From: Brevundimonas vesicularis
GTDB lineage: Bacteria > Pseudomonadota > Alphaproteobacteria > Caulobacterales > Caulobacteraceae
Length of the DNA stretch: 64,000 nt
Assembly (NCBI RefSeq): GCF_014204545.1
Contig: NZ_JACHLJ010000001.1
Location: forward strand, 1,550,001 to 1,614,000
Direction of reading: 5' to 3'
Position numbers and translations under genes: made by a program. Below the pieces are notes generated by a model. That model saw nothing but the letters and a program-made list of their open reading frames with translations, did no database searches and was not told the DNA's origin. Numbering within the stretch: the stretch's first letter is position 1; each line of letters starts with the position of its first letter. Below are positions 1 through 64,000 of the stretch, in pieces.

Positions 1-290
1 CCCGGCTGAAGCCTGAGGGCGATCTGCCGGTGCCGCACATGGGCTGGAGCCGGTTGACGCGCGACCGCGACGACGCCTTGCTGGAGGGCGTCGCCGACGG
101 CGCCTATGCCTATTTCGTCCACGGCTTCGTCTGTCCCGACGGACCGGCGACCCTGGCGCGCGCCGACTATGGCGGCGTCGTTCCGGCTGTGGTTCGATCC
201 GCCAACCGCTGGGGCTGCCAGTTCCACCCCGAACGCTCGGCCGAGGCCGGGGCGACCATCCTCAAGAACTTCCTGGGCCTGTCATGCTGA
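1..290 (+). CDS. hisH: Imidazole glycerol phosphate synthase glutaminase subunit HisH (3' part)
   Basis: C-terminal portion of HisH, cut by the window edge; the reading frame is open from base 3. HisH hydrolyses glutamine and passes ammonia to HisF. The fragment shows the class I amidotransferase end: VPHMGW, then QFHPERS, which carries the His and Glu of the Cys-His-Glu triad; the nucleophilic Cys lies upstream of the window. The stop TGA (288-290) overlaps the hisA start at 284, so the two are translationally coupled. Identity is secure from motif and operon context. Confidence 0.93.
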   Translation, partial: RLKPEGDLPVPHMGWSRLTRDRDDALLEGVADGAYAYFVHGFVCPDGPATLARADYGGVVPAVVRSANRWGCQFHPERSAEAGATILKNFLGLSC

Positions 291-1021
291 TCTACCCCGC
301 CATCGACCTGAAGGACGGCGTCTGCGTGCGCCTGATGCACGGCGACTTCGCCCAGGTGACGCATTACGACCAGCAGCCGGCCGCCCGCCTGACGACCTTT
401 GCGGCCGAGGGCGCGGAGTGGATTCACATCGTCGATCTGGACGGGGCCGAGGCGGGCGAGGCGCGCCAGCACGCCCTGATCGGCGAACTGACCCAGGCCA
501 TCGACGTCAAGGTTCAGTCGGGCGGCGGCGTGCGCAGCGCCGACGATGTGAAAAAGCTGCTGGACGCCGGCGTGTCGCGCGTCGTCGTAGGCTCCTTGGC
601 GGTGACCCAACCTGAGGCGGTGGCCAACTGGCTGGAAACCTTCGGCGTCGAGCGCATCACCTTGGCCCTGGACGTCAAGATCGAGGACGGCGTGCCGGTT
701 CCCGCGCTGAAGGGCTGGACCCAGTCCTCGGGCATGACGCTTTGGGAGGCGCTGGATCGGTATCCCAAGGGAACCGCCAAACACCTGCTGGTGACCGATG
801 TCGGTCGCGACGGCGCCCTAACTGGGCCGAACCTGGACCTGCTGGCCGAGATCCGCAGCCGTCGGCCGGATCTTGTGCTGCAGGCCTCGGGCGGCGTCTC
901 CTCGCTGGACGATATCGCTGCGGTCAAGGCTCTGGGCTGTCACGGCGCCATCGTCGGGCGCGCGCTCTACGAGAACTGCTTCACCCTGCCCGAGGCGATC
1001 GCGGCGGCCAGACGCTCATGA
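284..1021 (+). CDS. hisA: ProFAR isomerase HisA
   Basis: 1-(5-phosphoribosyl)-5-[(5-phosphoribosylamino)methylideneamino]imidazole-4-carboxamide isomerase, fourth step of histidine synthesis, cytosolic. The 245-residue TIM barrel has the usual family length. Catalytic Asp8 (AIDLKDG) and Asp130 (LALDVK) are in place, with the phosphate-binding loops SGGGVRS near 80 and QASGGVSS near 205. It overlaps hisH by 7 bases and its TGA overlaps the ATG of a 12-codon mini-ORF at 1018. Confidence 0.97.
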   Translation: MLIYPAIDLKDGVCVRLMHGDFAQVTHYDQQPAARLTTFAAEGAEWIHIVDLDGAEAGEARQHALIGELTQAIDVKVQSGGGVRSADDVKKLLDAGVSRVVVGSLAVTQPEAVANWLETFGVERITLALDVKIEDGVPVPALKGWTQSSGMTLWEALDRYPKGTAKHLLVTDVGRDGALTGPNLDLLAEIRSRRPDLVLQASGGVSSLDDIAAVKALGCHGAIVGRALYENCFTLPEAIAAARRS

Positions 1022-1052
1022 CGGCCCATCCTGCATCAAGCGGGGCGGTCAA

Positions 1053-1056
<4 letters not shown>
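1018..1056 (+). CDS. Possible 12-codon leader peptide linking hisA and hisF
   Basis: A 12-codon frame (MTAHPASSGAVK) whose ATG overlaps the hisA stop as ATGA and whose TGA overlaps the hisF ATG as ATGA. This double overlap could pass ribosomes from hisA to hisF without a separate strong Shine-Dalgarno; only a weak purine stretch precedes hisF. No conserved domain. It could equally be chance in a 31-base intergenic space. Confidence 0.3.
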
Positions 1057-1819
<763 letters not shown>

Positions 1820-1820
<1 letters not shown>

Positions 1821-1978
1821 TCCTCCCCCGAGAAGCGGAGCGGAACGGGGGAGGGGGACCGCGAAGCGGTGGAGGGGGCGGACCCGCGCTCCATTGCCAA
1901 ACGTTCGACATCCAGCCCGATTTCGCCCCCTCCACCACGCTACGCGCGGTCCCCCTCCCCCGCTACGCGGTGGAGGAT
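1820..1978. repeat. Dispersed inverted-repeat element, copy 1
   Basis: About 159 bases between hisF and hisIE. It begins ATCCTCCCCCG and ends GGGGGAG-type sequence finishing GGAGGAT. Nested palindromic blocks (GGGGGACCGCGAAGCGGTGG on the left, the complement CCACC..CGCGGTCCCCC on the right) would fold into a long hairpin. A second copy lies at 19090-19217 with near-identical arms and a different centre. Its end supplies GGAGG just upstream of hisIE. This resembles REP/MITE-type intergenic elements. Confidence 0.85.
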
Positions 1979-1986
1979 CAGGAACA

Positions 1987-2616
1987 ATGACCATGATCGA
2001 CCCGAACACCATCGACTTCGCCAAGGGCGACGGCCTGGTCCCTGTCGTGGTGCAGGACGCCGCTACGCTGCAGGTCCTGACCCTGGCCTATATGGATCGC
2101 GCGGCGCTGGATGAGACGATCGCCTCCGGCGAGGCCACCTTCTTCTCGCGCTCGCGCGGAGGGCGGTGGAGGAAGGGCGAGACCTCGGGCGACCGACTTC
2201 ACGTCGTCTCCATCACGGCCGACTGCGACGCCGACGCCATCGTGCTGGGCGTCAGGCCGGTCGGAAACGCCTGCCACCTGAACCGGACAAGCTGTTTCGG
2301 AGAGGCCGACGCGCCGGGCCTGGGTCGGATCGCCCGGCTGGAGCGCACCATCGCCGAACGGGCCGCCGCCGATCCGTCCGAAAGCTGGACGGCCCGACTG
2401 ATCGCACAGGGGCCCAAACGCATCGCCCAGAAGGTCGGCGAGGAGGGCGTGGAGACCGCTCTGGCCGGCGTCGCCGGCCCGGACGAGGAACTCGCCAGCG
2501 AGGCTGCGGATTTGATCTATCACCTGCTTGTTCTTCTCCATGCCCGTAACATGGTGTTTCAGGACGTGCTGGACGTGTTGGCCTCGCGAGCGGAAGCGGC
2601 CAAAGACAGCGGCTAG
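1987..2616 (+). CDS. hisI: Bifunctional phosphoribosyl-AMP cyclohydrolase / phosphoribosyl-ATP pyrophosphatase HisIE
   Basis: 209 residues with two domains. Residues 1 to about 110 are HisI, showing the metal site CDADA..NACHLNRTSCF; about 115 to 205 are HisE, with LERTIAERAAA and KRIAQKVGEEGVETALA plus the DLIYHLLVLL helix. It catalyses the second and third steps of histidine synthesis. The start at 1987 follows AGGAACA and the GGAGGAT end of the repeat; an ATG two codons later is also possible. hisI and hisE are separate genes in many alphaproteobacteria, so the fusion is worth noting. Confidence 0.93.
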   Translation: MTMIDPNTIDFAKGDGLVPVVVQDAATLQVLTLAYMDRAALDETIASGEATFFSRSRGGRWRKGETSGDRLHVVSITADCDADAIVLGVRPVGNACHLNRTSCFGEADAPGLGRIARLERTIAERAAADPSESWTARLIAQGPKRIAQKVGEEGVETALAGVAGPDEELASEAADLIYHLLVLLHARNMVFQDVLDVLASRAEAAKDSG

Positions 2617-2664
2617 ACCGTAAAGGCGTGCGTCCCGACAAATGGGATCATCGAGGGACAAGAC

Positions 2665-4117
2665 ATGGCGGCTCTCATTCTGTTTGGCGGCGGCGGCGAT
2701 CTGGCGATGCGCATGCTCCTGCCGTCGCTCTATTTCCTCGAACACGACGGCCTTCTGCCTGAAGGGCTGAAGATCATCGGCGCCGCGCGTTCGGAAGAGA
2801 GCGCCGACGACTATATCGCCAAGGTGCACGAGGCGGTGAAGGCGCGCGCCGAAGCCGACAAGGTCTGGGACGAAGCCAGCTGGTCGCGGATGAAGGCCCG
2901 GCTGGACTATCTCGCCGTCGACGCCACCTCGCCCGAAAGCCTCAAGCCGCTGAAAGACAAGGTCGGCGACGGCGAGGTCACCTCCTTCCTGGCCGTGTCC
3001 CCATCGCTCTATGCCCGCATCGTCACGGCGATGAAGGCGGCGGGTCTGGCGGAAAAGAACTGCCGCATCGTGCTGGAAAAGCCGGTCGGGCGCGACCTGA
3101 AGTCCTTCCTCGAAATCGACGACGCCGTGGCCCACGCCTTCAGCGAAAACCAGGTGTTCCGCATCGACCACTATCTGGGCAAGGAGACGGTCCAGAACCT
3201 GATCGCCCTGCGGTTCGGCAACACGATCTTCGAGCCGCTGTGGAACAACCTGTCCATCGACCACGTGCAGATCACGATCGGCGAGACGGTGGGGGTCGGC
3301 GATCGCTGGCCCTACTACGACGAATACGGCGCCCTGCGCGACATGCTGCAGAACCACATGCTGCAGCTGCTGTGCCTGGTGGCGATGGAGCCGCCGAGCG
3401 ACCTGGACCCAGACTCGGTGCGCAACGAGAAGGTCAAGGTGCTGCGGTCCCTGCGTCCCGTCACGGTGGACGAGGTCGAGCGCGTCACGGTGCGGGGTCA
3501 GTATGTGGCGGGCGTCTCAGAGGGCAAGCCGGCCAAGGGCTATGACGAGGAGCGCGGTCAGCCGTCGGACACCGAAACCTTCGTCGCCGTTCGGGCCGAC
3601 ATCGACAACTGGCGCTGGGCGGGCGTACCCTTCTTCATGCGGACCGGAAAGCGCCTGCCCGAGAAGCGCACCGAGATCGTGATCCAGTTCAAGCCGGTGC
3701 CCCACTCGATCTTCGACCGCGACGACCGTGGAGAAGTGCAGGCCAACCGGATGATCATCGAACTTCAGCCCGAGGAAGACATCTCGCTGACGGTGATGAA
3801 CAAGCGGCCCGGCCTGGATCAGCGCATGCAGTTGCAGCCGATCAAGATGAGCCTGTCGTGGGGGGTCGATGGCAAGTCCGCCGCCCCGCCGCGTCGCCGC
3901 ATCGCCTATGAGCGTCTGCTGCTGGATGCGATGGCGGGAGATTCGACCCTGTTCGTGCGACGCGACGAGGCCGAACAGGCCTGGAAATGGGTGGATGAGG
4001 TGTCCGAGGCCTGGGCCGAATCCGGCCTGAAGCCCGACGACTACGTCGCCGGAACCTGGGGCCCCGACAGCGCCGACATGTTGATGATGCGGACCGGCCG
4101 CGACTGGAATACGACCG

Positions 4118-4125
<8 letters not shown>
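2665..4125 (+). CDS. zwf: Glucose-6-phosphate 1-dehydrogenase
   Basis: Oxidises glucose 6-phosphate to 6-phosphogluconolactone with NAD(P)+, the first enzyme of the Entner-Doudoroff route. The 486-residue protein has the N-terminal dinucleotide loop FGGGGDLA (7-14) and the substrate motif RIDHYLGKE (166-174) with the catalytic His. EKPVGRDL (138-145) is also typical. The start follows GAGGGACAAG. It opens the operon zwf-pgl-edd-glk and overlaps pgl by 8 bases. Confidence 0.97.
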
Positions 4126-4834
<709 letters not shown>

Positions 4835-4835
4835 A

Positions 4836-6725
4836 ATGGCGCTTCATCCCACCGTGGCGGCCGTCACCGCCCGCATCGTCGAAAAAAGCCGCGAGACCCG
4901 CGCCGACTACATCCGTCGCATGGACGCCGCCCGCGACAGCGGGACCGGCCGCGCCAAGCTCAGCTGCGCCAACTGGGCCCACGCCTTCGCCGGCCAGACC
5001 ATCGCCGACAAGCTGACGGCGATGGACGGGTCCAAGCCCAATCTGGGCATCGTCACGGCCTATAACGACATGCTCTCGGCCCACCAGCCGTTCGAGCGCT
5101 TCCCCGGCGTGGTCCGCGAGGCCGTGCGTCAGGTCGGCGCCACGGCTCAGGTCGCCGGCGGCACCCCCGCCATGTGCGATGGCGTCACCCAGGGCCGCCC
5201 CGGCATGGAGCTGTCGCTGTTCAGCCGCGACGTCATCGCCATGTCCACCGGCGTGGCCCTGACGCATGACGCCTTCGACGCCGCCCTGATGCTGGGCGTC
5301 TGCGACAAGATCGTGCCCGGCCTGTTCATGGGGGCCCTGGCCTTCGGCCATCTGCCCGTCGTCTTCGCCCCCGCCGGTCCGATGCCCTCGGGCATTCCGA
5401 ACGCGGAGAAAGCCCGGGTCCGCGCCGAGTACGCCCAGAACAGGGTGGACCGCCACACCCTGCTGGAGAGCGAAATCGGCAGCTACCATTCGCCCGGCAC
5501 CTGCACCTTCTACGGCACGGCCAACTCCAACCAGATGATGATGGAGCTGGGCGGGCTGCACATGCCGTCCACCGCCTTCGTCCATCCCGACACCGGCCTG
5601 CGCGACGCCCTGACGGCGGCGGCGGCCAAGCGGGCGGTCGAACTGGCCCGCAGTGGCGAATGCCGCATGGCCGACGTCATCAGCGAGAAGTCCATCGTCA
5701 ACATGATCGTTGCTCTGCTGGCCACCGGCGGCTCGACCAACCACGCCATCCACCTGGTCGCCATGGCGCGGGCGGCGGGCGTGCTGATCGACTGGACCGA
5801 CATGGACGAACTGTCGTCGGTCACGCCGCTTCTGGCCCGCGTCTATCCCAACGGTTCGGCCGATGTGAACGCCTTCCAGGCCGCCGGCGGCGTCGCCTTC
5901 GTGGCCCGCGAGCTGGCCCAGGCCGGGCATATCCACGCCGACGTCACGACCATCATGGGTCAGGGCATCGAGGCCTATTTCCAGGAACCGTCGATGGTGG
6001 ACGGCGAACTGGTCTGGCGCGACGGCGTCGCGGAAAGCCTCGACTTGGACATCCTGCGTCCCGCCTCCAACCCGTTCGACAAGGAGGGCGGTCTGCGGCT
6101 CGTCCAGGGCGACCTGGGCCGGGCGGTCATCAAGATCTCGGCGGTCAAGCCCGAGAACCGCAGCGTCGAGGCCCCCGCCGCCGTCTTCGAAACCCAGGAA
6201 GACGCGCTGCAAGCCTTCCGGGACGGCAAACTGTTCCGCGACGTGGTTGTGGTCCTGCGTTTCCAGGGACCGAAGGCGAACGGCATGCCCGAACTGCACA
6301 GCCTGTCCCCGGCCCTGTCAGTCATTCAGGACAAGGGATTCAAGGTCGCCTTCGTCACCGACGGCCGCATGTCGGGCGCCAGCGGCAAGACGCCCGCCGC
6401 CATCCACGTCTCGCCCGAAGCCCTGGCCGGCGGTCCCCTGGCCCATGTGCAGGACGGCGACATCATCCGCCTGGACGCCGAGGCCGGAGTCCTGACCACG
6501 GTCGGGATCGCCGACCTGACCGCCCGTCCCCTCGCCGCCCGTTCCGCCGCCAACGCCGAGGGATCATCCTGGGGCTATGGCCGCGAACTGTTCGGCGCCT
6601 TCCGCCATGTGGTCACCACGGCCGAACAGGGGGCGACCGTCTGTTTCGCCGTGCCGACCGGCTCACGCGGTCATGACGACACGCCGCCCAACCCCAACTT
6701 CGTCGACCGGACCGTGGACGCCTGA
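4836..6725 (+). CDS. edd: Phosphogluconate dehydratase
   Basis: Dehydrates 6-phosphogluconate to 2-keto-3-deoxy-6-phosphogluconate using a 4Fe-4S cluster. 629 residues of the IlvD/Edd family: [36 protein letters not shown]-type active region, [13 protein letters not shown] and [10 protein letters not shown] are all recognisable, and the C-terminal [13 protein letters not shown] closes the fold. The ATG at 4836, one base after the pgl stop and behind GGAGGAAGG, was preferred to an upstream in-frame ATG inside pgl. Confidence 0.97.
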
Positions 6726-6756
6726 TCCACCGAACCGCGCGCAGGAAACGCCTGAA

Positions 6757-7728
6757 ATGAATGACAAGACCCTCCTCGTCGGCGATGTCGGCGGCACGAA
6801 CGCCCGCTTCGCCGTGGCTCGAATGGTGGACGGCAAGCCCGTGCTGGACCACCACGAAAGCTTCCCGGCCGAGACCTATCCGACCTTCCTCGAAGGCGTC
6901 GCCGCCTTCATCGACGGCTGCGAGGTCAAGCCGACGGGCGGCGTGATCGCCGTGGCCGGCCCGGTCACGGACGGCGCCATCGACCTGACCAACTCGCCCT
7001 GGCAGGTGTCGGAGGCGGAGCTTCAGACCCTGGGCCTGAAGCCGGTCAAGCTGATCAACGACTTCGAGGCCCTGGCCTGGGGCGCGCCCATCGTGCCGGA
7101 AGACCAGCTGGAAAGCCTGGGCGGTCCGGTCGACGGCGATCCGCACTGCACCGCCGCGGTGCTCGGCCCCGGCACCGGCTTCGGGGTCTCGGCCCTGGTG
7201 CGCGATGCGGCGGGCAAGGAGATGGCCATGCCGTCAGAGGGCGGGCACGCCTGCTTCCCCCCCGGCGATCCGGTCGAGGACGAAATCCTGCGCATCCTGC
7301 GTCGCCGCTATGACCGGGTGTCGATTGAGCGGCTGATCTGCGGACCGGGCCTGCTGAACATGCACCGGGCCCTGGCCGAGATCGATGGGCGCGAGACCCA
7401 CATCGACGATCCGGCTCAGATCACAGCAACGGCCCTGGCGGATCCGAACAGCCCGTGCGGCGCAACCCTGGCCCGCTTCTGCGCCATCCTCGGCGCGGTC
7501 GCCGGCGACATCGCCCTGACCACCGGCGCGCGCGGCGGCGTCTATATCGCCGGCGGCATCGTTCCGCGCATCCTGCCCTTCATCAAGGCCAGCCCCTTCC
7601 GTCAGCGGTTCGAGCGCAAGGGCCGGTTCAAGGAGTATATGCAGGACATTCCGACCAAGGTGATCATGCACAAACACGCCGCCCTGCTGGGCGCTGCGCG
7701 GGTCGCCTTCGCCCAGTCGGAGGGCTGA
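6757..7728 (+). CDS. glk: Glucokinase
   Basis: ATP-dependent glucose phosphorylation, feeding the preceding enzymes. 323 residues of the Glk family: VGDVGGTNARFAV (8-20) is the ATP phosphate motif, LINDFEALAWG near 95 holds the catalytic Asp, and GPGTGFGVSAL and a C-terminal GGVYIAGGI complete the actin-like fold. The start was set at MNDKTLLVGDVGG; longer in-frame extension overlaps edd and is not family-like. Last gene of the zwf operon. Confidence 0.96.
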   Translation: MNDKTLLVGDVGGTNARFAVARMVDGKPVLDHHESFPAETYPTFLEGVAAFIDGCEVKPTGGVIAVAGPVTDGAIDLTNSPWQVSEAELQTLGLKPVKLINDFEALAWGAPIVPEDQLESLGGPVDGDPHCTAAVLGPGTGFGVSALVRDAAGKEMAMPSEGGHACFPPGDPVEDEILRILRRRYDRVSIERLICGPGLLNMHRALAEIDGRETHIDDPAQITATALADPNSPCGATLARFCAILGAVAGDIALTTGARGGVYIAGGIVPRILPFIKASPFRQRFERKGRFKEYMQDIPTKVIMHKHAALLGAARVAFAQSEG

Positions 7729-7762
7729 CGCGACGAGCGATCACGAAAATCTCACGGCGGCG

Positions 7763-7787
7763 TGAACCGAACCGTCACCGTAGCGTT
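7763..7787 (+). promoter_or_regulatory. EcfG-like general-stress promoter
   Basis: TGAAC, 16 bases, CGTT, about 30 bases before the lipoprotein start. It matches the alphaproteobacterial EcfG consensus GGAAC-N16/17-CGTT at all but the first base. Much of the spacer (CGTCAC, AAG/TAG before CGT) and the Shine-Dalgarno block GGAGAGGAAAC recur upstream of the small gene at 31429. Confidence 0.5.
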
Positions 7788-7818
7788 TGAGAGTTTCCAC
7801 CTAGGAGAGGAAACTCAC

Positions 7819-8124
7819 ATGAAAAAGTTCGCCATCGCCGCCGCTTCGGTCTTCATGCTGGCCGGCGTCGCCGCCTGCGGTGAAAGCGCCGCCGACAAGG
7901 CCGCTGAAAATCAAGCCGACGCCATCGAAGCGACGGGTGAAGCCCGCGCCGACCAACTGGAATCGCAAGCCGCGACCGCTCCGACCGCTGCTCAGGCCGA
8001 CGCTCTGAACGCCCAGGCCGACCAGGTCGAGAAGAACGCCGACCGCAAGGCCGACATGGTCGAGCAGCAAGCCGGCAACGCCGACGGCGGCGCTACGACG
8101 GCCAACACGCCTTCGACCCACTAA
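7819..8124 (+). CDS. Small Ala/Gln-rich lipoprotein, function unknown
   Basis: 101 residues. A signal peptide with a lipobox (MKKFAIAAASVFMLAGVAAC) predicts lipidation at Cys20. The rest is charged and helical with repeating ADKAAENQADAIEA-type heptad-like spacing, so a coiled coil is likely in the periplasm. It has a strong Shine-Dalgarno (GGAGAGGAAAC), its own promoter-like site and a terminator downstream, so it is probably monocistronic. Stress control is inferred from the promoter. Confidence 0.8.
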   Translation: MKKFAIAAASVFMLAGVAACGESAADKAAENQADAIEATGEARADQLESQAATAPTAAQADALNAQADQVEKNADRKADMVEQQAGNADGGATTANTPSTH

Positions 8125-8161
8125 GGTCTGGCGACCAACTAAATCCGTTTACGGATGGATC

Positions 8162-8191
8162 AGCCCCCGTCGTTTGCGACGGGGGCTTTTT
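8162..8191 (+). terminator. Rho-independent terminator after the lipoprotein gene
   Basis: Stem AGCCCCCGTCG / CGACGGGGGCT with loop TTTG, followed by a T run. It ends transcription from the left; the facing gene on the other strand ends just to its right. Confidence 0.9.
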
Positions 8192-8204
8192 CGTGCCTGC
8201 GACC

Positions 8205-8567
8205 TCAGTCGATGCAGAGGGTGGGGCCGGCCTTGCCGTCCTCGACCGTCGTGTTGCAGCCGAAACGGTCGCTGGTCGCCTGGCAGACGCCGGTCGCCGC
8301 CGTCGCCGGCGCCACGCCGCTGTTGCCCTCGATGCGGCAGTCGCCCTGGCACTGATCGCCGTCGGTGCAGCGCTTGCCGGCGTCGGCGTAGCTGATGACG
8401 CACTGCCAGGATTGCATCCGCCCGACCTGTTTCATCGTGCCGCCGCGCGTGGCGCAGGACGCGGCGTCGGCGCTCTGCATCGGTGCATCCGACGCCGCTC
8501 CCGTGGTCTGGAGCGAGCAGGCGGCGGCCAGAAGCGCGACGGCGGCGATGAGGGAAATGCGGATCAT
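8205..8567 (-). CDS. Cysteine-rich lipoprotein downstream of hmgA
   Basis: 120 residues starting [17 protein letters not shown], a signal peptide with lipobox (LAAAC). The mature part has about eight cysteines (for example [37 protein letters not shown]), suggesting a disulphide-stabilised domain. The ATG overlaps the hmgA stop as ATGA, so it is translated with hmgA. I do not recognise the family; its link to tyrosine catabolism is unclear. Confidence 0.8.
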
Positions 8568-9859
8568 GAGATCTGTCCTTTGGTGAAGCCTGACCAGACG
8601 TCGTCGTAGTCGAGCTGCATCTGCGGTGATTCCGACGCCCATTTCGTGACGCGGATCGGCATGCGCGTCTCGAACATGAAGGCCAGGGTGTTTTCGATCT
8701 TGTGGGGCTTGAGTTCGGCCTTGATCGCGCCGTCATAGCTAGCCTGATCGGGGCCATGGCCGCTCATGCGGTTGTGCAGCGACGCGCCGCCTGGCGCGAA
8801 GCCGCCCGCCTTGGCGTCATAGGCGCCGGTCACCAGACCCATGAACTCGCTCATCACGTTGCGGTGGAACCACGGCGGACGGAAGGTGTCCTCGGCTACC
8901 ATCCAGCGCGGCGGGAAGATGACGAAGTCGATGTTGGCGGTGCCCGGCGCCTCGGACGGGCTGGTCAGGACGGTGAAGATCGACGGATCGGGATGGTCGT
9001 AGCTGACGGTGTTGATCGTGTTGAACCGCGCCGTGTCATAGCGGCAGGGCGCCAGATTGCCGTGCCAGGCGACGACGTCCAGCGGACTGTGATCGAAGGT
9101 CGTGGCCCACAGGCGGCCGCCGTACTTCTGGACGCACTCGGTCGGGCGATCCACATCCTCATAGGCCGCGACTGGGGTCTCGAAGTCGCGTGGATTGGCC
9201 AGGCCGTTCGAGCCTATGGGGCCGAGATCGGGCAGACGGAACGGACTGCCGTAGTTCTCGCAGACATACCCGCGCACTGGCCCCTCGACCTCGACGCGGA
9301 AGCGTATGCCGCGCGGGATCAGGACGATGTGACCCGGCTGGGCCTCGATGACGCCCATCTCGGTGACGAAGCGATGCAGCCCCTCCTGGGGCACGATCAG
9401 CAGTTCGCCGTCGGCGTCATAGAAGACCCGGTCGGTCATCGATCGGTTGGCGACATACAGGTGAATGCCCGCCCCGGCCCCGCCGTCCGGTTCGCCGTTG
9501 CCGCCATAGGTCGTCAGCCCCTCGACCCAGTCGGTCGCAGCCTGCGGGATCGGCAGCGGGTCCCAGCGCATCCGGTTGGGATTGGGCGGCGTCTCGTCGA
9601 ACGGACCGGAGCGGACGCAGCCCTGGTCGAAGGGGGTATAAGGCCCATGCTGGGCCGAGGGACGCAGGCGATAGAGCCAGCTGCGGCGGTTTTCGGCCCG
9701 TGGGGCGGTGAAGGCCGTGCCGGACAGCTGTTCGGCATACAGGCCCATCGGCGTCTTCTGCGGCGAGTTGCGGCCCACCGGCAGGGCGCCGGGCGCGGCC
9801 TCGGTCGCGAAATGATTGCCGAAACCGGTCATGTAGGCGGGCGCGTTGGATCGCGTCAT
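8564..9859 (-). CDS. hmgA: Homogentisate 1,2-dioxygenase
   Basis: Ring-cleaving Fe(II) dioxygenase of tyrosine/phenylalanine catabolism, making maleylacetoacetate. 431 residues, the normal length. [13 protein letters not shown] near the start, [11 protein letters not shown], and [20 protein letters not shown] with [18 protein letters not shown] are signature stretches supplying His/Glu iron ligands. The start at [15 protein letters not shown] was chosen over a longer frame without homology. Neither hmgB nor hmgC is seen nearby. Confidence 0.97.
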
Positions 9860-9974
9860 GTCGTGTCTCCCTATGCTCCCTCGTTTAGCCGTCCCCGGCG
9901 CCAGCGTCACCCTTTGCCCGTCAGGCAACAGCTTGGCGGTTGGCGCGTTGCTGTGGCCTCGCGGAGGGATTTCC

Positions 9975-10478
9975 ATGACCTATCTGACCCGGGCGGTGTT
10001 CGCCTTCGCCAGCCTGCTGCTGTTGCTGGCGGCCATGGCCCTGATCGGGTTCGGGGTGAAGGATGCGCTGCACGGCATCGGCTCGCCCGACAAGTCCGGC
10101 GCCGATGCGGTTCTGGACGTGCTGGGCTATGTCATCGTCGCCATCGCCGTCTTCGACGTGGCCAAATACATCTTCGAGGACGAGGTTCGACGCGGCAACG
10201 AGAAACGCAGCGCCGCCGAGGCCCGGCGCAGCCTGACCAAGTTCCTGTCGACCATCGTCATCGCCCTGTTCCTCGAAGCGCTGGTGGTGGTGTTCAAGAC
10301 GGCGCGCGAGGACGTGGCGCAGCTGCTCTATCCCACCGCCCTTCTGATCGCCTCGGTGCTGGTGCTGGTGGGCCTGGGCGTCTTCCAGCGCCTGTCGGCC
10401 ACGGTCGAGGAAAAGGTCGGCGACGACGACGAGGCCGAGGACCGCAAGGACAAGGTCAGGCGAAAGGCCGCGCCCTAG
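9975..10478 (+). CDS. Four-helix inner-membrane protein, unknown function
   Basis: 167 residues with about four hydrophobic helices (near 5-27, 45-65, 93-112 and 119-137) and a charged cytoplasmic tail ([16 protein letters not shown]). The start at MTYLTRAVF follows GGAGGGATTTCC. It is divergent from hmgA and ends inside the stop of the opposing small gene. No family recognised. Confidence 0.75.
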
Positions 10479-10732
10479 CCTTTGCTCGGCAGGAAGGGCG
10501 AGAAGGTGATGACGGTGAAGGTGTCGCGCACGTGCGGCCGCGTCTGGACCTGTTTCGTCACGAAGGTGCCGATGTCGGCGTCACGCGGCAGGTTGAACTT
10601 GGCCAGCAGGTCGTGCTGACCCGAGGTGGAATAGACCTCCGAGACGTTCTCGACATTGTCCACGATGTCGGCCGCCACGTCGTTGGCGTAGCCCAGCTCG
10701 CATTTGATGAAGACGAAGATGGCGGTCATCAT
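10475..10732 (-). CDS. Stand-alone AsnC/Lrp ligand-binding (RAM) domain protein
   Basis: 85 residues corresponding only to the C-terminal ligand-binding half of Lrp/AsnC regulators: AIFVFIKCELG, VEVYSTSGQHDLLAKF-like middle and a C-terminal strand FTVITFSPF. There is no helix-turn-helix, so it cannot bind DNA by that route; such proteins form rings that bind small molecules. The start (10732, or 10729) follows AGAGGA on the minus strand and overlaps the start of the divergent hydrolase. Confidence 0.85.
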   Translation of the reverse strand: MMTAIFVFIKCELGYANDVAADIVDNVENVSEVYSTSGQHDLLAKFNLPRDADIGTFVTKQVQTRPHVRDTFTVITFSPFLPSKG

Positions 10733-11585
10733 GGCGGATCAGTCCTCTGGTTCGAGGGCGCTTCTAGCGGACGAAGACGTGACGGGTAAGCCGCAAGACA
10801 CAGACGCCGTGCTGGAGGCGCAATACAACAACCGCGCCCTGGTCCCCGACCATCCCGCCGTGATGGCGCGCTGGAAGGCGGGATCAGAGATCGCCCGTGC
10901 CGCTCATCCGCCCCAGGTCCTGAAATACGGCCTAGGCGAGCGCGAGCGGATTGACTGGTTCGACGCCGGGGGCGGCGCGCCGGTCGTCGTGTTCCTGCAC
11001 GGCGGATACTGGCAGGCGCTGGATGCGAGTTGGTTCAGCTTCTTGGCTCCGCCCCTGCTGACCCACGGCGTTAGCGTCGCCATCCCGACCTATGATCTGG
11101 CGCCGAGCGTGCGGCTGGGCCGGATCGTCGATCAGGCGCGGGCGGCGGTCGACGTGATCCGCGACCGCACCGGCGCCGCGCCCGTCGTCAGCGGCCATTC
11201 GGCAGGCGGACATATGGCGGCCTGCCTGCTGGCGGACGGGCGGGCCTCGGCGGCGGTCGCCATCTCGGGCGTGTTCGATCTAGAGCCGCTGATCCCCACG
11301 TCGCTCAACGTCGCCCTGGACCTGAATAGGGCCGAGGCCCAGGCCCTATCGCCGATCCGTTGGCCGGCGCCCGCCGGCGCGGTTCTGGACTGCATTGTCG
11401 GCGGTGCGGAAAGCGCGGCCTTCGTGGATCAAAGCCGCGCCATGGCCACGCGCTGGGGCGACGCCGGGGCGAAGGCACGCTTCGAGCCCCTGCCCGACCT
11501 GAACCATTTCACGGTTCTGGATCCGCTTTTCGACGCGGACAGCGCCTTGGTCAGGCGGCTGGTTGCCTTGGCGCAGGGTCGCTAA
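10731..11585 (+). CDS. Alpha/beta hydrolase, arylformamidase-like
   Basis: 284 residues from the ATG at 10731. VFLHGGYWQALD near 85 is the oxyanion HGGYW motif typical of eukaryotic-type N-formylkynurenine formamidases and related esterases; VVSGHSAGGHMAA holds the nucleophilic Ser and LPDLNHFTVLDP the His. The ATG overlaps the start of the divergent AsnC-domain gene, so the GTG at 10779 is an alternative start; conserved sequence begins near LEAQYNNRALVPDHP. Substrate is uncertain: no kynurenine-pathway genes are adjacent. Confidence 0.8.
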   Translation: MADQSSGSRALLADEDVTGKPQDTDAVLEAQYNNRALVPDHPAVMARWKAGSEIARAAHPPQVLKYGLGERERIDWFDAGGGAPVVVFLHGGYWQALDASWFSFLAPPLLTHGVSVAIPTYDLAPSVRLGRIVDQARAAVDVIRDRTGAAPVVSGHSAGGHMAACLLADGRASAAVAISGVFDLEPLIPTSLNVALDLNRAEAQALSPIRWPAPAGAVLDCIVGGAESAAFVDQSRAMATRWGDAGAKARFEPLPDLNHFTVLDPLFDADSALVRRLVALAQGR

Positions 11586-11656
11586 CGCGGTTTGACTTGA
11601 CCTTGCGTCCGCGACAGCGGAGGTCGGACGCGAACCTATCGCAGAGGAACCCGTCC

Positions 11657-12337
11657 ATGGCCCATGATCGCGTCAGCGTGCTTCAGGCGCTTCAGACCCA
11701 GGGCGTGTGCCCGGTCTTCTACCACCCCGACGCCGAGGTCAGCCTGAACGTCATTCGCGCCTGCGCGCGCGGCGGGGCGCCGGTGGTCGAGTTCACCAAT
11801 CGCGGCGACTTCGCCTGCGACCTGTTCGGCGAGATCAATCGCGAACTGATCAAGACGGACCCGAACGTGGTCCTGGGCATCGGCTCGGTCGTCGATGCGG
11901 GGACAGCCTCGCTTTATCTGAACCGGGGCGCGCGGTTCGTGGTCAGCCCCTGCCTGATCCCCGACGTGGCCAAGGTCTGCAACCGTCGCATGGTGGCCTA
12001 TTTCCCCGGCTGCGGGTCGGTGACCGACATCGGCGAGGCGCACGAACTGGGCTGCGACATCGTCAAACTGTTCCCGGGCTCGTCGGTCGGCGGACCGGAC
12101 TTCGTCAAGGCGGTCAAGGGCCCGATGCCCTGGGTCAAGATCATGCCCACCGGCGGCGTCGATCCGGACGAGGCGTCGATCGCCAAATGGTTCGGCGCGG
12201 GCATCGTCGCGGCGGGCATGGGCTCCAAACTGGTGACAGATGAAGCGGTGAGGTCGGGCGACTGGGCCGCCATCGAGGCGTCGGTGCGCGCGGCGGTGAA
12301 CGCCGTCGCCGCCTTCCGCGCGTCCAAGAAGGGCTGA
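11657..12337 (+). CDS. eda: KDPG/KHG aldolase family protein
   Basis: 226-residue class I aldolase that would split 2-keto-3-deoxy-6-phosphogluconate to pyruvate and glyceraldehyde 3-phosphate, the last Entner-Doudoroff step. VVEFTNRGD holds the catalytic Glu45 and DIVKLFPGS the Schiff-base Lys137; VSPCLIPDV and MPTGGV are typical. The start follows AGAGGAACC. It lies 4 kb from zwf-pgl-edd-glk rather than in that operon. A different 2-keto-3-deoxy substrate cannot be excluded. Confidence 0.85.
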   Translation: MAHDRVSVLQALQTQGVCPVFYHPDAEVSLNVIRACARGGAPVVEFTNRGDFACDLFGEINRELIKTDPNVVLGIGSVVDAGTASLYLNRGARFVVSPCLIPDVAKVCNRRMVAYFPGCGSVTDIGEAHELGCDIVKLFPGSSVGGPDFVKAVKGPMPWVKIMPTGGVDPDEASIAKWFGAGIVAAGMGSKLVTDEAVRSGDWAAIEASVRAAVNAVAAFRASKKG

Positions 12338-12351
12338 GCGCCCCAGCGCCG

Positions 12352-12864
12352 TCAGCGGGGAGCGCGGTCGTCCGGCTGACGGTGATCCGGCCCGTGAGCT
12401 GCGGCGCGACGGGCGGCGCCCTTACGCTGAAGGATCGGGGCCAGGGCCTTGCGTTCCTCGGGCGTCAGCGTAGCAAGCACGGCGACCGCGCCGTTTTCCA
12501 GGCGCGTGCGTCCCCGCATCTCGGCGGCTCTGGACTGTTCCAGCAGGCTTTCGACCTGGGCCGCGTCCAGGATCGGCTGACCGGCGACGTCGATGGCTTC
12601 GCGCCGGGCGGCGCGGGCCGCCTCGAAATCAGGACGCGCCGCCAGGGCCGATTCTCGCAGCGAGGAACGCACGCGCTGACGCACGGCCGGATCCAGATCG
12701 GCCAGCACTTCGGCCAGCGGTCCCTCACGGCCCGGTCGGCGTTGGTCCTCGATCCGGCGTTCGATCCGGTCGTGATTGACGACATAGGTGATCCCGCCCG
12801 CCACGGCGAACAGGTTCAGGGCCACTGAGACGGCCAGGGCGATCTTCAGGCTCTTAGACGTCAT
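12352..12864 (-). CDS. Spy/CpxP-like periplasmic (heavy-metal sensor family) protein
   Basis: 170 residues with an N-terminal membrane anchor (KIALAVSVALNLFAVAGGITYVV) and a helical, Arg/Glu-rich periplasmic part containing two LTPEE-like segments (DLDPAVRQRVRSSL; LATLTPEERKALAPIL) as in metal-resistance/Spy-type chaperones. It overlaps the anti-sigma gene by 4 bases and is last in the ECF operon, so it is probably part of its envelope-stress response. Confidence 0.75.
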   Translation of the reverse strand: MTSKSLKIALAVSVALNLFAVAGGITYVVNHDRIERRIEDQRRPGREGPLAEVLADLDPAVRQRVRSSLRESALAARPDFEAARAARREAIDVAGQPILDAAQVESLLEQSRAAEMRGRTRLENGAVAVLATLTPEERKALAPILQRKGAARRAAAHGPDHRQPDDRAPR

Positions 12865-13262
12865 CCCAGCAGTTCCGTGTCATCCACGCCCGTCAGCGAG
12901 GATTGATAAAGCACCGCATCGGCGCGCGCGTCGGCGGTCAAATGGGTGGTCAGGCCGACACCGGCGACCACGCCCGCACAGGCCGCGGCGGCCCAGCCGG
13001 CGCCGAGGTACCAGATCGCCTTGCCCAGACGGCTTTTCGCCCGGGGCGCAGCCGCAAGGATGCGCGCGGTCAGGGCGGCGGACGGGACAGGTTTGGACGC
13101 GGCGTCGAGCAGAGCGTCCAGCGCGGCCGCCTCGTCCAGCACCGCCTTCAGCGACGGATCGGCGGCGATCAGGCTTTGGGCGAAGGCGCGCTCGGACGCG
13201 GGCCACCGACGCAGGTCGGCGCCGTAGGCGTCCGCCAGTGCGTGCAACCGTTCCGCCTTCAT
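12861..13262 (-). CDS. Anti-sigma factor, small membrane type
   Basis: 133 residues: a cytoplasmic helical N-terminus (LHALADAYGADLRRWPASE), one transmembrane helix (about 88-107, YLGAGWAAAACAGVVAGVGL) and a short periplasmic tail. The size, topology and 4-base overlap with the upstream ECF sigma gene make an anti-sigma role likely, though it lacks a clear HxxxCxxC zinc motif. Function is mainly inferred from context. Confidence 0.72.
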   Translation of the reverse strand: MKAERLHALADAYGADLRRWPASERAFAQSLIAADPSLKAVLDEAAALDALLDAASKPVPSAALTARILAAAPRAKSRLGKAIWYLGAGWAAAACAGVVAGVGLTTHLTADARADAVLYQSSLTGVDDTELLG

Positions 13263-13831
13263 CGTCCGTCTCCTCTAATCGACCCCGGACCGATGTCCGA
13301 AAGGGCCAGACGCAATGCGCGACGACCGCGCGACAACAAACTCTCCAGCGCCTCGACGCTAATCTCCATCAGGGCCGCCGCATCGATATTCGACAACTCC
13401 TGATAATGGCACAGGACGATGGTCTCGCGCTGTCGGTCCGGCAGCCGTTTCAAGGCCGCCGTGACCCGCACGCCCGTCTCGGCCGCCAGCAGACCGCGAT
13501 CCGGCGCCGGGCCTTCGTCGGGACAATCCGGCGGCGTGTCGGTCGGGATTTCGCGCCGACGTCTCAGCCGATCGTAACAGAGGTTCAGCGCGACCCGGTG
13601 CAGCCAGGTGTCGAACCGGGCCTTGCCGGGCGTCCATTTGGGCGCCTGACGCCAGGCCTTGAGCATCGTCTCCTGGGCCACGTCCTCGGCCTCGACGGCG
13701 TCGCCCAGCATGCGCTGGGCCAGCGACAGGATGCGCGGCAGCTTGCGCGAGACGAGCGTCTGCGCCGCCGCCGGGTCGCCCTGCCCCACGCGTCGCACCA
13801 GATCCTCGTCGGGGTCGACGATTGCGACCAA
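13259..13831 (-). CDS. ECF (sigma-70 family) RNA polymerase sigma factor
   Basis: 190 residues. Region 2 shows AEDVAQETMLKAWRQAPKW and FDTWLHRVALNLCYDRLRR; region 4 shows LPDRQRETIVLCHYQELSNIDAAALMEISVEALESLLSRGRRAL, a standard helix-turn-helix. Followed by anti-sigma and a Spy-like gene with 4-base overlaps; an EF-hand gene lies just upstream in the same direction. Probably an envelope or metal stress regulator, signal unknown. Confidence 0.93.
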   Translation of the reverse strand: MVAIVDPDEDLVRRVGQGDPAAAQTLVSRKLPRILSLAQRMLGDAVEAEDVAQETMLKAWRQAPKWTPGKARFDTWLHRVALNLCYDRLRRRREIPTDTPPDCPDEGPAPDRGLLAAETGVRVTAALKRLPDRQRETIVLCHYQELSNIDAAALMEISVEALESLLSRGRRALRLALSDIGPGSIRGDGR

Positions 13832-13896
13832 ACCTGCCTCTTCCGCTGCTGACGAAAGGGACCGGTGCGTTCACGACGGCCGACCCCGACACCGTC

Positions 13897-14538
13897 TTAC
13901 TCCGAAGCCGGGACGGGGGAAGCGGGTTGTTGCGCCTGATGCTGAGTCTGGCGGGCCGCGCGGCGTTCCTGGCGATCCGCGCGTTGAGCGGACATGGCCG
14001 CCCGGCGCTCGTCGGCAGAGATCACGCCGTCACGATCAGCATCCATCTTGTCGAAACGCTCGCCCAGCTTGGCAGAGGCTTCGGCGATCACCACCGGCCC
14101 GCGTTCGCGTCCTTGCCCGCGCATGGCGTGATGCGCACCGCCGCGACGGCCCTCACGATGACCGGCGCGTTCGGCGCGCGGTCCGCGATCCGGGCGTGCG
14201 GCATGGCCGGCGTCGAACTCGGCGCGGCTGATGGAGCCGTCGCCGTTCGCGTCCAGCTTGGCGAAGCGGTCGCCCGCGCGTTCGGCGCGACGGGCCTGCA
14301 TGGCGGCGGCGCGCTCTTCGGGGCTGACCAAGCCGTCGCGGTTGGTGTCTAGCGCGGTCAGACGCGCGATGCGCGCATCGACGAACTCGGCGCGGGTGAT
14401 CTGGCGGTTCGGATCCGCACGCGAATGATGCGGCGCGGGGGCGCCGACGGCGGGAGCCGGGGGAACCTGTGCGGTCGCGGCGCCGGCGGCGGCGGCCAGA
14501 GCGATGACGCCCAGGCCGGTCAGAAAGGTGTTTCTCAT
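13897..14538 (-). CDS. Secreted EF-hand calcium-binding protein
   Basis: 213 residues with a signal peptide (MRNTFLTGLGVIALAAAAGAATA) and at least three EF-hand loops: DTNRDGLVSPEE, DANGDGSISRAE and DADRDGVISADE, each with Asp at positions 1, 3 and 5 and Glu at 12. The rest is Arg/Ala-rich and low in complexity. It lies upstream of the ECF sigma gene in the same direction, 65 bases away. It may buffer or sense Ca2+ in the periplasm. Confidence 0.88.
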   Translation of the reverse strand: MRNTFLTGLGVIALAAAAGAATAQVPPAPAVGAPAPHHSRADPNRQITRAEFVDARIARLTALDTNRDGLVSPEERAAAMQARRAERAGDRFAKLDANGDGSISRAEFDAGHAARPDRGPRAERAGHREGRRGGAHHAMRGQGRERGPVVIAEASAKLGERFDKMDADRDGVISADERRAAMSAQRADRQERRAARQTQHQAQQPASPVPASE

Positions 14539-14585
14539 CTCGATCATCTCCACGGGCGCGTTTGGCGCCCTTTGACATTGCCCTG

Positions 14586-17516
14586 TCAGGAGATTGAACG
14601 CGGCGGTGCAGATTCTCCGTCGCGGCCTGCTGGAACCGCCCGCTCGAAGGCCTTTCGCGCCCGCGCGCGCAGGTCGGTCAGTTCGGTCTTCAGCGTGTCG
14701 AAGTCCGGCGCGCCGGCGGCCTCGGCCAGGCGCAGCTGGAAGACGCCGGGTTCGCCCTCCGGATCGACCCGCCCCTCGAAGGCGGCGGCCAGAAGATGGG
14801 CCAGACGCTGCTGCACGCGCCAGGCCTCGGCCAGGACCGGGTCGTCATGCAGGGCCTCAAGCGTCGACAGGGTCAAGGGCTCGCCGATAGCGGCGGCCTG
14901 CAGCTGGCGGAACTGGGCCGCGAACTCGGCGTCCACCTGCCCGCCCGGCGAGAGCTTCAAGTCCCAGAAGCCGTGTGGGCGACGCTCGCGATCCATAAGG
15001 CTACGCATCTTTCGGACATCGGCGGCGACATCGACGCCGGGACGCGGGCGACGCAGGGCGGCCTCGATGGCGGCCGAAACCTGGGCGCCGAAGGCGGCAT
15101 CGCTGGCCCAAACCACGCGAGCGCGGGTCAGGACCATGAACTCCCACGTCTCGGCCTCCTTGGCGTAATAGGCGTCGAACGCCTTCAGCCGCACCGAAAC
15201 CGGCCCCTTGGAGCCGGTGGGGCGCAGGCGCATGTCCACCTCATAGAGGCCACCTTCCGCCGTATGCGCCGACAGGGCCGCAATCAGCCGCTGAGTGAAG
15301 CGGGCGTAGAAGACATCGGCGGTCCAGCCCTTGATCTCTGAGGTCGCCTCGGGCGGCGCCTCGTACAGGGTCATCAGATCGAGATCCGATCCGGCCGTCA
15401 TCTCGCGCGAGCCGGCCTTGCCCAAGGCGACCACCGCGACCGCGCCGGGGAAGGCGCCGCCCAGCCGTTCGGTCTCCGCCAGGGCGGCGGGCGACAAGGT
15501 GCGCATGGCGGCGTCCGCGAGCGCGGCGTAGGCGCGGCCCGCCGTCTCGGCCCCCGCCCGGCCGGTCAGGGCGTGGATGCCGATGCGGAACATCTGCTCG
15601 CGGTGCAGGCGGCGCACGGCATTCATGGCCCCTTCGAACTCCTCGGTCTCGCCCGCCTCGCGCAGCATCTGTTCGGTCAAGCCTGTCTCTTCGGACAGAT
15701 CGACCAGGAAGCGGGCGTCCAGCACCCCATCCAGCGCCGCCGGTTGCCGGCCAAGCGTCCGGGCGAGACGCGGTGCGAAGGCCATGACGCCCAGCACCAT
15801 CTCGAACAGTTTGGGCTGGTTCAGGAACAGGGCCTGGACCTGCACGCCCGCCGCCAGGCCGGAGAAGAAGACCGCGAAACGCCGGAACGCCTCGTCCGGC
15901 GCGCCGGACCGGGCCAGGGCCTCCAGCAGGCGCGGCGCCAGGCGGGTGAACAGTTCGCGCCCCCGCGCCGTGCGCGTCGCCGGGATGCGGCCGTGGTGCC
16001 AGCTGCGGATCGTGTCGGCGACCGACGGCGCCTCGGAAAAGCCCATGCGACGTAGGGTTTCCAGCGTCTCGGGATCGTTCTCGACCCCGGTGAAGACCAG
16101 GCTGCCGTAGCGGGAGTCCAGATCTTCGCCGCCCTCGAACAGTTCGCCATACCGGGCGTTGACCCGCGTCAGGAGGGCCTCGACCCGGGCGTCGAAGGCG
16201 GCCAAATCGTCCGACCCAACCAAGGCGGCGACGGCGGCGCGGCGCTCGGCATCCTCGGGCAGGCGGTGGGTCTGCTCGTCGTCGAGCATCTGCACGCGGT
16301 GCTCCAGCCCGCGCAGCTCGACATAGGCGGCGGACAGTTCCTCGCAGACCGCCTGGGGCACATGGCGCGCGTCGGCCAGAGCCTTCAACGCCTCCAGCGT
16401 GCGCTGTTTGCGCAAAGCCGGATCGCGGCCGCCCAGGATCAGCTGCTGGGTCTGGGCGTAGAATTCGATCTCGCGGATGCCGCCGCGTCCTAGCTTCAGA
16501 TTGGCCCCGGCGGCCTGCAGTCCCTCGCCCGTCTTGTGGACGTGGATCTGTTTCTTGATCGACTGGATGTCGAGCACGGCCGCGTAGTCCAGGCTGCGGC
16601 GCCAGATGAAGGGGATCATGGCCTTCAGGAACCGGCCCGCCGCGCGCATGTCGCCCAGCACCGGCCGCGCCTTGATGAAGGCCGCCCGCTCCCAGTTCTG
16701 GCCGACGCTCTCGTAGTAGGCCAGGGCCATCGGCCCGGCGACGACCGGCGGGGTCGAGGACGGGTCCGGCCGCAGCCGCAGATCGACGCGGAAGACATAG
16801 CCGTCGCCCGTCCGCTCGGTCAGCAGGGTGGCGATCCCCTTGCCGACGCGATTGGCGAAGTCCTGCATCTCCTCGCCCTCGCGCAGGGCCAGGCCCATCA
16901 GGCGCGGCTCGAAGAAGAGGGAGATGTCGATGTCGGACGAATAGTTCAGTTCGTTGGCGCCATGTTTGCCCAAAGCCAGGCCGAACAGGCCGGGAATGGG
17001 GCCGCGCGGTTCGCCGGGCGGCGAGATCAGCCGGCCGCGCGCCCTCTGTTCGGCGGCGACGGCGCGCAGCGCGGCGCGACAAGAGGCATCGGCAAACCGG
17101 GACAGGGCGTCGGTGACCTGCACCAGATCCCACACCCCGCCCAGATCGGCGAGCGCCGTCAGCAGGTGCAGGTCGGCCTTCAGCACGCGTAGCGGAGCGC
17201 GCACCTCGTCCGGTTCGGCGTCCAGAGCGTCCGTGTCGCGAATGATCCGCTCCAGCGCCTCCACCGGATCAGCTTCCAGCAGACGACGCAGATGGGCGGG
17301 CCGGCGGCGCATCAGACCGGCGAGATAGGGCGAGGCGCCGGCGACAGGCGCCAGGGCGGGCCACGCGGCGTCCAGAGCATCGCGCCAGCCGTCGGCGTCG
17401 GCGGCTTGGATCAGGGTTTCGTGCAGGCGGTCGGCGGCGGCGACGTTTGTGACCGGACCGGCGGGGGCGAGGCTGTCAACCAACGGGACTGCGGCTGAGG
17501 TTTTGGTTTCAGGCAT
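14586..17516 (-). CDS. glnE: Bifunctional glutamine-synthetase adenylyltransferase/deadenylase
   Basis: 976 residues, normal for GlnE, which adds or removes AMP on glutamine synthetase in response to PII. Two nucleotidyltransferase domains are visible: LGKHGANELNYSSDIDISLFF in the N-terminal half (adenylyl removase) and LGKAGSREMTAGSDLDLMTLY in the C-terminal half (adenylyltransferase), each with the GS-D-D metal site and followed by a helical domain. It lies downstream of the two-component genes, an order also seen in other alphaproteobacteria. Confidence 0.96.
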   Translation of the reverse strand: MPETKTSAAVPLVDSLAPAGPVTNVAAADRLHETLIQAADADGWRDALDAAWPALAPVAGASPYLAGLMRRRPAHLRRLLEADPVEALERIIRDTDALDAEPDEVRAPLRVLKADLHLLTALADLGGVWDLVQVTDALSRFADASCRAALRAVAAEQRARGRLISPPGEPRGPIPGLFGLALGKHGANELNYSSDIDISLFFEPRLMGLALREGEEMQDFANRVGKGIATLLTERTGDGYVFRVDLRLRPDPSSTPPVVAGPMALAYYESVGQNWERAAFIKARPVLGDMRAAGRFLKAMIPFIWRRSLDYAAVLDIQSIKKQIHVHKTGEGLQAAGANLKLGRGGIREIEFYAQTQQLILGGRDPALRKQRTLEALKALADARHVPQAVCEELSAAYVELRGLEHRVQMLDDEQTHRLPEDAERRAAVAALVGSDDLAAFDARVEALLTRVNARYGELFEGGEDLDSRYGSLVFTGVENDPETLETLRRMGFSEAPSVADTIRSWHHGRIPATRTARGRELFTRLAPRLLEALARSGAPDEAFRRFAVFFSGLAAGVQVQALFLNQPKLFEMVLGVMAFAPRLARTLGRQPAALDGVLDARFLVDLSEETGLTEQMLREAGETEEFEGAMNAVRRLHREQMFRIGIHALTGRAGAETAGRAYAALADAAMRTLSPAALAETERLGGAFPGAVAVVALGKAGSREMTAGSDLDLMTLYEAPPEATSEIKGWTADVFYARFTQRLIAALSAHTAEGGLYEVDMRLRPTGSKGPVSVRLKAFDAYYAKEAETWEFMVLTRARVVWASDAAFGAQVSAAIEAALRRPRPGVDVAADVRKMRSLMDRERRPHGFWDLKLSPGGQVDAEFAAQFRQLQAAAIGEPLTLSTLEALHDDPVLAEAWRVQQRLAHLLAAAFEGRVDPEGEPGVFQLRLAEAAGAPDFDTLKTELTDLRARARKAFERAVPAGRDGESAPPRSIS

Positions 17517-17524
17517 CAGATCTT

Positions 17525-17651
17525 CCGCTCATCCCCGCGAAAGAGGGGACCCAGTGCTTTCGGTCGGCGCAGTGTTGGACCACGATCCAAGACGCGCTCA
17601 CAAGTCTTACCGCCCACGGAACTGGGTCCCCGCTTTCGCGGGGATGAGCGG
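17525..17651. repeat. Long inverted repeat of a second family
   Basis: Arms of 31 bases at 17525-17555 and 17621-17651 are reverse complements with one mismatch, beginning CCGCTCATCCCCGCGAAAG. A 65-base centre separates them. It fills the space between the histidine kinase and glnE. The CATCCCCGCGAAAGCGGGGACCCAG-type arm is a common dispersed intergenic repeat in related genomes (from memory), different in sequence from the CCTCCCCC element. Confidence 0.85.
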
Positions 17652-17662
17652 AGATATTGAGA

Positions 17663-19084
17663 TCAGCCTGTTGCGGAAGCCGGCGGCAGCACCAGCGCCA
17701 CCCGCAACCCCGGTCCGAAGTCGCCATAGGCGCCGGGGCCTTCGTCCAGCACGACCCGACCTCCATGGGCCTCGGCGACGGCGGTGACCAGCGAAAGCCC
17801 CAGGCCCGAGCCGGGTTCGGTGCGGCTGTTGTCCAGGCGCACAAACCGCTGGACGACGCGCTCGCGATCCTCTTCCGGCACGCCCGGTCCGGTGTCCGTG
17901 ACGGAATATTCGATCTCGCCCGACGAGCGGCGGCGCGCGCGCAGCTTCACAGCCCCGCCGGCGGGGGTGTATTTGATGGCGTTGTCGATGAGGTTGGCCA
18001 AGGCCTGGGCCAAGAAGGGCTGGTTGCCCTCGATCATCAGCCCCTTTTCGACCTCAGACGAGAAGTCGATGTCCTTGTCCTCGGCCGCTGGTTCGTAAAG
18101 CTCGGCCATGTCGGCGGCGAGGTCCGAGGCGTCCATGACCTTGGGATCCGGCGCCCCGCCCGCCTGGAGCCGCGCGATGGCCAGGACGGTGTTGAACGTC
18201 TTCAGCAGATGGTCGGCCTCGTCCAGGGCGATGCAAAGGGCGTCGACCCCGTCGATCTTGCCGGCTTCGGCGTCGATCAGGGCCACTTCCAGCTTGGCCC
18301 GCATCCGCGTCAGAGGCGAGCGCAGGTCGTGGGCGATGGCGTCGCCGGCGTGGCGGATGGACGCCATGGACGCCTCCAGCCGATCCAGCATGGCGTTCAG
18401 CCCCTGGCCCAATTCGTCCAGTTCATCGCCGGTGTGGCGCACGGGCGCTCGCACCTTCAGATCGCCGTCCTGCACCGACTGCACGACGCGGTTCAGCCCG
18501 GCCATGGCGTTTTCGACCCGCCGGCTGATGTAGAGACCGCCCGCCAGGCCCAGCAGCATGACCAGGGCCATGGCGCCCCACAGGGCCTGGGTCAGGCGCG
18601 CCAGATAGGCCTCGATGTCGCCGATGTCCTGACCGACGAACAAATGTTCGCCGCCGGCCAGGGTGGTGATCACCCCGATGGAGCGACGCCGCTGGACCTT
18701 GCCCTGGGCGTCCGTGTCGGTCAGGCGGAAGGTCTCCCAGTCGCTGGCGCCGGCCGGCAGGCTGAGGTCGATGTCGATCGGGGATTCGGTGATGTTGCCG
18801 GTGATCGTCTTTCCGGCCTTGTCGGTCAGCAGATACAGATACGGTCCGCCCCGGATGGAGCGTTCCACCAGGGCCTGGTTCAGGGCGTCGATGCCGCGCG
18901 TACGGTGGATCGCCGTCAGGGCGTCCAGCTCGATCTCCACATCCGCCCTGGCCCGACCTTGGGCCTCCGACGCCGAGGCGAAATAGACATAGGCCAGGAT
19001 CGCCCCCGCCGCCGCTACGAACAGCGCCAGGAACAGCAGCGTCAGCCGAAACGGCGTGCGGCGAAGGAGGGAGGGAAGGCGCAC
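17663..19084 (-). CDS. Sensor histidine kinase
   Basis: 473-residue membrane kinase. Transmembrane helices at about 12-34 and 164-186 enclose a periplasmic sensor domain; then a HAMP linker, H-box AIAHDLRSPLTR with phospho-acceptor His252, N-box NLIDNAIKY, and G boxes DTGPGVP and GSGLGLSL. Pairs with the response regulator upstream. The start is GTG at 19084; its only good Shine-Dalgarno (GGGGGAGGAT) is the terminal sequence of the repeat element lying between the two genes. Confidence 0.95.
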   Translation of the reverse strand: MRLPSLLRRTPFRLTLLFLALFVAAAGAILAYVYFASASEAQGRARADVEIELDALTAIHRTRGIDALNQALVERSIRGGPYLYLLTDKAGKTITGNITESPIDIDLSLPAGASDWETFRLTDTDAQGKVQRRRSIGVITTLAGGEHLFVGQDIGDIEAYLARLTQALWGAMALVMLLGLAGGLYISRRVENAMAGLNRVVQSVQDGDLKVRAPVRHTGDELDELGQGLNAMLDRLEASMASIRHAGDAIAHDLRSPLTRMRAKLEVALIDAEAGKIDGVDALCIALDEADHLLKTFNTVLAIARLQAGGAPDPKVMDASDLAADMAELYEPAAEDKDIDFSSEVEKGLMIEGNQPFLAQALANLIDNAIKYTPAGGAVKLRARRRSSGEIEYSVTDTGPGVPEEDRERVVQRFVRLDNSRTEPGSGLGLSLVTAVAEAHGGRVVLDEGPGAYGDFGPGLRVALVLPPASATG

Positions 19085-19089
19085 CTAGA

Positions 19090-19217
19090 ATCCTCCCCCG
19101 TTAACGGGGGAGGGGGACCACGAAGTGGTGGAGGGGGCGGCTTCAGCGCCGGTGTCTGGGGTCGCCCCCTCCACCGCCGTGCCGGCGGTCCCCCTCCCCC
19201 GCATTGCGGGGGAGGAT
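19090..19217. repeat. Dispersed inverted-repeat element, copy 2
   Basis: Same family as 1820-1978: starts ATCCTCCCCCG, inner blocks GGGGGACCACGAAGTGGTGG and its complement, ends CGGGGGAGGAT. The arms pair along most of their length. It fills the junction between response-regulator and kinase genes, and its left end, read on the minus strand, gives GGAGG before the kinase GTG. Confidence 0.88.
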
Positions 19218-19223
19218 CTCAAG

Positions 19224-19895
19224 TCACGCCTCCAACCGATATCCCGCCCCGCGCACGGTCTGCAGCATGGCGCGATCGAAGCCCTTGTCGATCTTGGAGC
19301 GCAGGCGGCTGATGTGGACATCGATGACGTTGGTCTGGGGGTCGAAATGATATTCCCAGACCTTTTCCAGCAACATGGTGCGCGTCACCGACTGGCCGGC
19401 GTGGCGCATCAGAAACTCCAGCAGTTGGAACTCGCGCGGCTGAAGATCGATCTCGGTCGTGCCGCGATGCACGGTGCGGCCGATCAGGTTCATTTCAAGG
19501 TCGCCGACCTTCAGCACGGTCTGGACGCCGCCGGTCTCGCGACGACGCGCCAACGCCTCGACCCGCGCGATCAGTTCGGCGAAGGCGTAGGGCTTGACCA
19601 GATAGTCGTCGGCGCCGGCCTTCAGGCCCGTGACCCGATCCTCGACCTCCCCCAGGGCCGACAGGAACAGGACCGGCGTCTGATCGCCGCCCTTGCGCAC
19701 CGTCTCGACCATGCCGACGCCGTCCAGGCGCGGCATCATCCGGTCCACCACGTAGACGTCGTAGCCGCCTTTTTGCGATTCCAGCAGGCCAAAGGCGCCA
19801 TCCACGGCGTGGGTGACCTCATGTCCGGCTTCGGACAGGCCCCGCACCATGGCGGTCGCCGCCTCGGCGTCATCCTCGACCACCAGAATCCGCAT
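19224..19895 (-). CDS. OmpR/PhoB-family response regulator
   Basis: 223 residues: receiver domain with acidic pocket EDD (7-9), phospho-acceptor Asp51 (VVDRMMP) and Lys in DDYLVKPYAF; C-terminal winged helix (QPREFQLLEFLMRHAGQSVTRTMLLEKVW..NVIDVHISRLR). The start at MRILVVEDD follows GGGAGGGG. It sits between a degP-type gene, whose terminator is just upstream, and its cognate kinase; envelope stress control is plausible by context. Confidence 0.95.
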   Translation of the reverse strand: MRILVVEDDAEAATAMVRGLSEAGHEVTHAVDGAFGLLESQKGGYDVYVVDRMMPRLDGVGMVETVRKGGDQTPVLFLSALGEVEDRVTGLKAGADDYLVKPYAFAELIARVEALARRRETGGVQTVLKVGDLEMNLIGRTVHRGTTEIDLQPREFQLLEFLMRHAGQSVTRTMLLEKVWEYHFDPQTNVIDVHISRLRSKIDKGFDRAMLQTVRGAGYRLEA

Positions 19896-19911
19896 CGAAA
19901 CCCCTCCCGGA

Positions 19912-19949
19912 ATCAAAATCGCCGCCGATGGTAGCGCATCGGCGGCGAT
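19912..19949 (-). terminator. Terminator after the DegP-type protease gene
   Basis: A 13-base perfect stem ATCGCCGCCGATG / CATCGGCGGCGAT with a 6-base loop, followed on the minus strand by TTTTGATT. It separates the protease transcript from the two-component genes, so the latter probably have their own promoter or depend on read-through. Confidence 0.8.
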
Positions 19950-19979
19950 TGACGAGTTAAGGCTTGGTCAGAATGCCGA

Positions 19980-21518
19980 TCATTCGCCGGTGGCGAACTT
20001 CAACGGCACCGGGCTGGTGCCCTGCGGCGTGCGCACGAACAGCAGGATGCTGGGACGACCCGCCTGTTTGGCCGCCGCCACCGCTGCGCGCAGATCGGCG
20101 GCGGACGTGATGTTGCGATCATTGGCGCGGGTGATGACGAAGCCCGGCTGGAAGCCGAGGCGCGCCGCAGCCGAACCCTGTTCGACGTTGGTGATCACGA
20201 CGCCGTTGACGCTGGCCGGCAGGCTGAAGCGCGAACGCGCGGCCGGCGTGATCGCGGTGACGGCGAGCCCTTCGATCGTGTCGCCCTGACCAGGCTGGCT
20301 CTGCCCCGGATTGGCGCTTCCGCCCTCTTCCGACGCAGCGAGCTCCTCTTCCGAAGGACGGGTGCCTGAGCGCACGTTCAGGGTCTGGCGACGACCGTCA
20401 CGAATCACTTCCAGGCGAATTGTGTCGCCCGGCTTGGCCGCGCCGACCCGACGGGTGGCTTCCTGGCTGTTCGCCACCGCCTGGCCGTTCACGCCGACCA
20501 GAAGGTCGCCGACCTGGACGCCGGCGCGCGAGGCCGGGCCGTCCTCGGTCACGCTTTCGATCAGAGCGCCCTTGAAGTCCTTGGGCTGGCCCAGGGCTTC
20601 CCAACCGTCGGGGCTAAGGGTGCGAAGACCCAGACCCACATAGCCGCGCTCGATCGATTGACCGCGCATCAGGCGTTCGGTGATCGCCTTAGCCGTCTCT
20701 GCCGGAATGGCGAAGCCGATCCCGACCGATCCGCCCGTGGGTGAATAGATGGCCGAGTTCACGCCGATGACGCGGCCGTGGATGTCGAAGGTCGGGCCGC
20801 CCGAGTTGCCCCGGTTGATGGCGGCGTCGATCTGGATGTAGTCGTTATAGCCCGACGGATCGATGTCGCGGGCCTTGGCAGAGACGATGCCCGCCGTGGC
20901 GGTGCCGCCCAGGCCGAAGGGGTTGCCGATGGCGATGACCCAGTCGCCCACGCGCGGCTCGGCCGTTTCTTCGAAGCTGACGTATTTGAAGTCGTTGCCC
21001 TCGACCTTGATCACCGCCAGGTCGGTGCCGGGATCGCGGCCGATCAGGCGGGCGGGCAGTTCGCGGCCGTCCGACATCTTGACCTTGATCTCGGTCGCGT
21101 CGGCGACGACGTGGTTGTTGGTGACGATGAAGCCGTCCTGCGAGATGAAGAAGCCCGAACCGGCGCCCTGGGTCGTCTGAGGCTCGTCATTGCCCTGACC
21201 GCCACGGCCTTGCGGCGGCACGAACTGGAACGGCAGGCCGGGAATCTGGAAGGCGCCGCCCTGGGGCTGGTCCACCTTGACCGTCACGTCGATCTGAACG
21301 ACGGCGGGCGAGACCTGGTCGAAGATGGTCGCGAAGCTGCTGGGCGCGCCTGGCGGAGGCGTGAAGGCGTCGCCGTTGGCCGGGACCGGGGTGATCCGGT
21401 TCACCGCCTGCGGTTCCGCGTGCGCGCCGGGCCAGTTGATGACGCCGCCGGCGGTCGCCGCCGCCGCCAGGGTCAGGCCGGCCGCGGCCCCGAGAATGAA
21501 CTCCTTGCGCTTCAGCAT
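19980..21518 (-). CDS. degP: DegP/HtrA-family periplasmic serine protease
   Basis: 512 residues. N-terminal hydrophobic export signal (about 8-28), trypsin-like domain with catalytic His136 (TNNHVV), Asp166 (GTDLAV) and Ser239 (GNSGGP), then two PDZ domains (about 290-385 and 420-505). Acts as envelope protease and chaperone. The neighbourhood (cytochrome c maturation, then regulator, kinase, glnE) matches the arrangement known in other alphaproteobacteria such as rhizobia. Confidence 0.95.
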   Translation of the reverse strand: MLKRKEFILGAAAGLTLAAAATAGGVINWPGAHAEPQAVNRITPVPANGDAFTPPPGAPSSFATIFDQVSPAVVQIDVTVKVDQPQGGAFQIPGLPFQFVPPQGRGGQGNDEPQTTQGAGSGFFISQDGFIVTNNHVVADATEIKVKMSDGRELPARLIGRDPGTDLAVIKVEGNDFKYVSFEETAEPRVGDWVIAIGNPFGLGGTATAGIVSAKARDIDPSGYNDYIQIDAAINRGNSGGPTFDIHGRVIGVNSAIYSPTGGSVGIGFAIPAETAKAITERLMRGQSIERGYVGLGLRTLSPDGWEALGQPKDFKGALIESVTEDGPASRAGVQVGDLLVGVNGQAVANSQEATRRVGAAKPGDTIRLEVIRDGRRQTLNVRSGTRPSEEELAASEEGGSANPGQSQPGQGDTIEGLAVTAITPAARSRFSLPASVNGVVITNVEQGSAAARLGFQPGFVITRANDRNITSAADLRAAVAAAKQAGRPSILLFVRTPQGTSPVPLKFATGE

Positions 21519-21626
21519 CGTGGTCCTTGCGATCCTCTTGTCCAGCGCCAGACGGGCGCCGGTTACGCGATTGATATAGGCCGAACCAGCTTTGCGCCAA
21601 TCCCGACCGCCGATCGTTGATCTCGA

Positions 21627-22133
21627 CTAGCGCCCGTCGTGAGGCGAGGTTGCGTCAGGATCGCGGCGAAGCTTCTCATTTCGTAGAACTTCGTCCAGCC
21701 GGCGTTCTTCTTCGGGCGTCAGGGGGACGGCCTCGACCGGACGACGGCGTGCGCGCAGAGCCAGAACGGCGACGGCCAGCAAAACCAGGACAAACGGGCC
21801 GAACCACAACAGCCAGGTCCCCGCCCGAACCGGCGGGGTGAACAGCACATAGTCGCCGAAGCGCCGCACCAGATCGTCGCGCACGGCCTGATCCGACGCG
21901 CCGGCCGCGATCTCCTCGCGGATCAGGCGGCGCATGTCGCCAGCGACGCCAGCCGGGCTGTCGGCGATGGCCTCGTGCTGGCAAACGACGCAGCGGACGT
22001 CCTTGAACAGGGCCTGGGCGCGGGCCTCCTGGGTCGCATCGGCCAACGGACGGTCGGGCGCGGCGGGTGGTTCGGCCGCCGTCAGCATCAGCGCCAGGAT
22101 CGGCGCGGCCAGCAGGATCGCCAGGCGCCTCAT
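21627..22133 (-). CDS. ccmH: Cytochrome c maturation protein CcmH (CycL)
   Basis: 168 residues. Signal peptide, then the thiol motif RCVVCQ (two Cys separated by two residues) that reduces apocytochrome c for haem attachment, and a C-terminal transmembrane helix (TWLLWFGPFVLVLLAVAVLALRA). The start MRRLAILLA overlaps the ccmF stop as ATGA. Confidence 0.95.
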   Translation of the reverse strand: MRRLAILLAAPILALMLTAAEPPAAPDRPLADATQEARAQALFKDVRCVVCQHEAIADSPAGVAGDMRRLIREEIAAGASDQAVRDDLVRRFGDYVLFTPPVRAGTWLLWFGPFVLVLLAVAVLALRARRRPVEAVPLTPEEERRLDEVLRNEKLRRDPDATSPHDGR

Positions 22134-24118
22134 GCGGTCTTGCGCCGGCGCGCGGCGATCCCGAGCCTGAGACGGCGATCCAGCAGCGACAGCACCCCGC
22201 CGAAGGCCATGATCATCGGCCCCAGGAAGATCAGTCGCGCCCAGGGGTTCCAATATAGACGCACGACCCAGGCCGGCTGTTCGGGACTGCCAGCGCGTTC
22301 GCCGATCACGACATAGACGTCGTCCAGACCTCGGAAATCGAGCCCGACCTCGGTGGTGGTCTGACCGCCTGCGGGGAAGAAGCGGCGCTCGGCTGTCACG
22401 GCGCTGGCGCGGCCTTGATCGTTCGTGGCGCGCACGGTCAGGCGGCCCTGCTCGGCCAGATAGTTCGGTCCTTCGACGACGCGCACGTCGTCCAGGGTCA
22501 CAGTCCAGGGGCCGGCGGCAACGCTCTGGCCCAGCGAGACGGCGCGGGCGGCCTCGGCCTTGAAGCCCGTCTCGACCACCGCCCCCAGGATGAAGACGCC
22601 CAGCCCCAAATGCGCCAGGGTCATACCCCAGGCGCCCATGGGCAGCCCCTTCAGTCGGCGCACCGTCTCGGCCATCGAGGCGCGGAACAGGCGGGCGCGT
22701 TCGGCGACTTCCGACAGCGATCCCAGGATCAGCCACAGACCCAGGCCGATCCCGGCTGCGGCGAAGGCCTTCCTGGGCTCCCACAAGGCGTAGGCCGCCA
22801 GGGCGCCGACGATCGCCAGACCCGCCGCGACGGCCAGGCGCTGCATCGCGCCGGGCAGGTCGCCGCGCTTCCAGGCCAGCAGCGGCCCGGCCGGCAAAAT
22901 CAGGAAGGCGACCATCATCAGCGGGGTGAAGGTGGCGGCGAAATAGGGCGGGCCGACCGAGATGGTCGCGCCGGACGCCGCCTCCAAAATCAGCGGATAG
23001 AGGGTGCCTAGCAATACGGTCGCGGCCGCCGCCGTCAGAAACAGATTGTTCAGGACCAACGCGCCCTCGCGGCTGACCGGCGCGAACAGGCCCCCGCCCT
23101 TCAGCTGCGGCGCGCGCCAGGCGAACAGGGCGAAGGCGGCACCGGCCGTGACGCCGAGAATGGCCAGCAGCATCAGTCCGCGCTGGGGATCGACGGCGAA
23201 GGCGTGGACGGATGTCAGCACGCCCGAGCGCACCAAAAAGGCGCCCAGCATCGAGAAGGTGAAGGCCAGCAGGGCCAGAAACACGGTCCAGCCCGCCAGC
23301 GCGCCGCGCCGCTCGGTCACGACCGCGCTGTGCAACAGGGCCGCGCCCGCCAGCCACGGCATGAAGGAGGCGTTCTCGACAGGATCCCAGAACCACCAAC
23401 CGCCCCAGCCCAGCTCGTAATAGGCCCAGAAGGAGCCCAGGGTGATGCCGACGGTCAGGAAGGCCCAGCTGGCCAGCGCCCAGGGTCGAACCCAGCGCCC
23501 CCAGGCGGGCCAGAAAGCGGTCTGCGCCCGTCCCTCGATCAGCGCTGCGACCGCCAAGGAGAAGCAGACCGAGAACCCGACGTAGCCGGCGTAGAGCAGC
23601 GGCGGATGCACGGCCAGGGCCGGGTCCTGCAATAGCGGGTTCAGCGACGCGCCCTGGAACGGCGCGGGGTCCAGACGGGTGAAGGGGCTGGAGGTGAAGA
23701 CGGCGAAGGCCAGGAACAGCGAGCCCAGCGCGCCCTGCACCGCCACGGCCGAGGCCTTCAGCCCGAACGGCAGGCCGCGCGCCCGCGCCAGCGCCCCGCC
23801 GAAGACGGTCAGCACCAGACACCACAGCAGAAGCGACCCCTCATGGCTGCCCCAGGCGCCAGCGACCTTGTAGAGCATCGGCTTGTCGGTGTGGCTGTTG
23901 GCCGCCACGTTGGAGACCGAGAAGTCGGACACCACAAAGGCGTAGATCAGAGCTGCGAAACTGAGCGCGACCGCCGCCGCCGCCGCCAAAGCCGCGCCCT
24001 GGGCGGCCCCGGCCAAGACCGGGCTGCGCCGCGCGCGCCCGGCCGCCGAAAGCCCGGTCTGCAGGATCGACAGCGCCAGCGCCAGCGCCAGGGCGAAGGC
24101 CCCAAGCTCGGCGATCAT
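22130..24118 (-). CDS. ccmF: Cytochrome c haem lyase subunit CcmF
   Basis: 662-residue multi-span inner-membrane protein that receives haem from CcmE and joins it to apocytochrome c with CcmH/CcmI. The tryptophan-rich haem-handling motif is seen as WGGWWFWDPVENASFMPWL near residue 235, with conserved His residues in periplasmic loops such as SHEGSLLLW. It overlaps ccmE and ccmH by 4 bases each. Confidence 0.97.
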   Translation of the reverse strand: MIAELGAFALALALALSILQTGLSAAGRARRSPVLAGAAQGAALAAAAAVALSFAALIYAFVVSDFSVSNVAANSHTDKPMLYKVAGAWGSHEGSLLLWCLVLTVFGGALARARGLPFGLKASAVAVQGALGSLFLAFAVFTSSPFTRLDPAPFQGASLNPLLQDPALAVHPPLLYAGYVGFSVCFSLAVAALIEGRAQTAFWPAWGRWVRPWALASWAFLTVGITLGSFWAYYELGWGGWWFWDPVENASFMPWLAGAALLHSAVVTERRGALAGWTVFLALLAFTFSMLGAFLVRSGVLTSVHAFAVDPQRGLMLLAILGVTAGAAFALFAWRAPQLKGGGLFAPVSREGALVLNNLFLTAAAATVLLGTLYPLILEAASGATISVGPPYFAATFTPLMMVAFLILPAGPLLAWKRGDLPGAMQRLAVAAGLAIVGALAAYALWEPRKAFAAAGIGLGLWLILGSLSEVAERARLFRASMAETVRRLKGLPMGAWGMTLAHLGLGVFILGAVVETGFKAEAARAVSLGQSVAAGPWTVTLDDVRVVEGPNYLAEQGRLTVRATNDQGRASAVTAERRFFPAGGQTTTEVGLDFRGLDDVYVVIGERAGSPEQPAWVVRLYWNPWARLIFLGPMIMAFGGVLSLLDRRLRLGIAARRRKTA

Positions 24119-24621
24119 AAGCGCGTCGGCGCGCTATCGGCCTGCGGCCTAGTTGAGCGCGTTTCGGGACCGTCCGGCCGCCACTCGCCCTTTTCCTTCA
24201 GACGGTCGGCGACCTCGCGCGGCATATAGTTCTCGTCGTGCTTGGCCAGGACCTGGCTGGCGTGGAAGGTGCGGTCGGCGCCGAAGGCCCCTTGCGCCAC
24301 GATCCCCTGCCCTTCGCGGAACAGATCGGGCAGGTCGCCGTGATAGACGACGCGGGTCGTGGCGGCGTTGTCGGTGACGACGAAGGCGACCACGCCGTCG
24401 CCGGTCTTTTGCACGCTGCCGGCCTCGACCAGACCGCCCAGGCGGATGTTGCGGCCCTCCGGCGCCTTGTCGGCGGTGGCCTCGGACGGCGAATAGAAGA
24501 AGGTCACGCTGTCCTGCATCGCCCACAGCGACAGGCCGACCGCCAGCGCCAGGATCGGCGCCACGGCGGCGACGACCCACAGGCGGCGACGCGCCTTCGG
24601 CGATTTGGGCAGCCAGCTCAT
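24115..24621 (-). CDS. ccmE: Cytochrome c maturation haem chaperone CcmE
   Basis: 168 residues: N-terminal membrane anchor (RRLWVVAAVAPILALAVGLSLWAM) and an OB-fold. The haem-binding motif is LAKHDENYMP near 130, with the covalent His and the Tyr ligand. The start at MSWLPKSPKARRR was chosen because upstream residues have no family match. Confidence 0.96.
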   Translation of the reverse strand: MSWLPKSPKARRRLWVVAAVAPILALAVGLSLWAMQDSVTFFYSPSEATADKAPEGRNIRLGGLVEAGSVQKTGDGVVAFVVTDNAATTRVVYHGDLPDLFREGQGIVAQGAFGADRTFHASQVLAKHDENYMPREVADRLKEKGEWRPDGPETRSTRPQADSAPTRL

Positions 24622-24691
24622 GCGACGGACATTCCGGATTCCAGGGACGGACCGGCGGCATATACCGCCGTCGTCGCGCAGGACCAACGCG

Positions 24692-25510
24692 TCATTGCGC
24701 GCCGCCCCTCGGCAGTCGGCGTTCCAGATCCAGACGGCGCGGATCGGCCGGGTCGAGCGCGGCGATCAGCGGCGTCCACAGGGTGCGAGCCTCAACGGCG
24801 TCGCCGCGCCGCAACGCGGCCTCGCCCAGGAAGAAGCGCGCGCCGAGCTGATCTGGGTCCAGCTTCAAGGCCTCGCGGAAGGCGGCCTCGGCATCGCCGC
24901 CGATCTGGTTGTCGTTGGCGACGACCAGGCTTTCGCCCAGGCGCGCCCAGGCCTGGGCGTCACGGGGATCCAGGGCGATCAGGCGACGAAAGGCGGAGGC
25001 GGCGCCCAGCGGATCGCCGGCGGCGAAGCGGGCCGCGCCCAGCATGGCTAGCGCCTGCCGATCCTTGGGCCGCTCCTGAACGACCCGCGCGGTCACCGCC
25101 GCCAACTGCGCCGGCTCCAGCCGATCCAGATTGGCCGCCCAATCGTCGACGCGTCGCTCATAGGCCTGATCCGGCAGGCCGGGCGAGCCGGTGAAAACAT
25201 AGAGGCCCAGGGCGGCCGCGACGGTCACGCCGATCCCGCCCAGCACCCAGAACCGATCGCGAGCGCCGGCCACCGGGGTCGTGGTCGCCGAACCGGCGAG
25301 AAGCCGCCGCCCCGCCTCAGCGCGCGCGCCTACATAGGCCGCCTCGTCCAGCAGGCCGCGCGCCTTCAGCCGATCCAGTTCCTCGATCTCGCGCGAGCCG
25401 GCCTGGGTTTCGGCTCCAGCCGCCGGATCGGCGCCGCGCCGCGCGCCGGTCAGCACCAGCAGGGCGGCCAGAGCCGCCGCCAGTCCCGTCATTATCCAGA
25501 AGACGATCAT
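24692..25510 (-). CDS. ccmI: Cytochrome c maturation protein CcmI (CycH)
   Basis: 272 residues. Begins MIVFWIMTGLAAALAALLVL (first membrane helix), a cytosolic ELDRLKARGLLDEAAYVGAR loop, a second helix near 90-108, then tetratricopeptide repeats (about 135-250). It presents apocytochrome c to CcmF/CcmH. First gene of ccmIEFH. Confidence 0.92.
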   Translation of the reverse strand: MIVFWIMTGLAAALAALLVLTGARRGADPAAGAETQAGSREIEELDRLKARGLLDEAAYVGARAEAGRRLLAGSATTTPVAGARDRFWVLGGIGVTVAAALGLYVFTGSPGLPDQAYERRVDDWAANLDRLEPAQLAAVTARVVQERPKDRQALAMLGAARFAAGDPLGAASAFRRLIALDPRDAQAWARLGESLVVANDNQIGGDAEAAFREALKLDPDQLGARFFLGEAALRRGDAVEARTLWTPLIAALDPADPRRLDLERRLPRGGAQ

Positions 25511-25554
25511 CCTCGCCGTCTAACCCATCCGCGAACGTCGGGCGAGGCGTCGTT

Positions 25555-26910
25555 TCAGCCCAGCCGCGCCATTTCCGCCGAGGCCGCGCGTCGCCTGACC
25601 GCGCGCGCCGCATCCAGCGCCTCGATCACGGTCAGGAACCGCGCCACGACCCCGATCAGACGCAGCACATGGTCGGGATTTTCGGCCTCGCCATCCGACA
25701 GACTGTTCAGCGCCTCGTCGGACCAGGTGGAGAGGTAGTCGGTCAGGTCGGCCTTCAGTCCCGAGCGATCGGCTTCGCAGCCGAAGGTGACAGCCGCGCC
25801 GCGCAGGGCCGCCACCGCCGCCAGCAGGGCCGCCGCCGCCTCGATCGGTTCGCCCTCGGCCGGCGCCTCCAGCCAGGGCGACATCCGCGTCATCCGGCCG
25901 GTGATGACCTGACGCTTCATCGGCAGGGCGGCGTGGACGGCGCTGGAGGCGGACTTCATCAGGCCGGAAAGCTGGCCCGACACCTGGACCCGCGCCATCC
26001 GCGCCGCCTTGCCCCAGCTGGAATCGGGCCGCACCTGCAGGCTGAGGTCCATCTCGGCCAGCACGCCGGCGCACCAGTTGACGTCGTCCACCACGCCCAG
26101 CATCGCGGTCTCGCCCAGCGACGAACGGACCACGCCGGCGATCTTCTGCACCCGCGCCTGGACGGAGGTCAGCAGCCGCTCGACGAAGACGCCCATCTCG
26201 GAGTGGCTGAGGGTGATTTCGCGGTCTGCGAGGCGGCTGGTCCGCGTCACGACCCGCAGCATCCGCTCGGCGTCCGCCACATGGGCGAACAGGATGTCGA
26301 TCATGCGCCGCCCGCCGTCCGGCGACATCGCCAGACAGTCCTGGATCAGCAGCCTCAAACCCGCGAGCTGGTTGTCGTCGGGGCGTTCCAGCCAGACGGG
26401 CAGGCGCGGCAAGGCGCTGCGGGCCAGAGGCGTCAGGTCGAAACAACCGGCCAGTTCGACCGGAGTGGATGGTGGCTGGTCATCGGCGGGGCGCTGAAAC
26501 TCCGGCCAGACGTCGCGCGGCCGGTCGCGCAGCACGGCGGCCGCCTTTGCGCACAGCCGATCGGCGGCCAGGGTCCATTCGCCGTCCACGGCCACGGCGC
26601 CGTCAAGCAGGGGCAGGAAATCCTCCTCGCCCCGCACCGCCTCGCGCCAGACCCGGTTCAGGACCCGAGGCGGAAAGACCAGGGCCGGCACGCCGTCGGC
26701 GCGCGGCTGAAACAGCGGCAGCAGGGGGGCGAAGGCCGTGCCGCGACGGGCGCGATCGCGCGCCTCTGCGGCGACGATGTTCGCCAGTTCGGCCGCCTTG
26801 TCGCCCTTCAGCGCCGCCACGGCCGCGCCCAGCATCCCCAGCGATGCGTCGGGACAGGCCTCGACGATCGCCGTCAGAGCGGCGTGGTGGGCGGCGGACA
26901 GGGACGGCAC
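25555..26910 (-). CDS. Conserved hypothetical protein, 451 residues, mostly helical
   Basis: No family recognised. The protein is Ala/Leu/Arg-rich with long predicted helices and no signal peptide or membrane segment, so it is probably cytosolic. The GTG at 26910 is taken as start because GGCAGGAG lies 5 bases upstream; a TTG five codons earlier would bury that site. It ends 44 bases before ccmI on the same strand and could be co-transcribed with it. Confidence 0.75.
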   Translation of the reverse strand: MPSLSAAHHAALTAIVEACPDASLGMLGAAVAALKGDKAAELANIVAAEARDRARRGTAFAPLLPLFQPRADGVPALVFPPRVLNRVWREAVRGEEDFLPLLDGAVAVDGEWTLAADRLCAKAAAVLRDRPRDVWPEFQRPADDQPPSTPVELAGCFDLTPLARSALPRLPVWLERPDDNQLAGLRLLIQDCLAMSPDGGRRMIDILFAHVADAERMLRVVTRTSRLADREITLSHSEMGVFVERLLTSVQARVQKIAGVVRSSLGETAMLGVVDDVNWCAGVLAEMDLSLQVRPDSSWGKAARMARVQVSGQLSGLMKSASSAVHAALPMKRQVITGRMTRMSPWLEAPAEGEPIEAAAALLAAVAALRGAAVTFGCEADRSGLKADLTDYLSTWSDEALNSLSDGEAENPDHVLRLIGVVARFLTVIEALDAARAVRRRAASAEMARLG

Positions 26911-27075
26911 GAAAGCTCCTGCCAAAACTCAACTCAGGCCGGCACCGTGCGACAATCGGGTTAACAACGACTTGGCGTCTATTGAGACGGCGCCGCCACT
27001 TGAGTCAGGCGTCAGGCACGCCATATTGCCGCCACACCCGGCCCGCGCCGCCGCGCGCGCCGGAAAGGAAAGCCC

Positions 27076-28008
27076 ATGCCCGTAATCGAGATCGACGGCC
27101 TGACCAAGACCTACAAGTCAGGGCATCAGGCGCTGAAGCGCATCGACCTGACGATCAACAAGGGCGAGATTTTCGCCCTGCTGGGACCGAACGGCGCGGG
27201 CAAGACCACGCTGATCTCCATCGTCTGCGGCATCGTCACGCCCACGACCGGGACCGTGGTCGCCGACGGCCATGACATCCAGTCCGATTTCCGCGCCGCC
27301 CGCACCAAGATCGGCCTGGTGCCACAGGAGCTGACCACCGACGCCTTCGAGACCGTGCTGGCCACCGTCACCTTCAGCCGGGGCCTGTTCGGCAAGGCGC
27401 CGAACCCCGCCTTCATCGAAGGCGTGCTGAAAGACCTCTCGCTGTGGGACAAGCGCGACTCCAAGATCATGACCCTGTCGGGCGGGATGAAGCGGCGGGT
27501 GATGATCGCCAAGGCCCTGAGCCACGAGCCGGACATCCTGTTCCTGGACGAGCCCACCGCCGGGGTCGATGTCGAGCTGCGCCGCGACATGTGGGCCATG
27601 GTCAGGAAGCTGCGCGAGCGCGGCGTGACCATCATCCTGACGACCCATTACATCGAAGAAGCCGAAGAGATGGCCGACCGGGTGGGCGTGATCCTGAAGG
27701 GCGAGCTGATCCTGGTCGAAGAGAAGTCGGCCCTGATGAAGAAGCTGGGCAAGAAGACCCTGACGCTGAACCTGATCGAGCCGTTGGGCGCCCTGCCCGC
27801 CGACCTGTCCGACTGGGACCTGACGTTGAAGAACGAGGGCGGAGAGCTGGAGTACAGTTTCGACGCCAACGCTGACGATACGGGCGTGCCGTCGCTGATC
27901 CGCCGGCTTGAGGCGCTGAACATCGGCTTCAAGGACTTGAACACCCGCCAGAGCTCGCTGGAAGACATCTTCGTCAGCCTGGTCCACCAGAACGGAGCAG
28001 CGGCATGA
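27076..28008 (+). CDS. ABC transporter ATP-binding protein (ABC-2 / YadG-type exporter)
   Basis: 310 residues. Walker [10 protein letters not shown] (near 38), Q-loop LVPQE, signature LSGGMKRR, Walker [13 protein letters not shown] and H-loop [14 protein letters not shown] are intact; a C-terminal extension of about 80 residues is typical of DrrA/YadG proteins. It overlaps the permease gene as ATGA. Substrate unknown. Confidence 0.95.
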
Positions 28009-28772
28009 CCTTCAACGGATATGGCGTCTGGGCCATCTATCGCTTCGAGATGGCGCGGGCGCTGCGCACCCTATGGCAGAGCGTGGTCACGCCCGTCATC
28101 ACCACGGCCCTGTATTTCGTTGTCTTCGGCGGCGCGATCGGCAGCCGGATGCAACAGGTGGACGGCGTGCCCTACGGCGCCTTCATCGTGCCGGGGCTGA
28201 TCATGCTCAGCCTGTTCACACAGTCGATCTTCAACGCCTCGTTCGGCATCTATTTCCCCAAGTTCACGGGGACGATCTACGAAATCCTGTCGGCGCCGGT
28301 GTCGTCGCTGGAGATCGTGCTGGCCTATGTCGGCGCGGCGGCGACCAAGTCGGCGGTGCTGGGCCTGATCATTCTGGCCACGGCGGCCTTCTTCGTGCCG
28401 CTGCAGATCCTGCATCCGGTCTGGATGATGGCCTTGTTGATCCTGATTTCGGTGACCTTCAGCCTGTTCGGCTTCATCATCGGGGTCTGGGCCAATGGGT
28501 TCGAGCAGCTTCAGATGATCCCGATGCTGGTCGTGACGCCCCTGACCTTCCTGGGCGGCGCCTTCTATTCCATCGACATGCTGCCGGACGGCTGGCGCAC
28601 GGTGACCCTGTTCAACCCTGTGGTCTATCTGATCTCGGGCTTCCGCTGGGCCTTCTATGGTCAGGGGGATGTGGCCATCGGCGTCAGCGTCGCCGCCACC
28701 CTGGCCTTCTTCGCCGTCTGCCTGGGCATCGTCATGTGGATGTTCAAGACCGGCTACCGGCTCAAGAACTGA
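28005..28772 (+). CDS. ABC-2 type transporter permease (YadH-like)
   Basis: 255 residues with six predicted transmembrane helices. [28 protein letters not shown] and [30 protein letters not shown] are ABC-2 permease signatures. It forms the export channel with the preceding ATPase; substrate unknown. Confidence 0.93.
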
Positions 28773-28814
28773 TCCGTCACGAAACGGGCCAGATCGCCAG
28801 CGATTGAGAAGACC

Positions 28815-29879
28815 ATGTCCGACGACCAGAAGACCCCGCCCCAGCCCTTCGCCCGCAAGCCGGTGACCTGGGGGCGCATGCCCGCGACGACCTTCCACGT
28901 CGGGCCGGTGCCGGTCGCGCCCAATCCGCTGGACCGCATTCCTAATCCGCCGCCTCGCAAGCCCACGCCGCAACAGCAGCAGGCGTCGATCCACACCCAG
29001 AGCCTGGCCTCCGGCGTTGCGCCGGCCAAGGGTCAGACGACGCCCGCCAATCCGGCGCCGCGTCCCGCGCCCCGTCCGCAGGGGGCAAGCATCTTGGGCG
29101 GTTCGCTGATCCCGACGGCGCGCCCGGCCCAGGCCCAGCCTCAACCCCAGGCTCCGACGCCGCCGCAGTCCCGGCCGCAGCTGGCGCCGGCCGCTCAACC
29201 CGATCTGACCGTGCGGCCCCTGCCCGCGCCCGAGACGACGCCCGCCCCTGCGCCGAAGCCGGTCGCGGCCGAACCCGTCGCCGCCGCGCCAGCGGTCGCG
29301 GCCAGACCCGCTGTTTCGCCTGCGGCTGCGCCGATCACGCCCAGCTTCGCCGGTGCGCCCGCCAAGAGCTCGCGCCTGCCGCTCTATGTCGGAGTCGGAG
29401 TCGTCGCCCTGCTGGTCGCCGGAGGCGGCCTCCTGTGGCTTGCGATGCGTCCCGCCTCGACCCCGCCGGCGTCCACGCCCGCCATGGCCGCCGATGCGCC
29501 TCTGACCGCCCCGCCAGCCGATACGATTTCTGCCGACGCCGCACCCGTCGTCGCGACCGAACAGCCCGCACCAGCCGCTACGACCACAGCGACGCCGCCT
29601 GCTCCCGCCGCTTCCGCACCTGCGACGACGCCGCCGCGCGCGACGACGGCCGCGCCCCGCACGCAGAGCCCGGCTCAGCCCCAGACCCAGACGCCGGCAA
29701 CAACAACGCAACCGACGACGCGTGCGCCGACGACGACCACCCCGACGCCGGCGCCGACCGTCGCGACTGAACCGCTGGTGATCGTGCCGACGGCCCCGAC
29801 GCCCGCCCCGACCGCTGCACGCCCGTCGAGCAGCGATCCCGACGGTCCGGTTGTGACGCGGCCCCAGCCGCTGGACTGA
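28815..29879 (+). CDS. Proline/alanine/threonine-rich single-pass membrane protein
   Basis: 354 residues dominated by Pro, Ala, Thr and Gln. Cytosolic N-terminal part (1-188), one transmembrane helix at about 189-210 (LPLYVGVGVVALLVAGGGLLWLAM) and a Thr/Pro-rich, presumably periplasmic tail ending with PVVTRPQPLD-like sequence. This layout suggests a cell-wall-spanning tether, but no domain is recognisable. It follows the ABC exporter by 42 bases, on the same strand. Confidence 0.7.
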   Translation: MSDDQKTPPQPFARKPVTWGRMPATTFHVGPVPVAPNPLDRIPNPPPRKPTPQQQQASIHTQSLASGVAPAKGQTTPANPAPRPAPRPQGASILGGSLIPTARPAQAQPQPQAPTPPQSRPQLAPAAQPDLTVRPLPAPETTPAPAPKPVAAEPVAAAPAVAARPAVSPAAAPITPSFAGAPAKSSRLPLYVGVGVVALLVAGGGLLWLAMRPASTPPASTPAMAADAPLTAPPADTISADAAPVVATEQPAPAATTTATPPAPAASAPATTPPRATTAAPRTQSPAQPQTQTPATTTQPTTRAPTTTTPTPAPTVATEPLVIVPTAPTPAPTAARPSSSDPDGPVVTRPQPLD

Positions 29880-29938
29880 TCGGCGGTTTCGCGCGCCGGG
29901 CAGGTGACGAAACGGCCTTCAGCCCCTACCTACAGGCC

Positions 29939-31369
29939 ATGACCGTTCATGCCTCCCCGCCGCCCATCCTCGACGCCGCCGGCGTCGATACCGACGAAGC
30001 CCTGTCGATCCTGAAAACGGCCCTGGCCGGCGCCGACGACGGCGAACTGTTCCTGGAGCGGTCCGAGAGCGAGAGCCTGGTGTTCGACGATGGCCGGCTG
30101 AAGTCCGCCGCCTATGACGCCACCGAGGGCTTCGGCCTTAGGGTCGTGGCGGGCGAGACCGCCGGGTATGCCCACGCCAACGAAATCTCCGCCGCCGCCC
30201 TGCGTCGCGCCGCCGACAGCGCCGCTCTGGCCAAACAAGGGCATGAGGCCCGGGTCGCGGAAGGGCCCCGCGCCACCAATCAGAAACTGTATGGCGAGGT
30301 CGATCCCCTCGCCTCGCCCGCCTTCTCCGACAAGATCGCCTTGCTGGCCGAGATCGACGCCTGGGCGCGCGCCCGTGATCCGCGCGTGGTCCAGGTGTCA
30401 GCCTCCCTGATCGGCGAACGTCGCGCCATCGAGATCCTGCGCGCCGACGAACGGGCAGTGCGCGATGTTCGCCCCCTTGTCCGGCTGAACGTCTCGGTCA
30501 CCGTCCAACAGAACGGCAAGCGCGAGAGCGCCTCGTCCGGCGCCGGCGGCCGGGCCGGGTTCGAGGCCTGGGTCGCGCCCGAACGCTGGAAGGCCCAGGT
30601 GGACGAGGCCCTGCGTCAAGCCCTGGTCAATCTGGACGCCGTCGACTGTCCGGCGGGCGAGATGGACGTGGTTCTGGGCGCCGGCTGGCCCGGCGTCCTG
30701 CTGCACGAGGCCATCGGCCACGGCTTCGAGGGCGACTTCCACAGAAAGGGCTCGTCGGTCTTCAACGGCATGATGGGCCAGCGGGTCGCCGCCCCCGGCG
30801 TCACCGTGGTCGATGACGGCTCGATCGCCGGACGGCGCGGATCGCTGTCGGTCGATGACGAGGGCACGCCTACATCGCGCACCGTCCTGATCGAGGACGG
30901 AATCATGGTCGGGTTGATGCACGACCGGCTGTCGGCGCGTCAGCTGGGCGTAGCCGCCACCGGCAACGGCCGGCGCCAGTCCTTCGCCCACATGCCGATG
31001 CCGCGCATGACCAACACCCTCATGGAGGGCGGCAAGGACTCCAAGGCCGACATGATCGCCAATACGAAGCGCGGCCTCTACGCCGCCAACTTCTCGGGCG
31101 GTCAGGTGGACATCACCAACGGCAAGTTCGTGTTCCAGTGCAATGAGGCCTATCTGATCGAGGACGGGGTAATCACCGCTCCTGTGCGCGGCGCGACCCT
31201 GATCGGCGATGGGGCCACGGCCCTGACCAAGATCCAGATGGTCGGCGACGACTTCGCCTTCGATCCGGGCGTCGGCGTCTGCGGCAAGGCCGGACAGGGC
31301 GTGCCCGTCGGCATCGGCCAGCCCAGCCTCAAAATCGGCGGCCTGACGGTCGGCGGCACCGCCGTTTAA
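29939..31369 (+). CDS. tldD: Metalloprotease TldD
   Basis: 476 residues. The zinc-binding motif HEAIGHGFEGDF (near 255) is the TldD HExxxH site; GIMVGLMHDR and MPRMTNTLMEGG are also family stretches. TldD works with TldE (PmbA) in proteolysis of peptides; the partner gene is not in this window. No obvious Shine-Dalgarno precedes the ATG. Confidence 0.95.
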   Translation: MTVHASPPPILDAAGVDTDEALSILKTALAGADDGELFLERSESESLVFDDGRLKSAAYDATEGFGLRVVAGETAGYAHANEISAAALRRAADSAALAKQGHEARVAEGPRATNQKLYGEVDPLASPAFSDKIALLAEIDAWARARDPRVVQVSASLIGERRAIEILRADERAVRDVRPLVRLNVSVTVQQNGKRESASSGAGGRAGFEAWVAPERWKAQVDEALRQALVNLDAVDCPAGEMDVVLGAGWPGVLLHEAIGHGFEGDFHRKGSSVFNGMMGQRVAAPGVTVVDDGSIAGRRGSLSVDDEGTPTSRTVLIEDGIMVGLMHDRLSARQLGVAATGNGRRQSFAHMPMPRMTNTLMEGGKDSKADMIANTKRGLYAANFSGGQVDITNGKFVFQCNEAYLIEDGVITAPVRGATLIGDGATALTKIQMVGDDFAFDPGVGVCGKAGQGVPVGIGQPSLKIGGLTVGGTAV

Positions 31370-31375
31370 GCGAGC

Positions 31376-31401
31376 GGAACCGTATCGTCACGAAGCGTGT
31401 T
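31376..31401 (+). promoter_or_regulatory. EcfG-like promoter before small membrane-protein gene
   Basis: GGAAC at 31376-31380 followed by CGTG after 15 bases or TGTT after 17. The block GAACCG..CGTCAC..AGCGT matches the site before the lipoprotein gene at 7819, and both genes share a GGAGAGGAAAC ribosome site. The -10 half fits the EcfG consensus less well here. Confidence 0.4.
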
Positions 31402-31428
31402 TCCCCGCCACACTGGAGAGGAAACACC

Positions 31429-31716
31429 ATGCCTACTGAACGCGAAGTCCAACATCCCGATGGCCGGGTTGAACGCATCACTGAGACCAGCGCGGCGCCC
31501 ACCACGGTCGTCGAGCGTCGCGGCAGCGGCATGGGCGCCATCGTCGCTCTGATCGTCGGCCTGTTGGCCGTTCTGGTGATCGGCTACTTCCTGATGAACA
31601 TGAACCGCAACGATGCGATCGAGTCCAACGCCGTCGCCGGCGCGGCCGAGAGCGTCGGCAACGCCGCAGAGAACATCGGCGACGCCGCCCGCGATGCCGT
31701 TCCGGAACGCAAGTAA
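31429..31716 (+). CDS. Small single-pass membrane protein, unknown function
   Basis: 95 residues: hydrophilic N-terminus, one transmembrane helix (about 36-58, AIVALIVGLLAVLVIGYFLM), then an Ala/Glu amphipathic tail with AESVGNAAENIGDAARDA repeats. A strong Shine-Dalgarno (GGAGAGG) precedes it. The opposite-strand TraB/GumN-like frame runs 133 bases into this gene. Confidence 0.75.
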   Translation: MPTEREVQHPDGRVERITETSAAPTTVVERRGSGMGAIVALIVGLLAVLVIGYFLMNMNRNDAIESNAVAGAAESVGNAAENIGDAARDAVPERK

Positions 31717-32672
31717 GCTCTAGCGCGCCGATTGAGCGGGGACGGAGGGCGCCATTCGGGACCGATCGGTTCCAGCCCCTCCGCCTCCAGCCGATCCAAC
31801 ACACCGTTCGGCTCGGCCAATAGCCGCAAGGGCGCGATAGCGACGGTGATCCCCGTTTCGGCCAGCGCCTTGTCCACCGCCGTATTCCATATCCGACGCA
31901 GATCATCCGCCTGGGCCATCACCGACCAGTAGGAACATGCCGTCGCCGCCTTTTCCAGGGGCGAGTCCAACACCGCCGGGATCCGGCGCAGACGCCAGTT
32001 CTCCGCGCGCTGCGCGCCCGCCTCGACCCCGGCCTCGGCCGCCGTCGCCGCAGCGTCGATGCAGTCGAGATAGCATTCGGGCGGCGTCGTCAGAACCTTT
32101 TCGATCAGCTCGTCACCCCTGAAGATGCCGACGGGTTCAGCAGGCGTGCGATTGGCGCGCGTCGCCTGACGAACCAAGCCGGACACCGGACGCCCTCCAC
32201 TGCTGTAACCGCCCAGTTCCATCAGATCGCCCGACAGGATCAGCATGCTGTCGCGGGTGGGGCCTTCGCCTGTGAGGCTTTCGACCCGGGCCTCGAGGTC
32301 CGGCGACAGATAGTCGGCGCTGGTGCGCCCGTTCGGCAACCGGGTCAGCGTCCGAAACCGCCAGATCAGCCGGCCGACATCGGCCAGCGAGGCCCTCCCC
32401 TCGACCGGAAACAGAACGCGGTCCGCGCGATCGACCGCCGAGATGAGAGCGTCGGTGCGCCACTCCATCTTTCTGGGCAAACCGTCGATCGATCCGACCA
32501 GGATCAGAACGCTGTCGCCGCGCCGCACCTCCCACATCGGCGCCTCGATCCGGCGGGCGGTGACGACGATATCCTCGACGGCGTCCGATGGCGCATCCTG
32601 CGCGACAGCAGGCGCGGTCGTCAGCGCCATCGCGGCAAGTAAAAGCAATAGAGAAGATGAGCGTCTGATCAT
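31584..32672 (-). CDS. TraB/GumN-family secreted protein
   Basis: 362 residues with a signal peptide ([20 protein letters not shown]). WEVRRGDSVLILVGSIDGLP resembles the TraB/GumN start (the usual GTxH is GSID here, so the putative metal His is missing), and GVLDRLEAEGLEP matches the family end. The ORF continues about 50 residues past that point, antisense to the gene at 31429. The ATG sits within an operator-like palindrome. Such proteins are often linked to TonB receptors; their activity is poorly defined. Confidence 0.7.
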   Translation of the reverse strand: MIRRSSSLLLLLAAMALTTAPAVAQDAPSDAVEDIVVTARRIEAPMWEVRRGDSVLILVGSIDGLPRKMEWRTDALISAVDRADRVLFPVEGRASLADVGRLIWRFRTLTRLPNGRTSADYLSPDLEARVESLTGEGPTRDSMLILSGDLMELGGYSSGGRPVSGLVRQATRANRTPAEPVGIFRGDELIEKVLTTPPECYLDCIDAAATAAEAGVEAGAQRAENWRLRRIPAVLDSPLEKAATACSYWSVMAQADDLRRIWNTAVDKALAETGITVAIAPLRLLAEPNGVLDRLEAEGLEPIGPEWRPPSPLNRRARAYLRSGTASRAASPMFSAALPTLSAAPATALDSIASLRFMFIRK

Positions 32673-32727
32673 TACATCGCTGTAAACTTCATTACTGTCA
32701 CTGGTGTAATGAAATCGCTGTAATGAT
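32668..32727. promoter_or_regulatory. Cluster of nested inverted repeats (operator candidate) between TraB-like and TonB genes
   Basis: ATCATTACA (32668-32676) pairs with TGTAATGAT (32719-32727). Inside lie CATTAC (32690-32695) and GTAATG (32706-32711), and TTACATCGCTGTAA (32672-32685) is a perfect 14-base palindrome with a 4-base centre overlapping the TraB-like start codon. The recurring TGTAATG half-site in both orientations suggests dimeric repressor binding that would control both divergent genes. No regulator gene is next to it. Confidence 0.6.
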
Positions 32728-32817
32728 GTCGTCGATTTAATCCACCTTGCGGCCTTGTAACTGGAGATGAACGCGACGGATCGGCACACCTCTCGCCAAC
32801 ACCCGAGGGGAAGACCA

Positions 32818-34887
32818 ATGACAAAGACCCTGCTGCTGGCCAGCACAGCCCTGCTTTTCACCGCCGGCGCCGCATTCGCCGGCGACAAGCCCCAAGTCGC
32901 CGAGGCCCCCGTGCCGACCGGCCCGACAAACCAGGCGCCCCTGGCCGACGCCAGCCAGCGCGGCGTACTGGTCTTCACGCCGGACTTCTTCGCCGCCCAA
33001 CGCCCCAATACGGCGCTGGACATGGTCAACCGCGTCCCCGGCTTTTCCATCGACAACGGATCGGGCGCGCGCGGTTTCGAAGGGGCGGTCGGCAATGTGC
33101 TGATCAACAACAACCGTCCCGCCTCAAAGAACGATTCGGGTTCGAACGTCCTGGGCCGGACCCTTGCCAATCAGGTCGAGCGCATCGAACTGATCCGGGG
33201 CGGTGCGCCGGGCATCGACATGCAGGGCTATTCCGTCGTCGTGAACGTCATCCTGAAGACGACCGACAGCCGCCAGTCGATCCTGACCTGGAACGCCATG
33301 CTGTTCGAAGGCGGCCATGACATCTATGGCGGCTCCTATCAATTCACTCAGAACAAGGGCGACCGCAGCTGGGGCGTGACCCTGTCGGACGGCATGGGGT
33401 CCAGCGATTCCAACGGCGTCGGCCGGTCGATCCGTCGCAACGCCGCTGGCGATGTCATCCGCGACGAGCGGTTCGAGAATGACGGCTGGGGCGGCGGCCA
33501 GAGCATTCGCGGCAACTACACCGGCCCACTGTTCGGCGGAAAGCTGGAAGGCACCGCCCGCTATGGTCTGAACGACTATCAGAACTGGACCGAGCTTTCG
33601 TCGCCCACCTCTCTGCGCCGCAGCGACTATGCCGAAGACGGCGATTCCGGGGAGCTGGGCCTGACCTGGACCCGTACCCTGAACCCGCGCTGGACCCTGG
33701 AGACGCGTCTGATCCACGAGTTCTCAAGCTTCGACAGCGTCTCGGGCAGCAACGAGACGCTGAACGGCACGACGGCGCCGGAGCAGCAGTTCAAGTCCAA
33801 CGGCGACTCGTCGGAATCCATCCTGCGCGCCCTGGTGCGTCACGAACGCTCGCCTGCCCTGACGATCGAGGCCGGCGCCGAGCTCGCCTACAATATGCTG
33901 GACGTGAACCAGGCCTTCACCATCGGCGGCGTCGGCGTTCCCCTGCCCAGCGCCTCGGTCAAGGTCGAGGAGACGCGCGGCGAGGCCTTCAGCAAGGCGA
34001 CCTGGCGGATCAATCCGAAACTGACGCTGGAGGGCGGCGTGCGCCTTGAGGCCTCCACCATCAGCCAGTCGGGCGATGCTGACCAGGAAAAGAGCTTCTT
34101 CTTCGCCAAGCCGCGCCTGCTGGCGACCTGGACGCCGATGGCGAACAACCAGCTGCGTTTTCGTTTCGAGCGCGAACTGGGTCAGCTGGACTTCGGCGAC
34201 TTCGCCGCCTCGGCTGAGCTGAGCGACGGCACGGTGTTCGGCGGCAACGTCGATCTGGAGCCGGAGCAGCGCTGGATTTCCGAGCTGTCCTATGAGCGCC
34301 GGTTTTGGGGCGAGGGCGTGGTCTCGATCGGCTATCGCCACGACCGCATCATCGATGTGATCGACCGCCTGCCCCTGCCTGGCGGCCTGTCGGCGACCGG
34401 CAACATAGGCGACGGAACGCTGGATCAGCTGTCGCTGAACGTGGTCGTGTCGCTGGACAAGGTCGGGATTTCGGGCGCCCGCTTCACCTTCCAAAACGAC
34501 TGGAACAAGACCAGCGTCACCGACCCGACCACAGGCGAGGACCGCCGCATCTCGGGCGTGCGGCCCAGCCAGGCCAATGTCGGCTTCCAGCAGGACATCA
34601 CCTCGTGGAAGACCCAGTGGGGGATCAACTGGCTGCCGCGTCTGGGCCAGGCGACGTATGACCCCGACCAGACCTTCGCCTGGCGCGGCGCGGACTATCT
34701 GGAGGCCTTTGTGGAATACAAGCCCAGCCCGACCCTGTCGCTGCGCGCCCAGCTGAACCTGTGGGACGACTTCACCCAGCAGCGCACCGTCTACGCCACA
34801 CGCGATCCGCGCACCGTGGCCTTCGTCGAGGAGCGCTCCATCGACCCGCGCACCTTTGTCTCGTTGCGGGTCCGCAAGACCTTCTGA
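32818..34887 (+). CDS. TonB-dependent outer-membrane receptor
   Basis: 689 residues. Signal peptide (MTKTLLLASTALLFTAGAAFA), plug domain (about 50-165, DMVNRVPGFSIDNGSGARGF..VLINNNRPASK..VERIELIRGG) and a beta-barrel ending in the aromatic C-terminus VRKTF. It would import an unidentified ligand with TonB energy. The start follows GAGGGGAAGACC. It is divergent from the TraB-like gene and shares the operator region. It is short for this family but complete. Confidence 0.92.
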   Translation: MTKTLLLASTALLFTAGAAFAGDKPQVAEAPVPTGPTNQAPLADASQRGVLVFTPDFFAAQRPNTALDMVNRVPGFSIDNGSGARGFEGAVGNVLINNNRPASKNDSGSNVLGRTLANQVERIELIRGGAPGIDMQGYSVVVNVILKTTDSRQSILTWNAMLFEGGHDIYGGSYQFTQNKGDRSWGVTLSDGMGSSDSNGVGRSIRRNAAGDVIRDERFENDGWGGGQSIRGNYTGPLFGGKLEGTARYGLNDYQNWTELSSPTSLRRSDYAEDGDSGELGLTWTRTLNPRWTLETRLIHEFSSFDSVSGSNETLNGTTAPEQQFKSNGDSSESILRALVRHERSPALTIEAGAELAYNMLDVNQAFTIGGVGVPLPSASVKVEETRGEAFSKATWRINPKLTLEGGVRLEASTISQSGDADQEKSFFFAKPRLLATWTPMANNQLRFRFERELGQLDFGDFAASAELSDGTVFGGNVDLEPEQRWISELSYERRFWGEGVVSIGYRHDRIIDVIDRLPLPGGLSATGNIGDGTLDQLSLNVVVSLDKVGISGARFTFQNDWNKTSVTDPTTGEDRRISGVRPSQANVGFQQDITSWKTQWGINWLPRLGQATYDPDQTFAWRGADYLEAFVEYKPSPTLSLRAQLNLWDDFTQQRTVYATRDPRTVAFVEERSIDPRTFVSLRVRKTF

Positions 34888-34906
34888 GGTCGCGCTTGAC
34901 GCAGCA

Positions 34907-34940
34907 AAAAGCCCCGGCGGATCGCTCCGCCGGGGCTTTT
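34907..34940. terminator. Bidirectional terminator between TonB receptor and peptide transporter
   Basis: Stem AAAAGCCCCGGCGGA / TCCGCCGGGGCTTTT with loop TCGC; A and T runs on both sides let it serve the two convergent genes. Confidence 0.92.
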
Positions 34941-34957
34941 CCTTGATCAGACGTCGA

Positions 34958-36892
34958 TCAGTGGCTGGGCGTCGAGGCCGCAGGACGAGCGACGTTGCCG
35001 TCTTCCTGACCGCGATCGTTCAGCACAGGTCCAGGGTGATCATCACCGTCGTTGGCGCCATGCGACCAGCCCTTGATGAAGTGGCTGACGACGATGAAGG
35101 CCACGCCGATGCCCATGCCCCACAGGCCCAGCAGCTTGAACACTTCAAGCGAGGTCTGCAGCGCAAGGCCCGGGTTCAGCACCTGGCCGCCCACAGTCTC
35201 CGTACCCGCCAGGCCGGCGATCCAGCCGCCGACATATTGGGCGATGGAGCTGGCCAGGAACCAGACGGCCATCATGAAGCTGACCACCTTGGCGACGGAC
35301 AGTTTGGTGATTTCCGACAGGCCCACCGGCGACAGGAAGAGCTCGCCGGTCGTGTGGAACAGATAGAGTAGCCCCAGCAGGAGCAGCGGCATCTGGAAGG
35401 CCGAGTTGGCCATGCCGGCGCCCCACACCACGATCATGAAGCCCAGTCCGACCTGAAGCAGGCCGAGGCCGAACTTCAGCGTGGGGTTGGGGTCCAGGTT
35501 GCGCTTGCCCAGGAAGGACCAGAGCGCGGCCATGATCGGTGCGAAGATCAGGATGAAGCCCGCATTGAACGACTGGGTCTGGGCCGCCGTGATGGTGGCG
35601 TCGATCCAAGGACCCGACGTGCTGAGACCGGCGGCGGCGATCTGGGCCGGGGTGCCGACGGTGACGCCCAGAAGCTGGAACGCCTGCGGGGTGATGCTGA
35701 GATCGACGTTACGGTCGGCGAACAGGTTCAGCGAAGTGCCGGCCTGTTCGAACAGGGTGAAGAAGACGACCGACCCGAAGATCAGCACCAAGGCCAGCAT
35801 CATCCGCTCACGCTGCGCCTTGTTCTCGCAAACCTTGACGATGACGTAAAGGATGAACAGCAGTGACGCGACGGTGGCGGCGCCCAGGACCCAACCCACC
35901 AGGGCGTTGCGCTGAACCATGAACCAGACGACGCCGACGCCCAGGATGCTGAGCAGGTAGATCGACCATTCGCGGTTGATCGGACCCAGCATGGGTTTGC
36001 TCAGATTGGCTTCGGCCGGAGGCTCGCCCTTGCCTTGCAGCAGGGGTTTGCCCAGCACGAAGACCACCCAGCCCAGCGCCATGCCGACGCCGGCCAGACC
36101 AAAGCCTGCCCACCAGCCGACGGTCTGACCCAAAAGGCCGCACAGCACGGCCGCCCAGAAGGCGCCGAGGTTGATGCCGTAGTAGTAGAGGGTGAAGCCG
36201 GAATCCCGCCGCGGGTCACCTTGCGGATAGAGCTGTCCGACGATGGTCGAGATGTTGGGCTTCAGGAAGCCGACGCCCATGATGATGAAGGACACCGCCA
36301 GATAGAAGACGTTCACGCCCGCCATATCGCGGGTCGCGTCGATCTTGTATTCGCCGGTCGGCAGAACGGCCGGCAGCGGCGACGCGGCGGGCAGGTTCTC
36401 GATCGCCAGGCCGTTCTCGGCGGCCTCGAAGGCGTATTTCTGGCCGTTGACGACGATCGACACTTCACGCGCCGCACCGCGGCCTTCGGCGTCGATCTGA
36501 TAGGTCTGACCGGCATAAGTCAGGGTTTCGGTCGCGGGACGGCCCTCGAAAGCCATCATGCCGTGACCGGCGACCAGGAGCAGGGCGCCGAAAGCGACGG
36601 CCTTGCGCGTGCCGATGAAGCGGTCGGCCATGATGCCGCCCAGCAGGGGCAGCAGATAGACCAGGGAAGTGTAGGAGCCGTAGGTCGACCCCGCCATGGC
36701 GTCGTCGAACAGGAAGTGTTGCGTCAGGAAGAAGATCAGGATGCCGCGCATGCCGTAGTAGGAGAACCGCTCCCACATCTCGGCGAAGAACAGGATGATC
36801 AGTCCGCGCGGGTGGTTTTTGAGGATCTGCATCAGCACCGGCACGCCCGTGGCGAAGGTGATGATCAGTCCAAGGGCGACGACGATGTTCAT
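34958..36892 (-). CDS. POT/PTR-family proton-dependent oligopeptide transporter
   Basis: 644 residues with 12 or more transmembrane helices. The POT signature EMWERFSYYGMRG (ExxERFxYY) lies near 38-50, and GFLKPNISTIVGQLY is the second signature. A hydrophilic insertion of about 70 residues (about 118-190) follows the third or fourth helix, a feature of the longer proteobacterial members. Imports di- and tripeptides. Confidence 0.94.
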   Translation of the reverse strand: MNIVVALGLIITFATGVPVLMQILKNHPRGLIILFFAEMWERFSYYGMRGILIFFLTQHFLFDDAMAGSTYGSYTSLVYLLPLLGGIMADRFIGTRKAVAFGALLLVAGHGMMAFEGRPATETLTYAGQTYQIDAEGRGAAREVSIVVNGQKYAFEAAENGLAIENLPAASPLPAVLPTGEYKIDATRDMAGVNVFYLAVSFIIMGVGFLKPNISTIVGQLYPQGDPRRDSGFTLYYYGINLGAFWAAVLCGLLGQTVGWWAGFGLAGVGMALGWVVFVLGKPLLQGKGEPPAEANLSKPMLGPINREWSIYLLSILGVGVVWFMVQRNALVGWVLGAATVASLLFILYVIVKVCENKAQRERMMLALVLIFGSVVFFTLFEQAGTSLNLFADRNVDLSITPQAFQLLGVTVGTPAQIAAAGLSTSGPWIDATITAAQTQSFNAGFILIFAPIMAALWSFLGKRNLDPNPTLKFGLGLLQVGLGFMIVVWGAGMANSAFQMPLLLLGLLYLFHTTGELFLSPVGLSEITKLSVAKVVSFMMAVWFLASSIAQYVGGWIAGLAGTETVGGQVLNPGLALQTSLEVFKLLGLWGMGIGVAFIVVSHFIKGWSHGANDGDDHPGPVLNDRGQEDGNVARPAASTPSH

Positions 36893-37173
36893 GCGCGCGT
36901 CCCCCTAATCGTCTTCACGCGTCGTGTAAGTCGCGCCTTCCCCAAATCCGTCCTCAACGGCTCACTCCCAACTGCCGCGCCGCTTATCGGGCGCGCGAAA
37001 GGCGCATACCCAGCACAGCGGGCGAATCCGAACAAGTGTTAAGGCTGTCGCGGGGGTGGCCGGGCGACGCGCGAGGAAAGCGGAAAACAACCCTGGGTTA
37101 TGCCCGGTGGCGCACATCATGCTAGGTCGTTCGTCAGAGACGCACACGGTTTCATAATGGGAAGGAGCGCCAG

Positions 37174-38325
37174 ATGTCTGTCAGACCGATCGCGGCTCTC
37201 GACCATGAGGCGCTGAACAGGCTCCATCGTCAGGTCGGCTGGCCCGAGCGGTCGCCGGCCGGATGGCGCTGGCTCGAGGCCAATCCGGCGCGGTTGGCGC
37301 TGAGCGCGCCCGCCGGTTGGGTCGTGGCCGATGATGATGACCAAGCCGTCGCCATGCTGGGCAACTTCATCCAGCGGTTTCGGCACGGCGCCCAGGACCA
37401 CTTCGGCGCCACCGGCTTTTCGATCATCGTGCCGCCCAGCCAGAAGGGCGCCAGCCGGCCTCTGATCCGCACCTTTTTGAAACAGCCGGACCTGTTCGCC
37501 CGCTACACCTTCAACGCCAATGCGCGCTCGGCGCCGCTGTACGGCCTGTTCGACATGAAGCCCTGGCCGGCGCAGACCCACGGGCTGAAGCTGTCGTGGA
37601 TCACCGACCGTCTGGCCTGCGCTCAGGGTCGAGGTCTGCGCCTGTTGCTGGGCCGCACCTCCGCCGAGACCGCCGCGCGTCTGGGTGAGCGGCTGATGAA
37701 CGGGCGCGTGTTTGGCCAGACGCCACTGATGCTGCCGGCCGGGGTAACGGTGCTGCGCGACTTGTCGGACGCCTCGCCCTATGCGGAATTCTGGCGTCGG
37801 CTGTCGCAAGAAGATCGTCTGCTGGCGGATCGCAGTCCGGAAATCCTCCGCTGGCGGTTGGCGGACCCCGACCTGACCCTGCCACCGATCATGCTGGCCT
37901 GCGTCAAGGATAGCCGCATCGTCGGGATGGCCATGGCGCAGATGACCAAGACCAGTCTGATCGAGCCGCCCTATCTGGATATTGTCGATCTAATCGCGCT
38001 GGACACGGCGCCCGATGCGATCCCGCTTTTGACCCAGGCCTTGATCGACAACGCCCGCGCGCTGGGGGCCGCCAAGGTGCGGCTGCAAATGGTGACGCCG
38101 CGCCTGCTGGCGCAGTTGGGGGATCTGGCGAAGTCGGCGCGGCGCGAAGGCGGCTGGGGGCATTGCCACGCCATCATCGACGATCCTGCGCTGGCGGCCG
38201 CCTGGGCGCCGACGGCGTTCGACGGCGACTACGGCATCTGTTCGCGCACGCCGCCGATGCCCAAGGCCTGGGCTGCCGCCGCAATCACGCGCCCGACCTT
38301 GGGCGGGCGCGTGTCAAAGGCCTGA
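37174..38325 (+). CDS. GNAT-like acyltransferase family protein, unknown substrate
   Basis: 383 residues. N- and C-terminal halves both look like acetyltransferase folds (MLGNFIQRFRHG; IVGMAMAQMTKTSLIEPPYLDIVDLIAL followed by LLTQALIDNARALGAAKVRLQM), but the acetyl-CoA loop is not clear-cut. The start follows GGGAAGGAGCGCCAG. Its stop TGA directly abuts the mscL stop TCA in the palindrome GCCTGATCAGGC. Confidence 0.6.
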   Translation: MSVRPIAALDHEALNRLHRQVGWPERSPAGWRWLEANPARLALSAPAGWVVADDDDQAVAMLGNFIQRFRHGAQDHFGATGFSIIVPPSQKGASRPLIRTFLKQPDLFARYTFNANARSAPLYGLFDMKPWPAQTHGLKLSWITDRLACAQGRGLRLLLGRTSAETAARLGERLMNGRVFGQTPLMLPAGVTVLRDLSDASPYAEFWRRLSQEDRLLADRSPEILRWRLADPDLTLPPIMLACVKDSRIVGMAMAQMTKTSLIEPPYLDIVDLIALDTAPDAIPLLTQALIDNARALGAAKVRLQMVTPRLLAQLGDLAKSARREGGWGHCHAIIDDPALAAAWAPTAFDGDYGICSRTPPMPKAWAAAAITRPTLGGRVSKA

Positions 38326-38748
38326 TCAGGCGTTGGGGCGGGCCTTCAGCTCGTCGCGGATCTCGGCTAGCAGGGCCTCGGTCGCCGTCGGCGCGGCGGG
38401 CGCCGGATCGGGCTTGGCGGCTTCCTGACGACGCAGAGCGTTGATGCCCTTGACCACAAGGAAGACGACCCAGGCGACGATCAGAAACTGGATCACGGTG
38501 TTCAGGAAGGCGCCGTATTGGATCGCCACCTTCTCGACGGCCTCGGTCGCCGGGTTCTCAGCCCTCAGAACCCATTCCAGTTCCGAGAAATCGATGCCGC
38601 CGGTGATCAGGCCGATGGGCGGCATCACCACCTGATCGACCAGGCTTTTGACGATGCCGTTGAAGGCGGCGCCGATGATCACGCCGACCGCCAGGTCCAC
38701 GACATTGCCCTTGACCGCGAACTCGCGAAACTCCGACAGCAGGCTCAT
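38326..38748 (-). CDS. mscL: Large-conductance mechanosensitive channel MscL
   Basis: 140 residues. MSLLSEFREFAVKGNVVDLAVGVIIGAAFNGIVKSLVDQVVMPPIG is the canonical N-terminal amphipathic helix and pore-lining first transmembrane helix; the second helix is at about 75-98 and a charged cytoplasmic helix closes the protein. It releases solutes on hypo-osmotic shock. Confidence 0.97.
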   Translation of the reverse strand: MSLLSEFREFAVKGNVVDLAVGVIIGAAFNGIVKSLVDQVVMPPIGLITGGIDFSELEWVLRAENPATEAVEKVAIQYGAFLNTVIQFLIVAWVVFLVVKGINALRRQEAAKPDPAPAAPTATEALLAEIRDELKARPNA

Positions 38749-38771
38749 GAGATTTCCTTGAGAATGTTAGA

Positions 38772-39062
38772 TCAGGCGTCGCCCGAGGCGTTCAGCCGCT
38801 CGCGCAACTCCTTGCCGCTCTTGAAGAAGGGGACGGCCTTGGCGGGCACCTCGACGGTTTCGCCAGTACGCGGATTGCGACCCGCGCGCGCCGGGCGCGA
38901 CCGCACAGACAGGGCGCCGAAACCGCGCAACTCGACCCGGCCGCCTTCGGACAAGGCCGAGGTCATGGTGTTGAGGATCACATTAACCAGCCGCTCGACC
39001 TCGGCGTGGGTCAGGTGGGTATTTTCGGCTGCAAGCTTCTCGATCAGTTCGGACTTGATCAT
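38772..39062 (-). CDS. ihfB: Integration host factor beta subunit
   Basis: 96-residue DNA-bending protein of the HU/IHF family: [23 protein letters not shown] start, [26 protein letters not shown] beta-arm with intercalating Pro, [15 protein letters not shown] end. The order rpsA then ihfB is conserved in proteobacteria and favours the IHF-beta assignment over HU. Confidence 0.95.
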
Positions 39063-39226
39063 CTGCGCCCCCGCGAGCTCGGAATGACGGGCTGTTTCGC
39101 CCGCCGTCGATCCAGAGCACACACCCTAACCTTCGACAGGCTCTGGAAAAAGCCCTTATCCGACAATGATGCGCGCCATTCGCAAGAAAAATGTCCGGAA
39201 GTGGACACAGGGTGTGCCAGACAGAG

Positions 39227-39256
39227 AAAAGGGCGACGGGATTGCTCCCGCCGCCC
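39227..39256 (-). terminator. Terminator after rpsA
   Basis: On the minus strand GGGCGGCGGGA / TCCCGTCGCCC with loop GCAA (one G-U pair) followed by TTTTCT. It separates the rpsA and ihfB transcripts. Confidence 0.85.
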
Positions 39257-39344
39257 TCATTCTTCGTCGCTATCGCGGAGCGCGCGGCGCTCTGCTGATT
39301 GAGCGAGGCGACCGAAGGACGCGGTGCGCCCTTCGGCTTGAGCC

Positions 39345-41048
39345 TTACTCCTTGGTGCCGGCGTTCTTCAGCGCGGCGCCCAGGATGTCGCCCAGCGAAG
39401 CGCCCGAATCGGACGATCCGAACTGTTCGATGGCTTCCTGCTCGTCCTTCATTTCCAGCGCCTTGATCGACACCGAGACGCGGCGCGAGGCCTTGTCCAC
39501 GGCGGTGATCATGGCGTCGACGCGGTCGCCGACGGCGAAGCGTTCCGGACGTTGCTCGTTGCGGTCGCGCGACAGGTCCGACTTGCGAACGAAGGCCGTG
39601 ACCGGCGCGTCGTCTTCACCGAACTTCACCTCGATGCCGCCCGACTCGATCGCCGTCACGGTGACGGTGATCTGCTGGCCGCGACGATAGGTGTCGCCCT
39701 CGCCGATCGGATCGCCGCCCAGCTGCTTGATGCCCAGCGAGACGCGTTCCTTCTCGACGTCGACGTCCAGGACCTTGGCCTTGACCATCTCGCCCTTGCG
39801 GTAGCGCTGGATGGCTTCTTCACCCGACACCGACCAGTCGAGGTCGGACAGGTGCACCATGCCGTCGATGTCGTTGTCCAGGCCGATGAACAGGCCGAAC
39901 TCGGTGGCGTTCTTGACTTCGCCCTCGACGGTCGAACCGATCGGGTTGTTGGCGACGAAGGCGTCCCACGGATTGTCCTGAGCCTGCTTCAGGCCCAGCG
40001 AGATGCGGCGCTTGGAGGCGTCGACATCCAGAACCACGACGTCGACTTCCTGCGAGGTCGAGACGATCTTGCCGGGGTGGACGTTCTTCTTGGTCCAGGA
40101 CATTTCCGAGACGTGCACCAGGCCCTCGACACCGGCTTCCAGCTCCACGAAGGCGCCGTAGTCGGTGATGTTGGTGATGCGGCCCGTGTACTTGGCGCCG
40201 ACCGGATACTTGGCTTCCACGCCGTCCCAGGGGTCCGACTGCAGTTGCTTCATGCCCAGCGAAATACGTTGGGTGTCCGGGTTGATCTTGACGATCTGGA
40301 CCTTGACGGTGTCGCCGACGGCCAGAACCTGGCTCGGGTGCGAAACGCGCTTCCACGACATGTCGGTGACGTGCAGCAGGCCGTCGATACCGCCCAGGTC
40401 GACGAACGCACCGTAGTCGGTGATGTTCTTGACGACGCCTTCGCGGACTTCACCCTCGGCCAGCTGACCGACCAGCTCCGTGCGCTGTTCGGCGCGGGCT
40501 TCTTCCAGGATGGCGCGACGCGACACGACGATGTTGCCGCGCGGACGGTCCATCTTCAGGATGGCGAAGGGTTGTTCCTTGCCCATCAGCGGGCCGACGT
40601 CGCGGACCGGACGGATGTCGACTTGCGAACCGGGCAGGAAGGCCGAGGCGCCGCCCAGGTCGACGGTGAAGCCGCCCTTGACGCGACCGACGATGGCGCC
40701 GTTGACCGGCTGGCCTTCGGCGAACACGACTTCCAGACGGGTCCAGGCTTCTTCGCGACGGGCCTTGTCGCGGCTGATGACGGCTTCGCCCAGGGCGTTC
40801 TCGACGCGCTCCAGGTAAACCTCGACGTTGTCGCCGACCTTGGGCAGGGCGCCGTCGTCGCCTTGGCCGAATTCGCGCATGGCGATGCGGCCTTCGGTCT
40901 TCAGACCGACGTCGATGATGACGATGTCTTTTTCGATGCCGACGACGCGGCCGTGCACGACCTGGCCTTCGCCGAAGTCGCGACCCGACAGTTGTTCGTC
41001 GAGCAGCGCCGAGAAGTCGTCGCGCGTGGGGTTGAGAGTATCAGACAT
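39345..41048 (-). CDS. rpsA: 30S ribosomal protein S1
   Basis: 567 residues with six S1 RNA-binding repeats; the later ones are clear (EGEVREGVVKNITDYGAFVDLGGIDGLLHVTDMSW, VGAKYTGRITNITDYGAFVELEAGVEGLVHVSEMSW and so on). It delivers mRNA to the 30S subunit. The reading frame is complete, with cmk upstream in the usual aroA-cmk-rpsA-ihfB order. Confidence 0.98.
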   Translation of the reverse strand: MSDTLNPTRDDFSALLDEQLSGRDFGEGQVVHGRVVGIEKDIVIIDVGLKTEGRIAMREFGQGDDGALPKVGDNVEVYLERVENALGEAVISRDKARREEAWTRLEVVFAEGQPVNGAIVGRVKGGFTVDLGGASAFLPGSQVDIRPVRDVGPLMGKEQPFAILKMDRPRGNIVVSRRAILEEARAEQRTELVGQLAEGEVREGVVKNITDYGAFVDLGGIDGLLHVTDMSWKRVSHPSQVLAVGDTVKVQIVKINPDTQRISLGMKQLQSDPWDGVEAKYPVGAKYTGRITNITDYGAFVELEAGVEGLVHVSEMSWTKKNVHPGKIVSTSQEVDVVVLDVDASKRRISLGLKQAQDNPWDAFVANNPIGSTVEGEVKNATEFGLFIGLDNDIDGMVHLSDLDWSVSGEEAIQRYRKGEMVKAKVLDVDVEKERVSLGIKQLGGDPIGEGDTYRRGQQITVTVTAIESGGIEVKFGEDDAPVTAFVRKSDLSRDRNEQRPERFAVGDRVDAMITAVDKASRRVSVSIKALEMKDEQEAIEQFGSSDSGASLGDILGAALKNAGTKE

Positions 41049-41247
41049 GAAGCTCTGGTGTTTCCAGTGGGGCTGTGGCGCGTGACCGAAGGACGATCCC
41101 GCGCGAGGTGGACCCCTGACGCAGCGAAAGGCGGCGCGCGGGGCGATGGGAAAAGATGGAATCAGGTCGTCGGGATGCGAGGCCGTTCAGAACGATCAAA
41201 ACGCCCGCGGAGGCCGAGGGTGGGAGCGTTGGATTTGCGAGGGCAGG

Positions 41248-41898
41248 TCAGAGACCATGTTTCGCGCGCGCCGCCTCGACGATACGGCGGGCCGCATCGA
41301 AGGCGGCTTCTATACCCAGATCGGTCGTATCCAGCAAGACCGCGTCATCGGCCTGAATCATCGGGGCTGCCCCGCGCCCGGCGTCGCGCTCGTCGCGGCG
41401 CTGGATATCGGCCAGCATGGCGTCGAAGGCGATCTCCGATCCGCGCGCCGTCAGCTGCTTCCAGCGGCGCGTGGCCCGCACTTCGGGCGTCGCGGTCACG
41501 AACAGTTTGGCCTGAGCGTTCGGCGCAATCACCGTGCCGATGTCGCGCCCGTCGAGAACGGCGCCCCCTGCCTGGGCCGCGAACGCCTGCTGCAGTTCCA
41601 GCAGAGCCGCGCGAACGCCGGCGAAGCTGGCGACACGGCTGGCGGCCTCGCCCGCCTCGCCCGTCGTCAGACGCGGATCGTCCGACAGACCCGCCGCGTC
41701 GAGGCCCCGCGCCGCCTGCGTCGCCGCCGCCTCGTCATCCAGGGATCCGCCGTCCGCCAGCACCTTTGCGCCCACGGCCCGGTACAGCAGCCCCGTATCC
41801 AGATGCGGCAGGCCATAGGTTTGGGCCAGGCGCGCGGCGATGGTCCCCTTGCCAGAGGCGGCCGGTCCGTCGACGGCGATGACGAGAGGCTGTGTCAG
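41248..41898 (-). CDS. cmk: Cytidylate kinase with apparent CTG start
   Basis: 216 residues if translation begins at the CTG at 41896-41898. Reads (M)TQPLVIAVDGPAASGKGT with the P-loop in the first 20 residues as in the family, then LDTGLLYRAVG, AVLDGRDIGTVIAP and RRDERDAGR, all cytidylate kinase motifs. No ATG, GTG or TTG lies between the upstream in-frame stop (41950-41952) and the P-loop; the next in-frame GTG (41775) would remove the P-loop. GGAAG lies 7 bases before the CTG. Phosphorylates CMP and dCMP. Confidence 0.85.
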   Translation of the reverse strand: MTQPLVIAVDGPAASGKGTIAARLAQTYGLPHLDTGLLYRAVGAKVLADGGSLDDEAAATQAARGLDAAGLSDDPRLTTGEAGEAASRVASFAGVRAALLELQQAFAAQAGGAVLDGRDIGTVIAPNAQAKLFVTATPEVRATRRWKQLTARGSEIAFDAMLADIQRRDERDAGRGAAPMIQADDAVLLDTTDLGIEAAFDAARRIVEAARAKHGL

Positions 41899-42002
41899 GG
41901 TGGATCTTCCGAGATTTCGCGAGCGCCGACAGCGCCCAAGCGACGATGTTCAGGAGAAGGGAACGCCTAGCCTTTCCTTGCCCAGCTACACAAGCTCAAG
42001 TG

Positions 42003-42341
42003 CTATTCTTGCCCTGAGCGAATAAGTTTGGGTTGCGCCGACCAACCCAGGGCGCTCACAGCGCAAAGCACGCCAAAAAGCACCGAAGGCATCATCCCCC
42101 TGAGGATGACGATCGTCTTAAATTCACGTGGATGCTGGCTGCGAGAGACCCTGTAGAAGCCGAACCCGTTGACCTCGAACCCTTTATTTTCAAGCATCTT
42201 GGCGTAACGTGGCTTCGTTTGGTCCCAAGTCTCGCCGTCACCGAGATCAATAAACGATGCAACTGCCCATAGGATAAACAGACAGCCGGCAAACGTCGCC
42301 AACCTAGCCAGAACCCGGCGCGAGGCCCGGCCTTCGGTCAC
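42003..42341 (-). CDS. Small membrane protein, unknown function
   Basis: 112 residues with two hydrophobic helices (about 13-31, [21 protein letters not shown]; about 84-100, [17 protein letters not shown]). The start overlaps the aroA stop as ATGA. It sits between aroA and cmk, which are usually adjacent, and its third positions are less GC-rich than its neighbours, so it may be a later insertion. No family recognised. Confidence 0.6.
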
Positions 42342-43657
42342 GCGATCCGCCCGCCCAGCCCGTTCATCATCTCGACGAAGCCGGGAAAGCTCGTGGCGAT
42401 CATGCCGGGCTCGTCGACCGAGACCGGCTGTTCAGCGGCCAGCCCCAGGACCAGATGGCTCATGGCGATGCGGTGGTCGTGGGCGGTATGGACCAGGCCG
42501 CCGCCGCGCACCGCCCCGCCCCAGCCGGCGCCGGTGACGATGAAGCCTTCCGGCTCCTCCTCGACCTGAACCCCGCAGGCGCGCAGGCCCTCGACCATCA
42601 GCGAGATCCGGTCGCTTTCCTTGACCCGCATCTCGCCCACGCCACGCATGATAGTGACGCCGTCCGCAAAGGCCGCCGTCGCCGCCAGGATCGGATATTC
42701 GTCGATCATCGAGGCGGCGCGATCCTCAGGCACGACCACGCCCTTCAGGGACGAATGGCGGGCGGTGATGTCGCCGACCTCTTCGCCCCCGGCCTCACGC
42801 CGGTTGGTGATGGTCAGGTCGGCGCCCATCTCGATCCAGGTGTCGAACAGGCCGGTGCGAAGCGGGTTCAGCATCACGCCCTCGACCGTGACCTCCGACC
42901 CCGGAACGATCAGACCGGTCGCCAGGGGAAACGCCGCCGAGGACGGATCGCCCGGCACGGCGACGAAGGTCCCGGTCAGGGCCTGACCGCCCTTCAGAGT
43001 CACCTTCCAGCCCTCGCCCTTCTCCTCGACGCCCACCTCGGCGCCGAAGGCCCGCAGCATCCGCTCGGTGTGGTCGCGGCTCTTTTCGGGCTCGACCACC
43101 GAGGTGACGCCCTCGGCGTTCAGCCCCGCCAGCAGGATGGCCGACTTAACCTGGGCCGAAGCCACCGTCTGCACATAGTCGATGGCCTTCAACGTGCCGC
43201 CGGTCAGGGCCACCGGCAACCGATCCTCGGCCGCCTGCCAGTCGAACGCCGCGCCCATGTCGGCCAGCGGTCCCGTGACCCGCTTCATCGGACGCTTTCT
43301 CAGCGAACCGTCGCCATCGAAGGTCGCCGTCAGCGGATAGCCGGCCGCCGCCCCCATCAGCAGCCGCACCCCGGTTCCGGCGTTGCCGCAGTCGATCACC
43401 GACGCCGGCGTCTTAAAGCCCCCCGCCCCCTCGATCCGCCATCTGCCGTCGCCGGTCCGCTCGACCTTGGCGCCGAAGGCCTCGACCGCGCGGGCGGTGG
43501 CCAGGACGTCGTCGCCTTCCAGAAGACCCTCGACCTCAGTCACGCCCGACGCCATTCCGCCCAGGATCATCGACCGGTGCGACATCGACTTGTCGCCCGG
43601 CGCGCGGACCTTTCCGGTCAGGGCGGATGCGCGGCGCGAAGTCAGTTGGGACGGCAT
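42338..43657 (-). CDS. aroA: 5-enolpyruvylshikimate-3-phosphate synthase
   Basis: 439 residues. Joins phosphoenolpyruvate and shikimate 3-phosphate in chorismate synthesis. [15 protein letters not shown] near 20, [18 protein letters not shown] near 90, MRVKESDRI near 350 and [13 protein letters not shown] near 395 are the EPSP synthase signatures. The start at [13 protein letters not shown] was chosen; the frame is open further upstream without homology. Confidence 0.97.
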
Positions 43658-43782
43658 GATCACCCGCTTCAGGCTGTATTGTGCGAAGGGCCGCGCGGGC
43701 GGCGCGAAAGACAGCTTTTGACAGCGGGTCAAAGGGGTGGCAAGGGACCGCCCCGAATTCAACCCGTTGAAAGCATCCAAAC

Positions 43783-44244
43783 GTGGCCAATCCCGAACTG
43801 GGCGCCAAACAGGTCTGCCCCAACTGCCAGGCGAAGTTTTACGACCTGAACCGTCGCCCTGCACACTGCCCCAAATGCGGAACCGACTTCGATCCGGAAG
43901 AGGCGATGAAGCTGCGCAGCCGCCGCGCCCGTCCCGGTTATCCGTCCGACGATGAGGACACGGAAGACCAGGTCAAGGACAAGAAGGTCGACGGCGACGA
44001 GGACGAGGAAGACGACGTCAAGACGCCGGAAATCGACGAGGAAGGCCACGAGCCGATCCTGACGCCGGACGACGAGGACGAAGACTCCCCGGCCGACGCC
44101 TCGGAAGAAGCCGGCATGGGCTCGACCGACGGCGACGACGATCTGCTGGCCGACGACGATGACGACTCCGTGCCGTTCATCGAGGACGAAGACGACGACT
44201 CGATCGACGACGAGATCGCCAAGCCGTCGCGCGACGACGACTGA
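43783..44244 (+). CDS. FYDLN-acid (TIGR02300-type) protein
   Basis: 153 residues beginning at a GTG. Zinc-ribbon-like N-terminus ([22 protein letters not shown]) with the FYDLN signature, followed by a very acidic tail of Asp/Glu runs. This family is restricted to alphaproteobacteria and has no assigned function; the location between aroA and tRNA-Ala is typical. Confidence 0.93.
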
Positions 44245-44398
44245 TTTTCGGGCCTATCGCGCTTCGCGCGACATGAGGCCTGACTTGTTCGGGGCTTGTG
44301 GATAGGCTCAGATTCTTGTTGCACCCGCCGCATTTCCCGTTAGGGAGACGCGGCGGGACAGCAGGCCTTTCGGACCTTTCGGTTTGAAAAACCTGCGT

Positions 44399-44427
44399 AT
44401 TTTCACCCTTGGGAACGCGGTGAAAAT
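44399..44427. repeat. Inverted repeat upstream of tRNA-Ala
   Basis: ATTTTCACC and GGTGAAAAT, 9-base perfect arms, separated by 11 bases. It might be a terminator for the FYDLN gene or an upstream site for the tRNA promoter; no T run follows. Confidence 0.5.
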
Positions 44428-44443
44428 AAATCTCGAAACGGGC

Positions 44444-44472
44444 TTGATCGCAGAAAAAGCCTGACCTAGTTT
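44444..44472 (+). promoter_or_regulatory. Possible promoter of tRNA-Ala
   Basis: TTGATC, 17-base spacer, TAGTTT, ending 58 bases before the mature tRNA 5' end. The match to a housekeeping promoter is moderate. Confidence 0.35.
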
Positions 44473-44530
44473 CCGCCGCCTCGCCGGGGGCCATCGCAAG
44501 ATGAACCGGGCGATCCAGACCGACAGGTCC

Positions 44531-44606
<76 letters not shown>

Positions 44607-44769
44607 TCGTCACCTCCGAGCACCGCAAGGTGTTCGGAGGGACGGCCATCTTCCCCCACATTTTCGATCCGCAGAAGTCGCCGTTCGGCGCGACCAGCCG
44701 CCCGCCTCTCGTCCGATGACAGATGCGGCAGGCGGCTCGATCCGAGCCTCCCGCCGCGACAGCCGCCGA

Positions 44770-45093
44770 TCAGTTCTCGACTTCGGTCGTTCCCTGGCGG
44801 AACTCTTCGGCCGGCACGAAGGCCGAGCCGTCTTCATCCAGCACCCAGACGCCGATCAGCGCGGGGTGATCCGGGGTGACGTCTTCGTCCAGCAGGTCGC
44901 CCTCATAGACGCCGACATTGCTGTAATCGAAATCCAGCAGCAGCTGTTCGGCCATGTCGATCATTTCGTCGGCCATGCGGCGTGCATAACCCACCGCCTC
45001 GCTGGCGTCGGAAAAGTCGTCCGTCAGCGTATTGACCTCTGCGGCCTCGCTGCCCTGAACGGCGCTGGTGGTGACGATGGTGAATGCGGACAT
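44770..45093 (-). CDS. Small acidic hypothetical protein
   Basis: 107 residues from MSAFTIVTTSAVQ. Rich in Asp and Glu, with a helical middle (ARRMADEMIDMAEQLLLDFDY); no signal peptide or membrane segment. The start follows AAGAAAGATCACC. Unrecognised family. Confidence 0.7.
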   Translation of the reverse strand: MSAFTIVTTSAVQGSEAAEVNTLTDDFSDASEAVGYARRMADEMIDMAEQLLLDFDYSNVGVYEGDLLDEDVTPDHPALIGVWVLDEDGSAFVPAEEFRQGTTEVEN

Positions 45094-45173
45094 GGTGATC
45101 TTTCTTGAGTCTAAGGACTTCACCTAGCCCGTTTGGTCCCGCAACACGTGGAAATTCGGTTGCGCCATCGACG

Positions 45174-46355
45174 CTATCGATCGGCCCCGCCCCGATCGTT
45201 GCGCTTGGTCGCGCGATAGACCTTCTGCAGGCCGCCCAACCGCCGACGTTCTGCAGCCTTGGCGATCCGTTCCGCCTTGTCCCCCGTCGCCGCCAGTTCC
45301 GACTTCAGCTTCTGGAAATGCGCCCAGCGCGATCCCTCCAGCGTACCATCGGCCAGGGCCGCCTGGACAGCGCATCCCGGCTCGCTCACATGGCCGCAGT
45401 TGGTGAAGCGGCACGCCTGCATCAGCTGTTCGATGTCGTCGAAGACCGCTTCCACACCCTCTTCGGCGTCGATCAGGCCCACTTCGCGAATGCCGGGCGT
45501 GTCGATGATGAGACCGCCGCCGGGCAGCGGGAGCAGCTGGCGGTGGCTGGTGGTATGCCGTCCCTGGTCGTCGGATGCGCGGATCGCCTGGGTCGCCATC
45601 CGATCCTCGTTCAGGAAGGCGTTGACCAGGGTAGACTTGCCGACACCCGACGAGCCGATCAGGACACAGGTCTCGCCCGGCTTCACCTGAAGACGCAGCG
45701 CCTCAAGGCCGACGCCTTTGCGCGCCGAGACGGTCAGGACCAGGGCCTGCGTCTCCAGCGCCGCCACCTGAGCGGCCTCGGCTTGGGGGTCGGCGCTGAG
45801 ATCCGACTTCGTCAGAACGAGGACAGGCCGCGCTCCGCTGTCCATCGCCGCAGCCAGGAAACGCTGGATCCGACGCGGATTCAGATCCGCATTCATCGAG
45901 GTGACGACGAAGGCCACGTCGATATTGGCCGCCAGGATCTGGGTTCGACGCACGCTGTCGGCCGCCCGTCTCACGAAGGCCGTGCGGCGAGGCAGGACGG
46001 CGTGGATGGTGGCGGCGCCGTCCTGAGGGTTCGGCGACAGCGCCACCCAATCGCCGACGGCAGGGGGCCCAGTCTCCTGAGCCTCGTGCCGAAGCCGGCC
46101 TGACGCCTTGGCTTGAAGCTCGCCCGCATCCGTGGCGACCAAATAGCCGTTGCGATGTTGGAGGATGACGCGGCCCGGCGTGTGACCGGCATGGGCATGC
46201 GGCGCGAACACGGTCGCCCAGACCTCGGACCATCCATACTGTTCGATCAAGTCAACGGCATCCCTGTCGCTCGCGCTCCTCAGCCGCCTTGTGCTGAACA
46301 CTGTCCCAAAGCCTTGCCAGTCGGCGGGGCCGCGAACAAGCACACTGGCCTTCAC
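45174..46355 (-). CDS. rsgA: Ribosome small-subunit-dependent GTPase RsgA
   Basis: Up to 393 residues. Circularly permuted GTPase: OB-fold region (about 45-135), then G4 LTKSD, G5 VSA, G1 GSSGVGKSTLVN and G3 DTPGI, and a zinc site CRFTNCGHVSEPGC. It helps final maturation of the 30S subunit. The start is uncertain: the longest frame starts at GTG 46355 with AAGG directly abutting it, while conserved sequence begins near YGWSEVWATVF, so an internal GTG or TTG may be used. Confidence 0.92.
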   Translation of the reverse strand: MKASVLVRGPADWQGFGTVFSTRRLRSASDRDAVDLIEQYGWSEVWATVFAPHAHAGHTPGRVILQHRNGYLVATDAGELQAKASGRLRHEAQETGPPAVGDWVALSPNPQDGAATIHAVLPRRTAFVRRAADSVRRTQILAANIDVAFVVTSMNADLNPRRIQRFLAAAMDSGARPVLVLTKSDLSADPQAEAAQVAALETQALVLTVSARKGVGLEALRLQVKPGETCVLIGSSGVGKSTLVNAFLNEDRMATQAIRASDDQGRHTTSHRQLLPLPGGGLIIDTPGIREVGLIDAEEGVEAVFDDIEQLMQACRFTNCGHVSEPGCAVQAALADGTLEGSRWAHFQKLKSELAATGDKAERIAKAAERRRLGGLQKVYRATKRNDRGGADR

Positions 46356-46407
46356 CCTTCACGACAAAGAGACCGGCCGGTCGATCTCTGAGCGAACGGC
46401 TGCGTGC

Positions 46408-47175
46408 TTAAAGCAGCGTGGCGGCCAGATTGACGGTCAGCGCCAGGATGACGGCGTTGAAGAACCAGGCGATCAGGCTGTGAAACGTCGCCAGGCCGCG
46501 CAGCTTGCGGCTGGAGATCTGCACATCGGCCGTCTGGTTCGCCACGCCGATGATCAGGGCGAAGTGCAGAAAGTCCCAGTAGTCCGCGTCCTCCTCGCCC
46601 GGAAAGATCAGCCCGCCCTGATCGCCCTTGCCGTCGTCACGCGGGGCATAGAAGCCGTGGGCGTAATGCAGGGCGAAGATGATGTGGACGTACAGCCACG
46701 ACAGGCCGACGGTGCACACTGAGAACACCGCCTGCCCCACCGTCGGCTTGCCGTCGCTGGCCACCATGGCAAGGACCAGGACCACGACGCTGGCCACGGC
46801 CGCCGCCATACTGAGCGGCAGGACCAGAACGCCCGCCTGATCCAGTTCCGCCGCGCGGCGCCGGATCGCCTCTTGCGAACGCGCCTTGAAGATTCGTGCA
46901 AAGGTCGCGACGAGGAAGGTCGCCACGCCCGCGTCCCAGCCAGCCGCCAGTCGCATCGGCCAGCCGAGGCTGGCCGGCGCCAGCGCCGCAACGGCCGCCA
47001 GCACCAGCAGCCCGAGCCATAGCGACAAATGTAGACGGAACAGGCGCGCGACAGATCCCATGCCCGCGAGATTGCGCATTCCTGGTCGCACGTCCAGCGA
47101 CCACGCGGCCTGCGGAGCGGTGGCGACCGAAAGGATTTCCGTCTCATTGAGGGACATGTCTGTCGGCGACGTCAT
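46408..47175 (-). CDS. DUF1345-family membrane protein
   Basis: 255 residues, about six transmembrane helices. FALHYAHGFYAPR, GLIFPGEEDADYWDFLHFALIIG, TADVQISSRKLRGLATFHSLIAWFFNAVILAL match the DUF1345 pattern. Function unknown. The N-terminal 20 residues may be over-extended; an internal start (MRNLAGMGS) is possible. Confidence 0.85.
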   Translation of the reverse strand: MTSPTDMSLNETEILSVATAPQAAWSLDVRPGMRNLAGMGSVARLFRLHLSLWLGLLVLAAVAALAPASLGWPMRLAAGWDAGVATFLVATFARIFKARSQEAIRRRAAELDQAGVLVLPLSMAAAVASVVVLVLAMVASDGKPTVGQAVFSVCTVGLSWLYVHIIFALHYAHGFYAPRDDGKGDQGGLIFPGEEDADYWDFLHFALIIGVANQTADVQISSRKLRGLATFHSLIAWFFNAVILALTVNLAATLL

Positions 47176-47440
47176 AGAAGTGTCGGTTATCGTTTCGGGG
47201 GAAACGCGAATGCTGGTGTCGATCGTGATCGGCGAGGCTCTTTATCTGGCGCATCGCTGTCGGCGGGCGTTGATCGCCTCGCCCGTGGTGCTGGTAGGCC
47301 TCTGGGCCGTGATGACCGTCATGCCGCACGGCTCGGTTCATCTGCCGAACTGACGAGAAGCTGTCGGCGGTCATTTCAGGCGCCGGACCGAATCCGGCGC
47401 CCCAGGCGTTGTCAGGTGTGAACCCCACGCCGAGGACGTC

Positions 47441-48205
47441 CTGACCGACTTCACCCCATCACCCCAACGCATCCGCGTCATCGACCTGGAGACGACCGGA
47501 TCCGGCCCGCAGGACGTCTGCGAGATCGGCTGGCAGGACGTGGTGCGTGACGGGCCCGGCCCATGGCGCCTGGATGCGACGCGCGGCGCCCGTTTCGTAA
47601 ATCCCGGCCGGCCGATTTCGCCCGACACCATGGCGATCCACCACATTCTGGACGAGTGGGTTCAAGACGCCGGCTATTGGAAGGCTGTCGCGCCGCCCAT
47701 CCTTCGTCCCGAGGCGGGCGTGATCGCCTTGGCGGCTCATCGCGCCAGCTTCGAGCAGCGGTATTGCACCCCTGCCCTCTCAGGCGGCGCAAAGTGGATT
47801 TGCACCTGGAAATGCGCCCTGCGGCTGTGGCCCGACCTGCCGCGCTTCTCCAACCAGATGCTGCGCTATCTGCGTCGGCCCGAAGGGTTGGTGCATGAGC
47901 TCGGCTTGCCGGCGCATCGCGCCCTGCCCGACGCCTATGTCACCGCTCACCATCTGCGCGACATGCTGAACCAAACGACCGTCGAGCAGCTGCTGGTCTG
48001 GAGCCGCGAACCGGGACTGCTGCCCCGCGTGCCTACGGGCCCGGAGCGCGGCAAGGCATGGAGCGCGGTGGATGCCGACCGACTTCAGGCCCTGGCGTCG
48101 GGCCGCGACATCGACATCGCCTTCACCGCCGCGACCGAGCTTCGTCGCCGCGACCTGATTACGGACACGGCCGTCCGGACATCGGATCAAGGGCGGCTGC
48201 TCTAG
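47441..48205 (+). CDS. DnaQ-like 3'-5' exonuclease with apparent CTG start
   Basis: 254 residues from CTG 47441. IRVIDLETTG holds the first DEDD acidic pair, and HRALPDAYVTAHHL the His-x(4)-Asp of the DEDDh type; the C-terminus (DIDIAFTAATELRRRD) looks like a small accessory domain. The frame is open from 47354 but contains no ATG, GTG or TTG before ETTG; the first GTG (47540) would delete that motif. GAGGA lies 4 bases before the CTG. Substrate unknown. Confidence 0.72.
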   Translation: MTDFTPSPQRIRVIDLETTGSGPQDVCEIGWQDVVRDGPGPWRLDATRGARFVNPGRPISPDTMAIHHILDEWVQDAGYWKAVAPPILRPEAGVIALAAHRASFEQRYCTPALSGGAKWICTWKCALRLWPDLPRFSNQMLRYLRRPEGLVHELGLPAHRALPDAYVTAHHLRDMLNQTTVEQLLVWSREPGLLPRVPTGPERGKAWSAVDADRLQALASGRDIDIAFTAATELRRRDLITDTAVRTSDQGRLL

Positions 48206-48256
48206 GCGCAAACACCAGCCAAGGCTGATGATGACCGATCTGAAAAGAAAGGGAAA

Positions 48257-48304
48257 TGGTGGACGCGACAGGGATTGAACCTGTGACCCCCTCGATGTCA
48301 ACGA
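48257..48304 (-). tRNA. Truncated tRNA-Val (GAC) 3' fragment, probable attachment-site scar
   Basis: On the minus strand this reads anticodon loop TTGACAT, stem CGAGG, variable GGGTC, T arm ACAGG TTCAATC CCTGT, acceptor CGCGTCC, discriminator A and CCA, i.e. the last 48 bases of a tRNA-Val. The pairing with the 5' side of the anticodon stem fails beyond 48304 (expected CCTCG, found GTTCG) and no D arm or 5' acceptor follows. Such a duplicated 3' end marks the outer boundary of an element integrated into a tRNA gene; the element should lie to the right. Confidence 0.8.
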
Positions 48305-48839
48305 ACTGCGCTCTCATTGAAAATCAAACGACGCTTGGGCGGGAACCCCATTGCGTTTGCGGCAGGTGGGGCTTCATGCTGACCTTTCTTACTCGTTTCT
48401 GGCTAGTTTTTGGTTAGCGCCGGCGAGAGTATCGCCAGCGAGCATGCTATGAGACGGCCACAATTTTTAAGGCGAACAAAGCACCTTGATGGAAGGGTTG
48501 GTGCCTCGCCCACAGTCGCATATTTACGCCGAGAATTTCCGCCCCTTCCAGTTGGATTGCCGACGTGCGTTGGTTGCGCATATGCGCAACAGATCTCCCT
48601 CACCCGCCTGCTCGGTCGCCGACGCAACAAGCCAGACATTAGCAGCAACGGGAGAACCAGAAATGGTCCACGCCAGACGATGAGCAGAAGCGGGAGTGCT
48701 CAAGGCGCCAGATTTAGAGGGCCTGATCGCGCTCGTGTGCTCTCACCACCGCGGCTGAGTTAGCTGAAGACAGTCCTTACCGATCACGACCGAGAAGATT
48801 CTGGACTGATTAACCGAAGTCAGCATCCACCGTGCCGGG
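48305..48839. other. 535-base stretch without a recognisable gene (left end of island)
   Basis: No frame in this stretch gives a recognisable protein, and no integrase is seen where one would be expected beside the tRNA scar. Composition is clearly lower in GC than the DNA to the left. Several short open frames overlap here on both strands, which fits decayed mobile-element DNA. Confidence 0.6.
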
Positions 48840-49499
48840 TCAATTGCCGGCCTCAGCCATTCTCGGTTCCTGGTCTGGCTTATAGGTGGGCTTTGCTGGC
48901 GGAACGATGTAACTCAGCGTCACGATCCCCGCGGCGATCAGTCCAACACGCCAATTCCAGAATGCCAAGCCGAATGCCGCCCAATAGGCAGCGGCAGTTA
49001 GGCCATATTTGATGGTAAGACTGCCAAGATAAGCCTCGGTCAGCCTTCGATCGGGAAGACCTCTCGCGGTGGCGTATACCCAACGAAGAAACCACCAAGT
49101 CGCCGGTGTCGCTGCTACGCCCAGATACCATAGGGCGGCGGTGGTGCTCTCCGCATCTCCGCCGAGGTGTTCGACCAACGGTCGCGCAGGAAACGGAGTG
49201 ATGCTGACGGCAGCCAGAAAGCCGATGCTCAGCAGATTGTAGCCGTGGTCGGTCTTCTCCAGCAGCTTGCCACTGAAATGGCTGTACGCCCAGTAGAGGC
49301 CGATCAGGACCACGCTGAGAACGTAGGCGCCGTACTCCGGCGCCAACTTCAGATACGCCGCTGCGAGGTCGCCCTCCTCCGGTTTCGGCGCGTGCAACTC
49401 GACCACAGGAAGGGTGAACGCGATCGCAAGTACCGCGTCCATGAACGCCTCAAGGCGATCCGATTTGCGTTCGGTTCCTTCGAGAGAGAAGATCGCCAT
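48840..49499 (-). CDS. TMEM175-family (DUF1211) potassium channel-like protein
   Basis: 219 residues with six predicted helices. RLEAFMDAVLAIAFTLPVVEL near 15-36 matches the first-helix signature of bacterial TMEM175 (RxxAFxDAVxAIxxTL; the usual FSD is FMD here) and GLYWAYSHFSGKLLEKTD the third-helix YW..H region. Bacterial members conduct K+. The start follows the MAIFSLEGTERKSDRLE reading. First recognisable gene right of the tRNA scar. Confidence 0.85.
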   Translation of the reverse strand: MAIFSLEGTERKSDRLEAFMDAVLAIAFTLPVVELHAPKPEEGDLAAAYLKLAPEYGAYVLSVVLIGLYWAYSHFSGKLLEKTDHGYNLLSIGFLAAVSITPFPARPLVEHLGGDAESTTAALWYLGVAATPATWWFLRWVYATARGLPDRRLTEAYLGSLTIKYGLTAAAYWAAFGLAFWNWRVGLIAAGIVTLSYIVPPAKPTYKPDQEPRMAEAGN

Positions 49500-49505
49500 C
49501 TGCCG

Positions 49506-50336
49506 CTACAGCATTTCGAGCGGGCGTCGGTCCGCTGGGCGGGGAAATGCCGCGTCGAGTGTCCCAATGTCGGCGTCTGAGAGGACGATATCCGCGGCCG
49601 CGCGGTTCTCCCGCACGTGTGCGATCGAACTCGCTTTCGGGATGGCGATGAGGCCATCGTGCCGCAACGTCCAGGAGAGTGCCACTTGGGCAGGGGTTGC
49701 ACCGACCTCGGCTGCGATCTTTTCGAGAGCGGGATGGCTTGAGAGTCGTCCCTGCTCGACGGGACTATACGCCATCGCTGGCACTTTATGCTCGGCGAGC
49801 CACGGCAACAGGTCCAACTCAGGGCCTCGACGGACGAGATTGTAGAGGATCTGATCGGTCACGCAGCCATCTCCGCCCGCAGCGACAAGCTCGTCCATAT
49901 CGTCGGTATCGAGGTTGCTGACACCCCAATGCCGAATCTTCCCTGCCGATTTCAGCGCCTTCATTGCCTCCACCGTCTCAGCGAGCGGCACCGATCCCCG
50001 CCAGTGGAGCAGATAGAGGTCGAGCCGATCAGTGCCGAGCCGCTTCAGGCTCGCCTCGCACGCACCGGTAAGGCGGGAGCGCGATGCGTTCTGTGGATAC
50101 GCCTTGCTGACGAGGAACAACTCGTCGCGACGGTCGCCGAGCGCTTCGCAGATCAGCACTTCCGCCGCACCGTCGCCGTACATTTCCGCTGTATCGACGA
50201 GCGTCATACCCAGCTCGACACCGGCGCGCAGCGCGGCGATTTCATCGGATCGCCGCTCGGCACGCTCACCCATCTTCCAGGTGCCTTGACCCATTGAAGG
50301 AACCACTTCCCCGCCGGGCAATGTCACGTGTTTCAT
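49506..50336 (-). CDS. Aldo/keto reductase
   Basis: 276 residues, TIM-barrel NADPH oxidoreductase. Catalytic tetrad Asp48 (LVDTAEMYG), Tyr53, Lys78 (LVSKAYP) and His111 (YLLHWRG) are all present; C-terminal IPKASSIAHVREN binds the cofactor phosphate. Reduces aldehydes and dicarbonyls such as methylglyoxal in related enzymes. It is downstream of the divergent TetR gene, on the same strand. Confidence 0.93.
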   Translation of the reverse strand: MKHVTLPGGEVVPSMGQGTWKMGERAERRSDEIAALRAGVELGMTLVDTAEMYGDGAAEVLICEALGDRRDELFLVSKAYPQNASRSRLTGACEASLKRLGTDRLDLYLLHWRGSVPLAETVEAMKALKSAGKIRHWGVSNLDTDDMDELVAAGGDGCVTDQILYNLVRRGPELDLLPWLAEHKVPAMAYSPVEQGRLSSHPALEKIAAEVGATPAQVALSWTLRHDGLIAIPKASSIAHVRENRAAADIVLSDADIGTLDAAFPRPADRRPLEML

Positions 50337-50411
50337 GTGCTTCCGTCCTATGAGATGAGTTCGACTGCTCGGTCGCGGGAGGCGGATTGGCAGATGACCA
50401 CCATGTAACGA

Positions 50412-51032
50412 TCATATCGCGGCCGGCCATCGATCGAGTGCCATTTTGGCGATGGAGAGCAGTTCGTTGATCGTAGCGCCGTCGCGCGCCTGAACGGACA
50501 TGCCTTCCATGACCGTATTGATGAATTTGCCTAGCACGGCCGGATCGGTGTTGGCCGCAAGCTCGCCCCGCGCGGCGCCGCGTTGCAGACGCTCGATCAG
50601 GAGGGCCTCCGCCGCGATACGCTTGTCGCGCAGCAGGCATTCGATGGCGGCGGACGCCGGCGAAACGGCTGCCGCTGCCGAATACATGAAGCAGCCGGCC
50701 GGCGTTCCAGGTTCCGAGAATGATGACGCCGCTCGTTCCAGCAGGCCTTTGACGGCCTCGTGGGTGGACAACGCCGGATCGTTGATGGGTGCATAGAGGT
50801 GGACGCTGAACGTCGCGGCGTAGCGCTCGATTACCGCCGCAAACAGCCCCGCCTTGTTGTCAAACGCTGCATAGAGACTGGCGGCGGCGACGCCAGTCTC
50901 CGCAACCAAATCGGCCATCGATGTCGCCTCGTAGCCGCGCTGCCAGAACAGCCGCACCGCCTTGTCGAGCGCAGCGTCAGTGTCGAACACACGAGGGCGA
51001 CCTACGGGGCGACGGGCTTTCGTCTCAGTCAT
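50412..51032 (-). CDS. TetR/AcrR-family transcriptional regulator
   Basis: 206 residues. N-terminal helix-turn-helix (RVFDTDAALDKAVRLFWQRGYEATSMADLVAETGVAAASLYAAFDNKAGLF), C-terminal ligand domain with MEGMSVQARDGAT typical of the subgroup. Divergent from a quinone oxidoreductase gene, with two ACGATCG-centred operator-like sites between them, so it probably represses that gene and itself. Confidence 0.93.
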   Translation of the reverse strand: MTETKARRPVGRPRVFDTDAALDKAVRLFWQRGYEATSMADLVAETGVAAASLYAAFDNKAGLFAAVIERYAATFSVHLYAPINDPALSTHEAVKGLLERAASSFSEPGTPAGCFMYSAAAAVSPASAAIECLLRDKRIAAEALLIERLQRGAARGELAANTDPAVLGKFINTVMEGMSVQARDGATINELLSIAKMALDRWPAAI

Positions 51033-51048
51033 CGCTGACGCACTATAT

Positions 51049-51110
51049 GGAACGATCGATAAACAATATCTTGAAACTGGTGATCCACCCCCTTAATGAA
51101 CGATCGTTCA
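51049..51110. promoter_or_regulatory. TetR operator candidates
   Basis: TGAACGATCGTTCA (51097-51110) is a perfect 14-base palindrome. A second partial copy, GGAACGATCGATAAA, begins at 51049. They lie in the gap between tetR and the oxidoreductase, covering the promoter positions of both genes. Confidence 0.7.
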
Positions 51111-51128
51111 ATAATCAAGGAGTCTCCA

Positions 51129-52118
51129 ATGAGCCGCATCGTCCGTATTCACGAATATGGCGACGCCAGCGTCCTCAAGATTGAAGATGTGGCGGTCCCC
51201 GCGCCCGCGGCCGACGAAGTGCAGATCGCGGTGAAGGCGATAGGCATAAACCGCGCCGAGGTGATGTTCCGCAACCATGCCTACCTTCAGGAAGCCGAGT
51301 TCCCGAGCCGCCTTGGCTATGAGGCTGCCGGCACTGTCGCTGCGGTCGGTGCGGACGTTACCGGGTTTGCGGAAGGCGAAGCCGTCAGCGTCATTCCCCC
51401 ACTCGATATCGCGCGCTGGGGCACTTATGGCGAGGTCGCAAACGTGCCCGCCCGCCTCGTCGTCAAGCATCCTGCGGCGCTGTCGTTCGAGGAAGCGGCG
51501 GCCGTATGGATGCAGTATGTCACCGCCTGGGGTGCGCTGGTGGAGCAGGCGAAACTCGGCGAGGGCGATTTCGTCATCGTCACTGCTGCCTCCAGCAGCG
51601 TCGGCCTTGCTGCCTTCCAGATTGCGCGGATGGTCGGCGCGACGGTAATCGCGACGACGCGTACCGGCGCCAAGCGCCAAGCCCTGATCGATGCCGGTGC
51701 CCATCATGTCGTCGCGACCGGGGAAGAGGATCTGGTAGCGAGGGTGATGGAGATAACCGATGGTCAGGGTGCGCGCGTGGTGCTCGATCCCGTCGGAGGC
51801 CCGTCGTTCGAGCCGCTGACCGAGAGCATGGCACGCGGCGGCATCCTGCTCGAATATGGCGCGCTCAGCGGCGAACCGACGCCGTTCCCGTTGTTCTCCG
51901 TGCTGGGCAAGAGCCTCACGCTCAAGGGGTATCTCTACAGCGAGATTGTCTCGGACGATGCCGCCCTCGATCGCGCCAAGGCGTTCATCGTGGCGGGTCT
52001 GGAATCGGGCTCGCTCAAGCCGCGGATCGCGCGCACTTTCCCGCTCGACGCCATCCAGGACGCTCACCGCTTCCTCGAATCGAACGACCAGATCGGCAAG
52101 GTCGTCGTTACGGTCTGA
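51129..52118 (+). CDS. Zinc-independent MDR-family quinone oxidoreductase
   Basis: 329 residues. Medium-chain reductase without the catalytic zinc Cys: starts MSRIVRIHEYGDASVLKIEDV, cofactor loop TAASSSVGLAAFQIA near 150, and GARVVLDPVGG. Reduces quinones or enones with NADPH in relatives. The ATG at 51129 follows AAGGAG; an earlier in-frame ATG (51096) lies within the TetR operator and is not used. Confidence 0.93.
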   Translation: MSRIVRIHEYGDASVLKIEDVAVPAPAADEVQIAVKAIGINRAEVMFRNHAYLQEAEFPSRLGYEAAGTVAAVGADVTGFAEGEAVSVIPPLDIARWGTYGEVANVPARLVVKHPAALSFEEAAAVWMQYVTAWGALVEQAKLGEGDFVIVTAASSSVGLAAFQIARMVGATVIATTRTGAKRQALIDAGAHHVVATGEEDLVARVMEITDGQGARVVLDPVGGPSFEPLTESMARGGILLEYGALSGEPTPFPLFSVLGKSLTLKGYLYSEIVSDDAALDRAKAFIVAGLESGSLKPRIARTFPLDAIQDAHRFLESNDQIGKVVVTV

Positions 52119-52272
52119 CCGGCATACCGGGGGAGTGAGCGATCGCTCCCCCTTCCCCGACAGAGAATCGGACCCTCGGAGCCCATGCCAAAGCTGCTCG
52201 TGGCGAAGGCTTGAGAGCATGACCGCAACCTCGCCCGATCAGAAAAACGCCCAGCTCTGTGCAGGATTGAAA

Positions 52273-52292
52273 CTCCCCCCCTGTATAGTATG
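52273..52292 (+). promoter_or_regulatory. FrmR operator candidate before frmR
   Basis: CTCCCCCCCTGTATAGTATG resembles the Escherichia coli FrmR site (TATAGTATRC, C tract, CTATAGTATA, from memory), with a GC tract flanked by TATAGTAT. It is 27 bases before the frmR start, fitting autorepression. Confidence 0.6.
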
Positions 52293-52318
52293 CTGGAGCG
52301 ATTTCTCGGGAAAACGCG

Positions 52319-52609
52319 ATGCCACATTCATCAGAGGACAAGAAGCGAGCCATCACACGCTTGCGGCGCATCAAGGGTCAGGCGGACGCTCTGGAACGCG
52401 CGATCGAAGCGGGGGCCGATTGCGCTCCCCTACTGCAGCAAATTGTCGCCATGCGCGGTGCGACAAATGGACTGATGGCAGAAGTGATGCAGAGCCATCT
52501 CAGGGAAACATTCGGTGCGGGCGCGGATCGGGCCGTCGGAGGCGCAGGTGGCGAGCACGATGACGGCGTGGAGGGCGTAATGAAGATTCTGCGTACTTAT
52601 CTCAAATGA
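52319..52609 (+). CDS. frmR: Formaldehyde-responsive repressor FrmR (CsoR/RcnR family)
   Basis: 96-residue all-helical repressor. KRAITRLRRIKGQADALERAIE, Cys35 (ADCAPLLQQI) and His60 (MQSHLRETF) match FrmR: Cys35 is crosslinked by formaldehyde to Pro2 and Pro2 (MPHS) is present, as required. Lacks the CsoR copper pattern. It sits upstream of adhC and has operator-like DNA before both genes, so it should release them when formaldehyde is present. Confidence 0.93.
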   Translation: MPHSSEDKKRAITRLRRIKGQADALERAIEAGADCAPLLQQIVAMRGATNGLMAEVMQSHLRETFGAGADRAVGGAGGEHDDGVEGVMKILRTYLK

Positions 52610-52705
52610 CGATTTCAGGCTCATTTTCCTGCCCGTGTCCTCCCGCACTCAGAAGCCAGCCCCTGCTGCCTTCTCTGGTTTGAGATCCTCTTCAGGACAC
52701 CTCTT

Positions 52706-52749
52706 GTATACTGCTGGGGAGTATGATAAACATACTCCCTGCCAGTATG
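52706..52749 (+). promoter_or_regulatory. Tandem FrmR operator candidates before adhC
   Basis: Two sites of the form ATACT-N7-AGTAT: ATACTGCTGGGGAGTAT (52708-52724) and CATACTCCCTGCCAGTATG (52731-52749), with G- and C-tract spacers in opposite orientation. Together they make the larger palindrome GGGAGTATG / CATACTCCC. This is the architecture of CsoR/FrmR-family operators. Confidence 0.72.
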
Positions 52750-52773
52750 AGAATGTCGAGGAATTTGCGCTGA

Positions 52774-53934
<1,161 letters not shown>

Positions 53935-54325
53935 CCCATCGATCCGAAGCGGTGCGAAGCGCTCGAATCGACAACTCTCCCGTCATCATGGCCCCCCGCC
54001 CATGATGACGGGCGCTCTGGCAAATGGGCAACGCGTCGCGATGCGGTAACAGGGGCCGAAGTGCGGTCGTTACACGCCGATAGCGGCACTGGCCAGGTCC
54101 GCCTGGCCTAGGCGCTTACCAGCGGAGTGTGTGTGGTCTCGTCGCGCGACCCAACGGGAAAAATGGTTTTCTCGTAACCTTTGTCTGATGCTGGAAAAAT
54201 ATTTCAAAGGCGCCGAACATCGGGCCAGCTTAGCCGTTGGATGTATTGGGTCGGAAATGCATTCATCTGCCACCCGACTGTGATGAACCACGGGCCGCAC
54301 GGGCGTATAGGGCAGGAAGACTAAA
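53935..54325. other. 391-base stretch without a gene, between adhC and the UvrA-like gene
   Basis: Holds a strong hairpin after adhC (53979-54012) and a second small one, GGCCAGG-TCCG-CCTGGCC (54091-54108). AT content rises towards the right, where the promoter of the next gene should be. No convincing coding frame. Confidence 0.7.
53979..54012 (+). terminator. Hairpin after adhC
   Basis: CCCGTCATCATGG / CCATGATGACGGG, 13-base perfect stem with an 8-base C-rich loop. No T run follows, so it may be an attenuating or mRNA-stabilising hairpin, or a weak terminator. Confidence 0.6.
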
Positions 54326-56986
54326 TTGAAGAGCAAGGATATTCACGCGACGACGCCGGCCACCGATCATGGGCATACGGGGCCGCCCGCTTGCGTGCAG
54401 GTTCGCGGCGCGCGCCAGAATAACCTCAAAAATATTGACGTCGATGTACCTCGCGACGCCTTCGTTGTGTTCACCGGCATATCGGGCTCGGGCAAGTCAT
54501 CGCTGGCGTTCGGCACGCTCTACGCCGAAGCGCAGCGGCGTTATCTGGAATCGGTTGCGCCCTATGCCCGTCGCCTGATCGACCAGGCCGGCGTACCGGA
54601 GGTCGACGCGATCGACGGTTTGCCGCCTGCGGTCGCATTGCAGCAGCAGCGCGGCTCGGTCAACGCGCGATCCTCGGTCGGCAGCGTGACGACACTCTCC
54701 AGCTTGGTGCGGATGCTCTATTCGCGCGTCGGCGAATATCCGCGCCATCAGCCGATGCTCTATGCGGAAGATTTCTCCCCCAACACGGTCGCGGGGGCCT
54801 GCCCGACCTGTCACGGCATCGGGCGCGTCTATGACGCGACCGAAGAAACGATGGTGCCCGACGACACGCTGACGATCCGGGAACGCGCAGTCGCCGCCTG
54901 GCCGGCGGCATGGCATGGCCAGAACCTGCGCGATATCCTCGTGTCACTCGGCTATGACGTCGATACGCCGTGGCGCGACCTGCCGAAAAAGGATCGCGAC
55001 TGGATCCTCTTCACTGAAGAGGCGCCGACGGTGCCGGTCTATGCGGGCCTGACGCCCGAACAGACCCGGACGGCGCTCAAGCGCCGCATGGAGCCGAGCT
55101 ACCAGGGCACCTTCACCGGCGCGCGACGCTATGTGCTGGAAACCTTCGCCAACACGAAAAGCGCGCTGATGAAGAAGCGCGTTTCGCAATATATCATCGG
55201 CCGCGATTGCCCGACCTGCGACGGCAAGCGCCTGAAGCGCGAAGCCCTGTCGGTCAAATTCGCCGGCCTCGACATTGCCGAGTTCGGCGACCTGACGGTG
55301 CTCAAGCTGAAGGACTTGCTGATGCCCGTCGCGCATGGCGCGTATGGGGCGGTCTCAGCCCCCTCAAAGGGCCATGTTCTGGAAAAAGCGGCCCGCGATG
55401 CAGCGGTCGAACAACGGGTTGCGGCGGGCGGCTCTGCGCATAAGAGCGCGCCCGACGTACGCCGCACGCCCAATCTCTCCGACGAGAAGCGGGTCGCCGC
55501 CCAACGCCTTGCCTGCGAATTGATCGAGCGGCTAGAGCCGCTGATCGATCTTGGCCTTGGCTACATTTCGCTCGACCGCAGCACGCCGACGCTCTCCTCC
55601 GGAGAGCTGCAGCGCTTGCGGCTTGCCACGCAATTGTCGTCACAGCTTTTCGGCGTGGTCTATGTGCTTGACGAGCCTTCGGCAGGGTTGCACCCGGCAG
55701 ATGGCGAAGCCTTGCTCACCATCCTCGAGCGTCTCAAGGCGGCGGGCAACTCCCTGTTCGTCGTCGAACATGATCTCGACGTGATCCGCCGCGCGGAATG
55801 GCTCGTCGATGTCGGGCCAGGAGCCGGGGAAAAGGGCGGTGAAGTCCTCTACAGCGGGCCGATAGAGGGGCTTGCCGACGTCGAGAATTCGATCACCCGC
55901 CGCTACCTGTTCGCAGAGCCGTTCCGCAGTGAGCGCACACCGCGCGATCCCAAGGCATGGCTACGCCTGGAAGGGATCAGGCGGAACAATCTCCATGGTC
56001 TCGACGTCGAGTTTCCCATCGGCTGCTTCACCGCTGTCACCGGCGTTTCGGGATCGGGCAAATCCAGTCTTGTCAGTCAGGCGCTGCTCGAGCTCGTCAC
56101 GGAACACCTCGGCGGGTCCCCCGTGGCTGAGGAGGAGGATATCGATCCGCTGCTCGATCTTGCGCAGAACGACACTGAAGGACGCATTGTCGCAGGCATG
56201 GAGCATGTTCGCAGGCTGGTGCGGGTCGATCAGAAACCGATCGGCCGCACGCCGCGCTCGAACCTATCCACCTACAGCGGCATGTTCGACCATGTGCGAC
56301 GGATCTTCGCTGATACGCCGCTCGCCCGCCGGCGGCACTACAGCCCGGGAAGGTTCTCGTTCAACGTCGCGCAAGGCCGCTGCCCTGTGTGCGAAGGCGA
56401 AGGATACGTCATGGTGGAGCTGCTGTTCCTGCCGAGCGTTTTTGCCCCGTGTTCGACCTGTCATGGCTCTCGCTACAACCCGCAAACGCTCGAAGTCGAA
56501 TGGAATGGGCGCAATATCGCCCAGGTGCTCGAACTGACGGTCGACGATGCGTGCGATTTCTTCGCTGGCGAGGCATCTGTGATGCGCTCCCTCGACGTGT
56601 TGCGGGAGATCGGTCTTGGCTATCTGAGGCTCGGTCAGCCGGCGACCGAGCTGTCTGGCGGGGAGGCGCAGCGCATCAAGTTGGCGACTGAACTGCAACG
56701 CGCTCAACGCGGCAACACGATCTACATCCTCGACGAGCCAACTTCGGGGCTTCACCCCTCCGATGGCGACCGGCTAATGCAACACCTGCAGGGCCTCGTC
56801 GACGCCGGCAATACGGTCGTCGTCGTCGAACATGACATGCGCGCCATCACACAGGCGGACTGGATCATCGACCTGGGACCGGGGGCCGGAGAAGATGGGG
56901 GCCGTATCGTTGCCAGCGGTGTCCCTGGCGTCGTTGCGGAAGCGGAAGGCAGTGTCACCGCCCCCTATCTTAAAGCGGCGCTGTAG
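54326..56986 (+). CDS. Class II UvrA-like excinuclease ATPase
   Basis: 886 residues, two ABC modules. Walker [10 protein letters not shown] (51-59) and GVSGSGKSS (near 575); signatures [12 protein letters not shown] and [12 protein letters not shown]; Walker [14 protein letters not shown] and [13 protein letters not shown]; zinc pairs [24 protein letters not shown] and CSTCHGSR. It is about 60 residues shorter than UvrA and looks like class II (UvrA2/DrrC-type), which lacks the UvrB-binding domain. An unusual 50-residue linker (about 337-390) precedes the first signature. Start is TTG behind GCAGGAAG. Confidence 0.9.
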
Positions 56987-57340
56987 GTCGTGAACCTAGT
57001 CGGTATCCAGGTCGCAAGAACAGCAGAGCTAGTGTGGTGGCGGTCGGTCGGCTGGGACCGCCCGGTAACGGTCGGGAGGCCACGAGGGGACCGAACCTGG
57101 AGTCGACTATGTGAAAGAACCCGGACGCTACAATGGGTCAAGCCTAGAAGCCTATCAGAGCCGCCGAGGAGTTCACCGCGGTTGACGCGACTTAACGTTT
57201 GACTGCGCGTCCGGCGCGCCGTGTTCGTCTGATACGCGGCGTAGCGGATGACCATCATCAGCGGCCATCCGCTACGCCTGTCTCGCGTGGACCTTCTTCC
57301 GTGAGCGGGCCTCAAATGGTTTGCCGAGGCCGCCCCGTCT
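56987..57340. other. 354-base stretch without a gene; possible structured RNA remnant
   Basis: No coding frame is recognisable. From 57032 (GTGTGG) to about 57200 the sequence has the look of a structured RNA, with blocks such as GGGACCGCCCGGTAACGGTC and CCTGGAGTCGAC; a terminator-like hairpin lies at 57239-57277. See the finding on a possible group II intron 5' fragment. Confidence 0.5.
57239..57277. terminator. Hairpin between the UvrA-like and PfpI genes
   Basis: GCGTAGCGGATG / CATCCGCTACGC, 12-base perfect stem with a 15-base loop. It could end either convergent transcript; no long T run. Confidence 0.55.
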
Positions 57341-57910
57341 TTACTTGCCGGCTGCGAGCCCAGCGCTCACGCCTGCCGCGACTTCCTCTATGAGTTTGGC
57401 ACAGAAGGCGGGTAAATCATCGGGGTCGCGGCTTGTGACAAGGCCGTTGTCGACTACGACTTCGTCATTGACCCATGTACCGCCGGCGTTCTCGATATCG
57501 ACCTTCAGCGTTGGGTAGGACGTCAAGGAACGCCCCTTAAGCACGTCAGCCTCAATCAATGTCCAAGGTGCATGGCATATAGCCGCAACCGGTTTTTTTT
57601 GATCGAAGAAAGCCCGGATGAAACCAATTGCCTCGCCGCTGCCGCGAAGCTTGTCAGCACCGACAGTCCCTCCGGGCACAACAAGCCCGTCGAAATCGTC
57701 GGCTTTGACCTCGGCAAACGTCTTGTCGATAGTATAGCTGCCGCCCTCGTCAAGGTCGCTATTGACTGTGCGAGCCACGCCCGTTTCAAAACTGACCACC
57801 GTCACTTTTCCACCAGCGTCCTCGACAGCTTGCTTGGGCTTCGAGAATTCTGGTTCTTCCGTCCCGCGCGGTGCGATCAGAATGGCAACTGATTTGCCTT
57901 CTAAAGTCAT
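57341..57910 (-). CDS. DJ-1/PfpI-family protein (glyoxalase/deglycase-like)
   Basis: 189 residues. Nucleophile elbow AAICHAPW with Cys112 and His113, and the Glu near 19-20 (TEEPEF) that activates it; DGLVVPGGTVGADKLR is typical of the YhbO/PfpI subgroup. Relatives act on glyoxals or glycated products. The divergent-free location beside fdhA, same strand and 31 bases downstream of it, fits carbonyl detoxification. Confidence 0.92.
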   Translation of the reverse strand: MTLEGKSVAILIAPRGTEEPEFSKPKQAVEDAGGKVTVVSFETGVARTVNSDLDEGGSYTIDKTFAEVKADDFDGLVVPGGTVGADKLRGSGEAIGFIRAFFDQKKPVAAICHAPWTLIEADVLKGRSLTSYPTLKVDIENAGGTWVNDEVVVDNGLVTSRDPDDLPAFCAKLIEEVAAGVSAGLAAGK

Positions 57911-57941
57911 AAGTTATTTCCTGTTCCGTCGAGGACTAAGG

Positions 57942-59081
57942 TCAGGCGCCCGGCTTGAGCACGACCTTGGTCCAACCAGCATCGCGCTCGTCGAAGTGCT
58001 TGTAGGCGTCTGGCGCCTGATCAAGCGGCAGTCGGTGCGAGATGATTTGGGCAGGATTGGCTCGGTCTTGCTCGATAAGCTTCATCAGTCGCCGGTTGTA
58101 GTGCTTCACATTGCACTGGCCGGTGCCGATCTTCTGGCCCTTGAACCAGAAGTTGCCGAAGTCGAACGCCATCTTGCCTTCCTTCTGCAGATCGTCGGGC
58201 GCGTTCGGGTCTTCCGGAATGAACACGCCGACGACGCCGATGCCTCCGGTGGCCTTCGTGCTTTTGACGAGGCAGTTCATCGTGTAGTTGCTGCGCTCCT
58301 TGCCGTGGCGATCGCAACACTGATACCCAACCGCCTCGACCCCCCGATCAGTCCCGAGGCCGCCCGTCGCGTCAAGGATCTGCTGGGCGGGATCGCCCTT
58401 GCGCATGTCGATCGGAATAGCGCCCATCGCCTCGGCCAGTTTTAGGCGGTCATCGTGAGAATCGACCACGAAGATCTGAGAGGCGCCGCGGATTTCGGCT
58501 GAGTGCGCGGCCATTAAACCGACCGGACCGGCGCCGTAGATCGCGATGCTTTCGCCAGGTAGGAAACCTGACAGTTCGACGCCATGCCAACCCGTCGGGA
58601 AGATGTCGGAGAGCATGACATAGTCATCCTCCTTCTCCTCAGCGTCCTCAGGCAGTTTCAGACAATTGAAGTCCGCATACGGAACGCGCATCAACTCGGC
58701 CTGACCACCTTGCCACGGACCCATCTCGGCAAAGCCATACGCTGCGCCGGCGGTTCCAGGGTTGGTCGTGAGGCAGAAACCTGTCAAACCGCGTTCGCAA
58801 TTTTCGCAGAAACCGCAACCGACGTTGAACGGCATACACACGCGATCGCCCTTCTTGATGCGATCTACGGCAGAGCCGACTTCGATGACCTCGCCAAGGT
58901 TTTCGTGTCCGAAGACCTTGCCCTTCTCGAAGCTGGTACGGCCCTCATACATGTGAAGGTCCGACCCGCAGATATTGGTCGTGGTCAGCCGGATGATAAC
59001 ATCGGTCTGCTTTTCGATCTTGGGATCATCGATGTTATTGACAGAAACATCTTTGGGCCCGTTGTACACGACAGCTTTCAC
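57942..59081 (-). CDS. fdhA: Glutathione-independent formaldehyde dehydrogenase
   Basis: 379 residues of the zinc MDR family. TTTNICGSDLHMYEGRTSF, FGHENLGEVIEVG, and the structural zinc set CGFCENCERGLTGFC; Rossmann GAGPVGLMAAHSA, then EAVGYQCCDRHG, a signature of Pseudomonas-type FdhA where NAD stays tightly bound. Converts formaldehyde to formate without glutathione. This is the second formaldehyde-oxidising enzyme in the island. Confidence 0.93.
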   Translation of the reverse strand: MKAVVYNGPKDVSVNNIDDPKIEKQTDVIIRLTTTNICGSDLHMYEGRTSFEKGKVFGHENLGEVIEVGSAVDRIKKGDRVCMPFNVGCGFCENCERGLTGFCLTTNPGTAGAAYGFAEMGPWQGGQAELMRVPYADFNCLKLPEDAEEKEDDYVMLSDIFPTGWHGVELSGFLPGESIAIYGAGPVGLMAAHSAEIRGASQIFVVDSHDDRLKLAEAMGAIPIDMRKGDPAQQILDATGGLGTDRGVEAVGYQCCDRHGKERSNYTMNCLVKSTKATGGIGVVGVFIPEDPNAPDDLQKEGKMAFDFGNFWFKGQKIGTGQCNVKHYNRRLMKLIEQDRANPAQIISHRLPLDQAPDAYKHFDERDAGWTKVVLKPGA

Positions 59082-59417
59082 GGATCTTTTCCTTTCGCAG
59101 CTCTTCTCAACGCGTCATCAAATCGAGAGCTTGGTGATGATCCGGTCCATCGCAACGGCGGAGGACATCGCACCCTTCGAAGTGATCTCAGTTTACTGAA
59201 CCTTCTGCTACCTGGGAGGTTCCGTCCCGTAGGGCCGTCCTGGGATTGATTCACCGCAGCTTTCTGAATGACCGCGCCAGAACGGCGGAATAAAGCGCCA
59301 AGCGGAGACGACCAGCGCGGCGCGGGAGGCGCGCCTGGCGCACGAGTCCGCCGCCGTCGACTGAACGGCGTCGACTGAACCGCCGTAGACTGAGCAGGCG
59401 GCACCGCGCTCCAAGGT
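59082..59417. other. 336-base stretch without a gene
   Basis: Contains the three-copy tandem repeat at 59353-59395 and otherwise no convincing coding frame; an open minus-strand frame here is low in complexity and family-less. It should hold the fdhA promoter at its left end. Confidence 0.6.
59353..59395. repeat. 14-base tandem repeat, three copies
   Basis: GCCGTCGACTGAAC (59353), GGCGTCGACTGAAC (59367) and CGCCGTAGACTGAGC (59381). The third copy has diverged. A short-period repeat in non-coding DNA; copy number may vary between strains. Confidence 0.75.
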
Positions 59418-59837
59418 TCAGCCGCGCGCCAACGCCTGCGCCGCAGCCTCGACCACCCTCTGGTCCTGCTTGCCGGTGCCGCCCGACACGCCCACCGCGC
59501 CGATCACCGTCTCGCCCTCCTTGATCGGCACGCCCCCGGCGAAGATCATCACCTTGCCGTCGTTAGAGGCATGGATGCCGTAGAAGTCGGCGCCCGGCTG
59601 GGCGAGCTTCGCCAGCGCCATAGTCTCGACGTCGAACGCGCGCGCCGTCCACGCCTTACCGATCGCGATGTCGACGCTGCCGCGCCACGCATCGTCCATC
59701 CGCGCGAACGCTAGAAGGCAGCCACCCGCGTCCACCACCGCGATGTTCATCGGGTTGCCGATCCGCTCGGCCTCCGCGATCCCCGCATCGATGATCGTTC
59801 CCGCGTCGTTCAGGTCGAGCGTTTGGGTAGTGCGCAT
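59418..59837 (-). CDS. HbpS/GlcG-family (DUF336) protein
   Basis: 139 residues from MRTTQTLDLNDAG, preceded by GGAGAC. NIAVVDAGGCLLAFARMDDAW, IAIGKAWTARAF, GGVPIKEGETVIGAVGVSGGTGKQDQ are the family signatures. HbpS binds haem in Streptomyces and GlcG lies in glycolate loci; the role here is unknown. Confidence 0.9.
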   Translation of the reverse strand: MRTTQTLDLNDAGTIIDAGIAEAERIGNPMNIAVVDAGGCLLAFARMDDAWRGSVDIAIGKAWTARAFDVETMALAKLAQPGADFYGIHASNDGKVMIFAGGVPIKEGETVIGAVGVSGGTGKQDQRVVEAAAQALARG

Positions 59838-59942
59838 GGTGTCTCCGTGGTCAATTCGTGGAACACCGCTCAACGCACGCCGCCGCGCCCGGGATTCCCT
59901 CCAACCCGGGCGGTGAGAGCGACGCGGGTGCCGATCGGTTGG

Positions 59943-60236
59943 CTATTTCGCGGCCAGCAGGGTGAACTTGTGAATCTGCGGCGGTTCAGAGAACAGTTCT
60001 TCTGCCTTCTCCATCAGTGCGGCGGCAACCTTGCCGTCAAGATGGGCCTGCCGATCCTCCTCTGTGTCGAACGTATCGAAGATCGCGTACGCACCTGGAC
60101 CTTCCTCGATCGCATACCAGGTCAGAGTTCCCGCCTCGGCTTGAACGAGCGGCAATGCCGAAGTCAGGAAATCGGCGACATCACGCTCTTTTCCGGGCTT
60201 GGCCTTCAGCGGTACATACAGTGCAATTTTGGGCAT
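59943..60236 (-). CDS. Antibiotic-biosynthesis-monooxygenase-fold protein (YgiN-like)
   Basis: 97 residues. MPKIALYVPLKAKPGKERDVADFLTSA and TLTWYAIEEGPGAYAIFDTF match the ABM dimeric ferredoxin-like fold; members include quinol monooxygenase. The start follows GAGGAGTCATTT. It sits between the HbpS-like and SDR genes, all on the same strand. Confidence 0.88.
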   Translation of the reverse strand: MPKIALYVPLKAKPGKERDVADFLTSALPLVQAEAGTLTWYAIEEGPGAYAIFDTFDTEEDRQAHLDGKVAAALMEKAEELFSEPPQIHKFTLLAAK

Positions 60237-60345
60237 AAATGACTCCTCAAGTGAAACGGACACATTATTCTGCAAAGTAACGGACAAGCGGGCCGATACG
60301 TTCCCCATGAGGCGGAGCACACGCGGCCCCGCCTCCTCGTCGAAA

Positions 60346-61098
60346 TCAGAACTGCTGTGCGGTCGGACGGATGACAATTGCGTTGACGTCGACGTCATCA
60401 GGTTGTTCGACAGCGAACGCGATAGCACGCGCCACCGATGCCGCCGGGATGGCCTGCTTGTAGAAGTCCAGCACCGTCTCGGCAGCCGTGCCAGAGGTCG
60501 TGAACTTCAAATCGCTTTCGACAGCTCCTGGCTCGATTGACGTGACCCGGACCTTTTCCCCCACCTCGTGGCGCAAGCCCTCGCTGATCGCGCTGACGGC
60601 GAACTTGGTGCCGGAGTAGACCGTGCCGCCTGGTGCGAAGACCTTGATGCCCGCAACCGAGCTCAGGTTGATGATGTGGCCGCTGCCCTGCTCGAGAAAA
60701 CCGGGAAGGGCCGCCGCGATACCGTAGAGCGTACCCTTCAGATTGACGTCGATCATCTGGTCCCACTCGTCGGTGTTGACCTCGGCCATCGGACGGATTG
60801 GCATCAGCCCGGCGTTGTTGATCAGCACGTCGAGGCGGCCAAAGTCGGCAATGACTGCGGCGACGACGGACTGGACCGCCGATTTGTCGGTTACGTCCAG
60901 CGCGTAGCTACATGCCGTGCCGCCAACTACGGCGATGTCCGCGACGACCTCGTCGAGCCTATCCTTGTGCCGCGCGGCGATGGCCACCTGGGCGCTGCGT
61001 TGCGCGAGAAGACGCGCGGTTTCCGCGCCGATGCCGGTGCTGCCGCCCGTAATGAGAACGACCTTGCCTTCGATACCCTTGGTCCTGACTGTATTCCT
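60346..61098 (-). CDS. Short-chain dehydrogenase/reductase, start codon unresolved
   Basis: About 250 residues if the whole open frame is translated. GKVVLITGGSTGIGAETARLLAQR gives the TGxxxGIG cofactor loop, LDVLINNAGLMP the NNAG motif, and SSVAGIKVFAPGGTVYSGTK the Ser-Tyr-Lys triad. The frame opens after TAA 61099-61101, yet no ATG, GTG or TTG precedes the cofactor loop; the first is GTG 60987, which would delete it. AAGGA stands near 61096. Either a rare start is used or the start codon was lost. Confidence 0.7.
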   Translation of the reverse strand, partial: RNTVRTKGIEGKVVLITGGSTGIGAETARLLAQRSAQVAIAARHKDRLDEVVADIAVVGGTACSYALDVTDKSAVQSVVAAVIADFGRLDVLINNAGLMPIRPMAEVNTDEWDQMIDVNLKGTLYGIAAALPGFLEQGSGHIINLSSVAGIKVFAPGGTVYSGTKFAVSAISEGLRHEVGEKVRVTSIEPGAVESDLKFTTSGTAAETVLDFYKQAIPAASVARAIAFAVEQPDDVDVNAIVIRPTAQQF

Positions 61099-61101
61099 TT
61101 A

Positions 61102-61555
61102 AGTCAGTCGTTGATTTTCGTCGGATCGCGGCCCCGCGCCAGCCATAGGCGCTTAGATGAATGGGGCCCAAGAGCCCGCGAAGCGCAGGTGCCAACAAGC
61201 CGGTCATTCGCAGCACATCTGTGTCGAACACCTTTACAAGCCGTGCCGTACCCACCCGCTGTTATGGCGAGAACGAGGCACCCGTTTCAAAGCCCCGTTC
61301 GAAGTTGCGTTCGAAGATGTCGCGAAGATCCTCGAAGGGCGTCAGGGCGTGGCGTAGTGGGCAATGCATCGCGGATGTGGATGCGGCTGAGGCGCCGCCC
61401 TCGTCAGACTTGATCGCAAAGCTTGTTCACGCGGGGATCTACGTGTTCGGCGCGCCGTTCCAGGACCCGTAACCGGCGACTCTTTCCTCGCCACGGGGAG
61501 CCGGCGTCTGGTTACCCCTAATCGAACAAGCGTCGGCGTCAGTCCGCCTGAGCCG
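61102..61555. other. 454-base stretch without a recognisable gene
   Basis: Plus-strand frames here give short peptides (for example one ending LIAKLVHAGIYVFGAPFQDP at 61472) that I cannot match to a family. They could be the tail of a decayed gene. The stretch separates the SDR and Crp-type genes and may contain the right limit of the island-like DNA. Confidence 0.5.
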
Positions 61556-62251
61556 TTATCGTTTTCGCAATGCTGGAAATGTCGGGCGATAGCGGCAGCA
61601 GGCCGCACTCGCCAGCACGCCCTCGTCCTTCAAAAGAATTCGTCCCCGCACGGTGCGTAGGGCGCCGGCGGCGCGAAGGCTCTGACAAGCCTGATTGATG
61701 CTGGATCGGCGCAGGCTCAGCAACTCGCCGATATTGGCTTGAGACAAGGCGATCTCGGATCGACCACTGGCGCGGTGAACATCCAGAAGAAAGCTTGCAA
61801 CGCGAGCGACCGCGCCATGGGCCATGGCGCACCGCAGACGCGTCTCCATCGACTTTAGTCGCTCCGCTCCGCCGGCAAGTAGTAATCGAAAGCCTTCTTC
61901 GCCCGCTTCGGAACAGAATGCCGACACGGACGCCTGATACAGCGACCCGTCCGTCAGCCACAGACCTTGGCTTCCGCCGCCGATGTCGATCAGGTCGCCC
62001 GCCGCTGCCACGCCGCAATAGGTTCCCCGATTCCCGCTATCGAGAAGAAGGCATCCCTCCAATACAACGGCGATCTCACCCTCCGGGCGATAGACATCAC
62101 CCGACCTTACGGAGCGGATCTGGCCAAGCCGCAGAGCTCGGCTTCGACTGTCGAAGGACAGCTCGCCGAACGCCCGCCAGAGCGACAGGATTTCCTCGCG
62201 TGGCTCAACAATAGGCGAGGCCTCGCCGGACGGTGTCGAAGGTTCGAGCAT
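61556..62251 (-). CDS. Crp/Fnr-family transcriptional regulator
   Basis: 231 residues: N-terminal cyclic-nucleotide-binding-like beta roll (SGDVYRPEGEIAVVLEGCLLLDS, GDLIDIGG), dimer helix, then helix-turn-helix SEIALSQANIGELLSLRRSSINQACQSLRAAGALR. No Fnr-type Cys cluster at the N-terminus, so not an oxygen sensor of that kind. Divergent neighbours and ligand unknown. Confidence 0.88.
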   Translation of the reverse strand: MLEPSTPSGEASPIVEPREEILSLWRAFGELSFDSRSRALRLGQIRSVRSGDVYRPEGEIAVVLEGCLLLDSGNRGTYCGVAAAGDLIDIGGGSQGLWLTDGSLYQASVSAFCSEAGEEGFRLLLAGGAERLKSMETRLRCAMAHGAVARVASFLLDVHRASGRSEIALSQANIGELLSLRRSSINQACQSLRAAGALRTVRGRILLKDEGVLASAACCRYRPTFPALRKR

Positions 62252-62294
62252 GAGTATATCCTGCGACTGTCCGGCGGCGGCGCATTTACATGGG

Positions 62295-63207
62295 TTAATC
62301 CAGGACGTCGTCCTCGACCAGCTCTGTTGTCGTACCCGCGCCAGGCCCCGCGCCCAGATCCGCTCCGGTCACAGGATTGGCGTCTGGATCGGACGCCGTT
62401 CGGGCGCAAAGGCCTGGACGGCAGCGGCGTCCAGCTCGCCCAACGAAACGCTCGCGGATCCGTCGCCCCGTCCACGGCGCCCTGCTGTTCACGGTCGTCG
62501 ATGAACTCCCACTGCGCTCCTTCATTCCAGGGACCGCGGACATCGCCCTCCCCTTAGGACATGTCGTAGTATTTGTCAGCGAAGGCAGGCAGGCCGACCA
62601 GCTTGTCTGCCGGGAAGTTCGGCTCCATGGCGTAGAGCGCCTTCTCGAAAGACTTCTGATGCGCCACTTCGCGCGTCATCAGGAAGTTCAACGCGTCCTT
62701 CACGCCGGGATCGTCCGTGCAGTTGATCAGGCGTTCATAGACGATCTTGGCTCGGGACACGGCGGCGATGTTGGAGCGTAGGTCGCAGGCGGGATCGCCG
62801 ATCGAGTCGATGTAGGCGGCAGTCCACGGGACACCGGCGGAATTGATCAGGGCAGGCGCGCCGCCATAGAGAATGGAGGTCGTATGGCTTTCACCGCCGC
62901 TGTTCAGCGAGGCGTACAGATCCGCCTCTTGCATCGCGGCTTCAGCCATTTGGCCTTTCACGCCTCGGTTCAGCATGGACACGATCGAGCCGATGACCTC
63001 GAGGTGGCTCAACTCTTCCGAGGTGACGTCGAGCAGCAAGTCTCTGCGGCCCGGATCTTCATCCGCCAAAGCCTGGGTGAAGTGGCGCATGGCGGCGGCG
63101 AGCTCGCCTTGCGGCCCTCCGAATCGCTCAAGCATCAGAGTGGCGAGACCGCGGTTGGCTTAGGACACCCGAACCGTATACATCAGTCGCTTATTGTGCA
63201 TGAACAT
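62295..63207 (-). pseudogene. Manganese catalase, inactivated
   Basis: Begins ATG 63207 (MFMHNKRLMYTVRVS) behind GGGAG, then TAA at 63160-63162 where the family has Glu (RVSEPN). It resumes ANRGLATLMLERFGGPQGELAAAMRHFTQALADEDPGRRDLLLDVTSEELSHLEVIG, with the metal-binding Glu/His pairs, to KYYDMS and a second TAA (62554-62556). Beyond lie GEGDVRGPWNEGAQWEF and, after two apparent one-base deletions, the normal catalase end ASDPDANPVTGADLGAG. At least two nonsense codons and two frameshifts. Confidence 0.85.
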
Positions 63208-63242
63208 GGTTGACTCCCACGAGTTGGAGCCTGGCAAACCGA

Positions 63243-63260
63243 AACAGTCTTGAGACTGTT
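63243..63260. promoter_or_regulatory. 18-base palindrome in the catalase/hemerythrin divergent gap
   Basis: AACAGTCTTGAGACTGTT: 8-base perfect arms around TG. It lies between the divergent catalase remnant and hemerythrin-like gene and is a candidate operator, possibly for the nearby Crp-type regulator; it does not match the TTGAT-N4-ATCAA Fnr site. Confidence 0.5.
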
Positions 63261-63384
63261 CCCAAGGTCTCTTTTCCGACCTTTAGTAGTTCACCAGGTC
63301 CGAAGCCACGGGCTGTGCCCGCTATTGGACAGTCGGAACAGACGCCCATGGGAGGGTATTCAACCTTCTTTCACGGGAGGTTTG

Positions 63385-63930
63385 ATGTCCCTCATCGACA
63401 AATCGCTCGCCGCCGTCACCCCGCAGCCTGACGACGAGACGCGCAAGGCGGTGACGGAAAAGGCCCGCGCCGCCTCACAGGCGGGAGATTGGCTTTCGCT
63501 AGTGCTCGATCACCACGACGCTATCCGCGCGGCCTTCGCCAGCGGCCGAACCGCCAAGACCGCCGTCGAAAGAAACGCCGCTCGCGATGCGCTCGCGGTC
63601 GTGCTCAACGGCCATGCGCTGGCCGAGGAGCTGGTCCTCTATCCCGCCCTCGGTCAGGCCGGCGAAAAGATGCACGCGGCCCACGCCTATCTCGAGCAGA
63701 CGACGACGAAGGCTCAGATGGCGGAGCTTGAAAACATCGCGCCCTCAAAGCCCGCCTGGCTGGAAAAATGGGCCCACATCGAAGGCGCCGTTCTCACCCA
63801 TATGTTCGAAGAAGAGAGCGATTGGTTCCTGACCCTGAAGGCCAAGGGTCACCACCAGGTCCGTCTGGCCTCGCGTTACGCCGAAGAGTTCGAACGCTAC
63901 GCTGGCGCGCCCCAGTCTCGAGCCGCCTGA
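63385..63930 (+). CDS. Hemerythrin/HHE cation-binding domain protein
   Basis: 181 residues of four-helix character. LVLDHHDAIRAAF, NGHALAEELVLYPAL and MHAAHAYLEQ carry the His and Glu iron ligands of HHE domains. The ATG at 63385 follows GGGAGG. Members bind di-iron and have been linked to oxygen, NO or stress handling. Divergent from the catalase remnant. Confidence 0.88.
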   Translation: MSLIDKSLAAVTPQPDDETRKAVTEKARAASQAGDWLSLVLDHHDAIRAAFASGRTAKTAVERNAARDALAVVLNGHALAEELVLYPALGQAGEKMHAAHAYLEQTTTKAQMAELENIAPSKPAWLEKWAHIEGAVLTHMFEEESDWFLTLKAKGHHQVRLASRYAEEFERYAGAPQSRAA

Positions 63931-63963
63931 TCCCGACCGTTTAACATCAAGGAGGCATCGACG

Positions 63964-64000
63964 ATGTCCGCCCCCCTCTCAACCGACGCCGACGTCCAAT
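63964..64000 (+). CDS. Start of a further gene (cut by window end)
   Basis: ATG at 63964 with AAGGAGG 7 to 8 bases upstream, reading MSAPLSTDADVQ before the window ends. Too short to identify. Same direction as the hemerythrin-like gene, 33 bases downstream, so probably co-transcribed. Confidence 0.55.
   Translation, partial: MSAPLSTDADVQ

Follow-up and report, generated by a model that had tools for sequence, protein, structure and literature searches.

Why a tight operon junction should be filled almost entirely by a palindrome is the question raised by a regulator-kinase locus of Brevundimonas vesicularis, which lies in the stretch of 64,000 nucleotides analyzed here (the window) in a genome of 3.26 Mb. 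On the minus strand, the genes run in the order trypsin/PDZ protease, OmpR/PhoB-type response regulator, histidine kinase, and glnE (Table 1). The regulator stop codon (19224 to 19226) and the kinase GTG (19082 to 19084) enclose a junction of 139 nt (19085 to 19223), and, as the original prediction had it, nearly all of this is repeat, namely, a single palindrome of type A, a type whose arms consist of two small hairpins in a row. The RNA of positions 19080 to 19230 is predicted to fold with −110.4 kcal/mol, compared to a mean of −71.4 kcal/mol for shuffled sequences (z = −8.9; none of 200 shuffles equally good). The claim that the element brings a GGAGG close to the kinase start was likewise borne out, and the kinase has no other good start, because a TAG immediately precedes the GTG in the kinase frame and no other in-frame ATG, GTG, or TTG was found in the next 20 codons. 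In Brevundimonas sp. ASV9, B. vesicularis, and B. huaxiensis, the kinase is 98 to 99% identical to the window's. From comparison with related junctions, we conclude that the element is probably a gene-less member of a family of site-specific, homing-like DUF559 cassettes, left behind as a bare palindrome that fills the site.

Table 1. Features of the window discussed in the text (window coordinates)
Feature	Position	Strand	Basis
Histidine kinase (HAMP, HisKA, HATPase_c), GTG start	17663..19084	-	domain content
OmpR/PhoB-type response regulator; ATG at 19895, in-frame TTG at 19916 also possible	19224..19895	-	
Type A1 palindromic element, gene-less; arms ~19089-19140 and ~19162-19218 with a spacer between	19089..19218		
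GGAGG, end of the element's terminal repeat, 7 nt 5' of the kinase GTG; paired in the predicted hairpin	19092..19096	-	
GGAGG within the regulator's last codons; likely the native kinase Shine-Dalgarno sequence in element-free relatives	19229..19233	-	
Second A1 copy, between a His_biosynth-family gene (taken as hisF) and hisI	~1822..1979		
Type F palindrome in the kinase-glnE junction (17517-17662); gene-less form of GIY-YIG-bearing cassettes	17524..17652		

Orthologous junctions were gathered by a genome contig scan, of whose 137 relatives the best 80 were kept, and by searching 61 whole genomes. After 13 of 90 loci had been removed as duplicates (same junction and kinase start region), 77 distinct junctions remained; L067 to L083 (distant homologues, including L070, whose kinase match starts late), L084 (the window again), and L065 (a fragment) were left out, and for L012, L041, L111, and L112 the kinase start was assigned manually. 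Thirty-six junctions are short and element-free (0 to 23 nt; median, 9 nt), and 41 are long, with elements of type A (6), B (20), C (12), or other kinds (3). Class C is loose and was drawn by eye; BLAST splits it into seven clusters with pairwise identities of 49 to 82%, and L012 is labelled "C?".

On a tree of regulator plus kinase, junction state changes at least 24 times, compared to a mean of 36.5 after shuffling, so that state is clustered on the tree; presence and absence change 17 times. In the 20-row clade around the window (support, 100), every junction is occupied (A, 5; B, 7; C, 7; C-like, 1) and none is empty. L007, standing among A carriers, has a C element; compared in 150-nt stretches, it matches the window's allele at 92 to 100% identity throughout. 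At this resolution, the surroundings of the A/C difference show no imported tract, so that a copied segment would have to be short, and import of long tracts was discarded as the cause of the swaps. L046 has B-like arms (by eye) without a nuclease gene at the regulator-kinase junction. Among 11 junctions compared in one region of 21 genomes, with rough start calls, the regulator-kinase junction is the most variable. The ten others mostly vary little, the exceptions being the kinase-glnE junction, an element-like 263-nt junction after glnE, a 480-nt protease-regulator gap, and a gap of 596 to 756 nt with an uncounted gene. The 480-nt gap belongs to L121 and folds without a junction-long palindrome; the other 20 genomes have 54 to 88 nt there. 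Two further screens were not used for counts, namely, a whole-window synteny control, in which just three relatives matched most genes outside the central part, and an automatic inverted-repeat scan, which missed known elements, the window's junction element included. The regulator-kinase junction has been refilled repeatedly, palindromes being replaced there, and the suggestion of insertion at such places gains support well beyond the window from this filling and refilling in relatives.

In type B, arms related to those of A surround a DUF559 nuclease gene (20 of the 77 junctions). The interior of the 20 inserts is not palindromic (self-complement identity, 52 to 59%) and constitutes a reading frame, with variable columns mostly at third positions (by eye), that is uninterrupted in 19 of them. 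The gene is co-directional with the operon in all 20, and no junction of B length is left outside the B cluster. Pfam DUF559 (PF04480) was detected in both junction proteins tested (5.4e-23 for L052). In a full cassette, a DUF559 gene encoding ~110 to 135 amino acids is flanked by two inverted arms that form hairpins. Residues conserved without exception across 80 aligned nuclease rows (some being the same allele twice) include E58, D60, and G61, a pattern that we take to be consistent with a PD-(D/E)XK-type active site.

DUF559 is present in 57 of 61 genus genomes, and inverted arms within 170 nt were found at 23 of 30 DUF559 loci (among the best-scoring in the genus) versus 0 of 30 HisKA control loci; a few of the seven DUF559 loci under the arm threshold were truncated at contig ends and tested off-centre. 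When one representative arm each of A1, A2, B, and G was compared, every pairing aligned above all 200 mononucleotide shuffles; the two C arms tested align with none of these four, and F aligns with them only weakly. The view that A, B, and C are all unrelated was rejected, since the A, B, and G arms are related and the two tested C arms are not. By its arms, the window element is a gene-less relative of the hairpin-ended DUF559 cassettes. Type C has no known gene-bearing form, and the nuclease therefore does not explain it. A parallel pattern holds for GIY-YIG genes, for which inverted arms, of type F or other, were found at 19 of 30 loci; a full F cassette with a GIY-YIG gene (PF01541; 7e-15) is present in genome G020 (398-nt element, L308, G020:C1:1660829-1661041; cf. 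L142). The F palindrome at the kinase-glnE junction occurs in 9 of 21 genomes (the window's and eight close relatives), the other 12 having a 1- or 4-nt overlap.

Elsewhere in the own genome, the repeat matched 37 places, sorted by eye into 14 paired A1 copies, 18 paired copies of the sister form A2, two arms that enclose the DUF559 gene of a single A2 cassette (L171), two single arms (L164 and L181), and one coding-sequence match that is no copy (L178). A reading of 22 of these copies as half elements avoiding tight junctions was abandoned, as longer context revealed 18 to be A2 with a diverged second arm and two to be arms of the DUF559 cassette. The hisF-hisI junction, whose native state is an overlap of both genes, was readable in 10 of 12 genomes and holds A forms, F, a G-like palindrome, or the gene overlap. 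The hisI product (window positions 1987 to 2616) has both PRA-CH and PRA-PH domains, as in a fused hisIE. In L154 (positions 1565 to 1699), an A1 copy falls within a called open reading frame, toward its 3' end, perhaps forming a new C terminus. The A-family copies of L155 (positions 1532 to 1662), L204, and L210 end at nearly the same base of one junction in distant species, with several closer relatives empty, and may alter the N terminus of the downstream gene.

The nuclease gene was also followed across sites. All 60 matches to the B nuclease with an E value of ≤1.8e-30 in 121 genomes were examined; 37 lie at the regulator-kinase junction, including the 35 best-scoring ones (L332 being counted there on its kinase alone). 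The remainder occupy five recurring sites and one singleton, with DUF559 sub-lineages (L356 to L379) tied to the five sites, although the site groups rest in some rows on one shared neighbour (e.g., L356, L359, L360, and L364). Eight groups, with 31 distant DUF559 proteins taken as one, need seven changes on the nuclease tree, which is the minimum, compared to a shuffled mean of 45.1; this tree is short of columns relative to its number of rows. Each of the five other recurring sites forms a clade (support, 88 to 99), and the regulator-kinase group is the grade from which they branch.

The nuclease and host trees disagree. For L038 and L049, which the host tree joins as sisters with a support of 100, a clade of the two nucleases is rejected at a moderate level (p-AU, 0.0275). 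A nuclease clade is also rejected for L094 and L095, the sole B carriers of a 99-supported host clade (p-AU, 0.0038), and for L019 together with the five further B carriers in its host clade, also supported at 99 (p-AU, 0.0022); these groups were picked after the trees had been seen, and the host tree was built from genes beside the junction. Type A gives a similar picture. L048 carries A at the regulator-kinase junction in the window's orientation, 91 to 93% identical to the A of the window clade, versus 88 to 89% for the flanking regulator and 76 to 78% for the flanking kinase, and its sister L047 (kinase, 94%; regulator sequence, only ~120 nt) has an empty junction. With gaps counted, the A of L048 is 90% identical to the window's A, and 12 of the 13 other own-genome A1 copies share no more than 77% identity with the latter; this comparison lacked the hisF-hisI copy, and local BLAST identity reaches 86% over ~116 nt. 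Judging by these identities, A seems to have arrived at this junction in a distant species as well.

The match between site and lineage alone could be vertical descent; against this stand the host-tree conflict and the A of L048. Judged from the trees, the DUF559 nuclease lineages are tied to chromosomal sites and yet in conflict with the host tree. Part of the pattern is nevertheless explained by old vertical descent, because in most comparisons between B carriers, similarity in the nuclease gene does not exceed that in the flanking kinase gene. It is possible, but in our judgment unlikely, that the elements are ordinary MITE- or ERIC-like palindromes at permissive operon junctions, with the DUF559 forms as passengers and the site-lineage match produced by vertical descent of old insertions with frequent loss. 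Swapped palindromes do occur at other junctions too (hisF-hisI and the L155 and L165 sites), and nuclease identity mostly follows or falls below kinase identity, both as such an account would have it. It fits poorly with the tree conflict at one site, the sharing of A, identically placed and oriented, by the window clade and distant L048, the arms around most of the DUF559 genes examined, and the regulator-kinase junction being the most variable of the 11 compared.

Several known systems resemble the cassettes in part. With REPIN/RAYT systems, they share paired inverted palindromic units in intergenic DNA (here, two short ones forming one long hairpin), a gene-bearing partner, and many gene-less copies; unlike in those systems, the partner is DUF559 or GIY-YIG and lies inside the palindrome. 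Y1_Tnp (PF01797; RAYT) had no match in the own genome and one in 1 of 61 genus genomes, and mobilization by RAYT was rejected because no RAYT gene was found in the own genome. Free-standing homing endonuclease genes, such as the seg and mob genes of phage T4 and that of the Vsr-like I-Bth0305I, are likewise small intergenic nuclease genes with a lineage tied to one site and a patchy distribution. In the present case, related alleles at the same site carry a nuclease-family gene (DUF559, 20 of 77), and the site-specific nuclease lineage departs from the host tree, for groups chosen after the trees were seen. The differences are the bacterial chromosome, the hairpin arms, the gene-less palindromes at the same site, and the fact that homing is here proposed from sequence.

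ERIC, Correia (NEMIS), and MITE-like palindromes are also intergenic and 100 to 170 nt long, and the window element is, like them, a multicopy intergenic palindrome without a gene; it differs in its arms and in having relatives that carry a nuclease gene. The target-site duplication of ERIC is TA, and no clean target duplication was seen by eye at the hisF-hisI or regulator-kinase junction. NEMIS transcripts are described as RNase III substrates in PMC2229807. According to the same source, the CIR repeats (Chen and Shapiro 2003) of Caulobacter and relatives are intergenic repeats of ~110 bp, similar in kind to those found here, but have a conserved GANTC, whereas the junctions with any GANTC numbered 1 of 6 for A, 10 of 20 for B, 5 of 12 for C, and 0 of 3 for the other kinds. 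Rfam at the gathering score returned nothing but a tRNA for the window and, for two B and two C loci, just two miRNA-family matches below that score, both over the C element region of L087. No description of hairpin-ended nuclease cassettes was found in the literature on DUF559, GIY-YIG, and Brevundimonas palindromes, a search with most subscription journals outside its scope that leaves absence unproven.

We propose that a DUF559 nuclease would cut an unoccupied regulator-kinase junction and that repair from an occupied chromosome would copy the cassette into the cut junction (homing). If the gene were lost, or if a copy without the gene arrived, the result would be a bare palindrome, which would fill the junction and so protect the site; the window may carry such an allele. 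The operon transcript is expected to fold into one long hairpin with its base directly between the stop and start codons, and the GGAGG at the foot might serve as a ribosome site when the foot is opened by RNase III or by a ribosome that terminates there. Insertion within an operon could be tolerated because of this folding, since with the base so placed the effective stop-to-start distance would stay near the native 9 nt. In all 40 junctions of >100 nt, the outer pair spans >60% of the junction (the 75-nt junction of L058 falls below the length cut). Nucleotides left unpaired outside the hairpin have a median of 8.5 in these 40, versus the median length of 9 nt in the 36 short junctions; this value partly follows from a palindrome being inserted in a short gap, and yet stop and start stay adjacent.

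RNA-unfolding and reinitiation models of translational coupling are reviewed in PMC12548453, and in one screen covered in that review, structure right after the stop codon reduced coupling, which speaks against a neutral effect of the hairpin; the kinase level may be affected.

Tentatively, and with somewhat less than even confidence, we suggest that these elements represent a distinct class of bacterial mobile element, in which hairpin-ended DUF559 or GIY-YIG cassettes home into tight co-transcribed junctions, fold-back ends save the operon, and gene-less palindromes are the resistant alleles left behind. If so, many REP-like palindromes of the Caulobacterales would be scars of intergenic homing and not RAYT products. 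On this proposal, bacterial intergenic palindromes in genomes that have no RAYT transposase would gain an origin and the DUF559 family, so far uncharacterised, a possible function; the proposal would also explain why certain operon junctions act as hot spots. Close relatives with an empty, a nuclease-bearing, or a gene-less allele of the one junction also provide a natural series for hairpin effects on downstream translation.

The folding of the transcript bears on a further explanation, in which any long hairpin sets the kinase-to-regulator ratio (through an RNase III split, polarity, or coupling strength), so that palindromes of different origin are selectively kept and replaced. The complete occupation of the window's clade and the junction-long fold of all 40 junctions of >100 nt agree with this, as does the shaping of differential decay by RNA structure in Escherichia coli operons, reported in PMC5927463. 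We nonetheless consider it quite improbable, as 36 of the 77 relatives do without an element, the same swapping occurs at hisF-hisI and in other unrelated operons, and two other adjacent regulator-kinase pairs of the own genome have no element (30 of 45 HisKA loci examined; regulators detected solely by similarity to the window's regulator). These two pairs, together with the other operons that do carry an element, also led us to reject selection specific to two-component operons. Homing with a gene-less remnant remains our preferred reading.

That the element is present because it supplies the kinase's Shine-Dalgarno sequence, one reading of the original prediction, is very improbable, for although GGAGG stands at good spacing from the kinase start in all six A junctions, it is the element's own end, paired in the minimum-energy fold at all six, and a Shine-Dalgarno core (GGAG, GAGG, or AGGA) is present in 0 of 12 C junctions, which led us to reject supply as the element's purpose. 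The core is found in 6 of 6 A, 17 of 20 B, 2 of 3 other, and 23 of 36 element-free junctions, the stop codon being entered as TGA in every row. The A arms end TCCTCC...GGAGGA, so any A insertion just before a start yields GGAGG, and the match noticed at the kinase is simply the hairpin's end. Among the 11 own-genome A1 copies with a co-directional downstream gene, three have GGAGG 7 to 10 nt before the called start. At the level of sequence, the window's Shine-Dalgarno sequence is real, but it is not a general feature, nor is it evident that it accounts for the insertion. Just 24.6% of starts in Caulobacter crescentus have a Shine-Dalgarno site, and messages without one are translated with equivalent efficiency, according to PMC4117421.

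The kinase start was expected to differ in relatives lacking the element, and it does, GTG being used by 5 of 6 A carriers versus 0 of 12 C, 3 of 20 B, and 9 of 36 element-free junctions. Repeat-free relatives were further expected not to show the same Shine-Dalgarno sequence; this failed for the motif, as many have GGAGG, and stood for its place, the GGAG(G) lying mostly inside the regulator's last codons. By eye, the element-free junctions of L026, L031, L040, L064, and others contain a mini-hairpin (GGAGGC, a loop with the stop codon, and GCCTCC) that would pair the native Shine-Dalgarno sequence.
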